64,000 bases of DNA from Polytrichum commune (taxonomy: Eukaryota; Streptophyta; Polytrichopsida; Polytrichales; Polytrichaceae): the NCBI GenBank assembly GCA_950295325.1, contig OX485809.1, positions 8,000,001-8,064,000 of the forward strand, written 5' to 3'. The stretch's first letter is position 1. Each line of letters begins with the position of its first letter. The notes beneath the pieces are model-generated. The model had not been told where the DNA came from and made no database searches. It saw only the letters and a list, made by a program, of their open reading frames with translations. Shown here piece by piece: positions 1-64,000 of the stretch. A program made the translations under genes and the position numbers.

Positions 1-112
1 ATCATACTACACCCCACATAGCCAGAAATCAAAAATCTTCATTTGGAAAATTGACTTCATTGATGGTAATTTCTTAGTTGTTGAATGCAAAGGCTTGAAA
101 TGATACACATAC

Positions 113-2438
113 CTGGCTTTATGTAATCGGACAATCCAAAATCAGTCGCCTTCAGAGGCGAATCCTCTTTCTGGGATTTAAACAAAAAGTTCTGCATGTC
201 CCACCCATTAAGGTGTCACTATCTTGGCTGAGTCTGCAAGAGGCACTTGGACAATTTTCATGATGAAGGACTTTGTACATATAACCACAATAGTGATTCC
301 ATTCTCAAATACCTCAGGGACTTGGAGATCATACCTCTGGTTTCATATCACGGTGCACAACGCCATTCAAATGGCATCGAGCAGCAACATTCAGCATCTG
401 CCTGACAATTCTAGCAGCATCTTTCTCACTATAACGGCTGTCTTTCCTACACAAACCATAGCAATACATTGATGATCAACAAGAAGATTATTAACTCCTG
501 TAAGATTGCATAACTAAGATAACTTTGTGATGCAAAAATTCGGTTGCCAACCAAGACGCTGACTCGGGAAATTCATACTCTCCAAAGACAAAACACGAAA
601 GCACCACAAGCTACTATACTGCACATCAAATGTACCAAGTCGAGGAAGTCATGAACCTTCTCATAGCCTTCACACTCGAGTCAACAAAATCACAATGCCA
701 CTATCTGAAAACTGGTCAACTCATAATTTCACACTCATCTGCATAGTGTCATGTCCTTGTTATTAGGTATGCAATGAAATTCAGGTACTCAGAGAAAGCA
801 ACCATTTTTTTGAGCTTAATAGTCTCTTACTTTGCAAGAATTCGATCAAGCAGTTCACCACCTTCACATAACCTGCAAAAAGAAGATAAAACTAAGTAAG
901 AGACAGCATATCCACCAGAAAAAAGCCTTCCATCTGGAGCATCCAATTTCATGCTGTGTGGTCAAAGCACCAACTCTACTTTGGATGAATTTAGATTCTT
1001 CATTGAGGAAGGTATTGCCCAATTAATCTTGCAGAAGAAGCAGTTTCATGTCTGATTCTCCAAATGTATCTTGACATGGGTTCGAATTCCAGAACCAAAC
1101 CTGATAGCATTATACTCCACTAATCTCACCAGTTATCTGGACCATACACTCACATTCCTGAATATAAAAGTAGACCTGCGAGGGATTGAATTAGGTCTAT
1201 ATATGTACAGGAGTTGACTGTATCCAGAAAAACATATTTTTGAATGATCCATTTCCATTGGACTCAACGACCTGCTAGAGGATACTTTTGCAAGAGTTGT
1301 AGACTAAGCAATGGAGACATTATTATCCAATCACTTTAGTGTGGAAAAGACACTGGGCATATTTCTAGCAACCATAAATTTGTAATCATTAATAATGATG
1401 TTTTATTTCTAGTGGTACTAAATTCGGAAATCGGCAATTTTATGTCATAGTATTTTTTTCTGGGGTACAGAACTAGGGCGATGTACATACTCCATTGCAA
1501 TGTAGACCATGTCATCATCCTCGAAAGCTGCATAGAACTGCACAACATTCTCATGTCCAGAAAGAGTTCGCAATATTCTTACTTCCCGCTTCACATCCTC
1601 CACAGAAATTGGAAGTGTCATCTGTGATACCACAACGAATGTGCATTTTCAGGAACCCTATTTTACCATAACATATAGTGCCCTAGCTAAACCTAAGAGC
1701 ATGACCTTGCAACCAGATAATTGAAGCACCTGTGATATAGGACCATTACCAAAAATCTCCGCACCCTTCTACTTGTATACTTCAAACAGTGAATACTGAT
1801 TTGTAAGAAATGCTGGCTTGTGTAAAATCTATCTCGATGCCAAATTTCACGATCTTCCTTCCACATGGTTCTTACTCTTTCGACTACTCAATAATTTGCA
1901 CCTTTATGATTGGACCGGTCATTAATTGGAGTGAAAAAAACATAATTGGCTGTAGAACATAATATGGAGCGGTCATAGAGGCCAGAACAGAAAATCCAAT
2001 TCGGGAATCCAGGAATTGAAGAATTACGAAGTGGAAGTTAAGGCCATTTCTGGGTACCTGTTTTTTTTCGATGCACTTGACAGCGACTTTGTTGCCAGTG
2101 CTCTTCTCGATGGCGACATAGGTGTAACCAAACTGGCCATGGCCGAGAAGCTTTCCAAGCGTGTACTTAGCCTTGAAGTTTTTCTCGTAACCAAAGTTGG
2201 TCCGCTTTCCTAGAGGAAGTGAATGACTTTTATTTTCTCGTATATTCGCGGCAGGGATCCTCGACTGTTTGCGCTCAGGCGTTGGCCTCTTTGCAGGCTC
2301 CGTCTTCCTCCTAGCTCCATTTCTTTCCGCAGGCCGCTCTTTCTCCCTGCCATTATGTTGTGCTCTGAAAACCGGCAACTGCTGCTCCTGACGTGGTCGA
2401 CTTTCACGTATTGCCTTCCTGGAGAAACAGCCTCCCAT
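113..2438 (-). CDS. Calcium-dependent protein kinase, group IV-like (5' exons; gene runs off the left edge)
   Basis: Five exons read on the minus strand: 2438-2058, 1621-1491, 872-831, 446-335 and 191-113. All have GT-AG borders and phases that join without a break. The protein starts MGGCFSRK, where Gly2 and Cys4 fit N-myristoylation and palmitoylation, so membrane anchoring is likely. A basic, variable N-terminal region of about 75 residues precedes [11 protein letters not shown] and the kinase domain. Visible kinase motifs are the glycine loop [11 protein letters not shown], the VAVK lysine, the [14 protein letters not shown] hinge, HRDMKPE (cut by an intron just before Asn) and DFG in [13 protein letters not shown]. 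The phrase [11 protein letters not shown] and overall similarity match the CPK16/18/28 group. The family normally continues with an autoinhibitory junction and four EF hands; these would lie left of base 113 and are not visible. Family identity is secure; subgroup assignment is by remembered similarity. Confidence 0.93.
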
Positions 2439-3232
2439 CCTATGCCACTCTCGACTGAATCGACGCCGTTATTAACTGTTAGATTCTTGATCTAGAACCT
2501 TCTCAGAAGTCACTAAACTTAGCATCTCCTTTAGAAACGCAGGAGCTGAAAATCAAGTTCACATCGAGCTATTACGTACACCACTTCCAATTCACTCCAG
2601 TTGTGATGATGATTCGCAGGTCGCCACAGGCTAACCATTCCAAAGAAAACAAATATAACTCCGCGCACGACGACTCGCAAACGTGGCAACTCAATCCGGA
2701 CCAAATCAATGGAGCGAGGAACCGATGCAAATGCCACTCCAATTGCCAGGACATAACACAGGGCCTCGCGCGTTCCCTTCACTAACCGTCATCGCATCTA
2801 AATCCAGTACGCAGCAGAAACAGACTCTTCTTCCACACGGAACGCGGCGATGCAAAGCCGATCGCTCTGCCACACATGCGCCACTCAATGATGCTGGCAA
2901 ACTCGCCTACCACCAATTCCCCGCGGTTGGACTGTCATCCTCCTCAGGACGCCGCATCAGCAGCAACAAGAACAACGCGGTCCTCTGCATACGGACTTTG
3001 ATACAAAATCGGATGCACGAATCTCCTAATCAATCTCACTAAACTTAATCGCCTCACGACGTGGCACCACGCCAAGAGGAGTCCCTCCTTTTCTTTCTTT
3101 CTTCTTTCTTAGCGATGCAGGCACCGAGTTCTCTAGCACGAATCCTCCACGCAAGCTACTTACACTACCTAACCTCCCTCCCTCACCATGCCCTTTCCTA
3201 ATCTTTCCTTGTAGAGTCAACAGAGTGTACTA
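2439..3232. promoter_or_regulatory. Upstream region of the CDPK gene (5' UTR and promoter, unresolved)
   Basis: This stretch lies just 5' of the kinase start codon (minus strand). It is locally richer in C, G and CpG than the transposon-rich DNA further right, as expected near a plant gene start. I see no convincing TATA box and cannot place the transcription start. Open frames here on both strands are short, overlap each other and show no recognisable domains, so I do not call genes. A pyrimidine-rich run sits at about 3085-3112. Confidence 0.4.
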
Positions 3233-3655
3233 GCTCCTCCAAGATGCAATCACGGAGACGAAGGATCGATACGGCCCTCTCTACGCAAGCACGCTACACT
3301 TTCCAAAGATTGCTCTCGCTTACGGTAACCTCTTCAACTCTAACAAGAAGTGCTCTAGTGAGACAAGCGCCGAGTAGTATCAGACGCCTGGCACAAATCC
3401 TCCACGCAAGCTACACTAGTGCCTCTTAATTTATTTTTCTTAACAGGAAACAGATTACACCACTGGCTCCTCAGAGATGCAATCACGGAAACACGAAGGA
3501 TTGCTACGGTCGCCTATGAAAGCACGCTACACTTCAGAAGATTGCTCTCCCTTACCGTATAACTTTTTTTACTCCATCGGAAAGTGCTCTAACGATACCA
3601 GCACCGGGTAGTATCAGTTGTCCAGCACGGTCCTCTACGCTACCCGAACCTCCTC
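3075..3655. repeat. Three-copy imperfect tandem duplication upstream of the CDPK gene
   Basis: Two nearly full units, about 3233-3419 and 3465-3655, share in order: a GATGCAATCACGGA block, GAAGGAT, GCACGCTACACTT, AGATTGCTCTC, AAGTGCTCTA and AGTAGTATCAG-like blocks. They end in a CCTC-ACGC-AGCTAC-type block. A third, partial copy of the last third (CACCGAGTTCTCTAGCAC followed by AATCCTCCACGCAAGC) is at about 3113-3165. The spacing is about 230 bases. Copies differ at many sites, so the duplication is not recent. Whether it carries promoter elements cannot be judged here. Confidence 0.75.
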
Positions 3656-3659
3656 TTCG

Positions 3660-3975
3660 TCGTCGCCGTAAGTTTCCTTACTGCGACATGGACACGGGAA
3701 AGGCAACAAGCACGAAGACCCCGACTCGCCATCTCCAGCACGGGCCGGGAAGCCCACCATCCACCCGATCTGCTGAACCCGGGCCGGGCGGGGCTCGCGT
3801 GCCACAGGCGCCGACAGGACGGGCCCCGTCTCCCCACCGGGCCCGTGCTCCAGCTGGACCTGCCCAGGCCCATGCGGGGCATGCCGACAACGCGGCCCGG
3901 TCGCCTGCCGCCTTCAGACGACGTCAGCGGCTGGCGTCTGACGCCTGGTGTAATCGTGGAATATCGGGCCAGCAG
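3660..3975. other. Short GC-rich island of unknown origin
   Basis: About 300 bases of strongly GC-rich sequence with GGGCCGGG and CCCGGGCC-type runs stand out sharply from AT-rich surroundings. They stop abruptly at the left end of the MITE at 3986. Open frames of 100-119 codons occur on both strands, which is expected from high GC alone, and neither shows a known domain. It could be the remains of a GC-rich transposon end or of an old gene start. I make no functional call. Confidence 0.4.
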
Positions 3976-3985
3976 CCGCCCCCTT

Positions 3986-4420
3986 ACTAAACACTCCACT
4001 AAATATTGTAATTAGTGTCCCCAATCCTATTTGTCTTGCTCAATACTAAGTGTAACCAACATCAAATGTATTCCTAACATTGTCGTCATTCCTTGTAAAA
4101 AAAACCTACACTAAATAGGATATTTAGTGTTGTTACCACCCTACCATGCTCAACACTAATTTTCAATACTTTGACAATTAGTGTTAAGACATAAATGTAC
4201 TGCCACTTACCCTGCTGCCACCTCCCTTATTATATCTTCTTTTCTTCACATCCTTACTAAAACTAAATTCAAACATGTAACTTCCACATATTACCATAGT
4301 TGATATTTATTGTTTGAGTTTACATTTAATGTTACTTACTTTCACATGGTTATTGATATTTAGGATATGCGTTCGTATTTAGTGTATCAAACACTAAATA
4401 TCTTATTTAGTGTAGTATGG
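3986..4420. mobile_element. Non-autonomous inverted-repeat element, TTTAGTGTA family, copy 1
   Basis: The ends are inverted copies built on ACTAAATATTGTAATTAGTG at 3995-4015 and its counterpart ATCTTATTTAGTGTAGTATG at about 4400-4419. Related TTTAGTGT and ACACTAA blocks also recur inside, giving a multi-arm foldback. Copies 2 and 3 lie at about 16696-16914 and 44609-44996 with the same terminal theme. No coding capacity. The superfamily is not settled, because I could not define a clean target-site duplication. Confidence 0.65.
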
Positions 4421-5260
4421 ACCCGTGTCATCCCGGCTCTTTGAACCAATGCATAATAACATGTCACTTTAACATGATCCCCCCGGTCCCATGCAGTTCC
4501 CCTACCCTTCTAGAATAATGGAGAATGGAGGAGTGACGGCCTCACTAGCATCAAATTGTCCATTATATATAGATATCGGGCACTACAGCTCATGTGAACA
4601 TCTTCTTCATTGTCAACTCGAAGATCCTTGTGCTTAATAAATGGTCACACAAGTCCCTTCCAATCGAGTCTAGAACGGTTATCTTTTTTTGAGCACGTAA
4701 TATAGCCTCTTTTAGACTTATGTATTGTTGGTATCTCTTCTTGGAGCTCACCTTTACCACGCACCATTGAAACATAGGCGTTCAATTAGAACCAGTCACT
4801 GAATTAGGTGTGTCTATCTTACCATTTGACTTAGTGTGGCCCACGCTATTCAACATCAATCCACACTAACCGTCTTGTACTAACTTGAATCTCGATGGCT
4901 GGCAACTCGAGGACGTGTTGTATGACACTTGGTGTTACGTCACAAGTCACAAAGACCACTTTATTGGACACAACACACCAATTTCAATGCCACACCAAAC
5001 TAGATAGATAGTTGTGTATTGATCGCTATGCCACATCTCAACACTAACTAGTTCATGTACGAGACCCCAAAATGCCACGTGTCATATAGCTATTCGCCGG
5101 TAAAGGTGACGTGGCACATGAGTGGTTTGACAATTCAACCTACGATGATGATTGAGCTTGCATAGGTGGGCCGCCTCGAGGGTTGGAACTCCATAAGTGC
5201 TAAGAGGCTTTCCCACGCCTTTGCGTCAACTCACGCGGTGACGGACTCGCTTTTCACATT
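4421..5260. repeat. Intergenic DNA with a dispersed repeat shared, inverted, with 17955-18130
   Basis: Bases about 4800-4990, read as reverse complement, align block by block with 17955-18130. Shared blocks include AAATTGGTGTG, GTCTTTGTGACTTGT, GTGTCAT, GAGTTGCCA-type and a TGGG-CACACTAAGT end. This marks a dispersed non-coding element present in both orientations. The rest of the stretch shows no gene; the 61-codon frame near 4590-4775 has no recognisable domain. Confidence 0.55.
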
Positions 5261-6700
5261 TAGTCAATGACACTTAAATTCGGTTAAGTTAGGTTCCGAT
5301 CGAGTACCGATCCCAAGTGCATGGGATTGGGTTGTGTATTTTATTCTACATTATGTTGTTTGTTGGAAGGGAATGTTGAGGTGCATGTTTTGAGACACAT
5401 GGACCACATAACAATACGGTCCCTTCCCCCATGTTGGGATTGGGGAGTCAACTTTTATAAGTAGGTGATAACTTAGAAGTGGCACAATGACATTGTTTGT
5501 ACCCATGAGTACCTATACATTTTATATGAGGGAATCAAGGGTTTGTGCGTATCTACACAATTAACTAAGCTTTGGTCTCGGGACCGGCCAAATTAAGGTG
5601 GGATTTTTGATACTCGGTCATTTTGCGTGCCTTTGACTTTGGGCTTATGCATATTATACGTGTTTTTAATGGGAGTTGAAGTATAATCGACTTCAACTCC
5701 CATTAATGGGAGTGGAAGTCGATTAAGATCAACTTTGTGTCTCGGTAGATATTAACATGGTCGGTTTTGAAATCGAGGATAGTTTACTTTCTATTTTTGA
5801 AATCTAGAATGGAGTTGGCACTAGAGTTCGGGAAGTTTTTGAAGCCTTAGTGGCTAAGTGCCGGTAGTTGCTACGAAGGGTCGGATTTTTTCCAATTTAC
5901 ATCGGCAAGAGCCGGTCTTTTGTAAAATCAATTGGCCAATTGCCTACATTTTCATATTTTCATTGGCCAATATCCAATTAAATGGAATTCATATCGGCAC
6001 TAATTGTTTTAAAAATGTATGAAAAGTTATTAGAAATCATTTCTTAGTACAAAATCTTGAATAAGTGAAAAGAAAGGCATGTTCAAAACTTTCAATTTGA
6101 AGAGTTAATATCCTTGGCAGGAATTGAACCTAGCAATGCCTTCACCGCTTGAAGGCCAAGGGTCCCCCAATTCTTCATAGAAGCAACTGGATTTGGTCAT
6201 GGAAAGGTTGCATAATTCAAAAAGTTTAAGGTTTAGGGTACTTCCTCAAGTGCATCATCAGATGCCCCAGACAAATAGCGCTCTGGATTGCTATACAAAT
6301 AGCGAAACTTATCAGCATCCTTCCAAAGATCTAGAGCACTTGTTAGAATGTCATCAAAATCATTGTTTGGGCCTTCTATAGCAACACGCATCATAATTTC
6401 TAAGTTAGATGTAGACATTTCCGGGACATTTTCTGGTCCATTGGCTAATTGCCGGAGGATTGAAATTATAGTCGGATCGCCATCCAATGGTTGGAAATTT
6501 GGACCGGCCATAAGGGGAAATCCATCGGCTGATAATGAACTAGCCATCGGTTTTCCCCGACCATTGGATGGCACATGAATGTTGATGCAGTTGGTTGTGG
6601 TTTCAAAGCTCCAAAGTGATCGGCAAACTTGAGACATTGATTCATATGCATGGGTGTAATAGATTGGGGTGACACGAACTGGAATTAATTCCTACCAATA
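5260..6700. repeat. Probable LTR-retrotransposon remnant with CGGC/GCCGGT motifs
   Basis: Between about 5820 and 6000 the sequence has alternating ATCGGCA, GAGCCGGT and TTGGCCAAT phrases. In my memory these resemble long terminal repeats of plant gypsy-type elements. The same TCGGC/GCCAATTG vocabulary continues inside the reading frame at 6233-6637. A small stem occurs at 5667-5705, where GGGAGTTGAAGT faces CTTCAACTCCC. I could not find paired LTRs or a primer site, so this is inference from composition and motif style. Confidence 0.3.
6233..6637 (-). CDS. Orphan reading frame, unknown protein (possible retroelement gag or gene fragment)
   Basis: An uninterrupted frame of 134 codons on the minus strand with even amino-acid composition. 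It includes a negatively charged C-terminal half with phrases such as FDDILTSALDLWKDADKF and RYLYSNPERYL. I do not recognise the family. It sits in sequence that looks like a decayed LTR element, so a gag remnant is possible; so is a captured gene fragment. The start is arbitrary, since an overlapping frame continues upstream to about 6675. There is no clear promoter and no recognisable intron. Confidence 0.3.
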   Translation of the reverse strand: MSQVCRSLWSFETTTNCINIHVPSNGRGKPMASSLSADGFPLMAGPNFQPLDGDPTIISILRQLANGPENVPEMSTSNLEIMMRVAIEGPNNDFDDILTSALDLWKDADKFRYLYSNPERYLSGASDDALEEVP

Positions 6701-9200
6701 CGAGAAGTTGCACATTCTTCTCACGATCGTGCCTTCCAAATACCACTACAAAAAAAACATGCGTTTTGTAACCCCAAGTCACAAAATGAAACAACATTCA
6801 AATGCCATTATAGAAATTAGCCAATATGAATAAGCCAATGTCACGTGTAATTACAAAATGACATCTATTCTAACCCGCATCGTTATAAACATTGTCCATT
6901 GCATGGCATGATTACCGAGTAGCACTGTAGTTAGTTTTTGCTCTCACTTAAATAACCCAAAACCCAGGGTACAGACTCTCAAGGAAGACTTAACTGGTGT
7001 CTATTACAGGCATTTGTCACTTCATAGTTCATTAATTAGACCAAAGGGTTTGCTATATTCACTCTAGAACATGACTGATATGTCTTTCACTCTCTTTCTC
7101 TCTCTTGATTTCCTCTCACTGTATCTCATTCAGTAGGGTATGTGTGTCAGTCTCAGTAGTAACCATCTCGTCATGAGATTTTGTAGAACAATAGTCAAGA
7201 GAGAACAATAGTCTTTGAGTAACACAATTGTCTTTTGGTAACCATTGGCCAATGCATTTTCAATTCAAAACAACTCCTTTATTACTTGGTCAATATTAAT
7301 TCCAATACAAAACAATTGTTCGTTCCTTATTTCCGGATTTAATCATTACTCACAACTTATGCAATTAACCATTATCAGTCAAGCTATAGTCTTCGTCGCC
7401 CTGCACAACCTGCAACAACAACAACTAGGGTAACACACAAGACAATAGTTGAAAGGATGAAATCGCATTCCATACTCAAAGATTTTCCCTCGTGACTAAT
7501 GATCAATTAAAACTTAATTAAGATCAGATTAACTTATGCCTAGGTAACATTTATGAACCAAAGTTAATTCTATCCCTCTTACACTTGATCCCTCTTACAA
7601 TCCTTACTAATTTCTCTAGTCAACCGATCAGAAATTATTTCTCATCACCTCGGTTGATTGAGATCCCTCTTAAATTCCATTCTTCTTAATTACAACACTA
7701 ACAGCCTACACTCAAGATTTCACTATAATCTTCTTAAGGCTGAACTATAATCATCTTACTCAGTATAACCCCTTACAGACTTCAACAATAACCCTTCCTC
7801 TCTATCAAATGGCCTTAGGCCTTCACACTTCCTTACAGTGCCTATCACAGGCCTTAACAATCGTCAATAGTTACACTATCGGCCCGCCACTTGGCCTTCA
7901 GGCTTCCTCTCAGCCTATAGTAAAACTTAACTATAGTCCATAGTTCCACTACAGTCCGACTAACACTCGACTGGCCCTACTTCCTCTCCCTCACAGGTAA
8001 TCGAAGGGTTACTCCACAAGACTCCCTGTTTCTTCATACTATAGTTCGACTTTCTTCCACTCCCGATCGCTCAGGGTTCTTCAATTACACCGGCCCCTAT
8101 CGGCACTCGCCTCTCTTTCAGGCAACAATTTTCTCATTTCTCTCAGTTAAGTTTCACCTTCTTCGGCCAAGGATAGGAATTACGCTCAAATTTCAGTGGA
8201 CTTCATCGCCCATCGTTTAACTCAGTTCTGCTCTACTGCGCTCATAGTTCTACATTTCCTTTCATTCATCATATCACATTAACTTTGCGGACTCTCAGAT
8301 AATGCCGCTCCAGACTAACTCTCGTTCCGCATGGTATATAGTTTCCTCTCGCACTTATTATTTTCTGCTCATGAAGTTTGGGATTCCTCTCAACCCTATT
8401 CGACTCTTTCTTCAATTCCTTCTCTCACAGACAATAGTGATCTTAATTTCAACTCTGCGAAGTACTCAAACTCCCATCCATTCAATCTCTTGCTCGCTCG
8501 ATTCTCTTCGCATCTTCTCATTGGTTCTACGATTTACCCTCACTCCATCTTAGTCTCTCTCTCAATTTCATCTAATTGCAATCTCAACAATCGTTTATAG
8601 TTTCACACACTATTCTCCACAACTCGACCTCATACTCTATATTCCAGTCACAATTCTGAATCATACTTCTCACTCACACTCGTTACACATTCATACTCGC
8701 AATCTATCTCTCCCTTGAAAGCGATTACAACAATGGTCAACAATTTCACATCTCGCATTGCTCACTCACTTAGAAGATAGTTACACTGAATCACAAATCT
8801 TTCATTAGTTCTCATTCACGATTAAACAATACGCTTCCACAATAAAGTGATCTGCAATCACTGCAGTAATTACTGTAAAAAAAAATGGTTTAACAATGGT
8901 CCTCGCCCTTCACGGTACTGAGGGAGGTCAGCTTATAGTTCTCTCGTGTCGCTCAACAATAATCAAGGTTGCCTCCTTGCTCTCCCTTGCCGGTCCTCTT
9001 ACCAAGGCAGGGAGGAGATGATAGTTACAGTAACTACCTGCTAGGGCCTCCTAAGGCCGTGACTATAGTTGTAACTTCCTATTTAGCCTATAGTTCAACT
9101 ATATTCATGGGTTCGGATGAACTTCATCCAACTTCCACTATTAAGCCTATAGTTGAACTAATCAGCCAAAAATTTGGCTTACAAGCACCGTAATACATAG
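6700..9200. other. Pyrimidine-rich, G-poor tract with recurring ATAGT motif; no gene seen
   Basis: From about 7030 to 9200 the plus strand is rich in C and T and poor in G. By eye the pentamer ATAGT, often CTATAGTT or CAATAGT, recurs about twenty times at irregular spacing. Frames near 8302-8600 and 8969-9193 are open mainly because of this bias and have no known domains. The strand asymmetry suggests either a decayed retroelement body read from the minus strand or an old simple-sequence expansion. Confidence 0.45.
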
Positions 9201-9971
9201 TCATGATACAATATACATAGGTTATCCCACTATCTATAAAACAAACTAGTGACATTGATATTTATGCTCTGAAATGAACATGGTCTTTAAAATGTGCATA
9301 CACTATGGCTTTTATCATATTTACTATGCCAATATCTTCTCCATTAAGTGATCTAGTCTTACTTGGTTTGTACAAGCTCTAAATACCTTTTACTTGTGAT
9401 CGTTTAATACAGTCATTGTCAATAACCCATGAATGCCATGGGCATTGAAATCACCAAAGTAACCCATATATGAAAATTAATCGGGGACGCATTTAATTGG
9501 TATGTATATATGTTTAATTAATTAATTACTTCTTTATTTTCTTTTTCTTTGGATGATCATCTAGGTCTTGCCAATTTACGTTGATTATTAAACCTAGATT
9601 GATTGAACAAATTTTGAGGATGTAATCAAGTTAGCATGTGGTCTAAAATACTTGTCTTTTTTTCTTTTTTCTTTTTTTTTGGTTTGTTTGTAGATCCACA
9701 CTTAACCACAAGTATAGATCCCTCAAATATAGATGTCCATTTAAGATAAGTAACCAACACAAGCATTTTCTTTTTTTAACAAATAAATAATGATATAATA
9801 CATTTATGAATGAATACGAGGAAAATTCCTTTTGCATATGGATGAATGCTCAAGCATATAATATTTGCAACTTGTATTTCATCAACATAAATTGTGACAC
9901 CGTGCGGTTGCATGCACAACACCACTTTAACATGTTTCTTTATCCGTAGTGCTGGAAATTTATGGACATTA
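9201..9971. other. AT-rich intergenic DNA, no feature recognised
   Basis: I see homopolymer T runs near 9656-9680, no splice-consistent reading frame and no repeat ends. It ends at the TTA duplication of the MITE starting at 9972. Confidence 0.5.
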
Positions 9972-10453
9972 GGGCCGCTTCACAACATGGCCGAAGGTCA
10001 AGAGGCTGTCGATCTCAAGCAATCAAATTGCAAGAAATCAAGAATTTGGCCTCTCGACCCTTCACACCATAGGCCAAAATCCAAAATGCCTACGTGATAA
10101 TACTTTTGACTAAGGCAATGGAGTCTCGAAGGAAGTTTGGGTCGAACAGGATTGGAAACCCAAATTATGGTCGAGAGGCCACATATTTTTGTGTATAAAA
10201 ATAATAAAGAACTGACAAGATCTTGGGCGTTAGATTGGAGGGGTTGTTTTGGGCAGGAATAAAGTGGGATGCTCCTTCTTCCTTTGGACTTTGGGCTGGG
10301 CCTTTGGAGGCTTCGCACTATGCCCGGCCGAAGGCTCCAATTCCTATATTTTATTGGCTATGTATTTTTAGCCCGTTTCTTTGGACTCTCAACAAAGTTT
10401 GGCCATTCAATCCCACGGCCTCTCAACTTGGATGGCCATAGTGTGAAGCGGCC
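9972..10453. mobile_element. PIF/Harbinger (Tourist-like) MITE, GGGCC-CTTCAC family, copy A
   Basis: Terminal inverted repeats GGGCCGCTTCACAACATGG and its partner CCATAGTGTGAAGCGGCC are flanked by TTA on both sides (9969-9971 and 10454-10456). A TTA duplication with a GGGCC-type terminus is the hallmark of PIF/Harbinger-Tourist elements. At 482 bp with no coding capacity it is non-autonomous. Confidence 0.8.
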
Positions 10454-10699
10454 TTATTCAAAGATGTTTCGGCCATATAAACTTGGTAAAATACAAGTCC
10501 ACACCGAAGAGTTGAACCTACCCGCATGCCACAGTGATAATGGTGCACAATCCGGGTTTGAACTTTGGACAAATCACAATTAAGAAACATGATGTCGCTA
10601 CAAGCAATGAGTCCTAGGCAATTGTCATGTGTCACTATAAACTTGTCATGTGTTACTCGAATTCTTGCAAATCTATTACAATGGTAGATTTGCATATTT

Positions 10700-11030
10700 G
10701 TTTCACTAACACAAGACAATTGTTTGGGATTCAAATGCCAATAGTGTGTAGATGCTCATATGTTTGTTTATGGAAAGGTGGACAAGCCCTCCACATGGAA
10801 TCAATGTCAATCCCACCTCTTAGAGGTGGACCTGGCACAAATCCCAGCAGACCATTAAACATTAGTTATAATGAACCATATAAACTTTTCATCCAATATC
10901 ATTTTTTGGGGCCCTTAGACCTTCATCTCCTAGTGTGAAGTGAAACTTGGATAATCACGGCCTTTTCGACCAATGAGAGATTTTAGAAAGCAACGGTCAC
11001 GGGCCTTCCGTCTCGTGTGTGAAGTGGCCC
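10700..11030. mobile_element. Tourist-like MITE, same family, copy B (left end unclear)
   Basis: The right terminus GTGTGTGAAGTGGCCC at 11015-11030 is followed by TTA. Inside are family blocks: a CCCACCTCTTAGAGGTGG stem near 10812-10829, CTAGTGTGAAGTGAAACTTGG, and CCAATGAGAG. The left end is degenerate, so 10700 is approximate. Confidence 0.6.
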
Positions 11031-12055
11031 TTAACAAGAATGAAGAGAATAAGCACATTCATTATGACTTTGAAATTCAAAGTCCACAATACTTCACTTC
11101 ACATCGTGGGTGAGTGGCAACAAAATGCTTCCCTTTGATTGCTCACACTCATAGGAAACCCTATTAGCAAGTTCGGTTCCTCTTCATGGGTACCCAACTC
11201 AAAGGGGTTAGGCTTTGAAGATGATACTATAATTGGCTCCAATTCAAAGGACTGGGAAACAAAACTACTCTACTTCTCATGTTGACATCCAATCTAACAT
11301 AAGTGTGCCTAGTAATGAACATTTAGAGAACTTCAACACTTATAAGAGTTTGAGTAACAAAGAAGAAGCACATGAGCAAATCTAAACGAGAAACATGAGA
11401 ATTTTGACTCATGTTTAATTTAGAACGGCTTTCATTCGAATATGCACACTCCATACTAAACAATGAACTAATACATAAGGTAGACATGCCTAAAACAATT
11501 GTTGAACTTAATCGAACACTTAAATTTAACTGGTATGTGCTTATGCATGGCTTCAACAACACATTTCAAATAGACATGTGTTTAAAAGAAACTATGCTCA
11601 ATGGTCAACTTTGGGGGGGGGGGGAGGTCTACATGACCATTTTATGAGCACAAACATCTTCACTTTGTTTATGGACAAAATATTCATTTGAACTCCATAA
11701 ATTATGAGGACAGTGGCTATTGCCTCAATCTGGATTTGCTAACCATCTCGTACAGATCGCGTGTTTCGCATCGTATGAGAAGTGGACTAGTAGGAAAAAA
11801 AAACTAACCATCAAAGGACTAATTTATCCCACACTATATTGAATGACTCTTCCCATAGTAACATCATAGATGAAATACTTTAATACTTTGATTGCTATAC
11901 AATTGCATGACACAATGTTATAAGCTTTTGCAATTAAGTTTGGATCCAATGCATTATGCATGGGTAAATAGTGAACCTAATGGCATGAGGTCAACTCAAT
12001 GGCACATCTCAGTGTAGCTGCTTTGGCACTATAGCTAAATATAATAGAATGTTAG
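11031..12055. other. Intergenic DNA, no gene recognised; contains a 12-G run
   Basis: Frames at 11323-11562 (minus) and 11411-11647 (plus) overlap each other and match no family I know. The plus frame runs into a homopolymer of 12 G (11613-11624). No repeat termini were found. Confidence 0.4.
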
Positions 12056-12059
12056 ATGG

Positions 12060-12560
12060 GAGGATGTTTCAATAGTGAATACTTGTGGGTACTTTACACA
12101 CAATCCAAGAGCCGTAACATGAGAATCATCCGAAGGCCATATTGTGGGAAATAGAGATCTAGTTTTGCAATTGATGAGCCCTCGAGCTGAGTGTGAAGTG
12201 AAAGTGGGCCATGATGAGGGACCACAACATATGTTCGGGTTCAGGTCCCCACCATGGCAATATGACATTTCTAAAAGTCAATGGCAATTTAATTGATTGC
12301 CATGGCCCCTGACTTTGCATTAGACCCACCTCTTTTTGATGGGCCTAACACAACATTTGGTAGATCATGAAACATTATCCATTTCCTGCCATGTAGGATG
12401 CCATGTAGGTTTTTCATTCATTCATTCAAAATGTTTTGGTCCTTTAGGTCTTTGAGATCTAGTGTAAAGTGAACTTGGACCATCTCCTGTTTTTTGAACC
12501 AATCACGTAATTTGTATGTCACATATCAAGGTCCCTCAAGCACTGCATTCCACCCTCAAG
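12060..12560. mobile_element. Tourist-like MITE, same family, diverged copy C
   Basis: Family blocks are in the expected order: CAATCCAAGAGCCGTAACATG near 12100, CTGAGTGTGAAGTGAAAGTGG near 12187, a CCCACCTCTTTTTGATGGG centre near 12323, and AGTGTAAAGTGAACTTGGACC near 12461. Terminal repeats are too decayed to place exact ends. Confidence 0.55.
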
Positions 12561-13197
12561 AACTGTCAACACTTCGGAGCAAGGAAGCTTGTACAACTTA
12601 TGTGTTGTTAACACTTTGAAACTTATCGAGGATAGCATAGACAATTTTGTAACACTTACATCAATGACACTTCTGTGACTTTGGATTTAAAAATAATAAT
12701 GCTTATATAAATAATGGATGAAAATACACAAGATATGAATGTCATCATACATGTAAGGGTAATGGAAGAACGAATCTAAAGTAGTTTGATGAGTCTTGCG
12801 CATGCCAAAATTTTATTTTCCTTTGGAAGGGTGCAATTGCTTTGGATGAGAGGCGTAACATTAATAGGTTTTTGTTCCCCGTTTTTTTTTCAAGGCCACT
12901 AATTCACTTTCAGCATCCTTGGATCCTACTCTACCTACTACCACATCACCAATCTGCACATTGTTAGCTTCTTTAATGGGTTCATTACCAACTGCATCAT
13001 CTCTTTCATCGAGCAAACCTATCATTCTCTCATCAATAAGGATGTAGGGATTGTTTAGAACAAATTCCAATTCATGATTGATGAACTCATGCATTCATAA
13101 TGAGTTTAGTTTCGCTCTCTGTAGAAGTCAAATACATAACGAACCTAATTAAATTTCATCCAAGTTACACAATTTCATAGCCTCACTTCCATCCAAA
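12561..13197. other. Intergenic DNA with an unassigned 77-codon frame
   Basis: A minus-strand frame at 12861-13094 is acidic and soluble in composition (for example GDVVVGRVGSKDAESEL) and ends in a basic KKKRG tail. I recognise no family and see no supporting exon. It may be the tail of a decayed transposase. The rest holds no visible gene. Confidence 0.25.
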
Positions 13198-13411
13198 TTA
13201 ACACTTTATCGAGGTGAATTCGTTGGAGAGGGGAGCACGTCTTTTAGAGATTTTGTTAACAATCAACACAAAAAACACACTTACTAGTGTACTTTTGGGA
13301 TTTTTTTGGGGAAGCGTAATTTTCCTTAACACATAGACAATTTTAATACTTATTGGGGTAACACATATTGAGGGTGGATTGTAGTGAAAAGTGGCTCTTA
13401 GGAGGCAACTA

Positions 13412-13755
13412 CAGTCCACCCTCTATAAATGTTACACCTATAAGTGTTAACCCTCTCTAAATGTTAACTTTCTTCTACTCCCCACATATTGCACACTATA
13501 AATGTTTAACGTGTTAACTGTTAACAAAATGGTACTCCCTTCTTTGTAAATTTGACTCTATAAATGTTAACGAATGAAATACAACCATAATATGGATGAT
13601 AAAAACTACACATCCAGTTACATTCCTCTCTCTACATCCTGTTAAGATTTGTATATTGCTCAAAAAAATAATTTTATAATTGTTAACTATTAACACCTCT
13701 ATAAATGTTAATTTTGATCCACTCCCGAGGGTTAACATTTATAGAGGGTAGACTG
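13412..13755. mobile_element. pogo/Emigrant-like MITE with TA target-site duplication
   Basis: The left end CAGTCCACCCTCTATAAATG and right end CATTTATAGAGGGTAGACTG are inverted copies with one mismatch. Each is bordered by TA (13410-13411 and 13756-13757). The CAGT..CCTCTATAAAT form resembles the ends of Emigrant/Lemi elements of the pogo group. Internally the TGTTAAC/CTATAAATGTTAA theme repeats several times. A second right end (GAGGGTGGATTGTA) just to the left, at about 13370-13384, suggests an older neighbouring copy. Confidence 0.75.
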
Positions 13756-13867
13756 TAGTCACTTGTTTATTCTATTGGTTTCATAAACCAATCAATGTTG
13801 GGCTCCACTTTTGCTCATGAAATGAGATGTGAAATCTAAGTGGGTTTGTGATTTACCCCATAACAAT

Positions 13868-13980
13868 GTTATGTGGGGCTGACAATATTCCACGTAGTAT
13901 TCCCGGACATTCCCCACATCCAGACCGAATGTGGGGAATATCTAGGAATACTACGTGGAATATTGTTAGTCGCACATAAC
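13868..13980. repeat. Foldback with ~52-base arms
   Basis: Arms 13868-13919 and 13929-13980 are reverse complements apart from about six mismatches, with a nine-base loop. Shared cores are GTTATGTG, AATATTCCACGTAGTATTCC and ATTCCCCACAT. It looks like a short MITE or hairpin element. A related but looser inverted arrangement is at about 17040-17230. Confidence 0.8.
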
Positions 13981-14675
13981 ACTCTTATGGATCTGAATAA
14001 TGTTGTGCCAAGGTATGCGGGCTTTATTCGGTTATTTATCTTCAACATACACATGTATACTCAAGTGGAGGGGACATGGTGAGGCCAGGTCTAGGAACGG
14101 AACCCAACAAGACATGTGTTTAATAATTCGATGAATCTATGTGCACAATAGTCAACACAATTGAAAGGGTAGATGGGTAGATGGGTGGATGGGGAGGGGG
14201 GGGGGGCTCATGCATTTAGTCAAAGAATCAACACACATGTACTTTCAATAATCATCCATTATTAAACCGAGAGAGTTTCGATTGTTCCGTCCAATTCTTG
14301 TTGATGCTTCATCCTAGATTTGTTACCAATGCAAACACGACAAGTTTGGTTGCATAAATCTATTCGGAAGAAGTTAGAGAACATGAATAAAATAATGAAC
14401 CAAAATAACACCCACATAATGTTAGCTAGTCATGATGCTCATTTGCAAGTGGGAAGGGGGTCAGAGTCTCGAACGAGGGGCTTGGAATAGGGCCCAAAGG
14501 AAATGAAGCGCGTGATTTGACTGGCCATTTGACTCCAAAGCCCAACTGTCACATATAGCTTTTGTATGCTTTTTCTATTGCAACTTCATTGTAACTTAGG
14601 CGTTACCTTACTAGAGTCCGACCTTCCTTCTTTCCTAGAACTATGCACAAGTTATATTGGCCATGGGCAACTTAA
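13981..14675. other. Intergenic DNA, nothing recognised; 11-G run at 14196-14206
   Basis: No long frame, no splice-consistent exon and no paired repeat end was seen. A GATGGGTAGATGGGTGGATG micro-repeat precedes the G run. Confidence 0.45.
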
Positions 14676-14678
14676 TTA

Positions 14679-15257
14679 GGGCCACTTCACACATGAGCCA
14701 AGAGCCGTGACCGTGTAATGGTGAGGACCCTTGACTCTCATCCAAAAGCCGTGCCATGGGTGTTGGGAAAGCCTTTTTATGTAGTCTTGGGCCCTTAAGC
14801 ATAGTGTGAAGTGAGAATGAACCATGTTGTGGGACCATTGCATATTTTGTTGGCGGAAAAAGAGGGGAGGATTTGGTTTAATATAATATGTCTCCAAGTT
14901 TATCAATATAAGATAATTACTTGGTGGTGTTTGTATGTCTTGGAATTTGCCATGCAGTTTGTCATGAAATTTGTCTTGCTGGAAAAATATATTAAAAAAG
15001 TCATGGTTTCCCGGAATTTGCGTCAAGCCCACCTCTTGGAGGTGGGTCTGACGCAAATTCCGGTAGATCATGCACCCTTATCCACAACCAACCATGTAGG
15101 ACTCCATGTAGACTTTTCATCCACGAACTTTTCTTTGGGCCTTTAGGCCTTCACCTCCTAGTGTGAAGTGAACTTGGATGGGCTCCGCCTTTTCAACCAA
15201 TGAGAGCTCTTACATTGCCATGGTCAAGGGCCTTCAGCCTTGTGTGTGAAGTGGCCC
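14679..15257. mobile_element. Tourist-like MITE, same family, copy D
   Basis: The left terminus GGGCCACTTCACACATGAG is preceded by TTA (14676-14678). The right terminus TGTGTGTGAAGTGGCCC is followed by TTA (15258-15260). An internal, almost perfect stem at 15011-15063 (CCGGAATTTGCGTCA facing TGACGCAAATTCCGG) is a conserved centre seen in other copies. This is the best-preserved family member in the window. Confidence 0.85.
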
Positions 15258-15260
15258 TTA

Positions 15261-15744
15261 GGGCCAAGAGCCGCGACCATGAAATTGTGAGAGCCCAAAA
15301 GAAAGTGTCCAAAGGCCGTGCCAACACACCTCCCAAAATCATGTAGTGTGGTCACGGACCCTCGAGTGTGGTGGGAAGTTACATGTGACTGGGCCCTTGA
15401 CCAAATGTTTTTTCAATGAATTTCTATTCATGTGGGTCCTCACACATGACAAAATAGAATAAATCAATGTTTGTGAGTGTTCGGAGTGCCATGGTCTCCT
15501 GGTTTTGTGTTAGGCCTACCTCCAAGAGGTGGTTTTTGAAAATAATCCAAGTGATCATGAAACACGATCCATTGGATGTCATGTAAAGACGTATGTAGAC
15601 TTTACATCCATCTTGCATTCACATACTCCGTTGGTCCCTCAAGCGTAGCGTGAAGCAAACTTGGACTGGCTCCGCATGTTTTACCAATGAGAGTGCTTGA
15701 AGTGTAATGGTTACATGCTCTCAGTCTTGTGTGTGAAGTGGCCC
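15261..15744. mobile_element. Tourist-like MITE, same family, copy E, abutting copy D
   Basis: The element begins GGGCCAAGAGCCGCGACCAT immediately after the TTA that ends copy D. It finishes TGTGTGAAGTGGCCC at 15744, followed by TTA (15745-15747). The left end lacks the CTTCACACATGAG part found in copy D, so about a dozen bases of the inverted repeat are missing. Confidence 0.75.
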
Positions 15745-15898
15745 TTAGGGTGAGTTTCCGTGTAGGCCGCTCACGCAACAAATTATAGTGGGAATAAGGA
15801 CAAACTTGTCGAATGTAGATGGAATATGGTGGGGCAGGGTGCGTATGTGTCAACTTGTTACCCTCATCTTCTCACAACCCTGCCCACCTACTAACTTA

Positions 15899-16431
15899 GG
15901 GCCAAGTTCCGTGTGCCGGTCCTGGTCCGTTTTTTTTCAAAATAAATGGGTGGGCCGGTGAAAAGAGGGTGGTGCCATGTGCCCATCCTTCTCACCCAAG
16001 GACCGGTGCCCCCCGTGGATGGGTGTCCCACATTTTGTGTTGTGCAAGAACGGGTGCCAAAGGACCGGCGGTCTTAACGGTAACGAGAAGGACATGTGCC
16101 GGTTAGAAAGCTCCGGTGACCGGATCGTCCGGTCACCTATGGTACACCCTTGGATACTAAAGGCCACTTTGTTCTTCTAATCCCTTCTTTTGAGGAGTAC
16201 TCCTAGGGAACATGTATTTTATGATGTTTTTAGAATCTAGGTGACCTTCATAAAGTGTCATGTCTTATCACTCACCAAATTTAGTTAGAAAGTAGGAAAT
16301 TGAAAAAAACCGGCACCCCACATAGAAGTACCCCTCCATAAAATGGGTGACATCACCCATTTTTTGGATGATGTCACCCGTTTCTCACCCATTTAAAAAA
16401 CGGACCGGGACCGGCACATGGAACTTGGCCC
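15899..16431. mobile_element. PIF/Harbinger-like MITE, GGGCCAAGTTCC family, copy 1
   Basis: The 533-bp element has inverted ends GGGCCAAGTTCCGTGTGCCG and CGGCACATGGAACTTGGCCC, flanked by TTA (15896-15898 and 16432-16434). The central part carries a second layer of inverted GGGTGA/TCACCC blocks. A frame of 67 codons at 15977-16180 is shared with copy 2 only because the DNA is shared. The related copy 2 at 41891-43350 lies in the opposite orientation. Confidence 0.85.
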
Positions 16432-16695
16432 TTACTAACCTTCTCCTCCTCCTAAAATCGATCTTCAACCCTTTGGTGACTGACACTTGTAGGCTAAAAA
16501 AATGCTTTAGTGGGTGTATGGAAGTGTAGTGGCTCGTGGCCCTTCACATTCTAGTAAGCCACCAAAATGTGGTTGGTTGGTAGCTTGTGCTTATATACAT
16601 GTGAACACCTCCAACCCAATATTATCTAGAATCTAGTGGGCGAGCGGCCTACATGGAGACTCACCCTTATTAGGCTTCACCTTATTAGAGCCACT

Positions 16696-16914
16696 TTATA
16701 CTACACTGAATATTGTATTTAGTGTCACACAATCCTACGTCCTTCTACTATTAATGTAGATTTATACCAAGTAAAGATGTTAATGTCCTATAATGCCCAA
16801 ACAACCAATTGACCTTGGTTGGTAAAGAAAAACAAGATATATATAATGAATAGTTATAGCATTGCGTAATTCCAAATAGTAAGTGACACTACATACAACA
16901 TTTAGTGTAGTGTT
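16696..16914. mobile_element. TTTAGTGTA-family inverted-repeat element, copy 2
   Basis: The left end TACACTGAATATTGTATTTA, leading into AGTGTCAC, mirrors the right end that starts GTGACACTACATACAAC and finishes TTTAGTGTAGTG. This is the same design as 3986-4420 and 44609-44996. At about 219 bp it is the shortest copy here. Confidence 0.7.
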
Positions 16915-17520
16915 GGAGGGGCCTTCACCTGGTATATGCAATTTATGCGATTGGTCGAGAATTCGGAGATGCTCCATCTTTACTTTACACAAGACCATAA
17001 GGGACTAAGGAAATTCAAATGGATGGAAAGATCTGCATGGTGTACATCCTACGTGCATAACACTATTTAAAGTTGTGCATTCATTATGTGGGTCCTTGGA
17101 ATATGGCCATGGGATGCTAGGAGCTCAGTCTAAATTTGAGTCATCCCCGTGGTTATATTCCCCATGGCCCACAAAACGAAAGCACAACGTTGAATATTGT
17201 TATGTGGGACCAAGTGAATGTTTCCAGGTCTACCAGATATCAAGAAGAGTTGGGTCCGATACAAAAATAGGGGTAGTAGCAAGCAATTAAATTGTTATTC
17301 TTGGCTCCTAGAAATATTATAGTTCTATGGTGGGGTCCCGGACTGTTACTTATTATTTTGGATTGTCCATAAAATATGTCCTTCAACATGGTCCACTTTC
17401 ACTTTACACTAAGCCCAAAGGCCCATCAATTGCAAACTTGGATTTCCATTTTCTGGGTATAGCCTTTGGATGACTACTTTAAAGGGCCTTAGATTTTCAT
17501 GGTCACGGCCATTGGTTCCT
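16915..17520. mobile_element. Tourist-like MITE, same family as copies A-E, diverged copy F
   Basis: Family blocks: GGGGCCTTCACC at the left, CTTTACTTTACACAAGACC, and AAATGGATGGAAAGATCTGCA near 17010. On the right are ACATGGTCCACTTTCACTTT near 17384 and CATGGTCACGGCCATTGG near 17497. The ends are decayed and a ~200 bp foldback (17040-17230) interrupts it. Confidence 0.5.
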
Positions 17521-18568
17521 TTTCTTCTTTCCTAACTTAGTAAAACATTGGTGGCAAGCTCAGGTAAGTTATTAGCCCACCATGTAGCCAAGTGTTCAAT
17601 TGCAGAGGGTAAAGTTGCATGGCAACCACTATTAGTGTAGGCGGAAAATTATTGTGGAAATAATTAATATGTGCCACTCTAATTGTCTACTACGGGTGGA
17701 AATAGCATGGGTCCAAAATTCCAAGTCTTCTTTTTGAGAATTATGGTCAACACTTAAAAACTAAACTAGTCACAATAACATCAAAGGCAACATAGAATAA
17801 AACATTCATCCACATCAATTTCCTAGAAAAACTATTAATGTGGCTTGCACTAATTTTATACCTAAAAATCTGATATGAGTTGAAAACTAATGTGGGCTCT
17901 ATAGAATTACCGTGACCCATATTTATAGGACTCTTCAATTTCCACTCAACATTTGATCCAATGTGGCAGTAAAATTGGTGTGACTTATTGATTAGAGTAG
18001 TCTTTGTGACTTGTCATGTAGCACCCAGTGTCATGTGACACCCCCTCTAGTTGCCATCCAATGATTGAAAGAAAATCAATGTGGGTCGATGATGAATAGA
18101 GTGGGGCACACTAAGTTAGACGTTTAGTGTATCGTGGGAGAGGGTGAAAATTTAGAGAAGCATTATATAGACTGTTGATTCCATCGATTTCTACATAAAG
18201 GTTAGCGACCTCAATGTAGTATAGTGGGACCCCGCTTGGAAAGGACTAACAACAAAGTTTGGAGGATGATGTTTTCACCCCCACCCCTCCCCCATGGTTA
18301 TTCATGTTGTTGGTATGTAGATTCCACTTCATATGCTACTCCCTTCTAGCTTAGTTCTAGTGGTATGCATTTATATAAGGTATCACTTCGGTAATGTCCA
18401 CAATGGTATGTGAGAAGTTAGAATATGTCTGACATGTTTCAAAATCAAAATATCGTGCAATGGTTGCCATCATATAATTGAATTTGGTTTACAAAGATTC
18501 CTCAATATAAGTATATCACTATGATATACATGTGTGATTTAGCATAGGTTTGAGGTTGCTGCATGGTA
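17521..18568. other. Intergenic DNA; dispersed repeat at 17955-18130, otherwise nothing recognised
   Basis: The 17955-18130 segment is the inverted partner of 4800-4990. No frame above about 63 codons and no domain signature was seen. Confidence 0.45.
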
Positions 18569-18691
18569 CTCCCTTAGTCCCAAAATTATTGTCCTACTCC
18601 CCGGAGTTTAATATCCCAAAATGTTTGTCCGACAAACATTTTGGGATATTAAACTCCGGGGAGTAGGACAATAATTTTGGGACTAAGGGAG
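18569..18691. mobile_element. Stowaway-like MITE: perfect 123-bp palindrome with TA duplication
   Basis: Arms 18569-18629 and 18631-18691 are exact reverse complements over all 61 bases, with a single C (18630) at the centre. TA flanks both ends (18567-18568, 18692-18693). The terminus CTCCCTTAGTCCCAAAATTA closely matches the CTCCCTCCGTCCC theme of Stowaway elements (Tc1/mariner). Confidence 0.92.
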
Positions 18692-18693
18692 TA

Positions 18694-19872
18694 TATACTA
18701 TATAGACCCAATTGATCTAAAACATATTGTCGAGGAGGGAGGCTTATAACCTCTTCCCGAAATGCTGCCCTCTCAAGCGGCCACATCACCAATTTGTTTT
18801 AGGGTTAGGTTCTTTATCTTGAAACACTCATTTATATATTTAGAGAGAGATGCGTCCCTCTAGATTAATGTGGGACGTCTGATGTTGATTATGGGAGCAG
18901 ATGATCAACAAAACACCTAAAGGCTATAATCTATATGACAGTGTTTTCACCTTGCATGTTGTTGGTTTTTTGGACCCAGCTCAAAGAGATGGGTTTGAGA
19001 TTGAGAAACGAAATCTGTGGGTGTTGAGCTCTAGCCCTAAATGGAAGTTCATGTAGTGAGGATTACAATATAAATTGTAAAGACACAGTAAATTACGAAA
19101 TGTTGGTGCCACATGAAGCACCAGAGAACCTGTTGGAAGGGACACCACATAAATACGTTTGAAAAACAGCGCATTTAAAGAGAACATGACACCATATGAA
19201 TGCCTTAGAAAATATACTAGAGACAGAGCCCCTCAGAAATGTTGTCAGACTCCTCCTTGTTATCTGCTTGTCTGAAACAGGAAGGGGTCTGAGAATACAA
19301 GATGTTTATAAATAAGTAGAGTACACATAATGGAGTTGGAGCTGCTAGGGTCAACTTGTTGGAACAAAACTTGATAAATCATTCTGAATTGTTCCAACTT
19401 GTGTGGCCCAAGTTTTTGTTCATTAATTAAAAGAGGGATACCTATGATGTGACTATTAAACATTGATACTCTTGTTCTTGCTTATATAGTGTGCTCCATG
19501 CAGGCCAAGAAAAATTAAGTTTTAAGTGTTCCCACAATGCAATCATGGATCTCAGGACTCTATAAGTTGAACTGACCTGACAGAAATTGACGTACTTTGG
19601 AAGATGTTATTTACAAACATGTTGAACAGAGCCAAAAAGCAGGAGGTTTTAATGCCTCTAGTTACCAGTCGTTTCTGGCTTTCAATATCCTATTGAATCC
19701 AAGAAGAGGACATTCTACCTACCAAGAGAGCTTTTCAATCAATTCAGAAACAGGAATAGTACTCTTTGAGAAGAGCACGTAACATCTCATAAATGGCGTG
19801 ATTGTGAACATGAAGGAGCTAGTCAAGCAATGGATGTTAATTGTCAGTCTATTTCTCATCACCTTGCCATTG
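18694..19872. other. Downstream flank of the DDX11 gene; no other gene seen
   Basis: This holds the 3' UTR and terminator region of the minus-strand helicase gene, then AT-rich intergenic DNA. Short frames at 18981-19187, 19260-19463 and 19597-19782 match nothing I know. I cannot place a polyadenylation site reliably. Confidence 0.4.
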
Positions 19873-22800
19873 TCATGAAGTAGACTCAAGACCTCTCGTT
19901 CGTTGCTGATTATGCTTAAAGAATTGATGGAGCAACTTGTGAACTTCCCCAAAACTTCCTGTAACAGGGACTAATCTTTCTTTTATCCAACCTGGCAGTT
20001 TGGAGGCTGGCCCTGATGGTTTAGCATTTGATCCTTCAATCCCAGATGTTGATGTGTAACGAACATCAACAAGGAGGATTGCTGCATAGTCTCCAATATG
20101 CCTGATGGCTCTTCCTGCAAATTAAAAATGTCACAAGGAGGAGACATGTCAGGCAGTAACATATACACAAAGACTAAGAGGCACTTAAAACTAGAGCTTG
20201 AGGGCCCATCACTCTTGAAATCTAAATTCTCTTGTTGGTGGAAAATGGTGAGAGTGTCCCACTTTGCTTTCACTAGAGCTTAAGGGGCCTAAATAACCAA
20301 GGAAGCTTGAATGGATGAAAATCCTACATGGCATGCAAGAGATAATGTTTCGTGGTCTACCAGATTTTGCATCCAGCAAAACACACAAACCTTAAAACCC
20401 TTGATTTATCATAACTAATTATGTAGAAGGGCCCCACATGAGTAGGATGGTAATAAAATAGCATTTGGTTAAGAGCCCAGTCGCACAAGTCTTTCCAATA
20501 ACTTGAAGGTCCTTGACCACTCAAAATTTAATTTCAATTTTCCATGGTATGGCCTTCGGATGAGTTTCAAGGGTCCTCACAATTTTATGGTCATGGCCAT
20601 AGTGTAAAGTGGCCCTAAGCAGGTTCCATCAAATCACAAAACTAGAGAGTGACTGAGCTAGACTGATATCGATAGATTTCATTCCTGCACTCACCATCTA
20701 GATGTAAAGCAGGAACACCTTTTCCAGGAGTTCTACTGAAGGTATAACAAAATGGGTCTGTTAAGTTTACCTATGGACTGATTGACGGCCTTCATACAGA
20801 GATTTTCATAGTAGTCCCTTCCTCTCTGCTGACTACATTGTTGCAGTGGATTTACACTGGTGACTGCTCCAATTGCACTGCCGTTTCCAATGTTTGTCTT
20901 CATAACCGAAAGCTGGTCAATGTATTTCATCCTCTCAATGAGCTCTGGATCTGATGGACTTGGATATGGCAAACCTACCATCACGACACACCGTCCCATA
21001 CCATCACTGAAATTGATTCCCTCCGACATCTTTCCACCCACAACACAAAGCAGCAAGGCTCCTCTTTGAGTAACTCCTCTGCTCTTGTTGACTGGGTCGG
21101 AGGCTTGTGTTATGCTGTCCTTGTAGCTCTTCAAAGTGGATTCAACTGCAGCTGCGGTGCGAGGTTCCCTAAACACATGCTTCTTTGCTTGAATGGTCGC
21201 CAAAATGCCCTTTGTCATCCATGCTGTGTAGACCTGGTTCTCATACTCAAAGGATGGAAAAAACACAACAATGCCCTCTGGGACTACAGATGAAATATTG
21301 CTGATCAGGCGTCCTAGTTCCTCCATCTGGAGAGTCCACCAAAAACTAATGAACATCAAGGTGATCACTTTAGCGAAACTGAAGGTGCGTTTACACAACT
21401 ACTGGAGTGGTTGTGGTTTGGGCCCACTTTCCACCACAACTACGATTCTTTTCATTTACACACAACCCACTCTTGTAGTTCAAGAGTGGATTGTCCCTCC
21501 TATTCCCTTGGAGTGGTGGATTCTATTCGAATGACTGTCCAAGAGTAATTACCTCCTGCAAATCCTTTCCCATGCTTTGGCCATGAAGTACCACAAAGTA
21601 CCTATATGCATTATAGAGCTAAAGAATGTAAACTAGAACCATCGCAACTACTCCCAACAACACCTTGTGGTTGTGGTTGTCATCAATGTTTGTCCCTGCT
21701 TATACCTAAAAAATAAAGCCAAAGAAAGTAAACTACAACACCAACAACCAAAACAGTGATTGTGTGTAAACCCAGCTTCAAGCAAAGTGGAAACATTCCG
21801 TATGAGGTATATAAGAACAATACTGACATAAAATAAGCTGGACTCACAGAACAGTCTGTTATAAGTACTGCATGAATATTACTTTGTTTTGCAGGGATCA
21901 TCTTATCACACATGCTCTTTGATTACGTTGGAAGCTCAACTGCTTGCAATAGGTACAGATATAGAGCAAGATGCATTACCATTAAGGAAGAACTGCGTGA
22001 TTGATAAGTGAAATCAAATGTGTGCCCACCAGGTCCTCGTGCAATGGCAATTGGAAGTATGCTCTCTGGTGGCACAATATGGCCACATGAAAACAGGTGG
22101 ACCTGCAAGCTCAATATACACCACACTCAAAAGTCGTGAGATTTTCTTCTCCCACAAAGGAGGAGGAAGTAATTATTGCTTCAGGTGAGTCAACTAAGAC
22201 AAATCACTTGTAATCAAGATGGCCAAGTTGATAAATGCATGCGTAAACCACAGAAACCAGAATGAGGTGACAAATTGCAAGGGCATTGACCTTCTCATTA
22301 GGCAATTGTGGAAAGAGGCGGTCACGTAGCTCAGAAATGGGTTGCAGTGTTCCTCCTGCTAATACCACAGCCCTGGCCTCCTCAACAACCTGCAAAGCAA
22401 ATATTCAAGTTCAAGACCTACTTCAGACATCAGAGATTGGGACAGGGGAATAAGTTCAAAGTAGCCTTGAAATTAGAAAGATACTGATGATTCCTCGTAC
22501 AAATATCCTTATGTGCACATTGGAGACAAGTTGCAATCATCAAAAAACCTTGTTCCACATCACTAGGTGCTCTTCACTACCAGTGATGTTTTGAGACAAG
22601 CTCAACCTCCTATTGGTCCTTGTACAACTACATTATTTTGACATATGGTTGATACAATATTGATGAGGAAGCATATACATAGATATTGTATTTAAACTAT
22701 TATTACAAATCATGACTCTCACTCCCTGCAATGCAGAAAGAATTTCTCTGGTCACTCTTCAACATACTCCAAATTTGTATGTCCCTATTGTAATTGAAGT

Positions 22801-25800
22801 ATGTTAGATTACACAAAAGAATTAAGGAGGGTTTTCTGACAATTCCAGACCATGCACTTTAACAGAAGTGCTCAAGCCATCTTACCTCCACAAAATGTTT
22901 GTTAGCATTCAGCATAACAAACTTCAAATGTCCCTCCATGGATTCCAAAGCTCCACTGTCCGGGACCACAAGTATGCGCCCATCCTCATCCGCGTTGGTG
23001 AGAGCAAGCACAAAATCTGCGAGGGCATGGAACCCAGTAAGGGCACTACTTCCCTGAGGGAAAGAATCTTTCGTGGCACTGTTTCTTGGTTGCAATGCTA
23101 CCGTTTGCTCCAAGATTACCTTCTCTCCATAGCTGCTCACCTAAACCAACCAAGTCTTTAGATGTAGCATCTGTTAGTCCAAGAAGGATTGAGATGTATT
23201 AGTAAAAGCATCAAGATTGGAAACAAAAGACAAGAGACTTGAATGACTATCTATGCAGAGGTTAGTTCAGGTTATGTTGTCAGGGAATGTTTGTCATCTT
23301 TGATCCTAGTGTAAAGAGTCAGTCAACAGGAGAAACACTCTAGAGGCACTGCTGGTGTGAGCTGGCTGTAGAAAGAATTTTACTGCACTAAGAATTGAGA
23401 TAGGGCAAAAAGAAAAGAGTTTAAATCCAATTCAGGTGACTATTGCTCCATGCAGACCTTGTGGACGATATTGCTCTCTTTGATGTAGCGACGCAGCTTG
23501 TATAAATTGATGCTATCTATCTTCAATGAGAATACAAAGTCATTAATGGTCATAATGTCAGATTTCTTGGCTCCAAACTTTTCACTCTTCAATCCACCCT
23601 GTTGAAGGCAGATCATGAAGGCCTTGATGAGCACGAGTAATGTTTCTATGTACCGCATATTTGACTCTGCCAGACGGGTCTTGAACTTCTCCAGATACTC
23701 TGAAAGCTGGGAGCTCACTTGTCTCAGCTGTACACACCCAAAATGAGAACAAACAGAATAAAAGCATCACACAATAAATAGGACCACCTTCCACAGAAAA
23801 TTGGTGGGATAATCTGAAAGATTGCACGTCATTTCAAAAACTTTTTAACTCCAGCAAGTACTCCAGCCTTGCTGATATCTTGGACTTGAAGTGGTTGAGC
23901 TGCAACTTCCATAATCTTTGGATTATAGAGTCTATCTATATGGCTCAACCAATTGTAGCAGAGTTCAAAAGATCATCTATTTTATTAATTCACTTACATT
24001 GGCATTGAACTAGGTGCAACTGCACCCGCCTTGAAGGGCCAGCCACACACAATTTGAGCTCAAGCTCAAGCTTGCAAGTCTGGTGGGCTAAGGTAAAATA
24101 ATTTAGACCCTTACTGTGCCTAAAATGGTGGAGCTTTGGTTCCTCCTTTTTGGGTTGATTTTCAAGGTCAAGCCCAAACTTAAACTTGTAGTCACCAGAC
24201 TGGAAAATTCTTCACATTCAAGTTTGGGCTCAAACTTGACAATCAATTCAAAAAAGCGAGACCAACCTTGAGATAAAGGTGATCCACCATCTTAGGCATA
24301 TGTAAGGGATCAAACTCTTTTACTTGGCCCACCAAACATGCAAGCTTGAGCTTGAGCTTGAGCTCAAGTTGTGTATGGCAAATCCATGAGAATTCACTAA
24401 GCAATCACACTATTACTCTCTTGGCACTTTGGTCATGTGGGATTAAGACAGTAGCCTGCTAGAATAATTCAGTTTGACCAATACATCAAAGGTGACTAGA
24501 TTGCAATTTATGCGCATAAGTATTGTTTGTACCTACTTGATTTGTGGAGACCTGGCAGCTGTGGATGCTGGTGACTGTGTCGACTAGGTTGTGTGCCTCA
24601 TCAATGATTATCACACAATCCTTTAGCTTTACACCAAGAGATTCACGTGTCGCACTGTGCAAGAGTGACTGGTAAGGGAGTACCACTAAGTCAGCTGCAG
24701 GTACAGCCCGGCGGGCACCATAATATGGGCATGTACCCAGCTTTTCACCCAGTTTCATTAGGTCCTCTATGTCCAGAGCACCTGATTGTATGACTTCCTC
24801 CTTGAATTGTCGCTGTAAACGCTGTTTTCTGAGCATTGGGCAACCTGAGGTCTTGGTTTTTGTGCGCTGCTTGAGGTTTTCCTTTAAAGCCTGCAAGGTG
24901 ATGTGTACAAAATATAAAACCACGCTTCTATCCATAATGCTGTGGGGATACCATTATATTGAAGTCAAATGGTTCAGTGCAAAGCCATCATGATAGACAC
25001 TGAAAGGACTACTTTGAGAACGCACTCCAATCCCTCTCGGTCTATGTTTACTTTAATCAACGAGGGTATGTAGAGCATTTTCTGCAATTCATGTGTCAAT
25101 CAGTGGATTTTCAAAAGCTTTGAAATGTGTAGTATTTTCAGCTAGCAGGAACTAAAGTTAGTCAGAATCGCATCTAATGTTTTGAGGCATTTTTTAGGAT
25201 AAGTCAAACTTATGTGACTATGATGTACATTGACGGAGCCAGAAATCAATCTCTACAGCGTCTACAGATACCATTGTATTGAACACACTCCAATTTCTCG
25301 ATATTTTACTTTAAACAATGAGGGCATGTAGAACATTCATGTACCTATTTCCTGAAACCTTGTGTCAATTCAGTGGGTGTTTAAAAGCTTCAGATTGTGT
25401 AGTATTTGTAGCTATCAAGAAATGATGTGGGTCAGAACCATGTATTGTTGAGGCCTTTTTAGGACAAGTCCAAGCTTATGTGACTATGATGTACATTGAT
25501 GGAGCCAGAGATTAATCTCCATTGCATCTACAGGAAATGAATAAAAGTCCTGGTAAGAGAAGGAAGTGTTCGACAATTTAAGTGGTAGAATGTGGTACAT
25601 CAGACAAGTCAAGGTTAGCAGGATGAGGAAAGTGGGAAGAGCTACCTTAGACCCTGCTTGGCCGCTACTCTTAGCCTTATGCAATTCTAAACAGCGCTCA
25701 TTGATGCGGGCTGAGCTCCCAAGCTTCGCCACCTCTGATTGAGATTCACTTTGTTCAACAAGAGTTCACAAGAATTTCCAGGACATTCAAATCACAGCTT

Positions 25801-27983
25801 AGAAGCTCTCAATCTACCCATGAGAGTTATCCACAAATGGGGAAGATGGATGTGATCAAAGTGACAGCCAAAATAGCTTTTTAAATCAATGTGTAAGTGC
25901 AGAAGAGCTGGTTGTTCTGTGATTTGTTCCTCACCAGGATTGATGCACAAAGTCTTGCGTGATCCTAGAGACACACTCTGTAATGATGTCCTGAATTCTG
26001 TACGCTGCAATTCCCCTACAAACTGTGACAGCTGTGAGTGCGTACGGCTGCAGAAGAAAACCTTCAAGGGCTCTTCGTCTTCATCCTCTTCTTCCAAATC
26101 ATCGTCACTGCTGCTGGCAAGTTCCATCTCTGGCTTCCTCTTCCCAGCATTGCCACTAAGAGGAAAAAACATAGAACTTTGTTTCATCAGAAAAGAGGAT
26201 GTAGACACTGTTTCTTTGATTATAAACTCTTGGTAAGATGACATTGCTGGACACTCCTAGACAGAATTCAAATACTTCTTTAGAATTATTTCCTGAAGGA
26301 TTATTGTAATTAGGCCATTATCAAAAGCATCCTTGATAATTCACATACATCTTGTCTTTTCAAGGCAAGAATAATTTCCAGCCAAGTCTCATTAATTGGT
26401 CATAACATATTGTGGAGCTGCTGCACAGCCCCATATATGGACAAACAGAAAGAAAATAAGGTTAATACTGAACCAGATAGAACATGGAATCACATGAAAA
26501 ATTGGAATATCTAAGATCTGCAACCAACATCCTTTAAAGAACAATTTACATGGACTGTTATGTAAAGGATGGCAAGCAAACAACATTATTTCAAATCAAG
26601 TGACAAAGTAAGAAACTACATAAAAATGGCCATGGCGCAATGGCAGTCACACAATTGGCATAAGTGCAACATATCACCTGGAGACATTGTCATCGCTGCA
26701 GTAATCCTCAACAAGAAAATCGTCATCCTCATTAGTACTCGCCGCTGTGGCCACTGGCTTCTTGGGTTTTGCGTTCCGCTGCTTGTGGTCATAGCCTCTT
26801 TCCTGCTCATGAGATTGTCCAAAAAAGTCTCGTGCTGTAGTAATCTTCCTTGCATTTGTGCTGCTTTTCTGCATCAACTTGCGCAACTGCTTCTTCTCCT
26901 CTTTATCTTTCTGTCTCTGTTCCTCTTTGTTGACCTCAAAATCCCGCATCCAGTCCGGTTCCTCGTCCCCCTTCAGGCCCTCGGAATCTGCCTTTGGTTG
27001 GCCGGATAGACGCAGGGCGTGCTCATCCTGTAGCCACTGAAGGGCACTACAAATCAAGCTCAATGTCTTGCCAGTACCTGCATCATCCCGCCCTCACATT
27101 GCTGAGTCTCAATATATTTGCAATCTAGATGCTCAAGAAAGATACCCAAACTCCTCTCCCAGGTTCAAGAAACTTGCACCAAGGATTGAAGATCACAGAA
27201 ATCTCATCCAGCATAGGGCAACAAGAATCCACCGAACCAAAATATGTCTTGATGATCCTCACTAGATTTCGACCAGATTCAAGAAGCTAATTTAGCATGT
27301 CCATAATCGCGGTAGCCATTCACTCCCTCCCCACTTTGTGAGTTTCTCAATCGGGAAATGGGGGATGTGATCAAGAAGCTTTGGCCCAAAGTCCAATTTC
27401 ACTCCCAGGTTCAAGTAACATGCACTAAGCATAAAAGATCACAGAACTTTCATCCAGCATATGGCAACATGAATCCCCCTAATCCAAGTGTGTTTTGATG
27501 ATCCTCACTGGTTTCCACCAGATCTAAGAAGCTTTGCAAGAATCACGATAGCCATTCACTCCCCCTTACTTCGTGAATTCCACATATGGGGTATGACGGC
27601 AAACCGTATGGCCCAACTCCAATTTATCCCCCAGGTTCAAGTAACTTGCATCAAGCATGAAAGGTCATAGAAACTTCGTCCAGCAAAGGGCAAGAAGAAT
27701 CCCCATAACCAAAATATGTCTTGATAATTCTCACTCATTTCCACCAGATTCAAGAAAATGATTCAGAATGTAGAATCCGTCATGTCTCCATGGATTAGGT
27801 CGGAGGAGCTCACATAGGAAAAAAGGAGGAAGAGGAGAATGCACCTGTGGGGCTCTCTACAATGGCCACCCCGCCCTTCTGAAGAGCACGGTAGACTGCC
27901 CTCATGAACTGCAGCTGGATGTCATATGGCTTGAATGGGAATCCGGGGAATTGCAGCTCCCCATCCTCCATGGCTGTCACCAT
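19873..27983 (-). CDS. DDX11: DDX11/CHL1-type Fe-S DNA helicase, complete 11-exon gene
   Basis: ATP-dependent superfamily 2 helicase of the XPD/FANCJ/DDX11 group, which unwinds DNA 5'-3' and supports sister-chromatid cohesion and repair in the nucleus. Exons on the minus strand: 27983-27845, 27077-26678, 26155-25935, 25734-25646, 24890-24537, 23727-23458, 23140-22886, 22389-22291, 22102-21980, 21326-20771 and 20114-19873. All junctions are GT-AG; the total of 2748 bases gives exactly 915 residues plus TGA, close to the ~900 of the family. Motifs: Walker A SPTGTGKT at residues 44-51, an acidic insert in exon 3, SRTHSQL (Ia), four candidate Fe-S cysteines (LCINP, ERCLEL, SGCPM, GTCPYY), IIDEAH at 378-383, VVFFPSFEY (IV), GKMSEGINF (V) and QSIGRAIRH (VI) across the last junction. 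A second in-frame ATG at 27971 could also be the start. The exon 6 donor (AAG/GTCTGC) is the least certain site. Confidence 0.95.
20180..20612. mobile_element. Tourist-like MITE copy G inside DDX11 intron 10
   Basis: The intron 20115-20770 holds family blocks: GAATGGATGAAAATCCTACATGG near 20310 and GGTCTACCAGATTTTGCATCC near 20361 match the reverse complement of the middle of copy D. The right part ends TGGCCATAGTGTAAAGTGGCCCTAAG at about 20612. The left end is indistinct. The insertion leaves the splice sites untouched. Confidence 0.6.
21379..21783. mobile_element. Inverted-repeat element inside DDX11 intron 9
   Basis: The ends CTGAAGGTGCGTTTACACA and the reverse complement of TGTGTAAACCCAGCTTCAAG (TTGAAGCTGGGTTTACACA) match at about 16 of 19 positions. 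Further inside, GTGGTTGTGGTTTGG faces CCAACAACCAAAAC. The intron is 21327-21979, so most of it is this element. I cannot fix the superfamily; the target-site duplication is not clear. Confidence 0.6.
24025..24385. repeat. ~360-base foldback inside DDX11 intron 5
   Basis: Two imperfect arms of about 140-165 bases face each other around a short centre near 24195. Paired blocks include CACACAATTTGAGCTCAAGC with GCTTGAGCTCAAGTTGTGTA and GTGGGCTAAGGTAAAA with TTTTACTTGGCCCAC. Others are CCAAACTTAAACTTG with CAAGTTTGGGCTCAAACTTG. A MITE-like hairpin in the 809-base intron 23728-24536. Confidence 0.75.
25018..25533. repeat. Tandem duplication inside DDX11 intron 4
   Basis: Units 25018-25264 and 25279-25533 share in order CACTCCAAT, TTTACTTTAA-CAA-GAGGG-ATGTAGA, TTCAGTGG/ATCAGTGG, AAAAGCTT, GTGTAGTATTT and AGGACAAGTC-type blocks. 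Both end TATGTGACTATGATGTACAT. Copies differ at many sites. The repeat occupies most of the intron 24891-25645 and gives a second copy of sequence just upstream of the exon 4 donor side. Confidence 0.75.
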
Positions 27984-28510
27984 ATCCAACCTCCTACTTC
28001 CAATCCAAGCTTCCCTCTCTCGATCACCACTCTCCTAATCCCTTCAATCTCCTAAACTCCTGATCCAATTTTTACACCCATATACACCATTCTGCCTTCT
28101 CCATGTGCACCGAACAGGAAAGCAAATTATCACTCTTCTTGCAACCACAGCTCAATCAATCATCCCTTCTCACTCACACAAAACTATACATTCTTTAGCA
28201 GAGATGGCCACATTTACACCCCCATGGCTGCTGGCATTGTAATGTACTACATTTTGCAGCTTACTTGTCTCTAGTTTGAATTTTCTATGTTATGTTCACG
28301 TAATGGTGCAGCCAGCGCTTCTTCACGATCTGTTGTCGTTCTTCCAATGGTGCTCTCGCCATCACCACGGCGGTGATGGGCGGGCGGAAATCACTTTGGA
28401 ATCCAGTAAAGTTGGCGGGAAGGATTGCCAGCTCAGCTTCACAGAAACGCCACATCGTCCATTTCTTGGGAACACGTCATCGGGCACTCAAGCAGGATTC
28501 AATAGTTTTT
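27984..28510. promoter_or_regulatory. Upstream region of DDX11 (5' UTR and promoter, no clear elements)
   Basis: This lies immediately 5' of the helicase start on the minus strand. It is C/T-rich on the plus strand near 27990-28150 and has a GC-richer patch at 28360-28470. No TATA box is convincing. A plus-strand frame of 78 codons (28276-28512) has no known domain. Confidence 0.35.
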
Positions 28511-31500
28511 AAAGAATAATCAACAAACCAATGGTTTTATTTAAGTATGGGCTTGCAATTGGTGGTTTTTAAAAAGGCTATTGACTTATCTAGGGGGTTT
28601 ACTCTTCGTCGAAACTCTAAAGGATGTGTGTGGGTAATTATGAGAGAGAGACGATGAATGAGGGATGCTTCACTAGGTGATTGTGAAATGGCCCCTCCTA
28701 TATACAAGAAAATTATAATGAAAGACAAAGGTATATGCACTATTGGTCCACTAGATAATGGACTCATGTATTTAAAGGTTTTTTTTCAATAAATGTGATA
28801 AATGCCTCCACTACATACACAACAAGAAAACGGTAGAACCGTGAGGCTCCGTCCTTTACTATGAAAGACTACAATTATAGTTGTCCACTTTGCTCATGCC
28901 ATTCCATGGCTATTTACTATACCAAACCTTTCTTGGATTTTGTGCACCTTCTTCTCAAATGCAAGTCAAGGATTGAAGCTACTCATTTATCACCCGAAAT
29001 TTCTAAAATAAATAATCAAGAACTGCCGAAATAACTATAGTTAACCAGATTTCTTTCAATACATTTTAGGGAGCAATCATATGTATATAAACTATAGTTA
29101 ACATCCACATTAAATAAAGTGGACATAAAATAACAAGAACAAGTAACGTCCAAGTGTGAACGCAAAGTGGTTAGGAAATTTGCTCTTGAAACAAAGAAGT
29201 TGATGCATAGTCTCTGTCCTACAGACAGAGCCAACGAATATAATATTATGGAGAAAAAAAACTCTTTTATTATGTTTGTAATTTACAAGTTCACTTGCCA
29301 TTAAGAAAGTTATTGAATGTCATCCATAGGTTGCAAGGCATTGAAACTCATAATAACATGACTTTATAACATAGTCAGAGTGTCAACTTTTTTTCTTTAG
29401 GACCCAATTTTGGACATCTACATCCACTTTACAAATCTTGGTGGCCTTTATATTTGTACACATTAGAGAACACCAATTCCTCCCTCTCTCTTATATATGC
29501 CTTTGTAATACTTTTGTTAACACTCACGATAGTTTGTAAGTTTCGTGAAGAGTGGACCCCCCTTGTTGACTTGGTTCTAATCGATTTAGGTATGTGTGTA
29601 TGAACCCAAACATTCCTCAACATCGTCAAGAGGTTCTCTTTCTAGAAGCAAGAGCCATCTCAAGGATAGCTCAGCCCACCTTACATAGTTTATTGTAACC
29701 GGCGCCTTATACTGCCGGTTTAGTTAGAAACTCGGTGCAAACACACAACTACACCGTCATAAATGTATGATAAAAAATAACTAAATTAACCAATCATGAA
29801 AACCACATATGAAACACAACAACCAAATTGTGGGAAGAGTCACACTTTTGAGGGAGATTGGAATATGATGTCAACCACCGGTTTTGTCCTTCATTGACCA
29901 AAATGTCCGGGTGACCTAAATATTGAGGTAGAATTTCTTTCCTGTCGGGTGGCAAAAATATATTGGGGCTGATTTATATATGTTTGTGACCAATTAAACT
30001 TCCATCCCAAGCTTATGCTCAAAGTCGTACTTTAGTTGGAAAATCTTGTGCTCCACTTATGTTTAGGTTAAGCCACCACCCCTTAGTTAGCCAACTAATA
30101 TTACTAGATTGCTTACATGTTGCACATAGCTATGAAATTGCAGAGCACTTTGTGGTTGAGCTCTAATCATATGTTTGAGCTATATTGATCCCCACACTAT
30201 ATGGTAACCCTAGTGCAATAGTTTAATTCCAAACAGAGTCATAGATTTTGAATTCTATTAAGGTTGCCATTCTAGTAGAAATGATGTGTCTCAGTAGTGT
30301 CTACTCCCTACAAAGGGTGAAGTAGTTTGACATCTAACGCCATTGTCCCTAGGGCGTGGCCAAGGATGTTACATAAATAAACACTCTATTCACTCTAGCC
30401 TCTTCTAAAGACCAAAGTTCTTCTTCTTCTTCTTCTTCTTATGGTGTGTCGATCTCCTTTCTTTATGGCTCAAGTCTGTCATGATATACGCCATGGCAAT
30501 TCAAATAACTTCATCACAAGTGTATATCAAGTATCATACATGTGTGCAATTCTTCTTTCTCTTTTTTTTTCTTTTTTTTTTAAAGTCACATATACGTATT
30601 TGAGTGATGTGTGGTTAGGTGTGGATGTAAGAATGGAGACCAAACATACATGTGTTTAAAAGAGATTGGACTACTTGCTCAAAATGTGTTGACCATTCTA
30701 GGTTCAATATAGTCAACATGAGTAGGGAGGGGGGGACAAGAAAATAAACCTTAGCTTGTAGGATGACATGAACAATGGTAATTTTCCCCTTCCTTGTTCA
30801 AGGGGGTTGGTGAATGGTAAATTGCATATGATAATAGGTGGTCCATTTTTAGGATGTGGGTCTATTGTTTATGAGATGGGGATAAGGGCTCAATTTTTCC
30901 GAGGCACCATTTTGTGAGATTGATGTGCAGTGAGATGTTTATTGTCGAATTGGTAAAATGTCTTCAACGAAGATTTTTAGATCAACACGCATTAGTTGTG
31001 GGATACAAAGCACGCAATTAGTGTAAGACGGTTGCCGCTATGAAATCGTGATAGTAGTCTTTTTCATTGTAAATTTTGGAGGTCATATAAGTACCTTATT
31101 GATGATCAAAGTGAAGATTCTCATGGACATTAAATAGTCACATAGGACATCTCCTTGACATTGTTCAATGCTCCAAACACCTACAAAGTAAAACATTCCA
31201 CCCTTGTGTAGTCTAGGTTACACATAGTTCAATGGGATAAGCATTGATTATGGTAGTTCATGTGGGCCACTCTATAGACGAGGAAACTAACACTAAAAAA
31301 TCGGGCATAATATTGTGGGTGCGCATTGTATTTTAACCCACCATATGCAACATTGCAGGCATGCGTTGTAGGTCAAAATGCTTCAATTGGATGAAAATTA
31401 TGTGCATTGAGAGACTTCCAACAAAATGAGATCCAATTCGTACCTGTCCTACCTAAATGGGTTCCAATCAAGAATTAGAAAAATTAGAAAACTTGATAGA

Positions 31501-32059
31501 ATATATTTGAACCAATAGTAGTTTCCCCAAAAAAACTCAATATTAAATGTTACCATCTAAAATTGATATTTACACAAATTTTGGGTGTATGGTAAGATTG
31601 ATGCAAATACAATTCCCTCAAGTATAATGTTCCACACTATTCTAATGCGTGATGGTGTCCATTGTGGGACCACACTATAGTGCATAGAAGGGTAAGAACA
31701 CTATATTGAACAATTTGGGACTCTAAGACAAATTTGAGACTATTTTGAAGCTTGTGGGGAACTCATGCGGAACTTATGGGGAACTCATAGGGAACAACCC
31801 ATGCCATGCATGCATTCTTTGAAATACTAGGGTTTTTGTACTAAAAACTTTCTCTACCAATAAGTTTGAATGAAAATAAATTGTCATGCACCATAATGCA
31901 ATTGAATTGAACCCTAGGTCTATGTTACATTTTATTGATGAACAGTATTGTGACACTCTAAAGTGTAATTTAAACTTCTAAGTTTTCTACTTAATTTGGT
32001 ATCATTGTACATGTGTTTGATAAAATAACATGAAATTATATTGCTAATTTATAGATAAG
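28511..32059. other. Intergenic DNA, no gene recognised; (TTC)n microsatellite
   Basis: About 3.5 kb without a supported gene. A (TTC)7-8 run lies at 30418-30440 and T-rich runs at about 30553-30580. Small CTATAGTTAAC inverted pieces occur near 29035-29102. Frames of 60-76 codons occur on both strands but match nothing I know. Confidence 0.4.
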
Positions 32060-33100
32060 TTACCGATATGGATGACCATTCGTATCTATGTCAGGATGGA
32101 GTAGGTATTCCAAACAAGGTTGATTTTCACAAGTTGTTTCCCACATAATTGTCTTCATGAAGCACACATGTTGGATATGTCGTTGGACAAACTCCAGTTG
32201 AAAGATTGTGAGCCCTATATGTTCAGCAACCAACATCATTTTCTGAGCATGTTTGCTTGCATTCCAACCCAAAAGGCATCCATAATATCCCTCAAGAGTA
32301 GTTGTCATAGCATATTGGACCTGAAGGAAAATTCACATGCACTCGTCAATTTCCTCGTCATGAACAATAATCATTGCCGTGGGGGGGGGGGGGTGTTAAA
32401 GGGGCATCCGGATTAGTTGATTGCATTCTCTTCGAGATTTCCAAAAAATAGCCCCGGGGGGGGGGGGAAGCCTCCATCTTGTCTTGAGGACACATTTGAA
32501 AAAGATGCAGTATATGAAATACAAATTTGAATATGTCCCCACCTTCAATACGAATATAGGCCGGACTCAAACCCCACCTTCAAATGGAAAAAATGACTTG
32601 AAATATTCCATTGTTGACTGGCAACCAATTGATTGCATCTTGACAACTTGGCCTTTGTCGGAACATAAAGATGTTGAGCCCCTAAATATCGCTATTCCGC
32701 TAGAGCAAATCGGATTTGGTCAAAGATAGCCTTCATTGTCGAGAAGAAGTCTATGGGCGATGAAAGCAACTTATGGCTTCTGGTGAGGCCACGTTGCATG
32801 TGCTTTCTCGACCGTCGGATTTGATTGATGTAACCCTCCTCTGCTGATCTCCTCCGTTCCTGCCACCACTCATCCACTGCTTGTTTTGCACAAGAGCGTG
32901 GACAAAGGATGGTTGAGGAGGACGTTGGTGTCTCTAATGTGTGGCGAGGAGTTTGTGGCCATGCAACCAGTGGATGTCCACCTCATGGACGCCCCCTCCA
33001 GTGATGAACGACGGAGGAAATACAAAGGGCGGTAGGAATGAGAAAGAAGATTTGTTCCAAGCTTTTTGTTAGTTGATATTGTGGGCCACATTGACAAGTG
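32060..33100 (-). pseudogene. Decayed coding remnant, probably transposon-derived
   Basis: Minus-strand frames at 32692-32877 (DEWWQERRRSAEEG, then SPIDFFSTMKAIFDQIR) and 32358-32570 (AYIRIEGGDIFKFVFH) look protein-like and charged. They lie consecutively but are interrupted by stops and frame changes. The intervening stretch also reads as protein in another frame. I do not recognise the family; a plant transposon-encoded protein is my best guess. Two long G runs (32381-32393 and 32456-32467) interrupt the region. Confidence 0.3.
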
Positions 33101-34082
33101 CCATGCATATATTTTGCATTGTTACTAAATATTGTTGGGTTGCTAGTCCATGGAGACCATGCCATCTCAAGGTTACATGGAGTTTTTATTTGGTTGATTT
33201 TCTAAGTGCTTTATATGCACCCTACAACAAATTATATTGGTATGGTGTATACATAACCTTAATGGAAGGCTTGATGTCAAGCAATAGACATACTAGCATT
33301 GAATGAGTTTCACACTTGTCAAATATGTGTCATCATTTTGGTGACCTATCTATTGTGTAGTGTTCTGTAAGCTTCAATTTATTATTGTCAAGTCTATATG
33401 TAAGACTAGTAATAGGTGGACATGATGTTTGTTGTGGAGGCCGACATGGATGTGAGGGTTACCACACTTTGATTGTTTCATATTCATAAATCAACAAGTT
33501 CACACATTCCTAAATGTTGTTCCCACATTCCCAATTGGGAGTTCTCATTCCCCTCAAACCATACCCATGTTCCCACATGACATTCTCATGTTTTTAAAAG
33601 CACGTTCCTATGTTCTCAAATGCACAAAATATAAAATTTTCACATTGTGGGACACCCCAAAGTTCCAAAATGTTTAATATTGTGTTTAAGTCACATTATA
33701 AGTATGCCCACAATGTTTGGTGCCATAAACAATGTAGTATGGATAGAGTCGGTTCATTGTAATGTAGCACACCTATTGCTTGAGTAGGTGTACCTAGTTT
33801 GGTTATGACCTATTATGGATGTCCAAAATTAAGACTACATGTGGGGGGGGGGGCACTCATAGTAATTTTTTGGAGACACTTGCGACAACCACTTATTTTC
33901 AAGGGGGGGGGGGTATTATCTTAAGAATTAGAATATTAGGATTTCTTAAAGTAGAAAAAAATATGGAGCTTAAAATTTTAATACCCTATTGGTAATTAGA
34001 AATCTAGAATGCATTCAATATTAAATACCTTATTTTTCTTACACATTTTTGATAGCCTTTAATTTTTAGCCGAGGGGGGGGG
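32381..34082. repeat. Cluster of five poly-G runs (9-13 G)
   Basis: Runs on the plus strand at 32381-32393 (13), 32456-32467 (12), 33843-33853 (11), 33903-33913 (11) and 34074-34082 (9). Others elsewhere are 11613-11624 and 14196-14206; C runs are at 54171-54180 and 60909-60929. They are the only notable feature in 33100-34082. Confidence 0.85.
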
Positions 34083-35104
34083 TGCATTGTGAATTGGCAT
34101 TTTCATGACGTGATTGCATTGTTATGGTATGGCAAGAAGAAAAAAAAATTAATTACACAGATAATATTGTAATGAAGAATGCAAGTAGATTTCAACCTTA
34201 AAATTTGGTGTATTAAGAAATACAATTGTCCAACATTTGCAGGATAGTAAAAGTTTGTACAACATTTGCAAAAGAATTTCAAATATCAAGTATAGTATCA
34301 AATATACCCCTTCGTGTCAACATTTAAACATAATGGAGTTTAAAGTATCATTAATAAAGAGAAACCTTCATGAAATAAATTGAGCCCTGCATCTTCTTTG
34401 ATGAAGCAAAATGTGGTCCCTTGCACATGTTATATTCCATGATATTTTTTTATAATTGGTTTCCAACACTAATTCACTCCCCATATTTTATATAGAAAAT
34501 TTCAAAATTTTACCTCAAATGAATATTAAATACCCTTTATTATATCAAACTTCATTTCTAAAATACCGCTAGTGCCCCTCCCCGTGGGTAAGAATAAAGT
34601 GGACACAAATTACACATGTGTTATGCGGTTCCCCAAAATACTTAACTACCAAGTTTAAGGCATCGCATGACCCTTTTTGCACATGCGGCAAGCCCATTGT
34701 CTATCACACTATGACACAAACAAATGAATGACAACTCGAACATAGGTTAAGGCCATGTCATTGTGAATGTTACATTTTAATGTGGCATGCTAATAGTGGA
34801 CCTCCCGCATTCTCCTATTTGGGAAGATTTAGGTGAGGTGATAATAGGGTACTTTGTTCCATTCATAAGGTACTAGGGCATGATTTAGATGGATGACAAA
34901 AATAGATGCATCCATATGACCACAATAGCTTTTCAATTATTGTGACTTCGACATTCCATAAGAAATATATAACTCAAATTTGATTCATACATGTTACAAA
35001 TTCACTTGGAAAGGTGATTGACACAAGATGATTGACATGTAAATTGGATCATGCTAAGTACTCAAAATCTCTAGGATATCATGATTAGGTATGACTACCT
35101 TATT
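34083..35104. other. AT-rich intergenic DNA left of the copia element
   Basis: No frame, repeat end or RNA gene recognised. It ends at the start of the copia LTR. Confidence 0.4.
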
Positions 35105-35374
35105 TGTATTTGAAGTCAAAAGGATTATAAATGAGATTGCACAAGCCTATACACATATAGAAAGACATATGAACAATGCTTGGAGTAACATGGTCTGATA
35201 CTCTCCTTGTTTTGCATTTTATTAATTTCTTATTTTCTTTGGTTCATACAAACAATATGGGACAACTCTTATCTTCGGACTAAAGTTGTGGCCTTATTCT
35301 AAACTTCATATTTCTTATGTCTTTTCCATTACAATTCTATTGCCTACGAGCAATCTAATGCTCTACCTTCTACA
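35105..35374 (-). repeat. 3' LTR of the copia element
   Basis: About 270 bases. Shared with the other LTR, in plus orientation: GAACAATGCTT, CTCTCCTTG, TTCTTTGGTTCATA, AACAATATG, ACTCTTAT, TTGTG-CCTTATTCTAA, ATGCTCTACCTTCTA. Boundaries are set by the terminal TG/CA and the purine tract. Confidence 0.85.
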
Positions 35375-35927
35375 CTCCCACTTTGCGAGTAGTCAAAGGA
35401 TCTAAATCCATTGCCTTTGTTAATACTTGATGCCTATCCTCTCCAAGTGAGTTGGTTAGCACGCCTGCTATCATGTCTTCCGTCAGACAATACTTCAAAC
35501 ATATCTTTTGGTTTGCTAGTTTCTTTCTAATAAAGTGATGTTGTGCATCGTTATGTTTGGTGTGAGAATAATGTGTGGGATTCTTTGCAAGTGCTTTGCA
35601 TCCTTGATTGTCGCACGTGATGGATGTCAGTCCTTCTTGCATGTATCCCACATCCGCCAAAAGTTGCCTAAGTCAAACCGTTTCCTTCGTACAATGACTA
35701 GTGGCCATGTACTTCACCTCTGTCATAGACAATGCAATGGTTGGTTTTCTTGCATTTTCATGAAATAACTCCAACACCAACAATAAACATGTACCGCGTG
35801 GTGGATCATCGGTCGTTTGCATCTCTTGTCCAATCCGCAACGTAAATTCTTTCGATGCAATATCCTTGCCATCGAGGCATAATTTGATGTCCAAAGTGCC
35901 CTTCAAATACCTCATGATACATTTCAC
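35370..35927 (-). pseudogene. copia RNase H region remnant
   Basis: Frames at 35927-35673 (KCIMRYLKGTLDIKL, the usual block before RNase H; later TEVKYMATSHCTKE) and 35660-35370 (CDNQGCKALAKNPTHYSHTKH-type, then NQKICLKYCLTEDMIAGVLT) follow the copia RNase H order. They are separated by a frame change. Confidence 0.85.
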
Positions 35928-36183
35928 AACCCTCTAATGTGGTAGGCCGACCTTTGACATGAATTGGCTCACAATACTCACCACAAATACAAGATCGGCC
36001 TTCTTATCCACCATTGTATAAACGAGAGATCCTATCCCGACCTTGTACCTTCCATATTCCTTTGTACATTCTCAAATTTTCTCATCCAAAAGTTTAACAA
36101 TTATAAATTCATATGGAATAGAGATTCAACATGTTGGCATTCTTCTATATTGAAATACTTGAGGATCTTCTCGATATAGCTCA

Positions 36184-36842
36184 TTTGGTTCAAACTTCCT
36201 TGTTCTTCTCAAATTCCACACCTAAGCAATAATGTAACTCTTTGAGATATCAAATTCCATTTCAAGCTGAAATTTGAACCACATCAATTGGATTCTTTTG
36301 TTTGTCAGTATGATCAATTTGTCTATGTAAAGGATTTCCACCTATAAATACTCACCCATTTTATTGATGTTCAACGAAATAATCTACTTGGCTCTCACGA
36401 CAACCCTCATCAATGAAGAATGAGTCTATACAGCGGTACCACACCCTCGGCGATTGCTTGAACTTGTACAAAATTTTCTTGATTTTGCACACAATGAGTT
36501 TTTTCCCATCTTATACGGAATCATGCAGTCAATTCATGTAGATATCCACCTCTAAAAGTCCATCAAAAAACGATATATTTACATCCATTCAATGGATCTC
36601 CTAGTTTATGGTGTTCATATTGCGAGAATGCATCTAATGGTGATGAACTTGACTCTGCAGGCAAAAAAATTATTGAAATCCACTATGGCCACTTGAGAAT
36701 ATCCCTCTGCTATTAATTGTACATTATGCCTAATAATTTCACCCAATGCATGCCTCTTGGTGCGGAACACCCATTTGCACCCTACACTTTTATGATTATT
36801 TAGAAGGTTAATCAATATTCTTATTATATTATAGCCTCCCAT
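36184..36842 (-). pseudogene. copia reverse transcriptase remnant with a damaged catalytic motif
   Basis: The frame from 36842 reads VGCKWVFRTKRHALGEIIRH and RNVQLIAEGYSQVAIVDF-like phrases, the standard start of copia reverse transcriptase. Further on, the catalytic Tyr-x-Asp-Asp position reads YIDKL (about 36315-36329), so the second Asp is lost. LHYCLGVEFEKNK-type sequence follows. Several stops are present. Confidence 0.85.
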
Positions 36843-36899
36843 TTGCTTGTATCTTAGGATTTCAATAAATCACACAAATTCAAAGAATTATCCCAAAAT

Positions 36900-38304
36900 G
36901 CCACATTGACCCGTTCTCCTCCAGTTGGGGTAGAATGTGTTTCTTCCATCACTTCCCAAACATTTACCATTCCCTCTTAGGAAATTATCTTCCATCGTTG
37001 TAAAATCTCTTGATGTGGATGTCTTTGTCCGTAATTATTTCGATTGCTTCTTCATTTACAACCAAATAATCTTTCACTTGCTTCATGCGCTCTTCACCGT
37101 CATCACATGAACATGATTTGGAAGATTTGTCACAACGACCACCGTATGGCCTTCATTTTTTTCTCTTGAACATATATCCAAATCGTTTCCAACGCTCGTG
37201 TTATCCTCCATGAATACCACGTTTTTTTATTTTTTTATGTATATTTTAGTTTGCAAAAAAATTAGCCAATAAGCCTCAATTCCTTTATAATAAACAAAAA
37301 ACATTTGATTTTTTTACATCGAGCTTTTATTTTTATTTTATTTATTTTATCATTTGACACATTGCGTAAACATCACACATTTGAATACATGCATGTGTGC
37401 AATATAAGGCCCCCTCTTGCTGTACGCTTTCTTGGACGTAATAAAATACTATGCCCTTATTAGATATCGGTTTCGTATGTAAACCTCATTGACTACCGCT
37501 TGTGTCCAAAACGATTTGTGAAGGTTTTGAGCATGAAATATGCTCCTTGTCATTTCCACGATGATATGATTTTCATGTTCTTCCACTCCATTTTGTTGAG
37601 GCCTATACATGATTAATGCTTGTTTTTCAATGCCATGATCCTTAAAAAATCGCTCAAATATGTTGGAAATGACTCCCCGAAGTTATCAAGCCAAACCGCC
37701 TTGAATTTTGTACTTTGATTGCGTTTTTACAAGTGCTTTGAACTCCTTGAACCTCTCAAAACACTTTATTCTTTGGACTTCAACGCATACACCACACCTT
37801 CCTCAAGAAATCATCATTAAAAATATCTTGCATCGCTCATGGATGTGGTCCTCATTGAGCCACACACAATGAAATGCATAATTTCCAAATGATTGGTCAC
37901 TTGCCTCCCCCCTCATTCGGAAACACGGCCCCATATTGTTTGCCTTCAATATAATCTTCGCAAAACACCGAAGATATGACATAAGAAAATTTGCCAAGGT
38001 TCAGGCCACTTACAGTGTTTTGGATCATATGAACACCCTTCACGTTTAAATAGTTGAAGCGGTGGTACCAAAGCTCCAACAAACCATCTCCCGTTGGAGA
38101 TTACATCATATTGGCCGCATTTGCTCTATGCATTTTTATGAAATTCATTTCATACAATTTGTTTGTGTGTGGCGCAATCGCAATGGCTATATCATCGTAA
38201 GATTTTATAATGCATTCGTCTATATAAAATTTAACATTCAAATCATTGGACACAAATTTGCTTACCAAAAGCAAATTGACATGCAATTTGGGCACATGGA
38301 GCAT
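36900..38304 (-). pseudogene. copia protease/pre-integrase and integrase remnant
   Basis: The frame at 38304-38101 begins LHVPKLHVNLLLVSKFVSND, the standard block between protease and integrase. The frame at 38082-37897 reads ELWYHRFNYLNVKGV, the pre-integrase LWHxRxGHxN region with its histidine pattern altered. Integrase-core sequence continues to about 36900 in broken frames, including a DTSKWEA-like linker before reverse transcriptase. Confidence 0.75.
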
Positions 38305-38588
38305 ATCTTTGATACAAATTTGGTTGGTTTACTTCTTACGATTTTTTCCATAACGATAAATTCCATTCCAATGACTTAGATAACACTATCATCATCCAAA
38401 TAAATATTGTGTAGTGCGATCACCTTATACGTATCGATTACGGCCCTATGCGAAATCATGTGTTTGATGGCTTTCAAATTCATGATCCACTTATATATGT
38501 TCATGGAATATACTCTATTATGAATTACAAATGCGTCATCGTCATCGTTCTTTGTATTCTTTGTATTTTTGCGCTTCTTGTTCTTTGT

Positions 38589-39342
38589 TTAATAACAAAA
38601 ATGCGCAATGTGATTGGGTCGTGCAATAGAAGCACAATTTTGTGTCTTGGCGTAGAAATTATTTGCTCTATTATTTTGTAGCAATACCATGACGGCATCT
38701 TTATCTTGGGGCTCCTTCTTTTTATGTTTGGACATCTTGTGCATGAAATGCGCCGTTACGTAGTCCATTGTTTGTTTCTTTATCAACATTGTTTTTAAAG
38801 TGGTGAACAAGTATTCATATGGCACCGACAAATTCTCAAGCAAAGTTATGACGATAATCATTGTATCTCATGGGTACTTCAAAATATTTGAGTTGAGCTA
38901 CAAGCATCTTGACCTTGTTGACATGGTCCAATAAGTCATCGCCTTCTTACATTTTGCTTGGAGAAAACTTGTAGATAATGAAGAGGATATCACACAATAT
39001 ATTTGTTTCATATATTTTGCAAAGGATCTTCCACGGCTCCGCGGGTCCTTTGTAACTCTTGATGTGCCTAAATTATATTTATGATAAGTTGAGGCCGATG
39101 ATGGATATTATCTTCTTCTCACGCTTTTGGTACCCCTTTAATACTTTGAAATTTGAATTAGAAGGTGAAATTTCCTCGGAATTGTCCACAATGTCCCAAA
39201 AATCCATGAATACCAACAACATTTTGATTTTGAACTTCCAAAAGTTGAAGTTCTCTCCATTGAACTTGTCAATAACTCTAGCGACCTCGCCTCTGAATGA
39301 TGTCATGATACGCTTGGATATACTCTCTAAACACTCAAACAA
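38589..39342 (-). pseudogene. copia gag remnant
   Basis: The frame at 39342-39079 contains KFNGENFNFWKFKIKMLL and DIVDNSEE, the N-terminal gag signature of plant copia elements. The frame at 38861-38589 carries LPYEYLFTTLK-like sequence, a lysine-rich KHKKKEPQDK stretch and a decayed zinc knuckle ending RPNHIAHFC. Frames are interrupted between 39079 and 38861. Confidence 0.85.
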
Positions 39343-39439
39343 GCTTGTTTTGTTCTACAATCAATCCAATCCAAACTATATGATAACCTCTTACACTCAA
39401 AATATGTGTTTACACCTCAATGTGGTTGAAACATCATAA

Positions 39440-40065
39440 GCTCTCAAATGGTCCTCTTGGTCTCTAAAATGTTAGATCTTCTACACGTCAAGAGATGTTT
39501 TAAAACACTCAAATATATCAAGTTAGATCTTCTACATCTCAAGAGAAGTCTTAAGACACTCAAATCATTCAAAAAATATTCACATTAAAAATGCCTTAGA
39601 CTATCAAATACCTTAAGTTAGATTTTCTACACCTAAAGGGAAGTTTTAAGACACTCAAATCATTTAAATAAGATCTCCTTCACCTTAAATGTGTTTTACA
39701 TTTTTCAATGCCTTGAAACAAATTTTCTATGCCTCAAGATAGTCAAATAACATTCATTTCAACTCAAAACACCTTAAATTATCTCAAACAAACTTTATAA
39801 TAACCAACTTTCACAAATAACCTTAAAGCACTTAAAACACTGAAGTCATATGCTTTTGAAGTCTAAATACCTCCAAACCCTTCAAATAAACTTCTCAACA
39901 TTCAAGCATCTCGAGTCATATGCTATTGGAGTCTAACAACTTTCAAAGCTCTCAAAATAAGCCCTTGAACACTCAAAACACTCAAGTCAAATGTTTTTGA
40001 AGTCTAAATACCTCCAAACCTCTCAAATAAGCCTTTCAACACTTAGGACATTCAAGTTCCATGCA
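39440..40065. repeat. Tandem minisatellite in the copia leader
   Basis: Two sets. At about 39468-39720 are three copies of a unit with TTAGAT-TTCTACA, CAAGAGAAG-type and TTTTAAGACACTCAAAT blocks. At about 39838-40065 are three or more copies of a ~78-base unit with ACTCAAGTCATATG, TTTTGAAGTCTAAATACC, TCCAAACC and TCAAATAAG blocks. They lie between the 5' LTR and gag. Confidence 0.8.
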
Positions 40066-40244
40066 ATTGCATCAAACATACAATCAAACAAAAACAAAAG
40101 ACCAAAATTACTCACAACAACCAAATGTGCCCTTGGATACCTCAACGCTTTGAAACTCCAAAATGCGAACCCCTCAAGATCCACTCCACAACCTCAAAGC
40201 AATCAAATATCTAGGTACTTCACTTGCATAGTGGGCCCATAACA

Positions 40245-40508
40245 TGTTGGAAGTCAATAAAACTAAAGCCCAGATTGCACATGCATATTATACACATATA
40301 CATAGACATGAACAATGCTTAGAATGAGATGGTCTCATGCTCTCCTTGCTTTGTTTTTCTTCTTTTCTTTGGTTCATAAAAACAATATGCGAAAACTCTT
40401 ATATCTCTTCATACTAGCGTTGTGACCTTATTCTAACCTTATTATTTCTCATGCCTCTTTCATTACATTTTTATTGATTACGAGAAATCCAATGCTCTAC
40501 CTTCTATA
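40245..40508 (-). repeat. 5' LTR of the copia element
   Basis: The partner of 35105-35374; plus-strand limits TGTTGGAAGTC on the left and CTACCTTCTATA on the right. The expected terminal CA at the right is changed to TA, which fits decay. Confidence 0.8.
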
Positions 40509-41887
40509 ATTTGAAGACTATTGAATCATGTATGAGAAAATTAGGAAGTATGTAGAGACTAGAGTTGACATGATGACCATGAGTAAGGTACTATGTGGTC
40601 CTTATGTGGTCACTTTTCTCAATGGCACATGTATATTTGAGTGGTATATGGCAAGGCATGTAGTCAAGAACATGTAAAGAACAACTGCCAAAAAGACACG
40701 TGTTACAATGAGATTGGATTTTTTGCTAAAAACATAGACGCCGTTCAAAGTTCAACAGTGAACATAAATGGGAGAGCCCGATGATGTGATCACTTGCAAC
40801 ACAAATAGAGAATCTTCACTTTGACCTCTTGTAACTTTTGGATGATCTCAATCCAATCCTAAAAGTTGAAATGACAGTCTTTGCGATTTGCAGTTGCTAA
40901 ACAAATGAAAATCCCCTGGCATCATGGATGTTATTGCACCTACATGGAAGAAAGACTCTCACGAGTTCTCCTAGCTCTTTTGCTCTTGGACATGCAATTG
41001 GTTATGCATTCATAACTGATCGTTTGTTTAAGAGCAAAATGGTTATCGAAACTTGTCATAACCTTTCAACCATGGAGGCTTAATATCATTTATAATGTCT
41101 AGATTCTATCCATGAGCTGATCGGTTATGGCAGATGATCAAGCTTCCACTTTTGCGACTCGTCATCCACCCTCCTCTTGTTGGCTATGTAGTCGATGGTT
41201 ATCTAGTATCGAATATGAGCATACCTCTCATCCATCAAGCATAATAACTTGACCCCTTATAAATTTGTTGCCAATTCATCTCAAATGACCTCCAAAAAGG
41301 CAATTCGGGGCCTCTCATCCCTCCCTCCAACCTAGACTCCCATTGCGCACCCGTCTAATGCCCCCTTCCCACCTGACTTTAGCCAAGACTAAAAGTATTT
41401 CCTAAAAACCGGGTAAAGCTCCCTCGGTTATAGCGGAGGCATCTGACTATCCCAATGCACCTACAAGAACTTGCTCCGGAGATTTCCAAGTATGTTTTAG
41501 TTAAGTAGCTTTCACACATGTTCATGGTTTTATCTACCAAGCAATGAATGTTGGGTAGTTTTTGTCCAATCCCCAAATGCCTTACTACTCATCTATCTTA
41601 CCATCGGTTTTTGTTAATGAAGCTCCTCGTGCTCTCATAGTTCAGACTAAAAACAACCAATCACAAGGGTGGGAGGCGACACTTTTGAAGTTCCTAAATT
41701 CTTGCCTCATGTTTAGATATTGATGGGAGAGTTGGTGCTTGAGACTTAAAACCTCCACTTTTAAGCCATGCCACATCATTTGCCAACTAGGCTCGGCACT
41801 AGATAATGTCGATGGTGTGTAGGCCGGGCTGTTAGAACCAACTTTTAGTCTTAGCTAAAGTCAGGTGGGAAGGGGGCATAATCTAAC
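40509..41887. other. Intergenic DNA, no gene recognised
   Basis: Between the copia element and the second Harbinger-like element. No domain-bearing frame, RNA gene or repeat ends. CTTAGCTAAAGTCAGGTGGG near 41850 faces CCCACCTGACTTTAGCCAAG near 41370 as an inverted pair about 480 bases apart, perhaps the ends of another non-autonomous element (about 41367-41871). Confidence 0.4.
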
Positions 41888-41890
41888 TTA

Positions 41891-42979
41891 GGGCCAAGTT
41901 CCATGTGCCGGTCCCGGTCCGTTTTTTAAATGGGTGAGAAATGGGTGACATAATCCAAGAAATGGGTGATGTCACCCATTTTATGGAGGTGTACTTCTAT
42001 GCGGGGTGCCGGTTTATTTCGATTTCCTACTTTCTAACTAAATTTGGGGAGTGATAAAACATGACACTTTATGAAGGTCACCGGCAATGGAGGTCATCAT
42101 CATTTAACTTTTCATATTTGATTTGCACATCAATTTCCATACATTCATTGAATGAATTCCAAATTATGTCTTGCTGACATGAGTAGGTTGGTACAACTGT
42201 CATCTATGGAAATATGTAGATAAATAAATAAATAAATATCATTTTTTAGTTGAAATTGTCATTGTACATTGTTTATAAGTGATTTTTGACATCATTTTTT
42301 TTATTAAACCCGACACGTAACATGGGCATTGGGCCATCATTAGTACATATAGACTAGAATTAAGATAACGGTAGTCTAGAATGAATTTAAAGTAAAAGCT
42401 CATAGTTCATTATATTTGCGTTAATAGATTTGCAAAAATAACATGCGTTTACATGGTTAAGGGTTTGCCTTATTATAGAGGAGAGATTCCTCATGTGATT
42501 GTCAATATGTGGTTTAGCTTATTAACGCAATCCATGAACATTCTAATTACTTTGGCCAAGATTGGATAAAAGGCTATAGCATGACAACCTAATTTAGACT
42601 CTTAATTAATCTAAGAATGTCAACAATTTTGATTAATGTTGACTACACTGTAAATGTCAAGTTTCACTAATTTAAAAAAATTAAATGCAAGAGTATGGAC
42701 TATACCCAAGTGCCCCCGATCCTGGTAAGTAAATGGCCTTCTCACTGCCAGATTATTGTTTGGGTAATTAGGGTGAGGCGAGTGGTTGCCAACATTGCAT
42801 GTATTGATACATAGAGATTTTGTAAGTTTATACCCCTGATTGATAATTTAATTATCGATGTAACCACTACATAAAGTGAAATAATCATGTGTTTGTTTTA
42901 ATAAAACTTAATTGTGACACCTAAATGATACCAAAATAGTCTTTTAAATATTTCATGAGTGTTTCCTTTGGTTTGTTTG

Positions 42980-43030
<51 letters not shown>

Positions 43031-43350
43031 AGATCTGGATTCTAAAAACATCATAAAATACACGTTCTTTAGGAGTACTCCTCAAAAGAAAGGACTTGAA
43101 GAACAAGTGGCCTTTAGTATCCAAGGGTGTACCCTAGGTGATTGTCCGATCTGGTCACCGGAGCTTTTTAACCACGACATGTCCTTCTTGTGACCGTTAG
43201 GACTGCCGGTCCTTTGGCACCCGTTCTTGCATAACACAAAATGTGGGACTCCCAACCATGGGGGATACCGGTCCTTAGGTAAAAAGGATGGGCACATGGC
43301 ACCACCCTCTTTTGACCAGCCCACCGGGACCGGCACATGGAACTTGGCCC
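41891..43350. mobile_element. PIF/Harbinger-like MITE, GGGCCAAGTTCC family, copy 2, with a nested insertion
   Basis: The ends GGGCCAAGTTCCATGTGCCG and CGGCACATGGAACTTGGCCC are as in copy 1. The left flank is TTA (41888-41890) and the right flank TAA, one base different. The body is copy 1 in reverse, split near 42086. On one side is AAGGTCACC and on the other GGATTCTAAAAACATC from about 43035; these two pieces are contiguous in copy 1 at about 16219-16245. The 950-base insert holds a (TA)22 run (42983-43026) and no recognisable gene. Confidence 0.8.
42983..43026. repeat. (TA)22 microsatellite
   Basis: Uninterrupted TA dinucleotides near the right edge of the DNA inserted into the Harbinger-like copy. 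Confidence 0.97.
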
Positions 43351-43761
43351 TAACTATGTATTCTCTTAAACTACCATTAAAACGGAAGTTGCCATGCAAC
43401 TTTGTAACATCTTGTCTGCATCAGCCACTGGAGGAATTGATGAGTAGCTGTTGTGCGTGATATTTTGCAGAGTTTCCCACAGAGATCGATATGACCGCCA
43501 CAGAAGTGATCACGTCGAGGCTATCCTCGCATCTACTTGCAACGTGAGGGCAAGCTGCTCCTTCTAAATATTTTGAACGAGTCCCTCGATTTCGTACCTC
43601 CGAGGTGCAAACTATGCGGCAGACAACGTCGAATTTTCGACCCTGCAAACAGTTCGGCTACACGGTAGGAGGCCGACTGAATTTTTAGACCTTGTCCTGA
43701 TCCCTGGATTTAAGGAAAAAGATTAACACTTGACCATTTGTGTTCATCCATCCTCAATATG

Positions 43762-43773
43762 TATATATAAAAA
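43762..43773 (+). promoter_or_regulatory. TATA box of the small gene at 44010
   Basis: TATATATAAAAAGG is the strongest TATA match in front of any gene here and lies about 240 bases before the chosen ATG. Transcription would then start near 43795-43805, giving a 5' leader of about 210 bases. Confidence 0.65.
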
Positions 43774-44009
43774 GGGGGCCGAGGACTTCTAAGATTATCT
43801 CATCTCTGCTCACAAATTTGTCCATGATAAGCAGGTTATGTCTAGCTCCTTGGTGCATCTTTCACAGGTTTGTTGATTCAAAATGCACGTTGATTTGACC
43901 GTCGACACCAGCTGCCTGAATTAATATCGCTGTCCAGAGCTGCTTCCACTGTTTCGTTAATTGTGCCGGCGCCAGGTTGTTCGAATCAGGGGATACAGAC
44001 GATCGATCG

Positions 44010-44384
44010 ATGGCCGGCGTTACGAGAACCGCGATTGTGAACGAGACGGCGCAGGATTTGAAGTTGAAAGTAGGGAACCAGCGCCACTTTGCCGATCTAG
44101 CCACCGTCCGCAAGGGTGGGAAGTACACGATGGACATGGATGTGAACGGAACCTACCGGGAGTTTCAGCTCACCACGGCCGGCACTACAAGCACTGCACC
44201 TGCAACAGGTGCTAGGAATTCTATGAAGCTCGTTTTGAGTTCGGATGAATGCTGTGACTACAGTTGCATCACCGTCAAGGAAGTGGATGGCAAGTTTGAT
44301 GTGCACAAGGAGCCTCGCGGGAGGTCATCATCTTCCTCCTCGTCTACCAAATCCAAGAAGTCGATCTGGACACTATGGCGGTAG
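44010..44384 (+). CDS. Small uncharacterised plant protein (resembles the DUF7748 type), intronless
   Basis: 124 codons from ATG at 44010 to TAG at 44384. The reading frame is open 11 codons further 5' to an ATG at 43977, but MAGVTRTAIVNET fits the family-like N-terminus better. The first ~90 residues form a compact beta-rich pattern: IVNETAQDLKLKVGNQ, GGKYTMDMDVNGTYREF, LVLSSDECCDY and ITVKEVDGKFDVHKE. A low-complexity Ser stretch and a basic tail (SSSSSSSTKSKKS, ending IWTLWR) follow. I recall similar short plant proteins of unknown function with TIVNET near the start and SSDDC in the middle. No signal peptide or membrane segment is seen. The TATA box and GC-richer codons support a live gene. 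Confidence 0.8.
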   Translation: MAGVTRTAIVNETAQDLKLKVGNQRHFADLATVRKGGKYTMDMDVNGTYREFQLTTAGTTSTAPATGARNSMKLVLSSDECCDYSCITVKEVDGKFDVHKEPRGRSSSSSSSTKSKKSIWTLWR

Positions 44385-44608
44385 GCATAATAGGTATACA
44401 CATCTATACTGTGCTTTGCAGATTTGGTTTCGGAATTGTGCAGCATTAGAGACCCCGGATTAATCTAGTGAGATCAAGTTGAGATGAATCAAACATACCT
44501 GAACCAAATCTATCCTAGGGATAGGGTTTTGCTGGCATGAATTAATCTTACGCCTCACGCGATGATACAACAAGATTACATACACTTTTGTGTATGAACT
44601 TGAAGTGA

Positions 44609-44996
44609 TACACTACATACTGTGTTTAGTGTCACAGGGTATATTATGTCAGGGTGGGAACTTTTTCTAATGGCACTTCTTATGAATTACTTTACGAGCT
44701 TTGTCATGGATGATTGAAGTTTGAATGAAACCCATGCCAATTATTGAAACAAAGTTTGGTATATTTTGCAAATTGACATTTCTGTAACGAAATATTGTCA
44801 TGGATGAGGGATTGCATAGTAAGTGATAGTACTTGCAGCATGTAAATCTATAATGCCCAATTTTTTTCTTTTACAAGGAATGACAATTAAAGTTAGGTTT
44901 ACATTTGATGTTGATCACACTTCACGGGTGGTTTACAAGTAGTATTGACCATGACAAATAGAACTAGTGACACTAAATACAATATTTAGTGTAGTA
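44609..44996. mobile_element. TTTAGTGTA-family inverted-repeat element, copy 3
   Basis: The left end ATACACTACATACTGTGTTT, then AGTGTCAC, faces the right end GTGACACTAAATACAATA, then TTTAGTGTAGTAT. It begins about 225 bases beyond the stop codon of the small gene, so it may lie close to or within its 3' flank. Confidence 0.7.
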
Positions 44997-45145
44997 TTGC
45001 CTAAGTATCACCACACAATATTTCTCATATGTATTATGTATATGAATTCCAAGTGTCTGGTGTGTCATTCAAGCAGCAGAACTTATACTAAAAACTCATT
45101 AGGATCCCTCAACATATGACCTCGGATAGTAATCAAATTGTTGTA

Positions 45146-45810
45146 CAATAATCTCCCACTTAAGTACGCACCCGTTTAAGTATGCATCCCGGTTAACTGC
45201 GCAATTTTATTGACAAAAATTAGGGTTCATACTTTATTGTTTGAACATGTCATGCATAGTCATTTTCCGCATATGCATAAACTTTTTACACTTGACATTC
45301 AAAGTCAGTTTGTACATGTTTTGCTGAAACGTCTCAAACGATTGTTGCAATTCATCATACATATGCCCAACTTCTGTTTGAACATTGGAGCAAAGCAATT
45401 GGTCTTTGATGTTGAGGACAATGATGTGTAGAGCTTCAAAGCATTTGAAGTCGGTAGCACTTTCAAATTCACCAAATGTCTTTATAGGCTGGATTTTGTC
45501 ATCGATAGGTGGCTTTTCTTTAATTCACATTGTTTCTAGAGATTCATCAACATCCTCGTCATAACAACACAATATTCTTCATTGTTTGCATCATCGAACA
45601 ATGCATGCTTGCTCGGTGCTTGCTCAACTTTGCAATGATTTCACATTGTTGGGCTTCGATCAAGCGGGTTATCTCAAGTCTTATCCATTTCTTGACGCGA
45701 TTAATCAAATCAAAGGGTTTAGAAAATGATATGAATATAGTACGCACCTACCAACTAAGTGCGCACCAACGACTCCGGTACAAAGTGCGTACTTAAGTGG
45801 GAGATCGCTG
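45146..45810 (-). mobile_element. pogo-like deletion derivative with transposase C-terminal remnant
   Basis: Ends CAATAATCTCCCACTTAAGT and ACTTAAGTGGGAGATCGCTG are inverted copies apart from three positions, flanked by TA (45144-45145, 45811-45812). Inside, the minus strand reads RVKKWIRLEITRLIEAQQ and, after a frame change, KEKPPIDDKIQPIKTFGEF and then YDELQQSFETFQQNM. This looks like the tail of a protein. Assignment to pogo is inferred from the CA..TA ends and size; the protein family is not certain. Confidence 0.6.
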
Positions 45811-46267
45811 TAGATAAGAGATTAATGATGTATCATGGACTCATGGGTGGAGGACCAATCACAACTATACTTGAACATGATTTGTTCCATAGTGCCTATC
45901 TTTGATATGTGTTCTCCAATACAAACAACACCTTCATCTCAGACAATGAGACTATAAGGGGTTGATCACATTGACCAATTCAGACACCATCTATTGACAT
46001 CTCCAACGGTAATAATGTGAAAAGTGTTGGGCTAACATCTATTTCTGAACACAATCCTCAACAATTTCACGGTTGGAACTAGATGGAAAGTTTGGTGTGA
46101 TCGAGGCATGACTCTCCAACCTGAGTACAACTACTACATAACCTCATTTGACTGAAGAGGTTTGCTTATGTACGTCCTGTCGTGCCCATTGAGATTCATA
46201 ATCCTGCTTTGGGTTAACATATGAGCTCGCGGCTATGATCAAGGTGAAGCGTGCCTCATTCACGTAA

Positions 46268-47252
46268 GCACTAGAGGGTCTCTCTCTATCTCTCTCTGCT
46301 ATGTATTGCCTTAACCATAAACGAACCAAATCAATAATTTATGCTAAACCCAAACTAAAGTTACTTTAAGGTTAGGTTAGTCTCAACTAACGGATATCCA
46401 CCATAGATCAGGGCATCTGCATCTATGGCCACAAAGGAAAACCTAACTCTATATTAAGAAAGTGAGGTCACAAGGACTTCCTTTCGCTGGCTAATCCGCG
46501 GTGACTACTTACCCTAAGTAACTTTTGAGCTTAGTGTAAGTGGTACAATTTTGATGTGTTGGGAGGTGTACGTAATTTAACTCTAACCTTGAATGCACAA
46601 GGTTCAAATGGCTAAAAGTAAAATACTCCATGGAAGTATGTGTATTATTTTTTGCAAAATGTATGTTCATGTTGTACATTATGATATGACATACATAACA
46701 ATTGGGTTCTGCTGCTATTCACCTGGTGTATGTTACTAATTCTCTCTTTGGACTTGGTTGGTGGCATGGGCAGATGTGAGGTAGACCCTCCACAAGTTTG
46801 ACAACACCTTTAGGTTTTGCATACCAATTTTTGACAAAAATAAATGTGTACAAAGGACTTAGACATTCCTTAATGATGAGGAATGTTAGGCAATATATTA
46901 AATAATGATAGGACTTTGAAGTAGTAGTGAAAACTATTTATACTAGAATATGACATAATTTGGATATGAAATACATTATTTTAGATTAAGGCTGCAAGGG
47001 TAAACCTTAGTAAAATAATTTATTTATAGTTGTTTACTTTCTTAAAGATATACCAAGACAGGACAATGATCATCGTAAGTTGTTTGATATGCAAGGGCAT
47101 AGCCATGAAAAATAATCCCATCCACCCTCCCGGGTTTTGAAAGGTACATATATATGCAAAAGAATAATGTGGCCTCTTGATAAAATGATGTATTACACAA
47201 ATACTAAGCTTAACAGTAAGCATAATACTGAGTAAGAAAAACATGGCTCTCT
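46268..47252. repeat. ~980 bp direct repeat, left copy
   Basis: Shares near-continuous similarity with 52473-53452, beginning GGTCTCTCTCTATCTCT and CTAAACCCAAA-TAAAGTTA and ending AAGCTTAACAGTAAGCATAA, then GTAAGAAAAAC. Both copies are in the same orientation, 6.2 kb apart. They resemble LTRs or the pseudo-LTRs of Penelope-like elements. Confidence 0.85.
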
Positions 47253-47739
47253 CTAGATCATCCATTAGTAGTATGGATGCTGCTACAATCCATTCTTTAA
47301 CATATATATGAAACCTTATTTACTGATATGATATGTGCGATTTATGTGCGACAACCATAACATAAAGCTCAAATGTGGAATGAAAAGATGGTGGCAATGA
47401 ATTACGACCCTCCACTCCCAGCACCGATCCCTGCAATACAGACAACCTTGGCTACCATTGACGTTCCAAAATTTGACAAATACATCTTAAAAATGGACAC
47501 AATTGCCGCCAATTACGTTGATGAAATTTTTTTTGCACACCCCGCTTATACTGGATACATTAAACTTGGGTGCATGGAGAATATTGTTTATACTAGCCAC
47601 TATAGATAAACAGAAGGCAATAATAAAATTAAAGCCAACACAAAGTCGATTGTCGGAGCTGTTGATAGAGAATGAGCAAGATGCAGTCAGGTAAACACGG
47701 ATGGCCAAGAAAATCGAAATTGTTTTGAAACTGGCCAAT

Positions 47740-50095
47740 AAGGACGTTGTCGTGATGTAGGCCGACTACTAGTTAGAACTCAAACATTTTATATGTTATT
47801 GTTATTTCCAAATTGATATTTATATGATGATCTAAGTTAGTTGTTTGAATTGAGATTCGGTCTTAAGTTCAAGACTGGGTGACCCGGTAGATGGATGTGG
47901 TAGGCAAGATTTGGGAAAGATAGGATTTACCGGCGGACCGTTACCTAACTACCTAAGGGTTCTAGAAGGCCTAATTTTTCAATTTCCTGTTTGTTAGCGA
48001 GATAAGATCTTCAGAAGCCTTAAACCCGCACTTTCCTATTGGCTTGCCGGATTTGCCTTTAATCCAAAAAAAATCTATTTCTAGCGGCATAAGGGCTCTA
48101 GAAACCTTTAACCCAAACTTTTCATAATTTTAGCAAGATAAGGGTTCTAGAAACCTTTTACCCATAAGGTCTCATATTAGTTAGCCACTTGGGGTTTGGA
48201 AATCCTTATCCAAATGATTTCCTATTGGCCTAAGGGAGCAAGGAAAATGAATATTGAAGGGGTATTATAAATGTTTTAAGTGGAAGAACATTAGCATTTG
48301 GAGTTAGTACTTGTGTAGAATTAAAGAAGCTTTGAGCATTTGAAGAAGAATAAGTGTTTACGAAGCTCATTTGTACAAGAGGGTGAGGGGTGAGAATTTT
48401 TAAATGATTAGGTTGCACTAAATGCACTATTTATATTATTTCATTCATTATTAAATGAGCAGAATTTTGGAATGAAGAATTTATGAATTGTGGAGGATTA
48501 GAGTGTTCGATTGTTATGAAAATTTGAAAGGATGTTCTTTATGAGATATAGAAATTGAGGTAAAAATGTGGAAGCTTCAATCTTTGAGGAGGAAAAATTA
48601 TAAAAATTGAAGTGAAGGGAGTCTAGTAACAAAGGCAACTAGGATAACAAAGTTTGAAAATATGGATATTTTTTAATATTATAGCTATGGCTACAAAAAT
48701 TTGACACTACATTTTGATCTTATCTATATATTATGTGTCAAAATTTGAAATTGATTGGACTTAATAATTGGAAGTTATTAGAGTTTTAGTGTCTGGATAT
48801 TATACCGCAACATTCATGCTAGGAAGTTAGACTTAGAAAAACATGCATAACTTTTTAGTATGAGCTCGGTTTGTGCTTAAATTTGGTGTGGATATTTTAA
48901 GTAAGGTACTTAATAAGTGTGTCAAGTTTCACTTGAAGAAAGTGAGTTAGGTGAGAGTTATACTATTCTGAAATTTAGTAGAACAATATTGAGATGGATT
49001 TACAACAAGGGTGTAGGAGAAGAGAAATGTACTATAAAATTTTAAATACTACCATAAAAAAAGGCGCCCCGTGCTTACTGGATAGTGCACATTTTTCTTG
49101 ACAACGCGTTGAACTTTTAAACAACACGGACGAATATATATGAAGATAAATTTATCTCGGTACTAATACACATCCTCTCCTAGCTACGCTGAAAATTTCT
49201 AACGTAGATCTGAGTCCTCTAGAAGATTTTCGTAAGATCATCCAGTTTTCACATGCTGGAAACTAGAATATATATATAATGGTGACAGAGAAAGAATCAG
49301 TTGTCGCAATCAAACCGTTATCAATAACGTTATGGACAATCCGATAAGTATGAGATCTCTCTTCACGGTAGTATTTAAGTTTCATCTCTAATATATTTCC
49401 CTTCATTTATACCCTAGTTCTATATTTCTTTTAATGTTGACCTATTATATTTTAGATACTCATATTTTTTTACTATTTATTCTTTTTAGTTGTAATTTAA
49501 TGTATATATAAAATATTTTATTAACAGTTTATATTTAAAAATTAGCCTTAATCGATCTCTAGCCAAGATCTTATGCATGATTTAATATTTCTAACTTCCT
49601 AACAATAACATTATCCTATAACATCTGGTCAGTAAACTGTCCGGGTATGCAAGATATCATTGTTATTTTAACTTATAAGAAACAATTGGAATTAGGATTT
49701 TCTACACCTCATAAGCAGATAACCAATATGAATCCGTTGAATTTAAAGCTTCTAGAATCCTTAACTAGCTAGCCAATAGAATATTTTTGGGATTAAGGCT
49801 TCTAAACCCTTAACTAGTTAGCTAATAGAAAAGCTTTGGTATTAAGGCTTTTAAAAACATTTAAATAGCTAGATAACGGCCACATCCGACATATTTTATT
49901 CTTCCGAAGTCCTACATACAAAATGTTTTCTATTAAGTCTTTCCTACCAAATTCTATCGGCCTTAAATTTAAGACCAAATCTTAATTAAAACAACTAACT
50001 AAACCATCATATTAATGTTTATTTAAAAAACAATAACATATATAAATGCATATGTTTTAACAAGTAGTCAACCCACATTACGACACTATTTTAAA
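47740..50095. repeat. Long inverted repeat with ~400-500 base arms
   Basis: The left arm 47740-48235 and right arm 49690-50095 pair imperfectly. Matched blocks include TATATGTTATTGTT, GTTAGTTGTTT-AATT, GAT-TGGTCTTAA-TT-AAG and CGTTA-CTA-CTA. Repeated AAGGGTTCTAGAAACCTTTA-type units in the left arm face TCTAGAATCCTTAACTAG-type units in the right arm. The middle (48236-49690) has no recognised gene. It could be a Mutator-like or foldback element. Confidence 0.6.
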
Positions 50096-50564
50096 ATGTA
50101 GAACATCTAGTTACGGACTTCCAATATCGTATGTAGGCAGTGGATAACACCAACCTGATTATTTTTATATCTATCCCAATGTAGAAGACAAGGAAAGGCA
50201 TGTTAAAAAATGATTTGAAAGTTTCAAAAAATAAACAAAAAACAATATAGGAATTCTAAAAACACCTATAGATTTCATGTATATTTTTTCTCTTTTAGAA
50301 TGTTTGATCATTCTTAATGTATTACCTTAGAGGTAAAAATTCATACCAAGCAAGATCTACCCACTGGACATAATCGCAAGGAAACACATTGACTTGAGAT
50401 GTGAAATGTGCAACGACCTTACATGTGTAACCTATAAAATCCGAGGGCCATAAATGGTTGCGAAGGTCCATAATATGGTTTAATCTTACGATATTGATCA
50501 TGATAAACAACCAAGAAATATTTTTCTATCTTACCCTACATCAATTGCTAGATTTGTTGCATTC

Positions 50565-52309
50565 ATGATTTGGATGCGTGGATCTGTTAAAGTATTTGAC
50601 ATTTTTTTACAAGTATGTCAAGTGTTAAATATGGAGCATTTGGTGGATATGAAATTGACGTGTAAGGAGGTATACACCAAATGTAGGCTAATACTACTTG
50701 AAGCGTCAAAACTAAACAAATTTGGTTTCAGGTACTGCCAACATTTTATCTTCGATGACAAAGTTGTAAATAATGAGCTAGATTGGTCCGTAGCCACGTG
50801 TATATTTAAAGTCTAGACAAATAATCTAACAATGTTTGTTTCATTTGTATGAATCACATAAGCAAAACAAACATTAGAAATATTAAGCAGTCCAGATTTC
50901 TTATCATGCATAAACAATGGTAAATGGTCATGAATCGAAGAGATCACAAGTAATATCCGAAATACATTATAAGAACTTATATCTAAATTATGTACTTATA
51001 GCAATGAACTACCTTACATCATGATTATATACAAATTCTATAAGAAGAAATATAGGTGGATTTCTAATGCATTCGGATCCATCTATATATCAATGTAGCC
51101 ACATTAATCACCATAGTTACCATGTCTTTACTAGAAGAAGTAAGATAATGGGCTAGAATTATCAGAATGGATACAAAATTTTCTTTCGGATTAACAACTA
51201 CATTTATTGGATAATTGATTTAATATATGAATGTAGTCTTAACATACTACAAGATATTCATAATATTTATGTGGCGGACATTATTTGGTGTTTTGAAACT
51301 ATACCAGCTAATGGACATGATACATTTTTCGACGCAATGGAATTTATAGCATCATTAGCTCCTAAAAATTTCAAAAATAAACATCCTTGGTCTGAACAAT
51401 TTGGTTCAAAATAAATAAAGATGGGGTAACAATAAGGGCAATATGGGCATCTAAATGTCCTATTTATAGCAATTGGTCTCAAATGTCAGTGACAAAGTTA
51501 TTGACATTACATAAATGACTTATTATTAATTATTATGTAAGGTTGGGCAATCAAATATGGAAACAAGTTTTAGGCATACTAATGGGATTTTTATGCTCTC
51601 TGTTATGGTGTAACATATACTTTATGTCATATGAAATAAGTTTCATGTAAAGGTTGGCTAGACTTGGACTAACGGATATTATAACCAAATTTGCATATGT
51701 TTTCCGGTACATTGATGACCTATGTTGGCTGAATGTAGGAAATACACAAAAAAAATTTGACCAATCACAATCAAGGAAAATATCTAACCCATATTGGATA
51801 TATCCTCTACATATCCTAGACTTTAAATTGGAAGTATCTTATTTTTCTAGTAGTGATGTTTTTCATGGAATCAAAATATATTTCATGAACATACTTGCAA
51901 CTATCTTCGACGAAAAATTTGGCATAGTTACATTACGAAAATTTGACAAATGAATGGACCTCATTTTGTCTACACGCAATATATAAAATTCAACTCTAAT
52001 AGACCGATTAAGCAAACATACAATGTCATAGTTTTACAAACAGTTCACATACTGTATCTTTCTAGTGACAATGAATTTGGCCTACATGAAGTCAACACTT
52101 TGATTTCTATTCTTATCAATAATGGATTCCGGAAGGCGAAACTTTTACAAATTGTGATCAAGACCCTTACAAGAACAAACAATCCAGCTGTCAAGTTCAA
52201 GGTAACGGACCTAGTCAATTTGCTTCAAGGTAAACCTTCATATTTTTTTACACATCTATTTTTGCATCAAAAATGTATACAAGGGTTTGTCACCCACAAA
52301 CTTATTTGA
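50565..52309 (+). pseudogene. Broken reverse transcriptase, Penelope-like or unclassified
   Basis: Pieces lie in three plus-strand frames. About 51241-51412 has DIHNIYVADIIWCFETIP. 51543-51953 has QVLGILMGFLCSLLWCNIYF, one internal stop, then FRYIDDLCWLNVG with the catalytic YIDD intact. 51950-52309 has YTQYIKFNSNRPIKQTYN and LYLSSDNEFGLHEVNTL. The G-I-x-M-G with FRYIDD pair and the terminal thumb-like region resemble Penelope-type and related retroelement enzymes rather than copia or gypsy. The frame 50565-50816 may be its N-terminal part, with weaker support. Stops and frameshifts make it non-functional. No GIY-YIG nuclease is visible after it. Confidence 0.6.
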
Positions 52310-52472
52310 TTGGGTATACATATATAAGGGGTGAGAGTTTGAGTTTAACAAGAGGATTGGTATGCATACCGAGGGTGGATGCATGCTTGTCAATCTTGGT
52401 TAAACCAAAGATTATAAGATGCATCTAGTTCTTGGTCATATAATATATACATACCAAGGGTTTTATATATGA

Positions 52473-53452
52473 TGGAGGGACTCTCTCTATCTCTTGCCTT
52501 AATTATTAGTGCTAAACCCAAAGTAAAGTTATTTTAAGGTTAGATTAGTCTCAACTAATGGATATTCACCATAAATCAAGGCATCTGCATCTATGTCCAC
52601 AAAGGATTACCTAACTCTATATTAAGATAGTGAGGTCACAAGGACCTCCTTTCATTGGCTAAAGTGCGGTGGGTATTTATTCTAAGTAACTTTTGAGCTT
52701 AGTGTAAGTGGTGTAATTTTGGCGTGTTGGGAGGTGTATGTAACTCAACTCTAACCTCGAATGCACAAGGTTCAAATGGCTAAGGAACATGTAGAGTACT
52801 CCATGGAATTATGTGTATTTTTTTTTTGCAAAATGTGTTCATGTTGTACATTATTATGTGACAGATAACAATTGGGTTCTACTACTATTCACCTCATGTA
52901 CGTTACTAACCCTCTCTTTGGACTTAGTTGGTGGCATGGGCACATGTGAGGCAGACCCTTCACAAATTTGACAACATCTTTAGGTTTTGCATATTAGCTT
53001 TTGTCAAAAAATAGTGTGTATATAGGACTTACACATTCTTTAATGATGAAGAATGTTAAGCAATATATTAAGTAATTGGTAGGACTTTGAAGTAGTAGTG
53101 GACAAGGTTTATACTAGAGCATGGCATACTTTGGATATGAAATGCATTATATTTTAATATTATGCATTATATATATACTTTATATTAAGGCTGCAAGGGT
53201 ATAACCTTAGTAGAATAGTTTATTCATGATTGTTTACTTTCTTAGAGACATATCAAGAGATGACAATGACCATGGTAAGTTGTTTGATATGCAAGGGGAT
53301 AGCCATGAGAAATAATCCCACCCACCCTCCCGGGTTTTGAAAGGTACATAGATATGCAAAAGAATGTTGTGGCCTCTTGATAAGAGGATGTATTGCACAA
53401 AGACTAAGCTTGACAGTAAGCATAGCACTAAGCAAGAAAAACTTAGCTCTCA
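52473..53452. repeat. ~980 bp direct repeat, right copy
   Basis: The partner of 46268-47252, with scattered substitutions and small indels. The end AAGCTTGACAGTAAGCAT, then CAAGAAAAAC, matches the left copy; similarity stops within about ten bases afterwards. Confidence 0.85.
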
Positions 53453-55600
53453 TTCTCTCCAATTTTAGGGTTATAGCAACCAAAGGAAGTGATGCATTGT
53501 TTTATCCCTCTAAAAAGACGTTTGACCAATCAAATTCACATGGAAAGTGAGCGGAATTGCTTGTGTGAAACACTAGATGAGAATAACTCAAGAATTGAGC
53601 ATCTTCTCCAATTTCCATGCCAAAATGTGCAAACCATAATAGGCTAGCCAACTTGCATTTGGAGCATGCAAAACGTCCCATATTTCTAACCACATATATG
53701 CAAAGAATTCCTTAAAATTAAAGAGTGTCCAAATGTTGAATTAAATGGTCAATGTGAGCACAAACACCACCTTTACATGAGCATCCTAGAAATTCATTTA
53801 AAGAAAATAAACATTTTTGATGTTTGCGCAAAATTTGCATTGAAGTGGCAAACATTGATTGAAGTCAACACTTTCACATGAGCTCCCAACACAACAAAAA
53901 CATGACTACATCCCACTGACATTTTTCAACACATTCTAATGATCTCCAAATGACATTGGTCATGAGTTTATGGGATGATATCCATGTTGGCTTCATGCTT
54001 ATAATTATTTGATTGCGAATGAATGAGTTAAGTGGGGTTAACTTAGGGGAAAAATCATCCATAAACCATAAATGGGTTGATTGGGAAGCTAGGGGTTAAG
54101 GCATGTCATGACGTAGGAATATTACCATAATTGAAAAGATGTGTTGATATACGGGATTTGCACAAGATTACCCCCCCCCCTCCTTTCGCAATAGTGTTGC
54201 AAGTTATAAATCTCAACTCAAGCTCAAGATTGAAGGAGGCTCTAAGCGTAAGATACGTGGGTCTTATGTGGTCTCGCTTCCTAATTGAACACCTATAGTA
54301 AATCACTTTGACCTCTATTTAATTTTGCGTCTCACCTTCGATTCTAGAACTTGAAATGACAATCTTTATGGTTTCTACATATGGCTTAGATGAGACAACA
54401 TTCGATTGATTGATACAAAAGCCAAAATTAATTGAGGTGTTAAAAGTGGGCACAATAGGCCACATGATGATTTCGAGTGTCTGTGGGGGAGGGGTATGTG
54501 TGTGTTGAACTAGCATCATTTTTCATCCAAAAGTTATTGCTCTTCCCATATCATTTATAACTAGTCATAATGATCAACTTTCAAACTTTGATAAATCATA
54601 AACCTAAATGCACTCATAACCTCCACATAGGACTTCAATAGTTTCAAACCAAAACTATGTAATTTTGATTTATGAGAACTCATTTAACCCTTAAAGGATA
54701 GGTGAAATCTCTCCAAAATTGTGTCAGATAAGTTCATCCCAATTCAACAATTTATTAGTGGAAAATTGGACCTTCTAATGATGAACCCAACTATATGAAT
54801 GACATGTTCTTAAAGTTAAAATTGTTCACACAAATGTGTAGCCGTTCACTTGTCCCAATTTGTAATAAAATAATGTGAACATGTACAATGATATAGTTAG
54901 GTAGAGTTGATTGCCTAGCCAAAAAAAATCCTTCTCAACCTTTGAGGGTTACTTTTGAAAAATGCTTATATGCAGTACACCAAGACAATTTGAGGACATC
55001 AACTACATACATGTGACCTCTAAATCGATATCAACAAATTTGCCTCACAATCTAAGTCTTCACTTTCAAGCCTTGCAACACAATAATGGCCCGGGCCTTT
55101 TAGGGCTTTAGACTTCACTTTCTCAACTTTAATGTTTTGTACATTGGGTGACACGATCCACCTTCTGTCGTGATAAATTGCTTTGGCATTCGTCATCAAC
55201 GCACAAGATTTAAAGGAACTTGAATCATATTGTAAGTAGCTCTGTACTATTTGGAATTCAAACACTAACATGAGAATACCACCTACCGATAGTAGAGGGA
55301 CCTATTCCCGATCAAGACCCCATCAAGAATCTATAAGGTACTAGAATTTCGACAAGGTTGGGACTAAATTTCGATCAGGCTGGAACCAAAAGTGTGATGA
55401 CACATGTCATGATTCTCATACCAAATTGAGGAGGAATGATCAGTCAAAATGATTGTGATGACAAACTCTAGACATTGGTGTTATGTTTGAACCAACTTTT
55501 GTCTTGAAAAAACTCATAGTAATTACAATTCAAGGAATATATAATTACCAAAACAAATTACAATCCTCATGTATTTTTCCTTCCTACATGGGAAAAATTT
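53453..55600. other. Intergenic DNA, no gene recognised
   Basis: About 2.1 kb of AT-rich sequence with only short unassigned frames and a 10-C run (54171-54180). No repeat termini found. Confidence 0.4.
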
Positions 55601-56746
55601 GCACTGCCTTATACTCCGCCATATTTGGAGTAGAATCTCTTGAATGAACGGTTATGAGTGCCTCTACTCTACATTTGCCACTTTGGCAACGACCCAACCA
55701 GGACAGCCCCAAACAACGGGGATATCTTCACACATTCTAGGACCAGGGTGGCTGCCATCTCAGCTTTTGATCGGTCCTACGTCCCAGGTGGCGCAACCAC
55801 AGAGCGCCATCTGGAAGTTGGGTCCCACCCTGGTCCGACTCGTTCCCACCTCCTCATTATTCTCTCCTCACTTTCGATGTTCCACTTGGTTTCATTGCAG
55901 CTCCTCCTCTGCCCTTCTGACACTCTCCCTCTCGCTCTCTGTGCTCTTTCTTGTCACAATTCCGTTTCTCGAGATGTGTTGGACCTCGTAAACAATCGCC
56001 TGACATCTGTCTAACTTATGGTGCGTCTTCTGCCATGTTTCTTAGCATCATATAAGGTAACGCTTGCTTGTCATTTGCTAAGGAGGGCGGGAAACAGCTG
56101 CCAACTCAAAACTCACTCGTAATGGCAGGCAACGTCACGAGTTAGCGACCCTTCGATCGCTGCGATCGTTGTTTGGAATGGCTGGCTACTCATTTGGCAT
56201 GATGCTCAGTAATTTGTGTTTCTGAGACTTTCGTTAGAAAGTGTAAGTCTGGTTAATTCAGATATGAAGCTCGATCGTTTGCACGCTCTGTATCATCGTT
56301 TCTGACATGGGTGAGGAAGATGTGGCGGAGTGGTCAAAGGGTGCCATCGAACTTCTTTTGAAGCAACTGTGTGAGGATTAAGCTAAGCAAGGGAGCACCC
56401 TTGTTTGTTTGCTTTTTTGGCACTTTGGGCCATGTCTGCTGTGACTTCAACAACTAAGGGGTAGGAGAGTGGGGTGAGCTGAGGATGTGAGTTAGTAACA
56501 GAGTTAAATTATATTCAAAAAACAGTTTGATGGTGTTGCTCAAGCTGGCTGCACATTGCAACATGATGCTCGGTTATAGGCTATACTTAACTTGCAATGT
56601 TGATGATGGTTACTCTTTTCTTTTCAGCCGTTAGGTGTGTTGCTGAAGATTGCTGGGGTTAAGAGCTTTAAGGGCCAGAGAAGGAGGAGCCAGGTGGCTG
56701 TTTGATAACTTAAGGAAGAACTTGTAGAAGAGGCATTAGGATCAAC
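55600..56746 (+). promoter_or_regulatory. Presumed promoter and 5' leader of the chorein-type gene
   Basis: GC content rises from about 55640, as expected near a gene start, with C/T-rich blocks at 55840-55970. Two overlapping frames of 115-118 codons (55644-56014) have no recognisable domain and look like leader sequence. GTTTCATTGCAGCTCC near 55880 and TTTTCAGCCGTTAGG near 56620 could be acceptors of introns in the leader. The coding ATG is at 56747. Confidence 0.4.
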
Positions 56747-59700
56747 ATGGAGTCTCTGCTACTACGAGGGTTGGAACCGACCCTCCGGTATTGGCTGAAA
56801 TCTTTCAGCAGGGAGCAATTCAGGCTATGGGGACGAAGTATCCAGCTTTATGATTTGGGTATGTGACTAACTTATGTGCCATTGACTATGTGTCAGAAAC
56901 TGTCTTAACTCTGAACCTTTGAACAAAGGTTGGGTAATTGGAGATTAGGCACATGATTGTGGCAACGCGTCATAGCAGTTAAGGAGAGGATCGTAATGTG
57001 TAATTTGCTTTTGTGATGCTAGTTCTAGGGTTTGATGCTGGCACTAGGCATTTTCTAACCAGACCTGTTGTCGAGATATTGGTCAAGTTCCTGAATCAAA
57101 TTGGGTCTTGCATATGAGATTTCGTAAAGATCACTATTTAGAGAGGTCAGGCTAGACTCTAAATGTCAAGCTTTTTTTTGTTTTTTGTTTTGAGAGGGTA
57201 ACTCTTACTCAAGTCATCACCAGTTGATAGCAAGTAGAGTGAGGCATGCAGGGGACAAAAGTTATGAAAGACAAAGTAACTGCCAATTTGATGGGAATTG
57301 ATTCTGGAATAGACTAAAGACTTGATGAACGTATTAACCATGTGAAAGAAATTTACAAGGAGCTCATTTGTTCTTTGCAAGACGATACCCGCAGGGGGAG
57401 TTTGGGAGATCACAAGAATGTCCTCATCTGTGCCATGGAAATTTAATGATATGCAATTTTAATGGTCTTACAGATCTTGATGGCGATGCTCTTCATGCAA
57501 GCCTGGGTTTGCCACCCACATTGCGAATTACGCAGGCGCGAGTCAGTGCACTGGAGCTTAGGGTGATTCTCACACCAACCACGCAATAGGTTTTAACTTC
57601 TTTTTTTTGGCATACCTGTTAGCAACCTGGTACAATTTCTCTGCAACAGAGATTGATGCCTTGAGTCAGTATGTCACTTGATATTGCAAGATGGTCAACA
57701 TTTCACTTTGGCAATTTATGAATCTCATAATTACCTGTTTAGTTAGCCCTACTCCCTTTTGCAAATGAGATTTGTATGGTGTTGCAGATTGCGTCTATCA
57801 CAAATGTCCATAGAGAGCCGATTGTGGTCAGTATTGATGAACTGGAGCTGGTGATTTCTGAAAAGTTACTCAGTGACTTAGGATACATACCAGGGTATTC
57901 CCTCATATCACCCACCAAGATTTAGATTTAGATTTATATATAAATTTATTTATTCCTGTAAAATTTCTATCAATTCTCTTCAACTTCCATCTTCCAATAG
58001 ATTATCTTCTGGAGATTGGTCCTGGCTATTAATAGCAGGGATGTTTCACTACAGGACCCTGCCTTCAAGTGCTTCTAGTGATGGGTCAGGCTATGGATAC
58101 TCTGACAAGGTGAATGCTCTTGTTTTTTCATTATAAAGCTCATGTCCCCAAGATTATGTCAACTGGTCCGAAATCCAGGATGCTGATTGGCAAATCTCAT
58201 GTACTTATACTATGCCCACATAGGCAACAATACATTATGTATTTCTTTGACTATGCATTTCAATTTAAATCCACACCTTAAAGAAGATATATAAAGTTAT
58301 AGGGTTATTATTAGTTCAAGTGGTCCTTCCTATCTTTGACTTGTCTTTGGGACCCAATTGAAGGAATTATTTCTCTTCAGCTTGCAGATGGAATGACAGT
58401 GAGGGTGGGAAGAGTCCATGTGATACTAGAAACCAAGGGTGGAACCAGCAGTCAAGGAAGAGCTACCCGGTAGGTGCTGTGTTTCTTTTATTAGATTTTG
58501 TACATATTCTGGTTTCAATTAAAGTCTACTGAAAATATCCGATTTGGGTTACCTTAGCAAGTTGTGAAGCCCTGAGTGGATGTTATTCAAGAGATCTTTG
58601 AGGTTCATGTACATGCATCTGGTTTAGACCTTCAATCTTGAGATAAAGGTTGTGCATAATTTTGTGCTTGGAAGCCATGGATCCTTACTATTGGCAACTA
58701 TAAGTGTGTTGGCTTAAAGGATTTTGTGGAAGCTGAAATTTATTGTGTGGTAAGTGTAGGACCCCTGAAGTGGCCTCCATTACTATGAGAAATTTGGAGC
58801 TCTACACTACCAATGACAGATGGGAGGTAAGATATATAGGTCAATCCTCTATATAGCCTTCGGTTTTACTTGTAACAGTATGTAGAAGACTGAACAAATT
58901 AGTTTTCATTGCACAAAAGGTGGACTTGCAGGTTCTCGTTACAATGTGCTTTGTCAGTGAGTATAATATTCGTCAAACTTTTCAATTAATACACAAAGAT
59001 GCACAACCTACAGGATTTGTTTCTAACCTGTACTGGGTCTACATGGTTGGATAGATTGAACCACTCAACCAAGCAAGAGAGTTTTCAACAAATAGGGGAG
59101 CCATCTATGTTTTTAAGGTGAGTTGATTCACTGGAGTATTTGACCTTTGTCGTCCTGTTTTCTCAAATATTATATGAGCAGTAGGTTAGGGCCACTTTGC
59201 TCCAGATCGTGAGGATCAAAAATGAAAAAATGGATAAAAAATCACAGATGGAGCTGTCTTTTTTATTCACTGAAAGATTACAAATGTGCTTTATAGTCGT
59301 GTGCAATGGTATGCAACGGAATTACTGAAACCTTGAGAGAAAGAACTTTAAATTGATGTTAACAAGTCCTTCACAAAGTTCTTACTTGCGAGCCTTGCAA
59401 CCTCCTTTTGTATAGCAAATGAACAATGCATGTTTCTATGTGAGAAAGGCTTGGGGAAGAGTCAAAGAGGAAGATTGAAGCTAGCAAAGAATTACATATA
59501 TGAAAAGCCCTAGATTATGAGTAAACTGTAAGAAGTTGCATGCATATAGGGACTACCATTATGGCGTGTTCATCAAATATCTCGCAGTCCGTCAACATGG
59601 TCCATTTTCACTTTACACTGAGCTTGAGGGCCATCAATTACAAAATTGGATTACTATATCCTACGGTACTGCCTTCGGATGAATTTCAAGGGCTCTTAGA

Positions 59701-62700
59701 ACTTCATGGTCACGGCTCTTGGTCCGTGTGTAAATTGGCACTTAGTACGAAGGTGCAAAGTGGTTCCTACCAAATATATACTGGTTACAATTCAGAATCA
59801 TAATTTCCATTGTACATTGCTTATAAGGGCCGTCTATTCATTTCAGATGTTCATTTATTTTCTCCTAAATGCAGAAACTAGAATGGGAATCACTTACTGT
59901 TGACCTTCTTCCACCTAAAGACGTGTACACAAGAAGCCAAGAGAGGGAAGACCCAAATTGGGATGCCCATGAAGAAAGGACCTGGAGAGGAGAGCGGCTA
60001 TTTGACAAAGTGTCTGGATCTGCCTATGTAAGTACCAGTGGTAGACTAGTATCACCTGATTTTGATACCACTTGGGTATATTGAATGAGGATTTTTTTTA
60101 ATTTTTAATTTTAAAAAATTAAATTTATGACCAGTAGGGTAATGGTATTTGAGGATGTTTTTGTTTCTGATACCATTCGGGAACCTTCATACCTAGGTAA
60201 TCTAGTATGAATATGGTATTAGGATGGTATCAACCCAAATAATGACTTGGTTATACAAAGATTCTTTCATCTTGTGATATCCACCAAGTACCAATAGTTG
60301 ACTGGTTTGTTATGTTACTAGCTGGGTAGGTCCTTTCATGTCATTCTTGATATTGGATATTGATACCATGCATTCACCTATATACTGGTCCAACATTTGG
60401 CAGTACTCTTAATTCTCGTTAGAAATTGTTTTTGATCATCAAGAAATTGCAAATACTTTGCATGAATATATTTCGCTGCAAATAACCTGTGTTTATGGTT
60501 TTGATAATGTGTGGTCAAGTGCCTGAAATGGCTTTGAATTTCTGATGGACTCATATTGGTGTGCTTGCAGATTACAATACATAGGACAGTGTTGAATAAA
60601 CCTTATGGACTCGAGGTGCAGATACATATACCACAAATTTCATGCCCAAGATTGAGTGAGCCAGGTAAGATAAGGCCCCATTTACAGTAAAAAGGTTTAG
60701 AGCTTGAAGAAAAGAGCCTCCTCATTCGCAGAATGGAGCCTCTTAGGCATGCTTGTTCAATCAAATCTATTTGACAAGCTCAGTCAAACTCTAGGCCTCC
60801 TCCAAGAGGTAGCTTAGGAATGACAAGGGTTCAAGCTCTCATTTTGTGAGCCCCAAGCATTTCAAGCATTTCTTCAGCTTGTCATGCATGCTTCTTTGTT
60901 TAGTCTCACCCCCCCCCCCCCCCCCCCCCTTCATATCTCACTTGCACGGTCACTCAAAATATTCAGGGCTTGAAGATTGGTTGACTTCTCAATTATTTGA
61001 GCTTTGGATGAAAGCTTGCCAACTCCAAGTATAAAACTCTTGAAAATTGCAAGTTTGAGGTCTCAACTCGAGCTCTAGTGTAAAGGGAGTCTAACGCTTT
61101 GTTCCTTTAGTCATATTGAGTCGACCTTGTGGAGCGCCACTAATTATTGTTAATATTCTTCATTTATTGACCAACAAATGGGCATAGGGACACATGCCCA
61201 GGCAAAGTGAAGTAAGAAGCAGTTAACTCTCAGGTCTTAAATGGGGACTTGTTGTGTAGGCTTACATGCATTACTGAGATTTATGACTGGAGTCACCATC
61301 GCCATGAACAGGGAAGATGCAAACGTTAGAAGTATTCAGGTGCAGACTCTCACTTTGCTACCTTCACCTAGTTTGTCAATCTAGTGGTAGAGAATAGTTC
61401 CAACTAAAACTCCATTGAACTAGGTTAAGTGAAATCAATTAGGGCTTCAACTTTCCTAAGTGAGCCTTTATTATTGCTTCACTTAAGTTGTCTAGTTTGC
61501 TTTTACGTAAGCTGATGTTGCAATGCCCTAATCTAGCCATCACATTGTCATGTACAGGCTTTAAATGAGGCAGGGCGGAAAGTTATTGGCTTAAAAATTG
61601 ATGACATCTTCTTGGGTGTCAAGGACTCAGGTAAGTGACCTTGGCCTGGAAAAAGTCGTGAGTACTACTGAAAATTTGGTCTTAAATTGGTCTTCAAGAG
61701 GAAGTTAGGTAGTGAGATTGATGAAAAATTTAGGCTCCAATAAATTTAGGAAATTGTTTTAGGGAGAAAAAATAAAATATACCAGTGAGCTAATCCAGCT
61801 CACCTGTGGCATTTGATCTTCTGTGATGGCAATAGTACTTTACACATATGTGGGCAAGAGTCTTAATTGGAATATAGTATGTCGTTGACTGCCTTGAAGG
61901 TGAGATCTGCTGTTCAAATAAATGAGGCTTTGTTCTGAATCAGGATGCATATTGGTTGAGAATTAACTGAAGCATGAGACTTGTGAGCTGATTCATAGAT
62001 TGTATCATACATGTGCAGGTCTACAGCTAGAAGTTGTCCTGAAACTCCTTCACTATGTTCAAGTAAGTCATGTGCTCTAAAAATGATCCATTTTAAGAGT
62101 GATTGGAAGAAAGAATATAGAACCCTCAAAGCTGATATCTTGAAGGCCCTGTGTGATAAGTCATCAATGAGCAGCTGTGCCTATTATTTTTACTGATATT
62201 TTACGAAATGGTGGAAAATTTTAGATAGTGTCAGCAAAGAAAATTGATGAGCGCTCCTGACTTACATGCTTTGACATTGCAGGCAAGTATAGTTGAGGAC
62301 AATTGCATAAGGACCATGGCCCAGTGCGTTATAGGATCCTTTGCCGTTAGGTAATTTATTTCTTGACGCTCTTTGAAATCCCATTGAATTCTACAGATTG
62401 GTGCAATTTGGCTATTGAGAATACACTGTTGCCTGAGCACGCAAGGTAGTTTGTTTGTCCTCCATTTCAAACTACTTGCTAATCCTTGTTAGTAAGGAGT
62501 TTGTGAGAACCTTGGATGTGTTATCTGCATTTATGTACTTATTTATAATCAAGTTACCAAGTTGCAAACAACAGTTTTTGACCTTAAGAGATTTAGGGTT
62601 CGTATCCATTAATTTTATCTGATTTTGCAGGGATATGTCAACACAAGCATCATGTACACTGATACAACCAAGCATGAGAAATCCTGATGCAAACACTAAA

Positions 62701-64000
62701 CCACCTGTACCTGCATTTGGTAAGTTTGCTTCCCTTACGACCAATAGAGATTCCTAAATCTGAGCTCTTCTTTATGTCACATATTCATAGCTGAGTTCAG
62801 TTCTTTTTTCCAGCCAATGAGAAGCTATGGCCAAGAGTTCATCCATATGAGAGCTGGATGGTGTCTAAAACTGCAACAACGCCTATGTTAAGTATGTACA
62901 CATCTCAAATAACACCATCACCTGCATCACCGACTCTGACCTCACAGATGGTTTTACAGTGCAATCCTTTGAAGGTATTATAACTTCTGGTTTTCATTCC
63001 CTTCAATTTGCTATCGTCTCGCTTGGACATGAAGTCCAAAGATTTTGTGTTGATCGGATGTAAGAGGTTAAAGAAGTTTAAATATGAAAGAGATAATATT
63101 TCTGATGGTTCTACATGCTCTATATCATATACTTCCAGGAGCAGCTTGCCATTTGGCCCAAGGCGTCAACACCTATATACTAAGTAAGGGTCATTAGCAA
63201 AATATAGGCTCTGACAAATTATGATAAGTTCATCAAGTATGAAAGTATAAAGTGTTATAATATGAGTATTAGATGTAAAAATGAGGTATCATAAGGTATA
63301 AAAGGAATAATGTCATATAATGATGTTTTTGAAAAGTCTTATTATATCTTAGACCCATGCACAATGAATCTCTATGAATCTTCTCTTTTTATCCATTGCT
63401 TGCAGAAAGTATGGAGGTGAACTATGCCAAATAAAATACGATTGGAGTTAGCTTCTGGAGTCCTTTGCAACAAAACCAAATCCATTGAGAGAATAAGTTT
63501 TGTGCAATAAAAATATGCATTTCTTAATGAGAATAAAGCATTTATAATAAACGCATGTTGCCACCCCAGGCCATCTGGTTGAAAATTATGTGTGATAAGA
63601 GAATTATAACGTTGGTGTTGCCACTTATTGTATTCTTCATCATTTGTCGGCAGCAGAAATAAGACTAAAATATGTGCCCTTGTCACTTGCAGATCATCTT
63701 CAAGGAGAAGACACTCTTTCAAATTGTATCTCTCATAGCAGAGTGTGTAGTTCTTGAATCTGCAGTGGTATTACCAGACAAATCACTGCATGCTGCATAC
63801 ATTACCCTTAAGGAGCTCGAACTTTCCATTCCTATCAATGGAGGCCTTATTGATGCGTCTGATAGAGATGGACCCTTCGCTGGAGTGAGACTCCGTATTG
63901 CTGGGTTCATGATGGCAAAAAGTCCATTTCTGAACTTCCGAACATTGGAGCTCGAGAAGGATCCCGGATGCAATAGGATATGGAAGGGAAATCCTGTGGA
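56747..64000 (+). CDS. Chorein/BLTP3 (UHRF1BP1-like) bridge-type lipid transfer protein, 5' part
   Basis: The N-terminal chorein start is MESLLLRGLEPTLRYWLKSF, followed by LDLDGDALHASLGLPPTLRI and EPIVVSIDELELVI, as in plant and animal UHRF1BP1/BLTP3 proteins. These shuttle lipids at membrane contact sites through a long hydrophobic groove. Exons: 56747-56858, 57474-57562, 57788-57894, 58055-58109, 58381-58469, 58760-58826, 59055-59117, 59875-60027, 60571-60664, 61260-61339, 61558-61630, 62019-62062, 62283-62350, 62631-62719, 62814-62974 and 63693 to the edge. All are GT-AG and phases agree throughout. The junction between 58826 and 59055 is the weak point: a short piece after the acceptor near 58931 (GTTCTC) may be an extra exon. 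Markers include DGMTVRVGRVHVILETKGG, KLEWESLTVDLLPP, GLHALLRFMTGV and LPDKSLHAAYITLKEL. The C-terminal part is off the window. Confidence 0.9.
59189..59741. mobile_element. Tourist-like MITE copy H inside an intron of the chorein-type gene
   Basis: The left end GGGCCACTTTGCTCCAGATC is preceded by TTA (59186-59188). The right end CCGTGTGTAAATTGGCAC is followed by TTA (59742-59744). Internal blocks ACATGGTCCATTTTCACTTT and CATGGTCACGGCTCTTGG match copies D and F. It sits in the 757-base intron 59118-59874, leaving both splice sites clear. Confidence 0.75.
60909..60929. repeat. 21-C homopolymer in an intron
   Basis: An uninterrupted C run in the intron between 60664 and 61260 of the chorein-type gene. 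The true length may differ because such runs are hard to sequence. Confidence 0.9.

Follow-up and report, generated by a model that had tools for sequence, protein, structure and literature searches.

The window, which is the whole stretch of 64,000 nucleotides analysed here, contains a decayed copy of a two-gene retroelement belonging to a family of the moss Polytrichum commune. We favor, with a probability of roughly 0.6, the reading that this family consists of two-ORF retroelements with a Penelope-type reverse transcriptase (RT), no recognizable endonuclease, LTR-like ends, and priming from the ends of GA repeats. The priming and the route to the matching repeats are what we infer from the sequences of the copies. 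Two classes are usually distinguished among eukaryotic retroelements: LTR elements, which rely on cDNA and an integrase, and target-primed elements such as LINE and Penelope. The moss family mixes both classes: it joins co-renewed LTR pairs to a Penelope-type RT, lacks any known nuclease or integrase, and has a simple-repeat target that mirrors its own ends. If correct, this reading would mean that end priming by endonuclease-lacking Penelope elements, an idea proposed for telomeres and breaks, also applies at internal microsatellites. Attachment to telomeres might then be a special case of annealing to whatever simple-repeat end is exposed. Copies with less damage, found elsewhere in the genome, allow the mechanism to be tested.

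Organization of the window copy

The element is framed by two direct repeats on the same strand (Table 1). They were originally predicted at ~980 bp; we find ~975 bp at a spacing of 6.17–6.20 kb, matching in four ungapped blocks of 84–88% identity. Global alignment of the pair gives 87.0% identity over 937 columns with 74 gap columns and a K2P distance of 0.145, and a blastn match was obtained in 0 of 50 shuffled controls. The predicted broken RT with its FRYIDD and LGILMG motifs does lie between the repeats. It had been placed as ending just inside the right copy, and its homology in fact stops ~220 bp short of that repeat. The ORF1 remnants are an addition to the original prediction, which listed none; the microsatellite target, the match of the two LTRs in each copy, and the hairpins described below likewise go beyond it.

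Table 1 Positions of the element's parts in the window.
Feature	Position	Strand	Basis
Left (5') LTR-like repeat; CT tract at start, GGCTCTCTCT at end	46280–47254	+	Base-by-base reading; ends from comparison with intact copies
Conserved LTR hairpin region, 5' copy	46704–46788	+	Placed by eye against the 3' copy; 5' copy lies outside the alignment
Hairpin immediately 3' of the 5' LTR; 8-bp stem including G-U pairs	47266–47285	+	Equalled by 13 of 2000 shuffles
ORF1 remnant, N-terminal part	47343–47745	+	tblastn with ORF1 of L003 and L006, 39–52% identity
Insertion in ORF1; inverted-repeat ends common to 49318–50094	47746–49158	.	Gap in ORF1 homology and inverted repeats
ORF1 remnant, middle part	49159–49317	+	Homology to ORF1 of intact relatives
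Second insertion in ORF1; apparently kin of 47746–49158, opposite orientation	49318–50094	.	Gap in ORF1 homology and inverted repeats
ORF1 remnant; internal deletion fuses its end to RT residue about 170	50095–50594	+	Homology to intact relatives
ORF2 remnant: RT, L003 residues 170–729, in three frames	50592–52258	+	tblastn pieces, 49–62% identity to L003
LGILMG, RT motif preceding the catalytic site; GIPMG in intact copies	51570–51587	+	Sequence reading, ORF2 alignment
FRYIDD catalytic motif	51702–51719	+	Sequence reading, ORF2 alignment
G-rich tract abutting the 3' LTR (ACCAAGGG...GGAGGGA)	52451–52480	+	Comparison of copies
Right (3') LTR-like repeat	52481–53452	+	Base-by-base reading, alignment with left repeat
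Conserved LTR hairpin, 3' copy	52874–52958	+	Alignment A4

The bases 3' of the left repeat differ from the usual initiator-Met site, in line with the predicted lack of a Met-tRNA primer site, and no tRNA was found in the window. For the hairpin next to the 5' LTR, a free fold of the window copy alone favors a different pairing. The hairpin inside the LTR has 94.7% of cells paired in alignment A4, with a covariation score of 0.203 against at most 0.094 when slid, and is not significant on two stricter measures.

Related copies in the Polytrichum commune genome

The genome contains 49 RT matches, and we examined 24 RT-bearing loci outside the window, selected mostly by long open frames. ORF1 and RT lie between near-identical repeats in 15 of these 24 loci, so that the repeat–enzyme–repeat order recurs with the same ORF1–RT body and not with an unrelated gag-pol body. 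In a typical copy of about 6 kb, the order is (CT)n-LTR-ORF1-RT-G-rich tract-(CT)n-LTR, with AGCTCTCT as the last bases; ORF1 (about 530 aa, no known domain) lies 5' of ORF2 (about 725 aa, RT only). The window copy alone, being degenerate and interrupted by insertions, might pass for an RT fragment trapped by chance between copies of an unrelated repeat. Such an origin is extremely improbable, given the recurrence of the order and the open state of both frames in 11 of the first 17 loci examined.

Open reading frames and near-identical LTRs in these copies point to a land-plant family that was active recently, and a search for its RNA and cDNA intermediates is feasible. No relatives were found in IMG/VR. 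Among GTDB genomes, there was no match with A1, and A3 gave two short matches, both in symbiont MAG contigs; we read these as host contamination.

Identity of the reverse transcriptase

In profile comparisons by hhalign, a metazoan Penelope-like RT scored 99.5% (E 2e-22) and another Penelope-like RT 83.6% (E 8e-6). In Pfam, one of these two reference proteins has RVT_1 without GIY-YIG and the other has neither; a relative of one of them was found only as fragments, from a mussel-symbiont contig. A gypsy or LINE origin of the RT was rejected, as L060 and L063 (gypsy) and L067 (LINE) of this genome scored no better than 20 shuffles each in hhalign comparisons with these three sequences. The original prediction of a Penelope-like RT in an LTR-framed, endonuclease-lacking element is partly supported. 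Its core stands for a non-gypsy, non-LINE RT and two ORFs; formal Penelope membership is putative.

In the ORFs, Pfam detected weak RVT_1 only, and the best NCBIfam match was a group II intron RT at 20 bits against a cut-off of 300. Pfam at E up to 5 detected no integrase, RNase H, protease, or tyrosine recombinase domain in the ORFs of L001 and L003. The predicted lack of a GIY-YIG nuclease agrees with Pfam, which finds none in ORF1 or ORF2 of these two copies, and by eye none of the 13 genomic GIY-YIG matches lies near an RT match. Penelope-like elements have a DKG-type motif upstream of the RT core. Here, GLDKA..NA.FIC is invariant in 8 of 8 aligned ORF2 proteins, with DKA and not DKG. Rfam gave no match of any kind at gathering in the window and 10 loci, and none of hammerhead type with E up to 5 in 3 loci. 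A search for solved-structure homologues returned a spurious dehydrogenase match only and none for ORF1, and no telomerase RT exons turned up in the 9 kb examined.

Renewal of the terminal repeats within each copy

The two LTRs of one copy differ by 0–1 substitutions in the 13 copies (of 15) compared base by base, and LTRs of different copies in the two main families differ at up to 228 positions. This difference between the within-copy and between-copy values indicates that the LTR pair is renewed together. The LTR pair of L080 shows 0.7% divergence, and the right LTR of L003 is cut short. Identical LTRs are equally expected from classical strand transfer.

An ordinary Penelope-like element could acquire pseudo-LTRs when full and 5'-truncated copies line up head to tail in partial tandems. 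The RT type fits this explanation, PMC3846280 and PMC11167929 describe pseudo-LTRs and partial tandems for Penelope, and extra LTR pieces adjoin L002 and L003. However, the repeats do not look like tandem pseudo-LTRs. No RT pair lies 1–12 kb apart among the 49 RT matches, LTR length is near-constant inside families with both LTR ends at CT tracts, and a hammerhead was not found. The extra LTR beside L002 is only ~95% like its neighbor and therefore represents a separate insertion. Together, these observations make tandem formation quite improbable.

CT microsatellite targets and the proposed copying mechanism

The repeats start with (CT)n and finish with CTCTCT. Most copies border (CT)n outside their own ends, and the insertions checked carry CT on the sense strand. 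In 12 of 14 copies, the outer 5' CT tract exceeds the internal one in length; three of the 14 (L001, L007, and L016) are without extra CT of at least 6 bases at any junction. For one dispersed repeat, 21 empty (CT)n sites were identified (0 in the reversed control), along with filled versions of the site at L006, L036/37, L050/51, and L054/55. In 32 of 32 insertions checked, the 30 nt beyond the CT tracts contained no (GA)3. A telomeric location was rejected, with 0 of 49 RT matches less than 100 kb from a contig end and 2 of 49 within 1 Mb.

Beside the CU tract, a hairpin lies 3' of the 5' LTR in 12 of 12 copies tested, formed by stems that are unlike yet complementary and equalled in each copy by at most 34 of 2000 shuffles. 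The sequence after the 5' LTR varies between families and folds as a hairpin, and a comparison of the copies with one another showed no obvious conserved tRNA primer site there. L013 and L079 are cleanly 5'-truncated and retain an intact 3' LTR end; both could be later deletions, because 3'-damaged copies (L081) exist. L082, whose 5' LTR piece has no match at the right end, was dropped as a clean 5' truncation. Overall, 5' truncation seems uncommon, as a matching 5' end or a full-length match exists for 39 of the 40 best LTR 3' ends, the exception being C6:6935913. First-look candidates numbered 52 for LTR 5' ends and 495 for 3' ends, and these counts do not decide on truncation since the LTR 3' end is conserved across families.

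We propose that the RNA, through the CU tract at its LTR end, would pair with a free (GA)n 3' end at a nicked or broken CT/GA microsatellite. This DNA end would prime reverse transcription with no need for an own nuclease, a mode of priming proposed for endonuclease-deficient Penelope elements. The RT may then copy the LTR, the body, and the LTR again in a second pass, with circular or read-through RNA as the template. At the LTR start, copying would arrive at (GA)n, which would join the target CT tract and fix the 5' end, and an earlier stop of copying would give 5'-truncated copies.

Classical LTR-type replication, with an RNA-borne primer, two strand transfers, and a linear full-LTR cDNA, would also yield identical LTR pairs inside a copy if the integrase were lost and the cDNA entered CT microsatellites by homologous or single-strand annealing. 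The constant LTR ends and the polypurine-like G-rich tract before the 3' LTR are consistent with this route, as are the rarity of truncation among the 40 best LTR 3' ends and the 29 of 41 full-length LTR matches with no RT match within 8 kb, as for recombination-derived solo LTRs. We nevertheless consider it unlikely, as the element has no RNase H or integrase domain, a family-varying hairpin occupies the place of a conserved tRNA primer site, the RT is unlike the gypsy elements tested, and two clean 5' truncations exist.

Priming from GA-repeat ends might go further and constitute a separate LTR route, which we put forward tentatively. A Penelope-type element would have replaced the tRNA primer with CT/GA ends and the integrase with homology at both of its ends, and would copy LTR-body-LTR from an RNA that is circular or read through. 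RNase H, integrase, and a primer-binding site would have played no part in the evolution of LTR renewal. On this view, many solo LTRs would represent one-lap insertions and not recombination products.

Comparison with known retroelements

PMC6431247 defines endonuclease-lacking (EN-minus) Penelope elements by two ORFs, no endonuclease, and a length of about 4–6 kb; there and in PMC3846280, they are proposed to prime both at telomeres and at double-strand breaks. The moss family resembles such elements (Athena/Terminons of bdelloid rotifers) in its Penelope-type RT, by profile comparison with two reference proteins, in its two ORFs without endonuclease over about 6 kb, and in a 3' end bearing a short repeat complementary to the target repeat. 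Unlike Athena/Terminons, it targets interstitial (CT)n microsatellites, with none of the 49 RT matches lying in the outer 100 kb of a contig, and renews its LTR-like repeats in each copy; no hammerhead was found, and full-length copies are common in the loci examined. Among plant Penelope-like elements, PMC9033089 reports EN-minus elements in spike moss and conifers and the EN-plus Dryad in conifers. The moss family shares with them a plant host and, with one such group, the lack of endonuclease; the passages of that paper on these elements mention neither microsatellite targets nor identical LTRs.

LTR-like terminal repeats, present in 15 of 24 loci and as the window pair, are shared with canonical Penelope/Poseidon elements, which are EN-plus. 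Known Penelope repeats carry a hammerhead. Unlike these elements, the moss family has no GIY-YIG in its ORFs (L001 and L003), no tandem arrays, and no hammerhead that we could find. In vitro work in PMC11167929 places the start of reverse transcription for a Poseidon element inside RNA spanning the repeat–ORF junction, which recalls the moss-family hairpin beside the CU tract.

As in Ty3/gypsy and Ty1/copia, LTR pairs are renewed each cycle and ORF1 holds the gag position, with a basic tail. In contrast to these elements, the RT is unrelated at profile level to the two gypsy elements tested, Pfam finds no RNase H, protease, or integrase, and the ends read CT...CTCT instead of TG...CA. DIRS elements have a tyrosine recombinase and split or inverted repeats, whereas the moss family shows no recombinase domain and its repeats are direct and simple. 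Telomere- or microsatellite-specific LINEs exist and carry their own endonucleases. PMC12477314 describes microsatellite 'landing pads' for elements of plants and humans. The moss family likewise enters simple repeats, but unlike microsatellite LINEs, its RT is not LINE-like and its own ends repeat the target.

Structure of the decayed copy in the window

The window spans positions 8000001-8064000 of contig C7, and the decayed element in it is framed by two same-strand repeats, here termed the left (5') and right (3') LTRs. Global alignment of the two gives 87.0% identity over 937 columns (K2P 0.145), with four ungapped blocks of 84-88% identity at a spacing of 6.17-6.20 kb, and shuffled controls yielded matches in 0 of 50 cases. 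These values bear out the original prediction of two same-orientation repeats around a broken reverse transcriptase (RT). The RT had also been placed as ending just inside the right copy; its homology in fact stops about 220 bp ahead of that repeat. Between the LTRs lie remnants of ORF1, the first gene, and of the RT encoded by ORF2. A deletion has fused ORF1 to approximately residue 170 of the RT, and ORF1 is interrupted by two insertions with inverted ends common to both. These ends are imperfect and the insertions share subterminal repeats of about 49 bp, a pattern expected of a small transposon that is present twice, in opposite orientations.

Coordinates of the element and its parts in the window
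Feature	Position	Remark
Element	46280-53452	framed by LTRs
Left (5') LTR	46280-47254	
Right (3') LTR	52481-53452	
ORF1 remnants	47343-47745, 49159-49317, 50095-50594	between repeats
Insertions in ORF1	47746-49158, 49318-50094	
RT remnants	50592-52258	three frames
LGILMG	51570-51587	
FRYIDD	51702-51719	

The element family in the genome

Searching the 408 Mb assembly (64 contigs) with a 100-residue probe identified 49 places matching the window RT, the window counted in, with two loci each giving two matches. The matches are interstitial: none of the 49 comes closer than 100 kb to a contig end, and just 2 come within 1 Mb of one. No pair among the 49 lies 1-12 kb apart, and the copies are therefore not tandem arrays. 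Outside the window, 24 RT-bearing loci were examined, a non-random sample picked mainly for long open frames. The repeat-enzyme-repeat order recurs in 15 of them (L001-L003, L005-L012, L014, L016, L017, and L080), where direct repeats at least 99% identical flank both ORFs. The repeats are 0.98-1.65 kb long except in L003, where they match over just 840 bp and the cut right repeat continues into another LTR's end and a long CT tract; the right end of L017 falls outside the stretch examined. In L013 only the final 195 bp of the 5' repeat survive, with 99.5% identity to the 3' repeat of the same locus, and the remaining eight loci (L004, L015, L078, L079, and L081-L084) are degenerate or truncated.

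Both frames are open in 11 of the first 17 loci (L001-L003, L006-L010, L012, L016, and L017, with a shorter ORF1 in L003), and at least one is broken or not seen in the other six (L004, L005, L011, L013, L014, and L015). The ORF1 product is about 530 aa long; in most copies its tail is Arg/Gly-rich, and it carries the invariant residues C, C, C, and H, arranged as C.C with the next C after 7 and the H after 8 residues; ORF2 encodes about 725 aa. In L003 (231-402 and 6515-6686, reverse-complement orientation), the same 172 bp, comprising the other LTR's end and CT tract, borders both sides and the right LTR lacks its own end, which may reflect either a template switch or duplication of a large target stretch.

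Classification of the reverse transcriptase

Pfam searches with E up to 5 on L001 and L003 returned no significant match for ORF1 and, for ORF2, RVT_1 alone at scores below cut-off (E 2e-4 and 5e-4). NCBIfam matched ORF2 to a group II intron RT far below cut-off (20 bits vs 300), and PDB searches retrieved no RT. A profile of eight ORF2 proteins was compared with two Penelope-type proteins that serve as approximate references; it matched the first with 99.5% probability (E 2e-22, 398 columns) and the second with 83.6% (E 8e-6, 279 columns). We call the RT Penelope-type from this profile match, short of proven formal membership, because the library matches are weak and the references approximate. 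Two gypsy elements and one LINE of the same genome were rejected as RT kin, with probabilities of at most 1.1%, inside the range of 20 shuffles; the grouping with gypsy that would have contradicted the original prediction was thus not found for these two gypsy elements.

Pfam recognized RVT_1 in one of these reference proteins and had no relevant match for the other. Fragments related to this other protein, at 52% in their best segment, are encoded by a contig (L076) filed under a Bathymodiolus (mussel) symbiont, so the family of that protein exists, which does not in itself prove the classification. The contig looks like host contamination of the symbiont genome. Three GIY-YIG frames of 267-285 aa on moss contig C9 are perhaps organelle intron genes. 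The same moss genome has three LEAFY-like places; the one translated (L085) has PDB chain 4bhk, a moss protein, as its best match among five LEAFY chains.

CT microsatellites as insertion targets

Among the copies and solo LTRs displayed, nearly all LTRs begin in a CT tract and finish A(G/A)CTCTC(T). The exceptions among 20 solo LTRs are left tracts of 4 bases only (L032/33) and 7 bases (L052/53), and an end reading TCATCTCT (L036/37). In 12 of 14 copies the outer 5' CT tract exceeds the length of the tract inside the element, where the 3' LTR starts (up to 105 vs 31), L005 and L016 being the exceptions. The outer tract abuts the end of an older LTR in L002 and L003, and part of it therefore belongs to that LTR. 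Extra CT (threshold 6 bases) was found at one or both junctions in 11 of the 14 copies measured, the right ends of L003 and L017 lying outside the measurement, and was absent in L001, L007, and L016. No (CT)5 or longer occurs in the window.

Four filled sites (L006 and the solos L036/37, L050/51, and L054/55) share the flanks GGTGTTGGCAAGCTT...GTAGTAGCTCCTTAGC, and L042/43 has, on the right only, a flank nearly the same as GTAGTAGCTCCTTAGC. This flank pattern with 2-32 bases between occurs at 21 genomic places, each holding a (nearly) uninterrupted CT tract, and its reversed control at none. In that repeat, the CT tract of these empty sites indicates that the tract predates insertion. The dispersed repeat, with 335 first-look candidates, provides a ready-made collection of empty and filled sites. 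In the insertions checked, 12 intact and 20 solo, neither (GA)3 nor (AG)3 was found within 30 nt outside the CT tracts, an absence that suggests a single orientation of pairing.

Two truncated copies end abruptly on the left, L013 inside the 5' LTR and L079 inside ORF1, with non-CT sequence beside and a 3' LTR that reaches the usual terminal motif. In L078 the break falls within the RT and in L082 within the 5' LTR; neither could be shown to have an intact 3' LTR. L081 has lost its 3' part, so ordinary deletions occur too. A matching 5' end is present for 39 of the 40 best matches to the LTR 3' end, and truncation inside the LTR is thus rare. The truncations weakly favour target priming.

LTR renewal and solo LTRs

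With the first 40 bases (CT tract) left out, LTRs were compared in eight family-A, three family-B, and two family-D copies, L003 and L080 standing outside the table. Within each A or B copy the LTR pair shows at most one substitution and one gap column, and LTRs of different copies show 0 to 228 substitutions. It is the more distant pairs that create this contrast, since close relatives such as L009-L011 are 0-2 substitutions apart. The D copies L016 and L017 show 0 substitutions within and 756 between, and the L080 pair is 99.3% identical. Such a pattern would be expected if one template yields both repeats each cycle.

One LTR has at least 41 full-length matches, with 40 of the 777 first-look candidates scored. 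Of the 41 listed, 12 have an RT match within 8 kb and 11 have a listed partner. The 29 with no RT match at that distance are called solo LTRs, a class in which a diverged or unlisted partner could be missed. Solo LTRs seem commoner than complete copies, and some are 100% identical to complete copies' LTRs.

RNA features and a proposed model of priming

The 11 aligned LTRs (window and families A-D) share a conserved block of about 87 nt. In the LTR hairpin predicted within it, 94.7% of cells are paired and covariation scores 0.203, vs 0.113 shuffled and at most 0.094 with partners slid, the structure being derived from the same 11 sequences that were scored. Neither of the two measures that relatedness distorts least reaches significance (11 LTRs, 500 shuffles): 4 pairs are changed on both sides (reached by 32/500 shuffles), and 13 further pair types occur (73/500). 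All 12 copies checked have another predicted hairpin, which immediately follows the CTCTCT of the 5' LTR. Its eight different stem sequences are unbroken and 5-9 bp long including G-U (e.g. TAGCAG/CTGCTA, TAGTGGT/ACCACTA, and TACTTCAAA/TTTGAAGTA), and the observed stem was reached in 3 to 34 of 2000 shuffles per copy. By folding energy alone this hairpin stands out little (z -0.6 to -2.3 for eight sequences), and the window copy favours another fold. A G-rich tract, ACCA(G/A)GGG...GGG, stands directly upstream of the 3' LTR in the 13 copies displayed, and no hammerhead was found in the window or 10 loci at the gathering threshold, nor in three loci at E up to 5.

For endonuclease-deficient Penelope elements, exposed 3' ends at telomeres or double-strand breaks have been proposed as primers of DNA synthesis (PMC3846280), and in Terminons a short repeat at the RNA 3' end is proposed to pair with telomeric overhangs (PMC6431247). 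An LTR ending in CUCUCU and a (CT)n target are consistent with this scheme, the microsatellite taking the role of the telomere. The terminal CUCUCU of the element RNA would pair at a (CT)n microsatellite, whose exposed end would prime synthesis; internal CT tracts could be opened by breaks at such repeats or by an undetected ORF1 activity. Copying two LTRs from one source would require circular or read-through RNA, or strand transfer. The post-LTR hairpin sits downstream of the 5' LTR, and only circular or read-through RNA would keep it beside the terminal CU tract. For a Poseidon element, the minimal template extends across the repeat-ORF junction, with reverse transcription beginning at an internal site (PMC11167929). 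The hairpin position and this internal start favour circular or read-through RNA over strand transfer as the probable LTR source. Overall, a Penelope-type, endonuclease-lacking element priming from microsatellite ends is the reading we prefer, with a probability of roughly 0.6. Classical LTR-type replication by strand transfer is rather unlikely; it gained weight, and the preferred reading lost some, because L082 offers no truncation with an intact 3' end, the stricter covariation measures are non-significant, and LTR truncation is rare.

Endonuclease-lacking Penelope elements are listed in spike moss and conifers (PMC9033089, PMC12477314), and microsatellites are described as landing pads of plant elements (PMC12477314). 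Of the open-licence papers surveyed, mostly through titles and abstract openings, none describes such a CT-targeting Penelope-type family.

About 100 nt upstream of the LTR end, a C-rich run, CCCACCCACCC (L010, ~7550-7564), recurs in families A-C and in the window 3' LTR; a search of L016 and L017 showed no such run. Within the conserved LTR block (window positions 46771-46781 and 52941-52951), other copies bear CAGGTGAGG, and the window 3' copy reads CATGTGAGG. CAGGTGAGG resembles the 5' splice site consensus and may mark spliced RNA.
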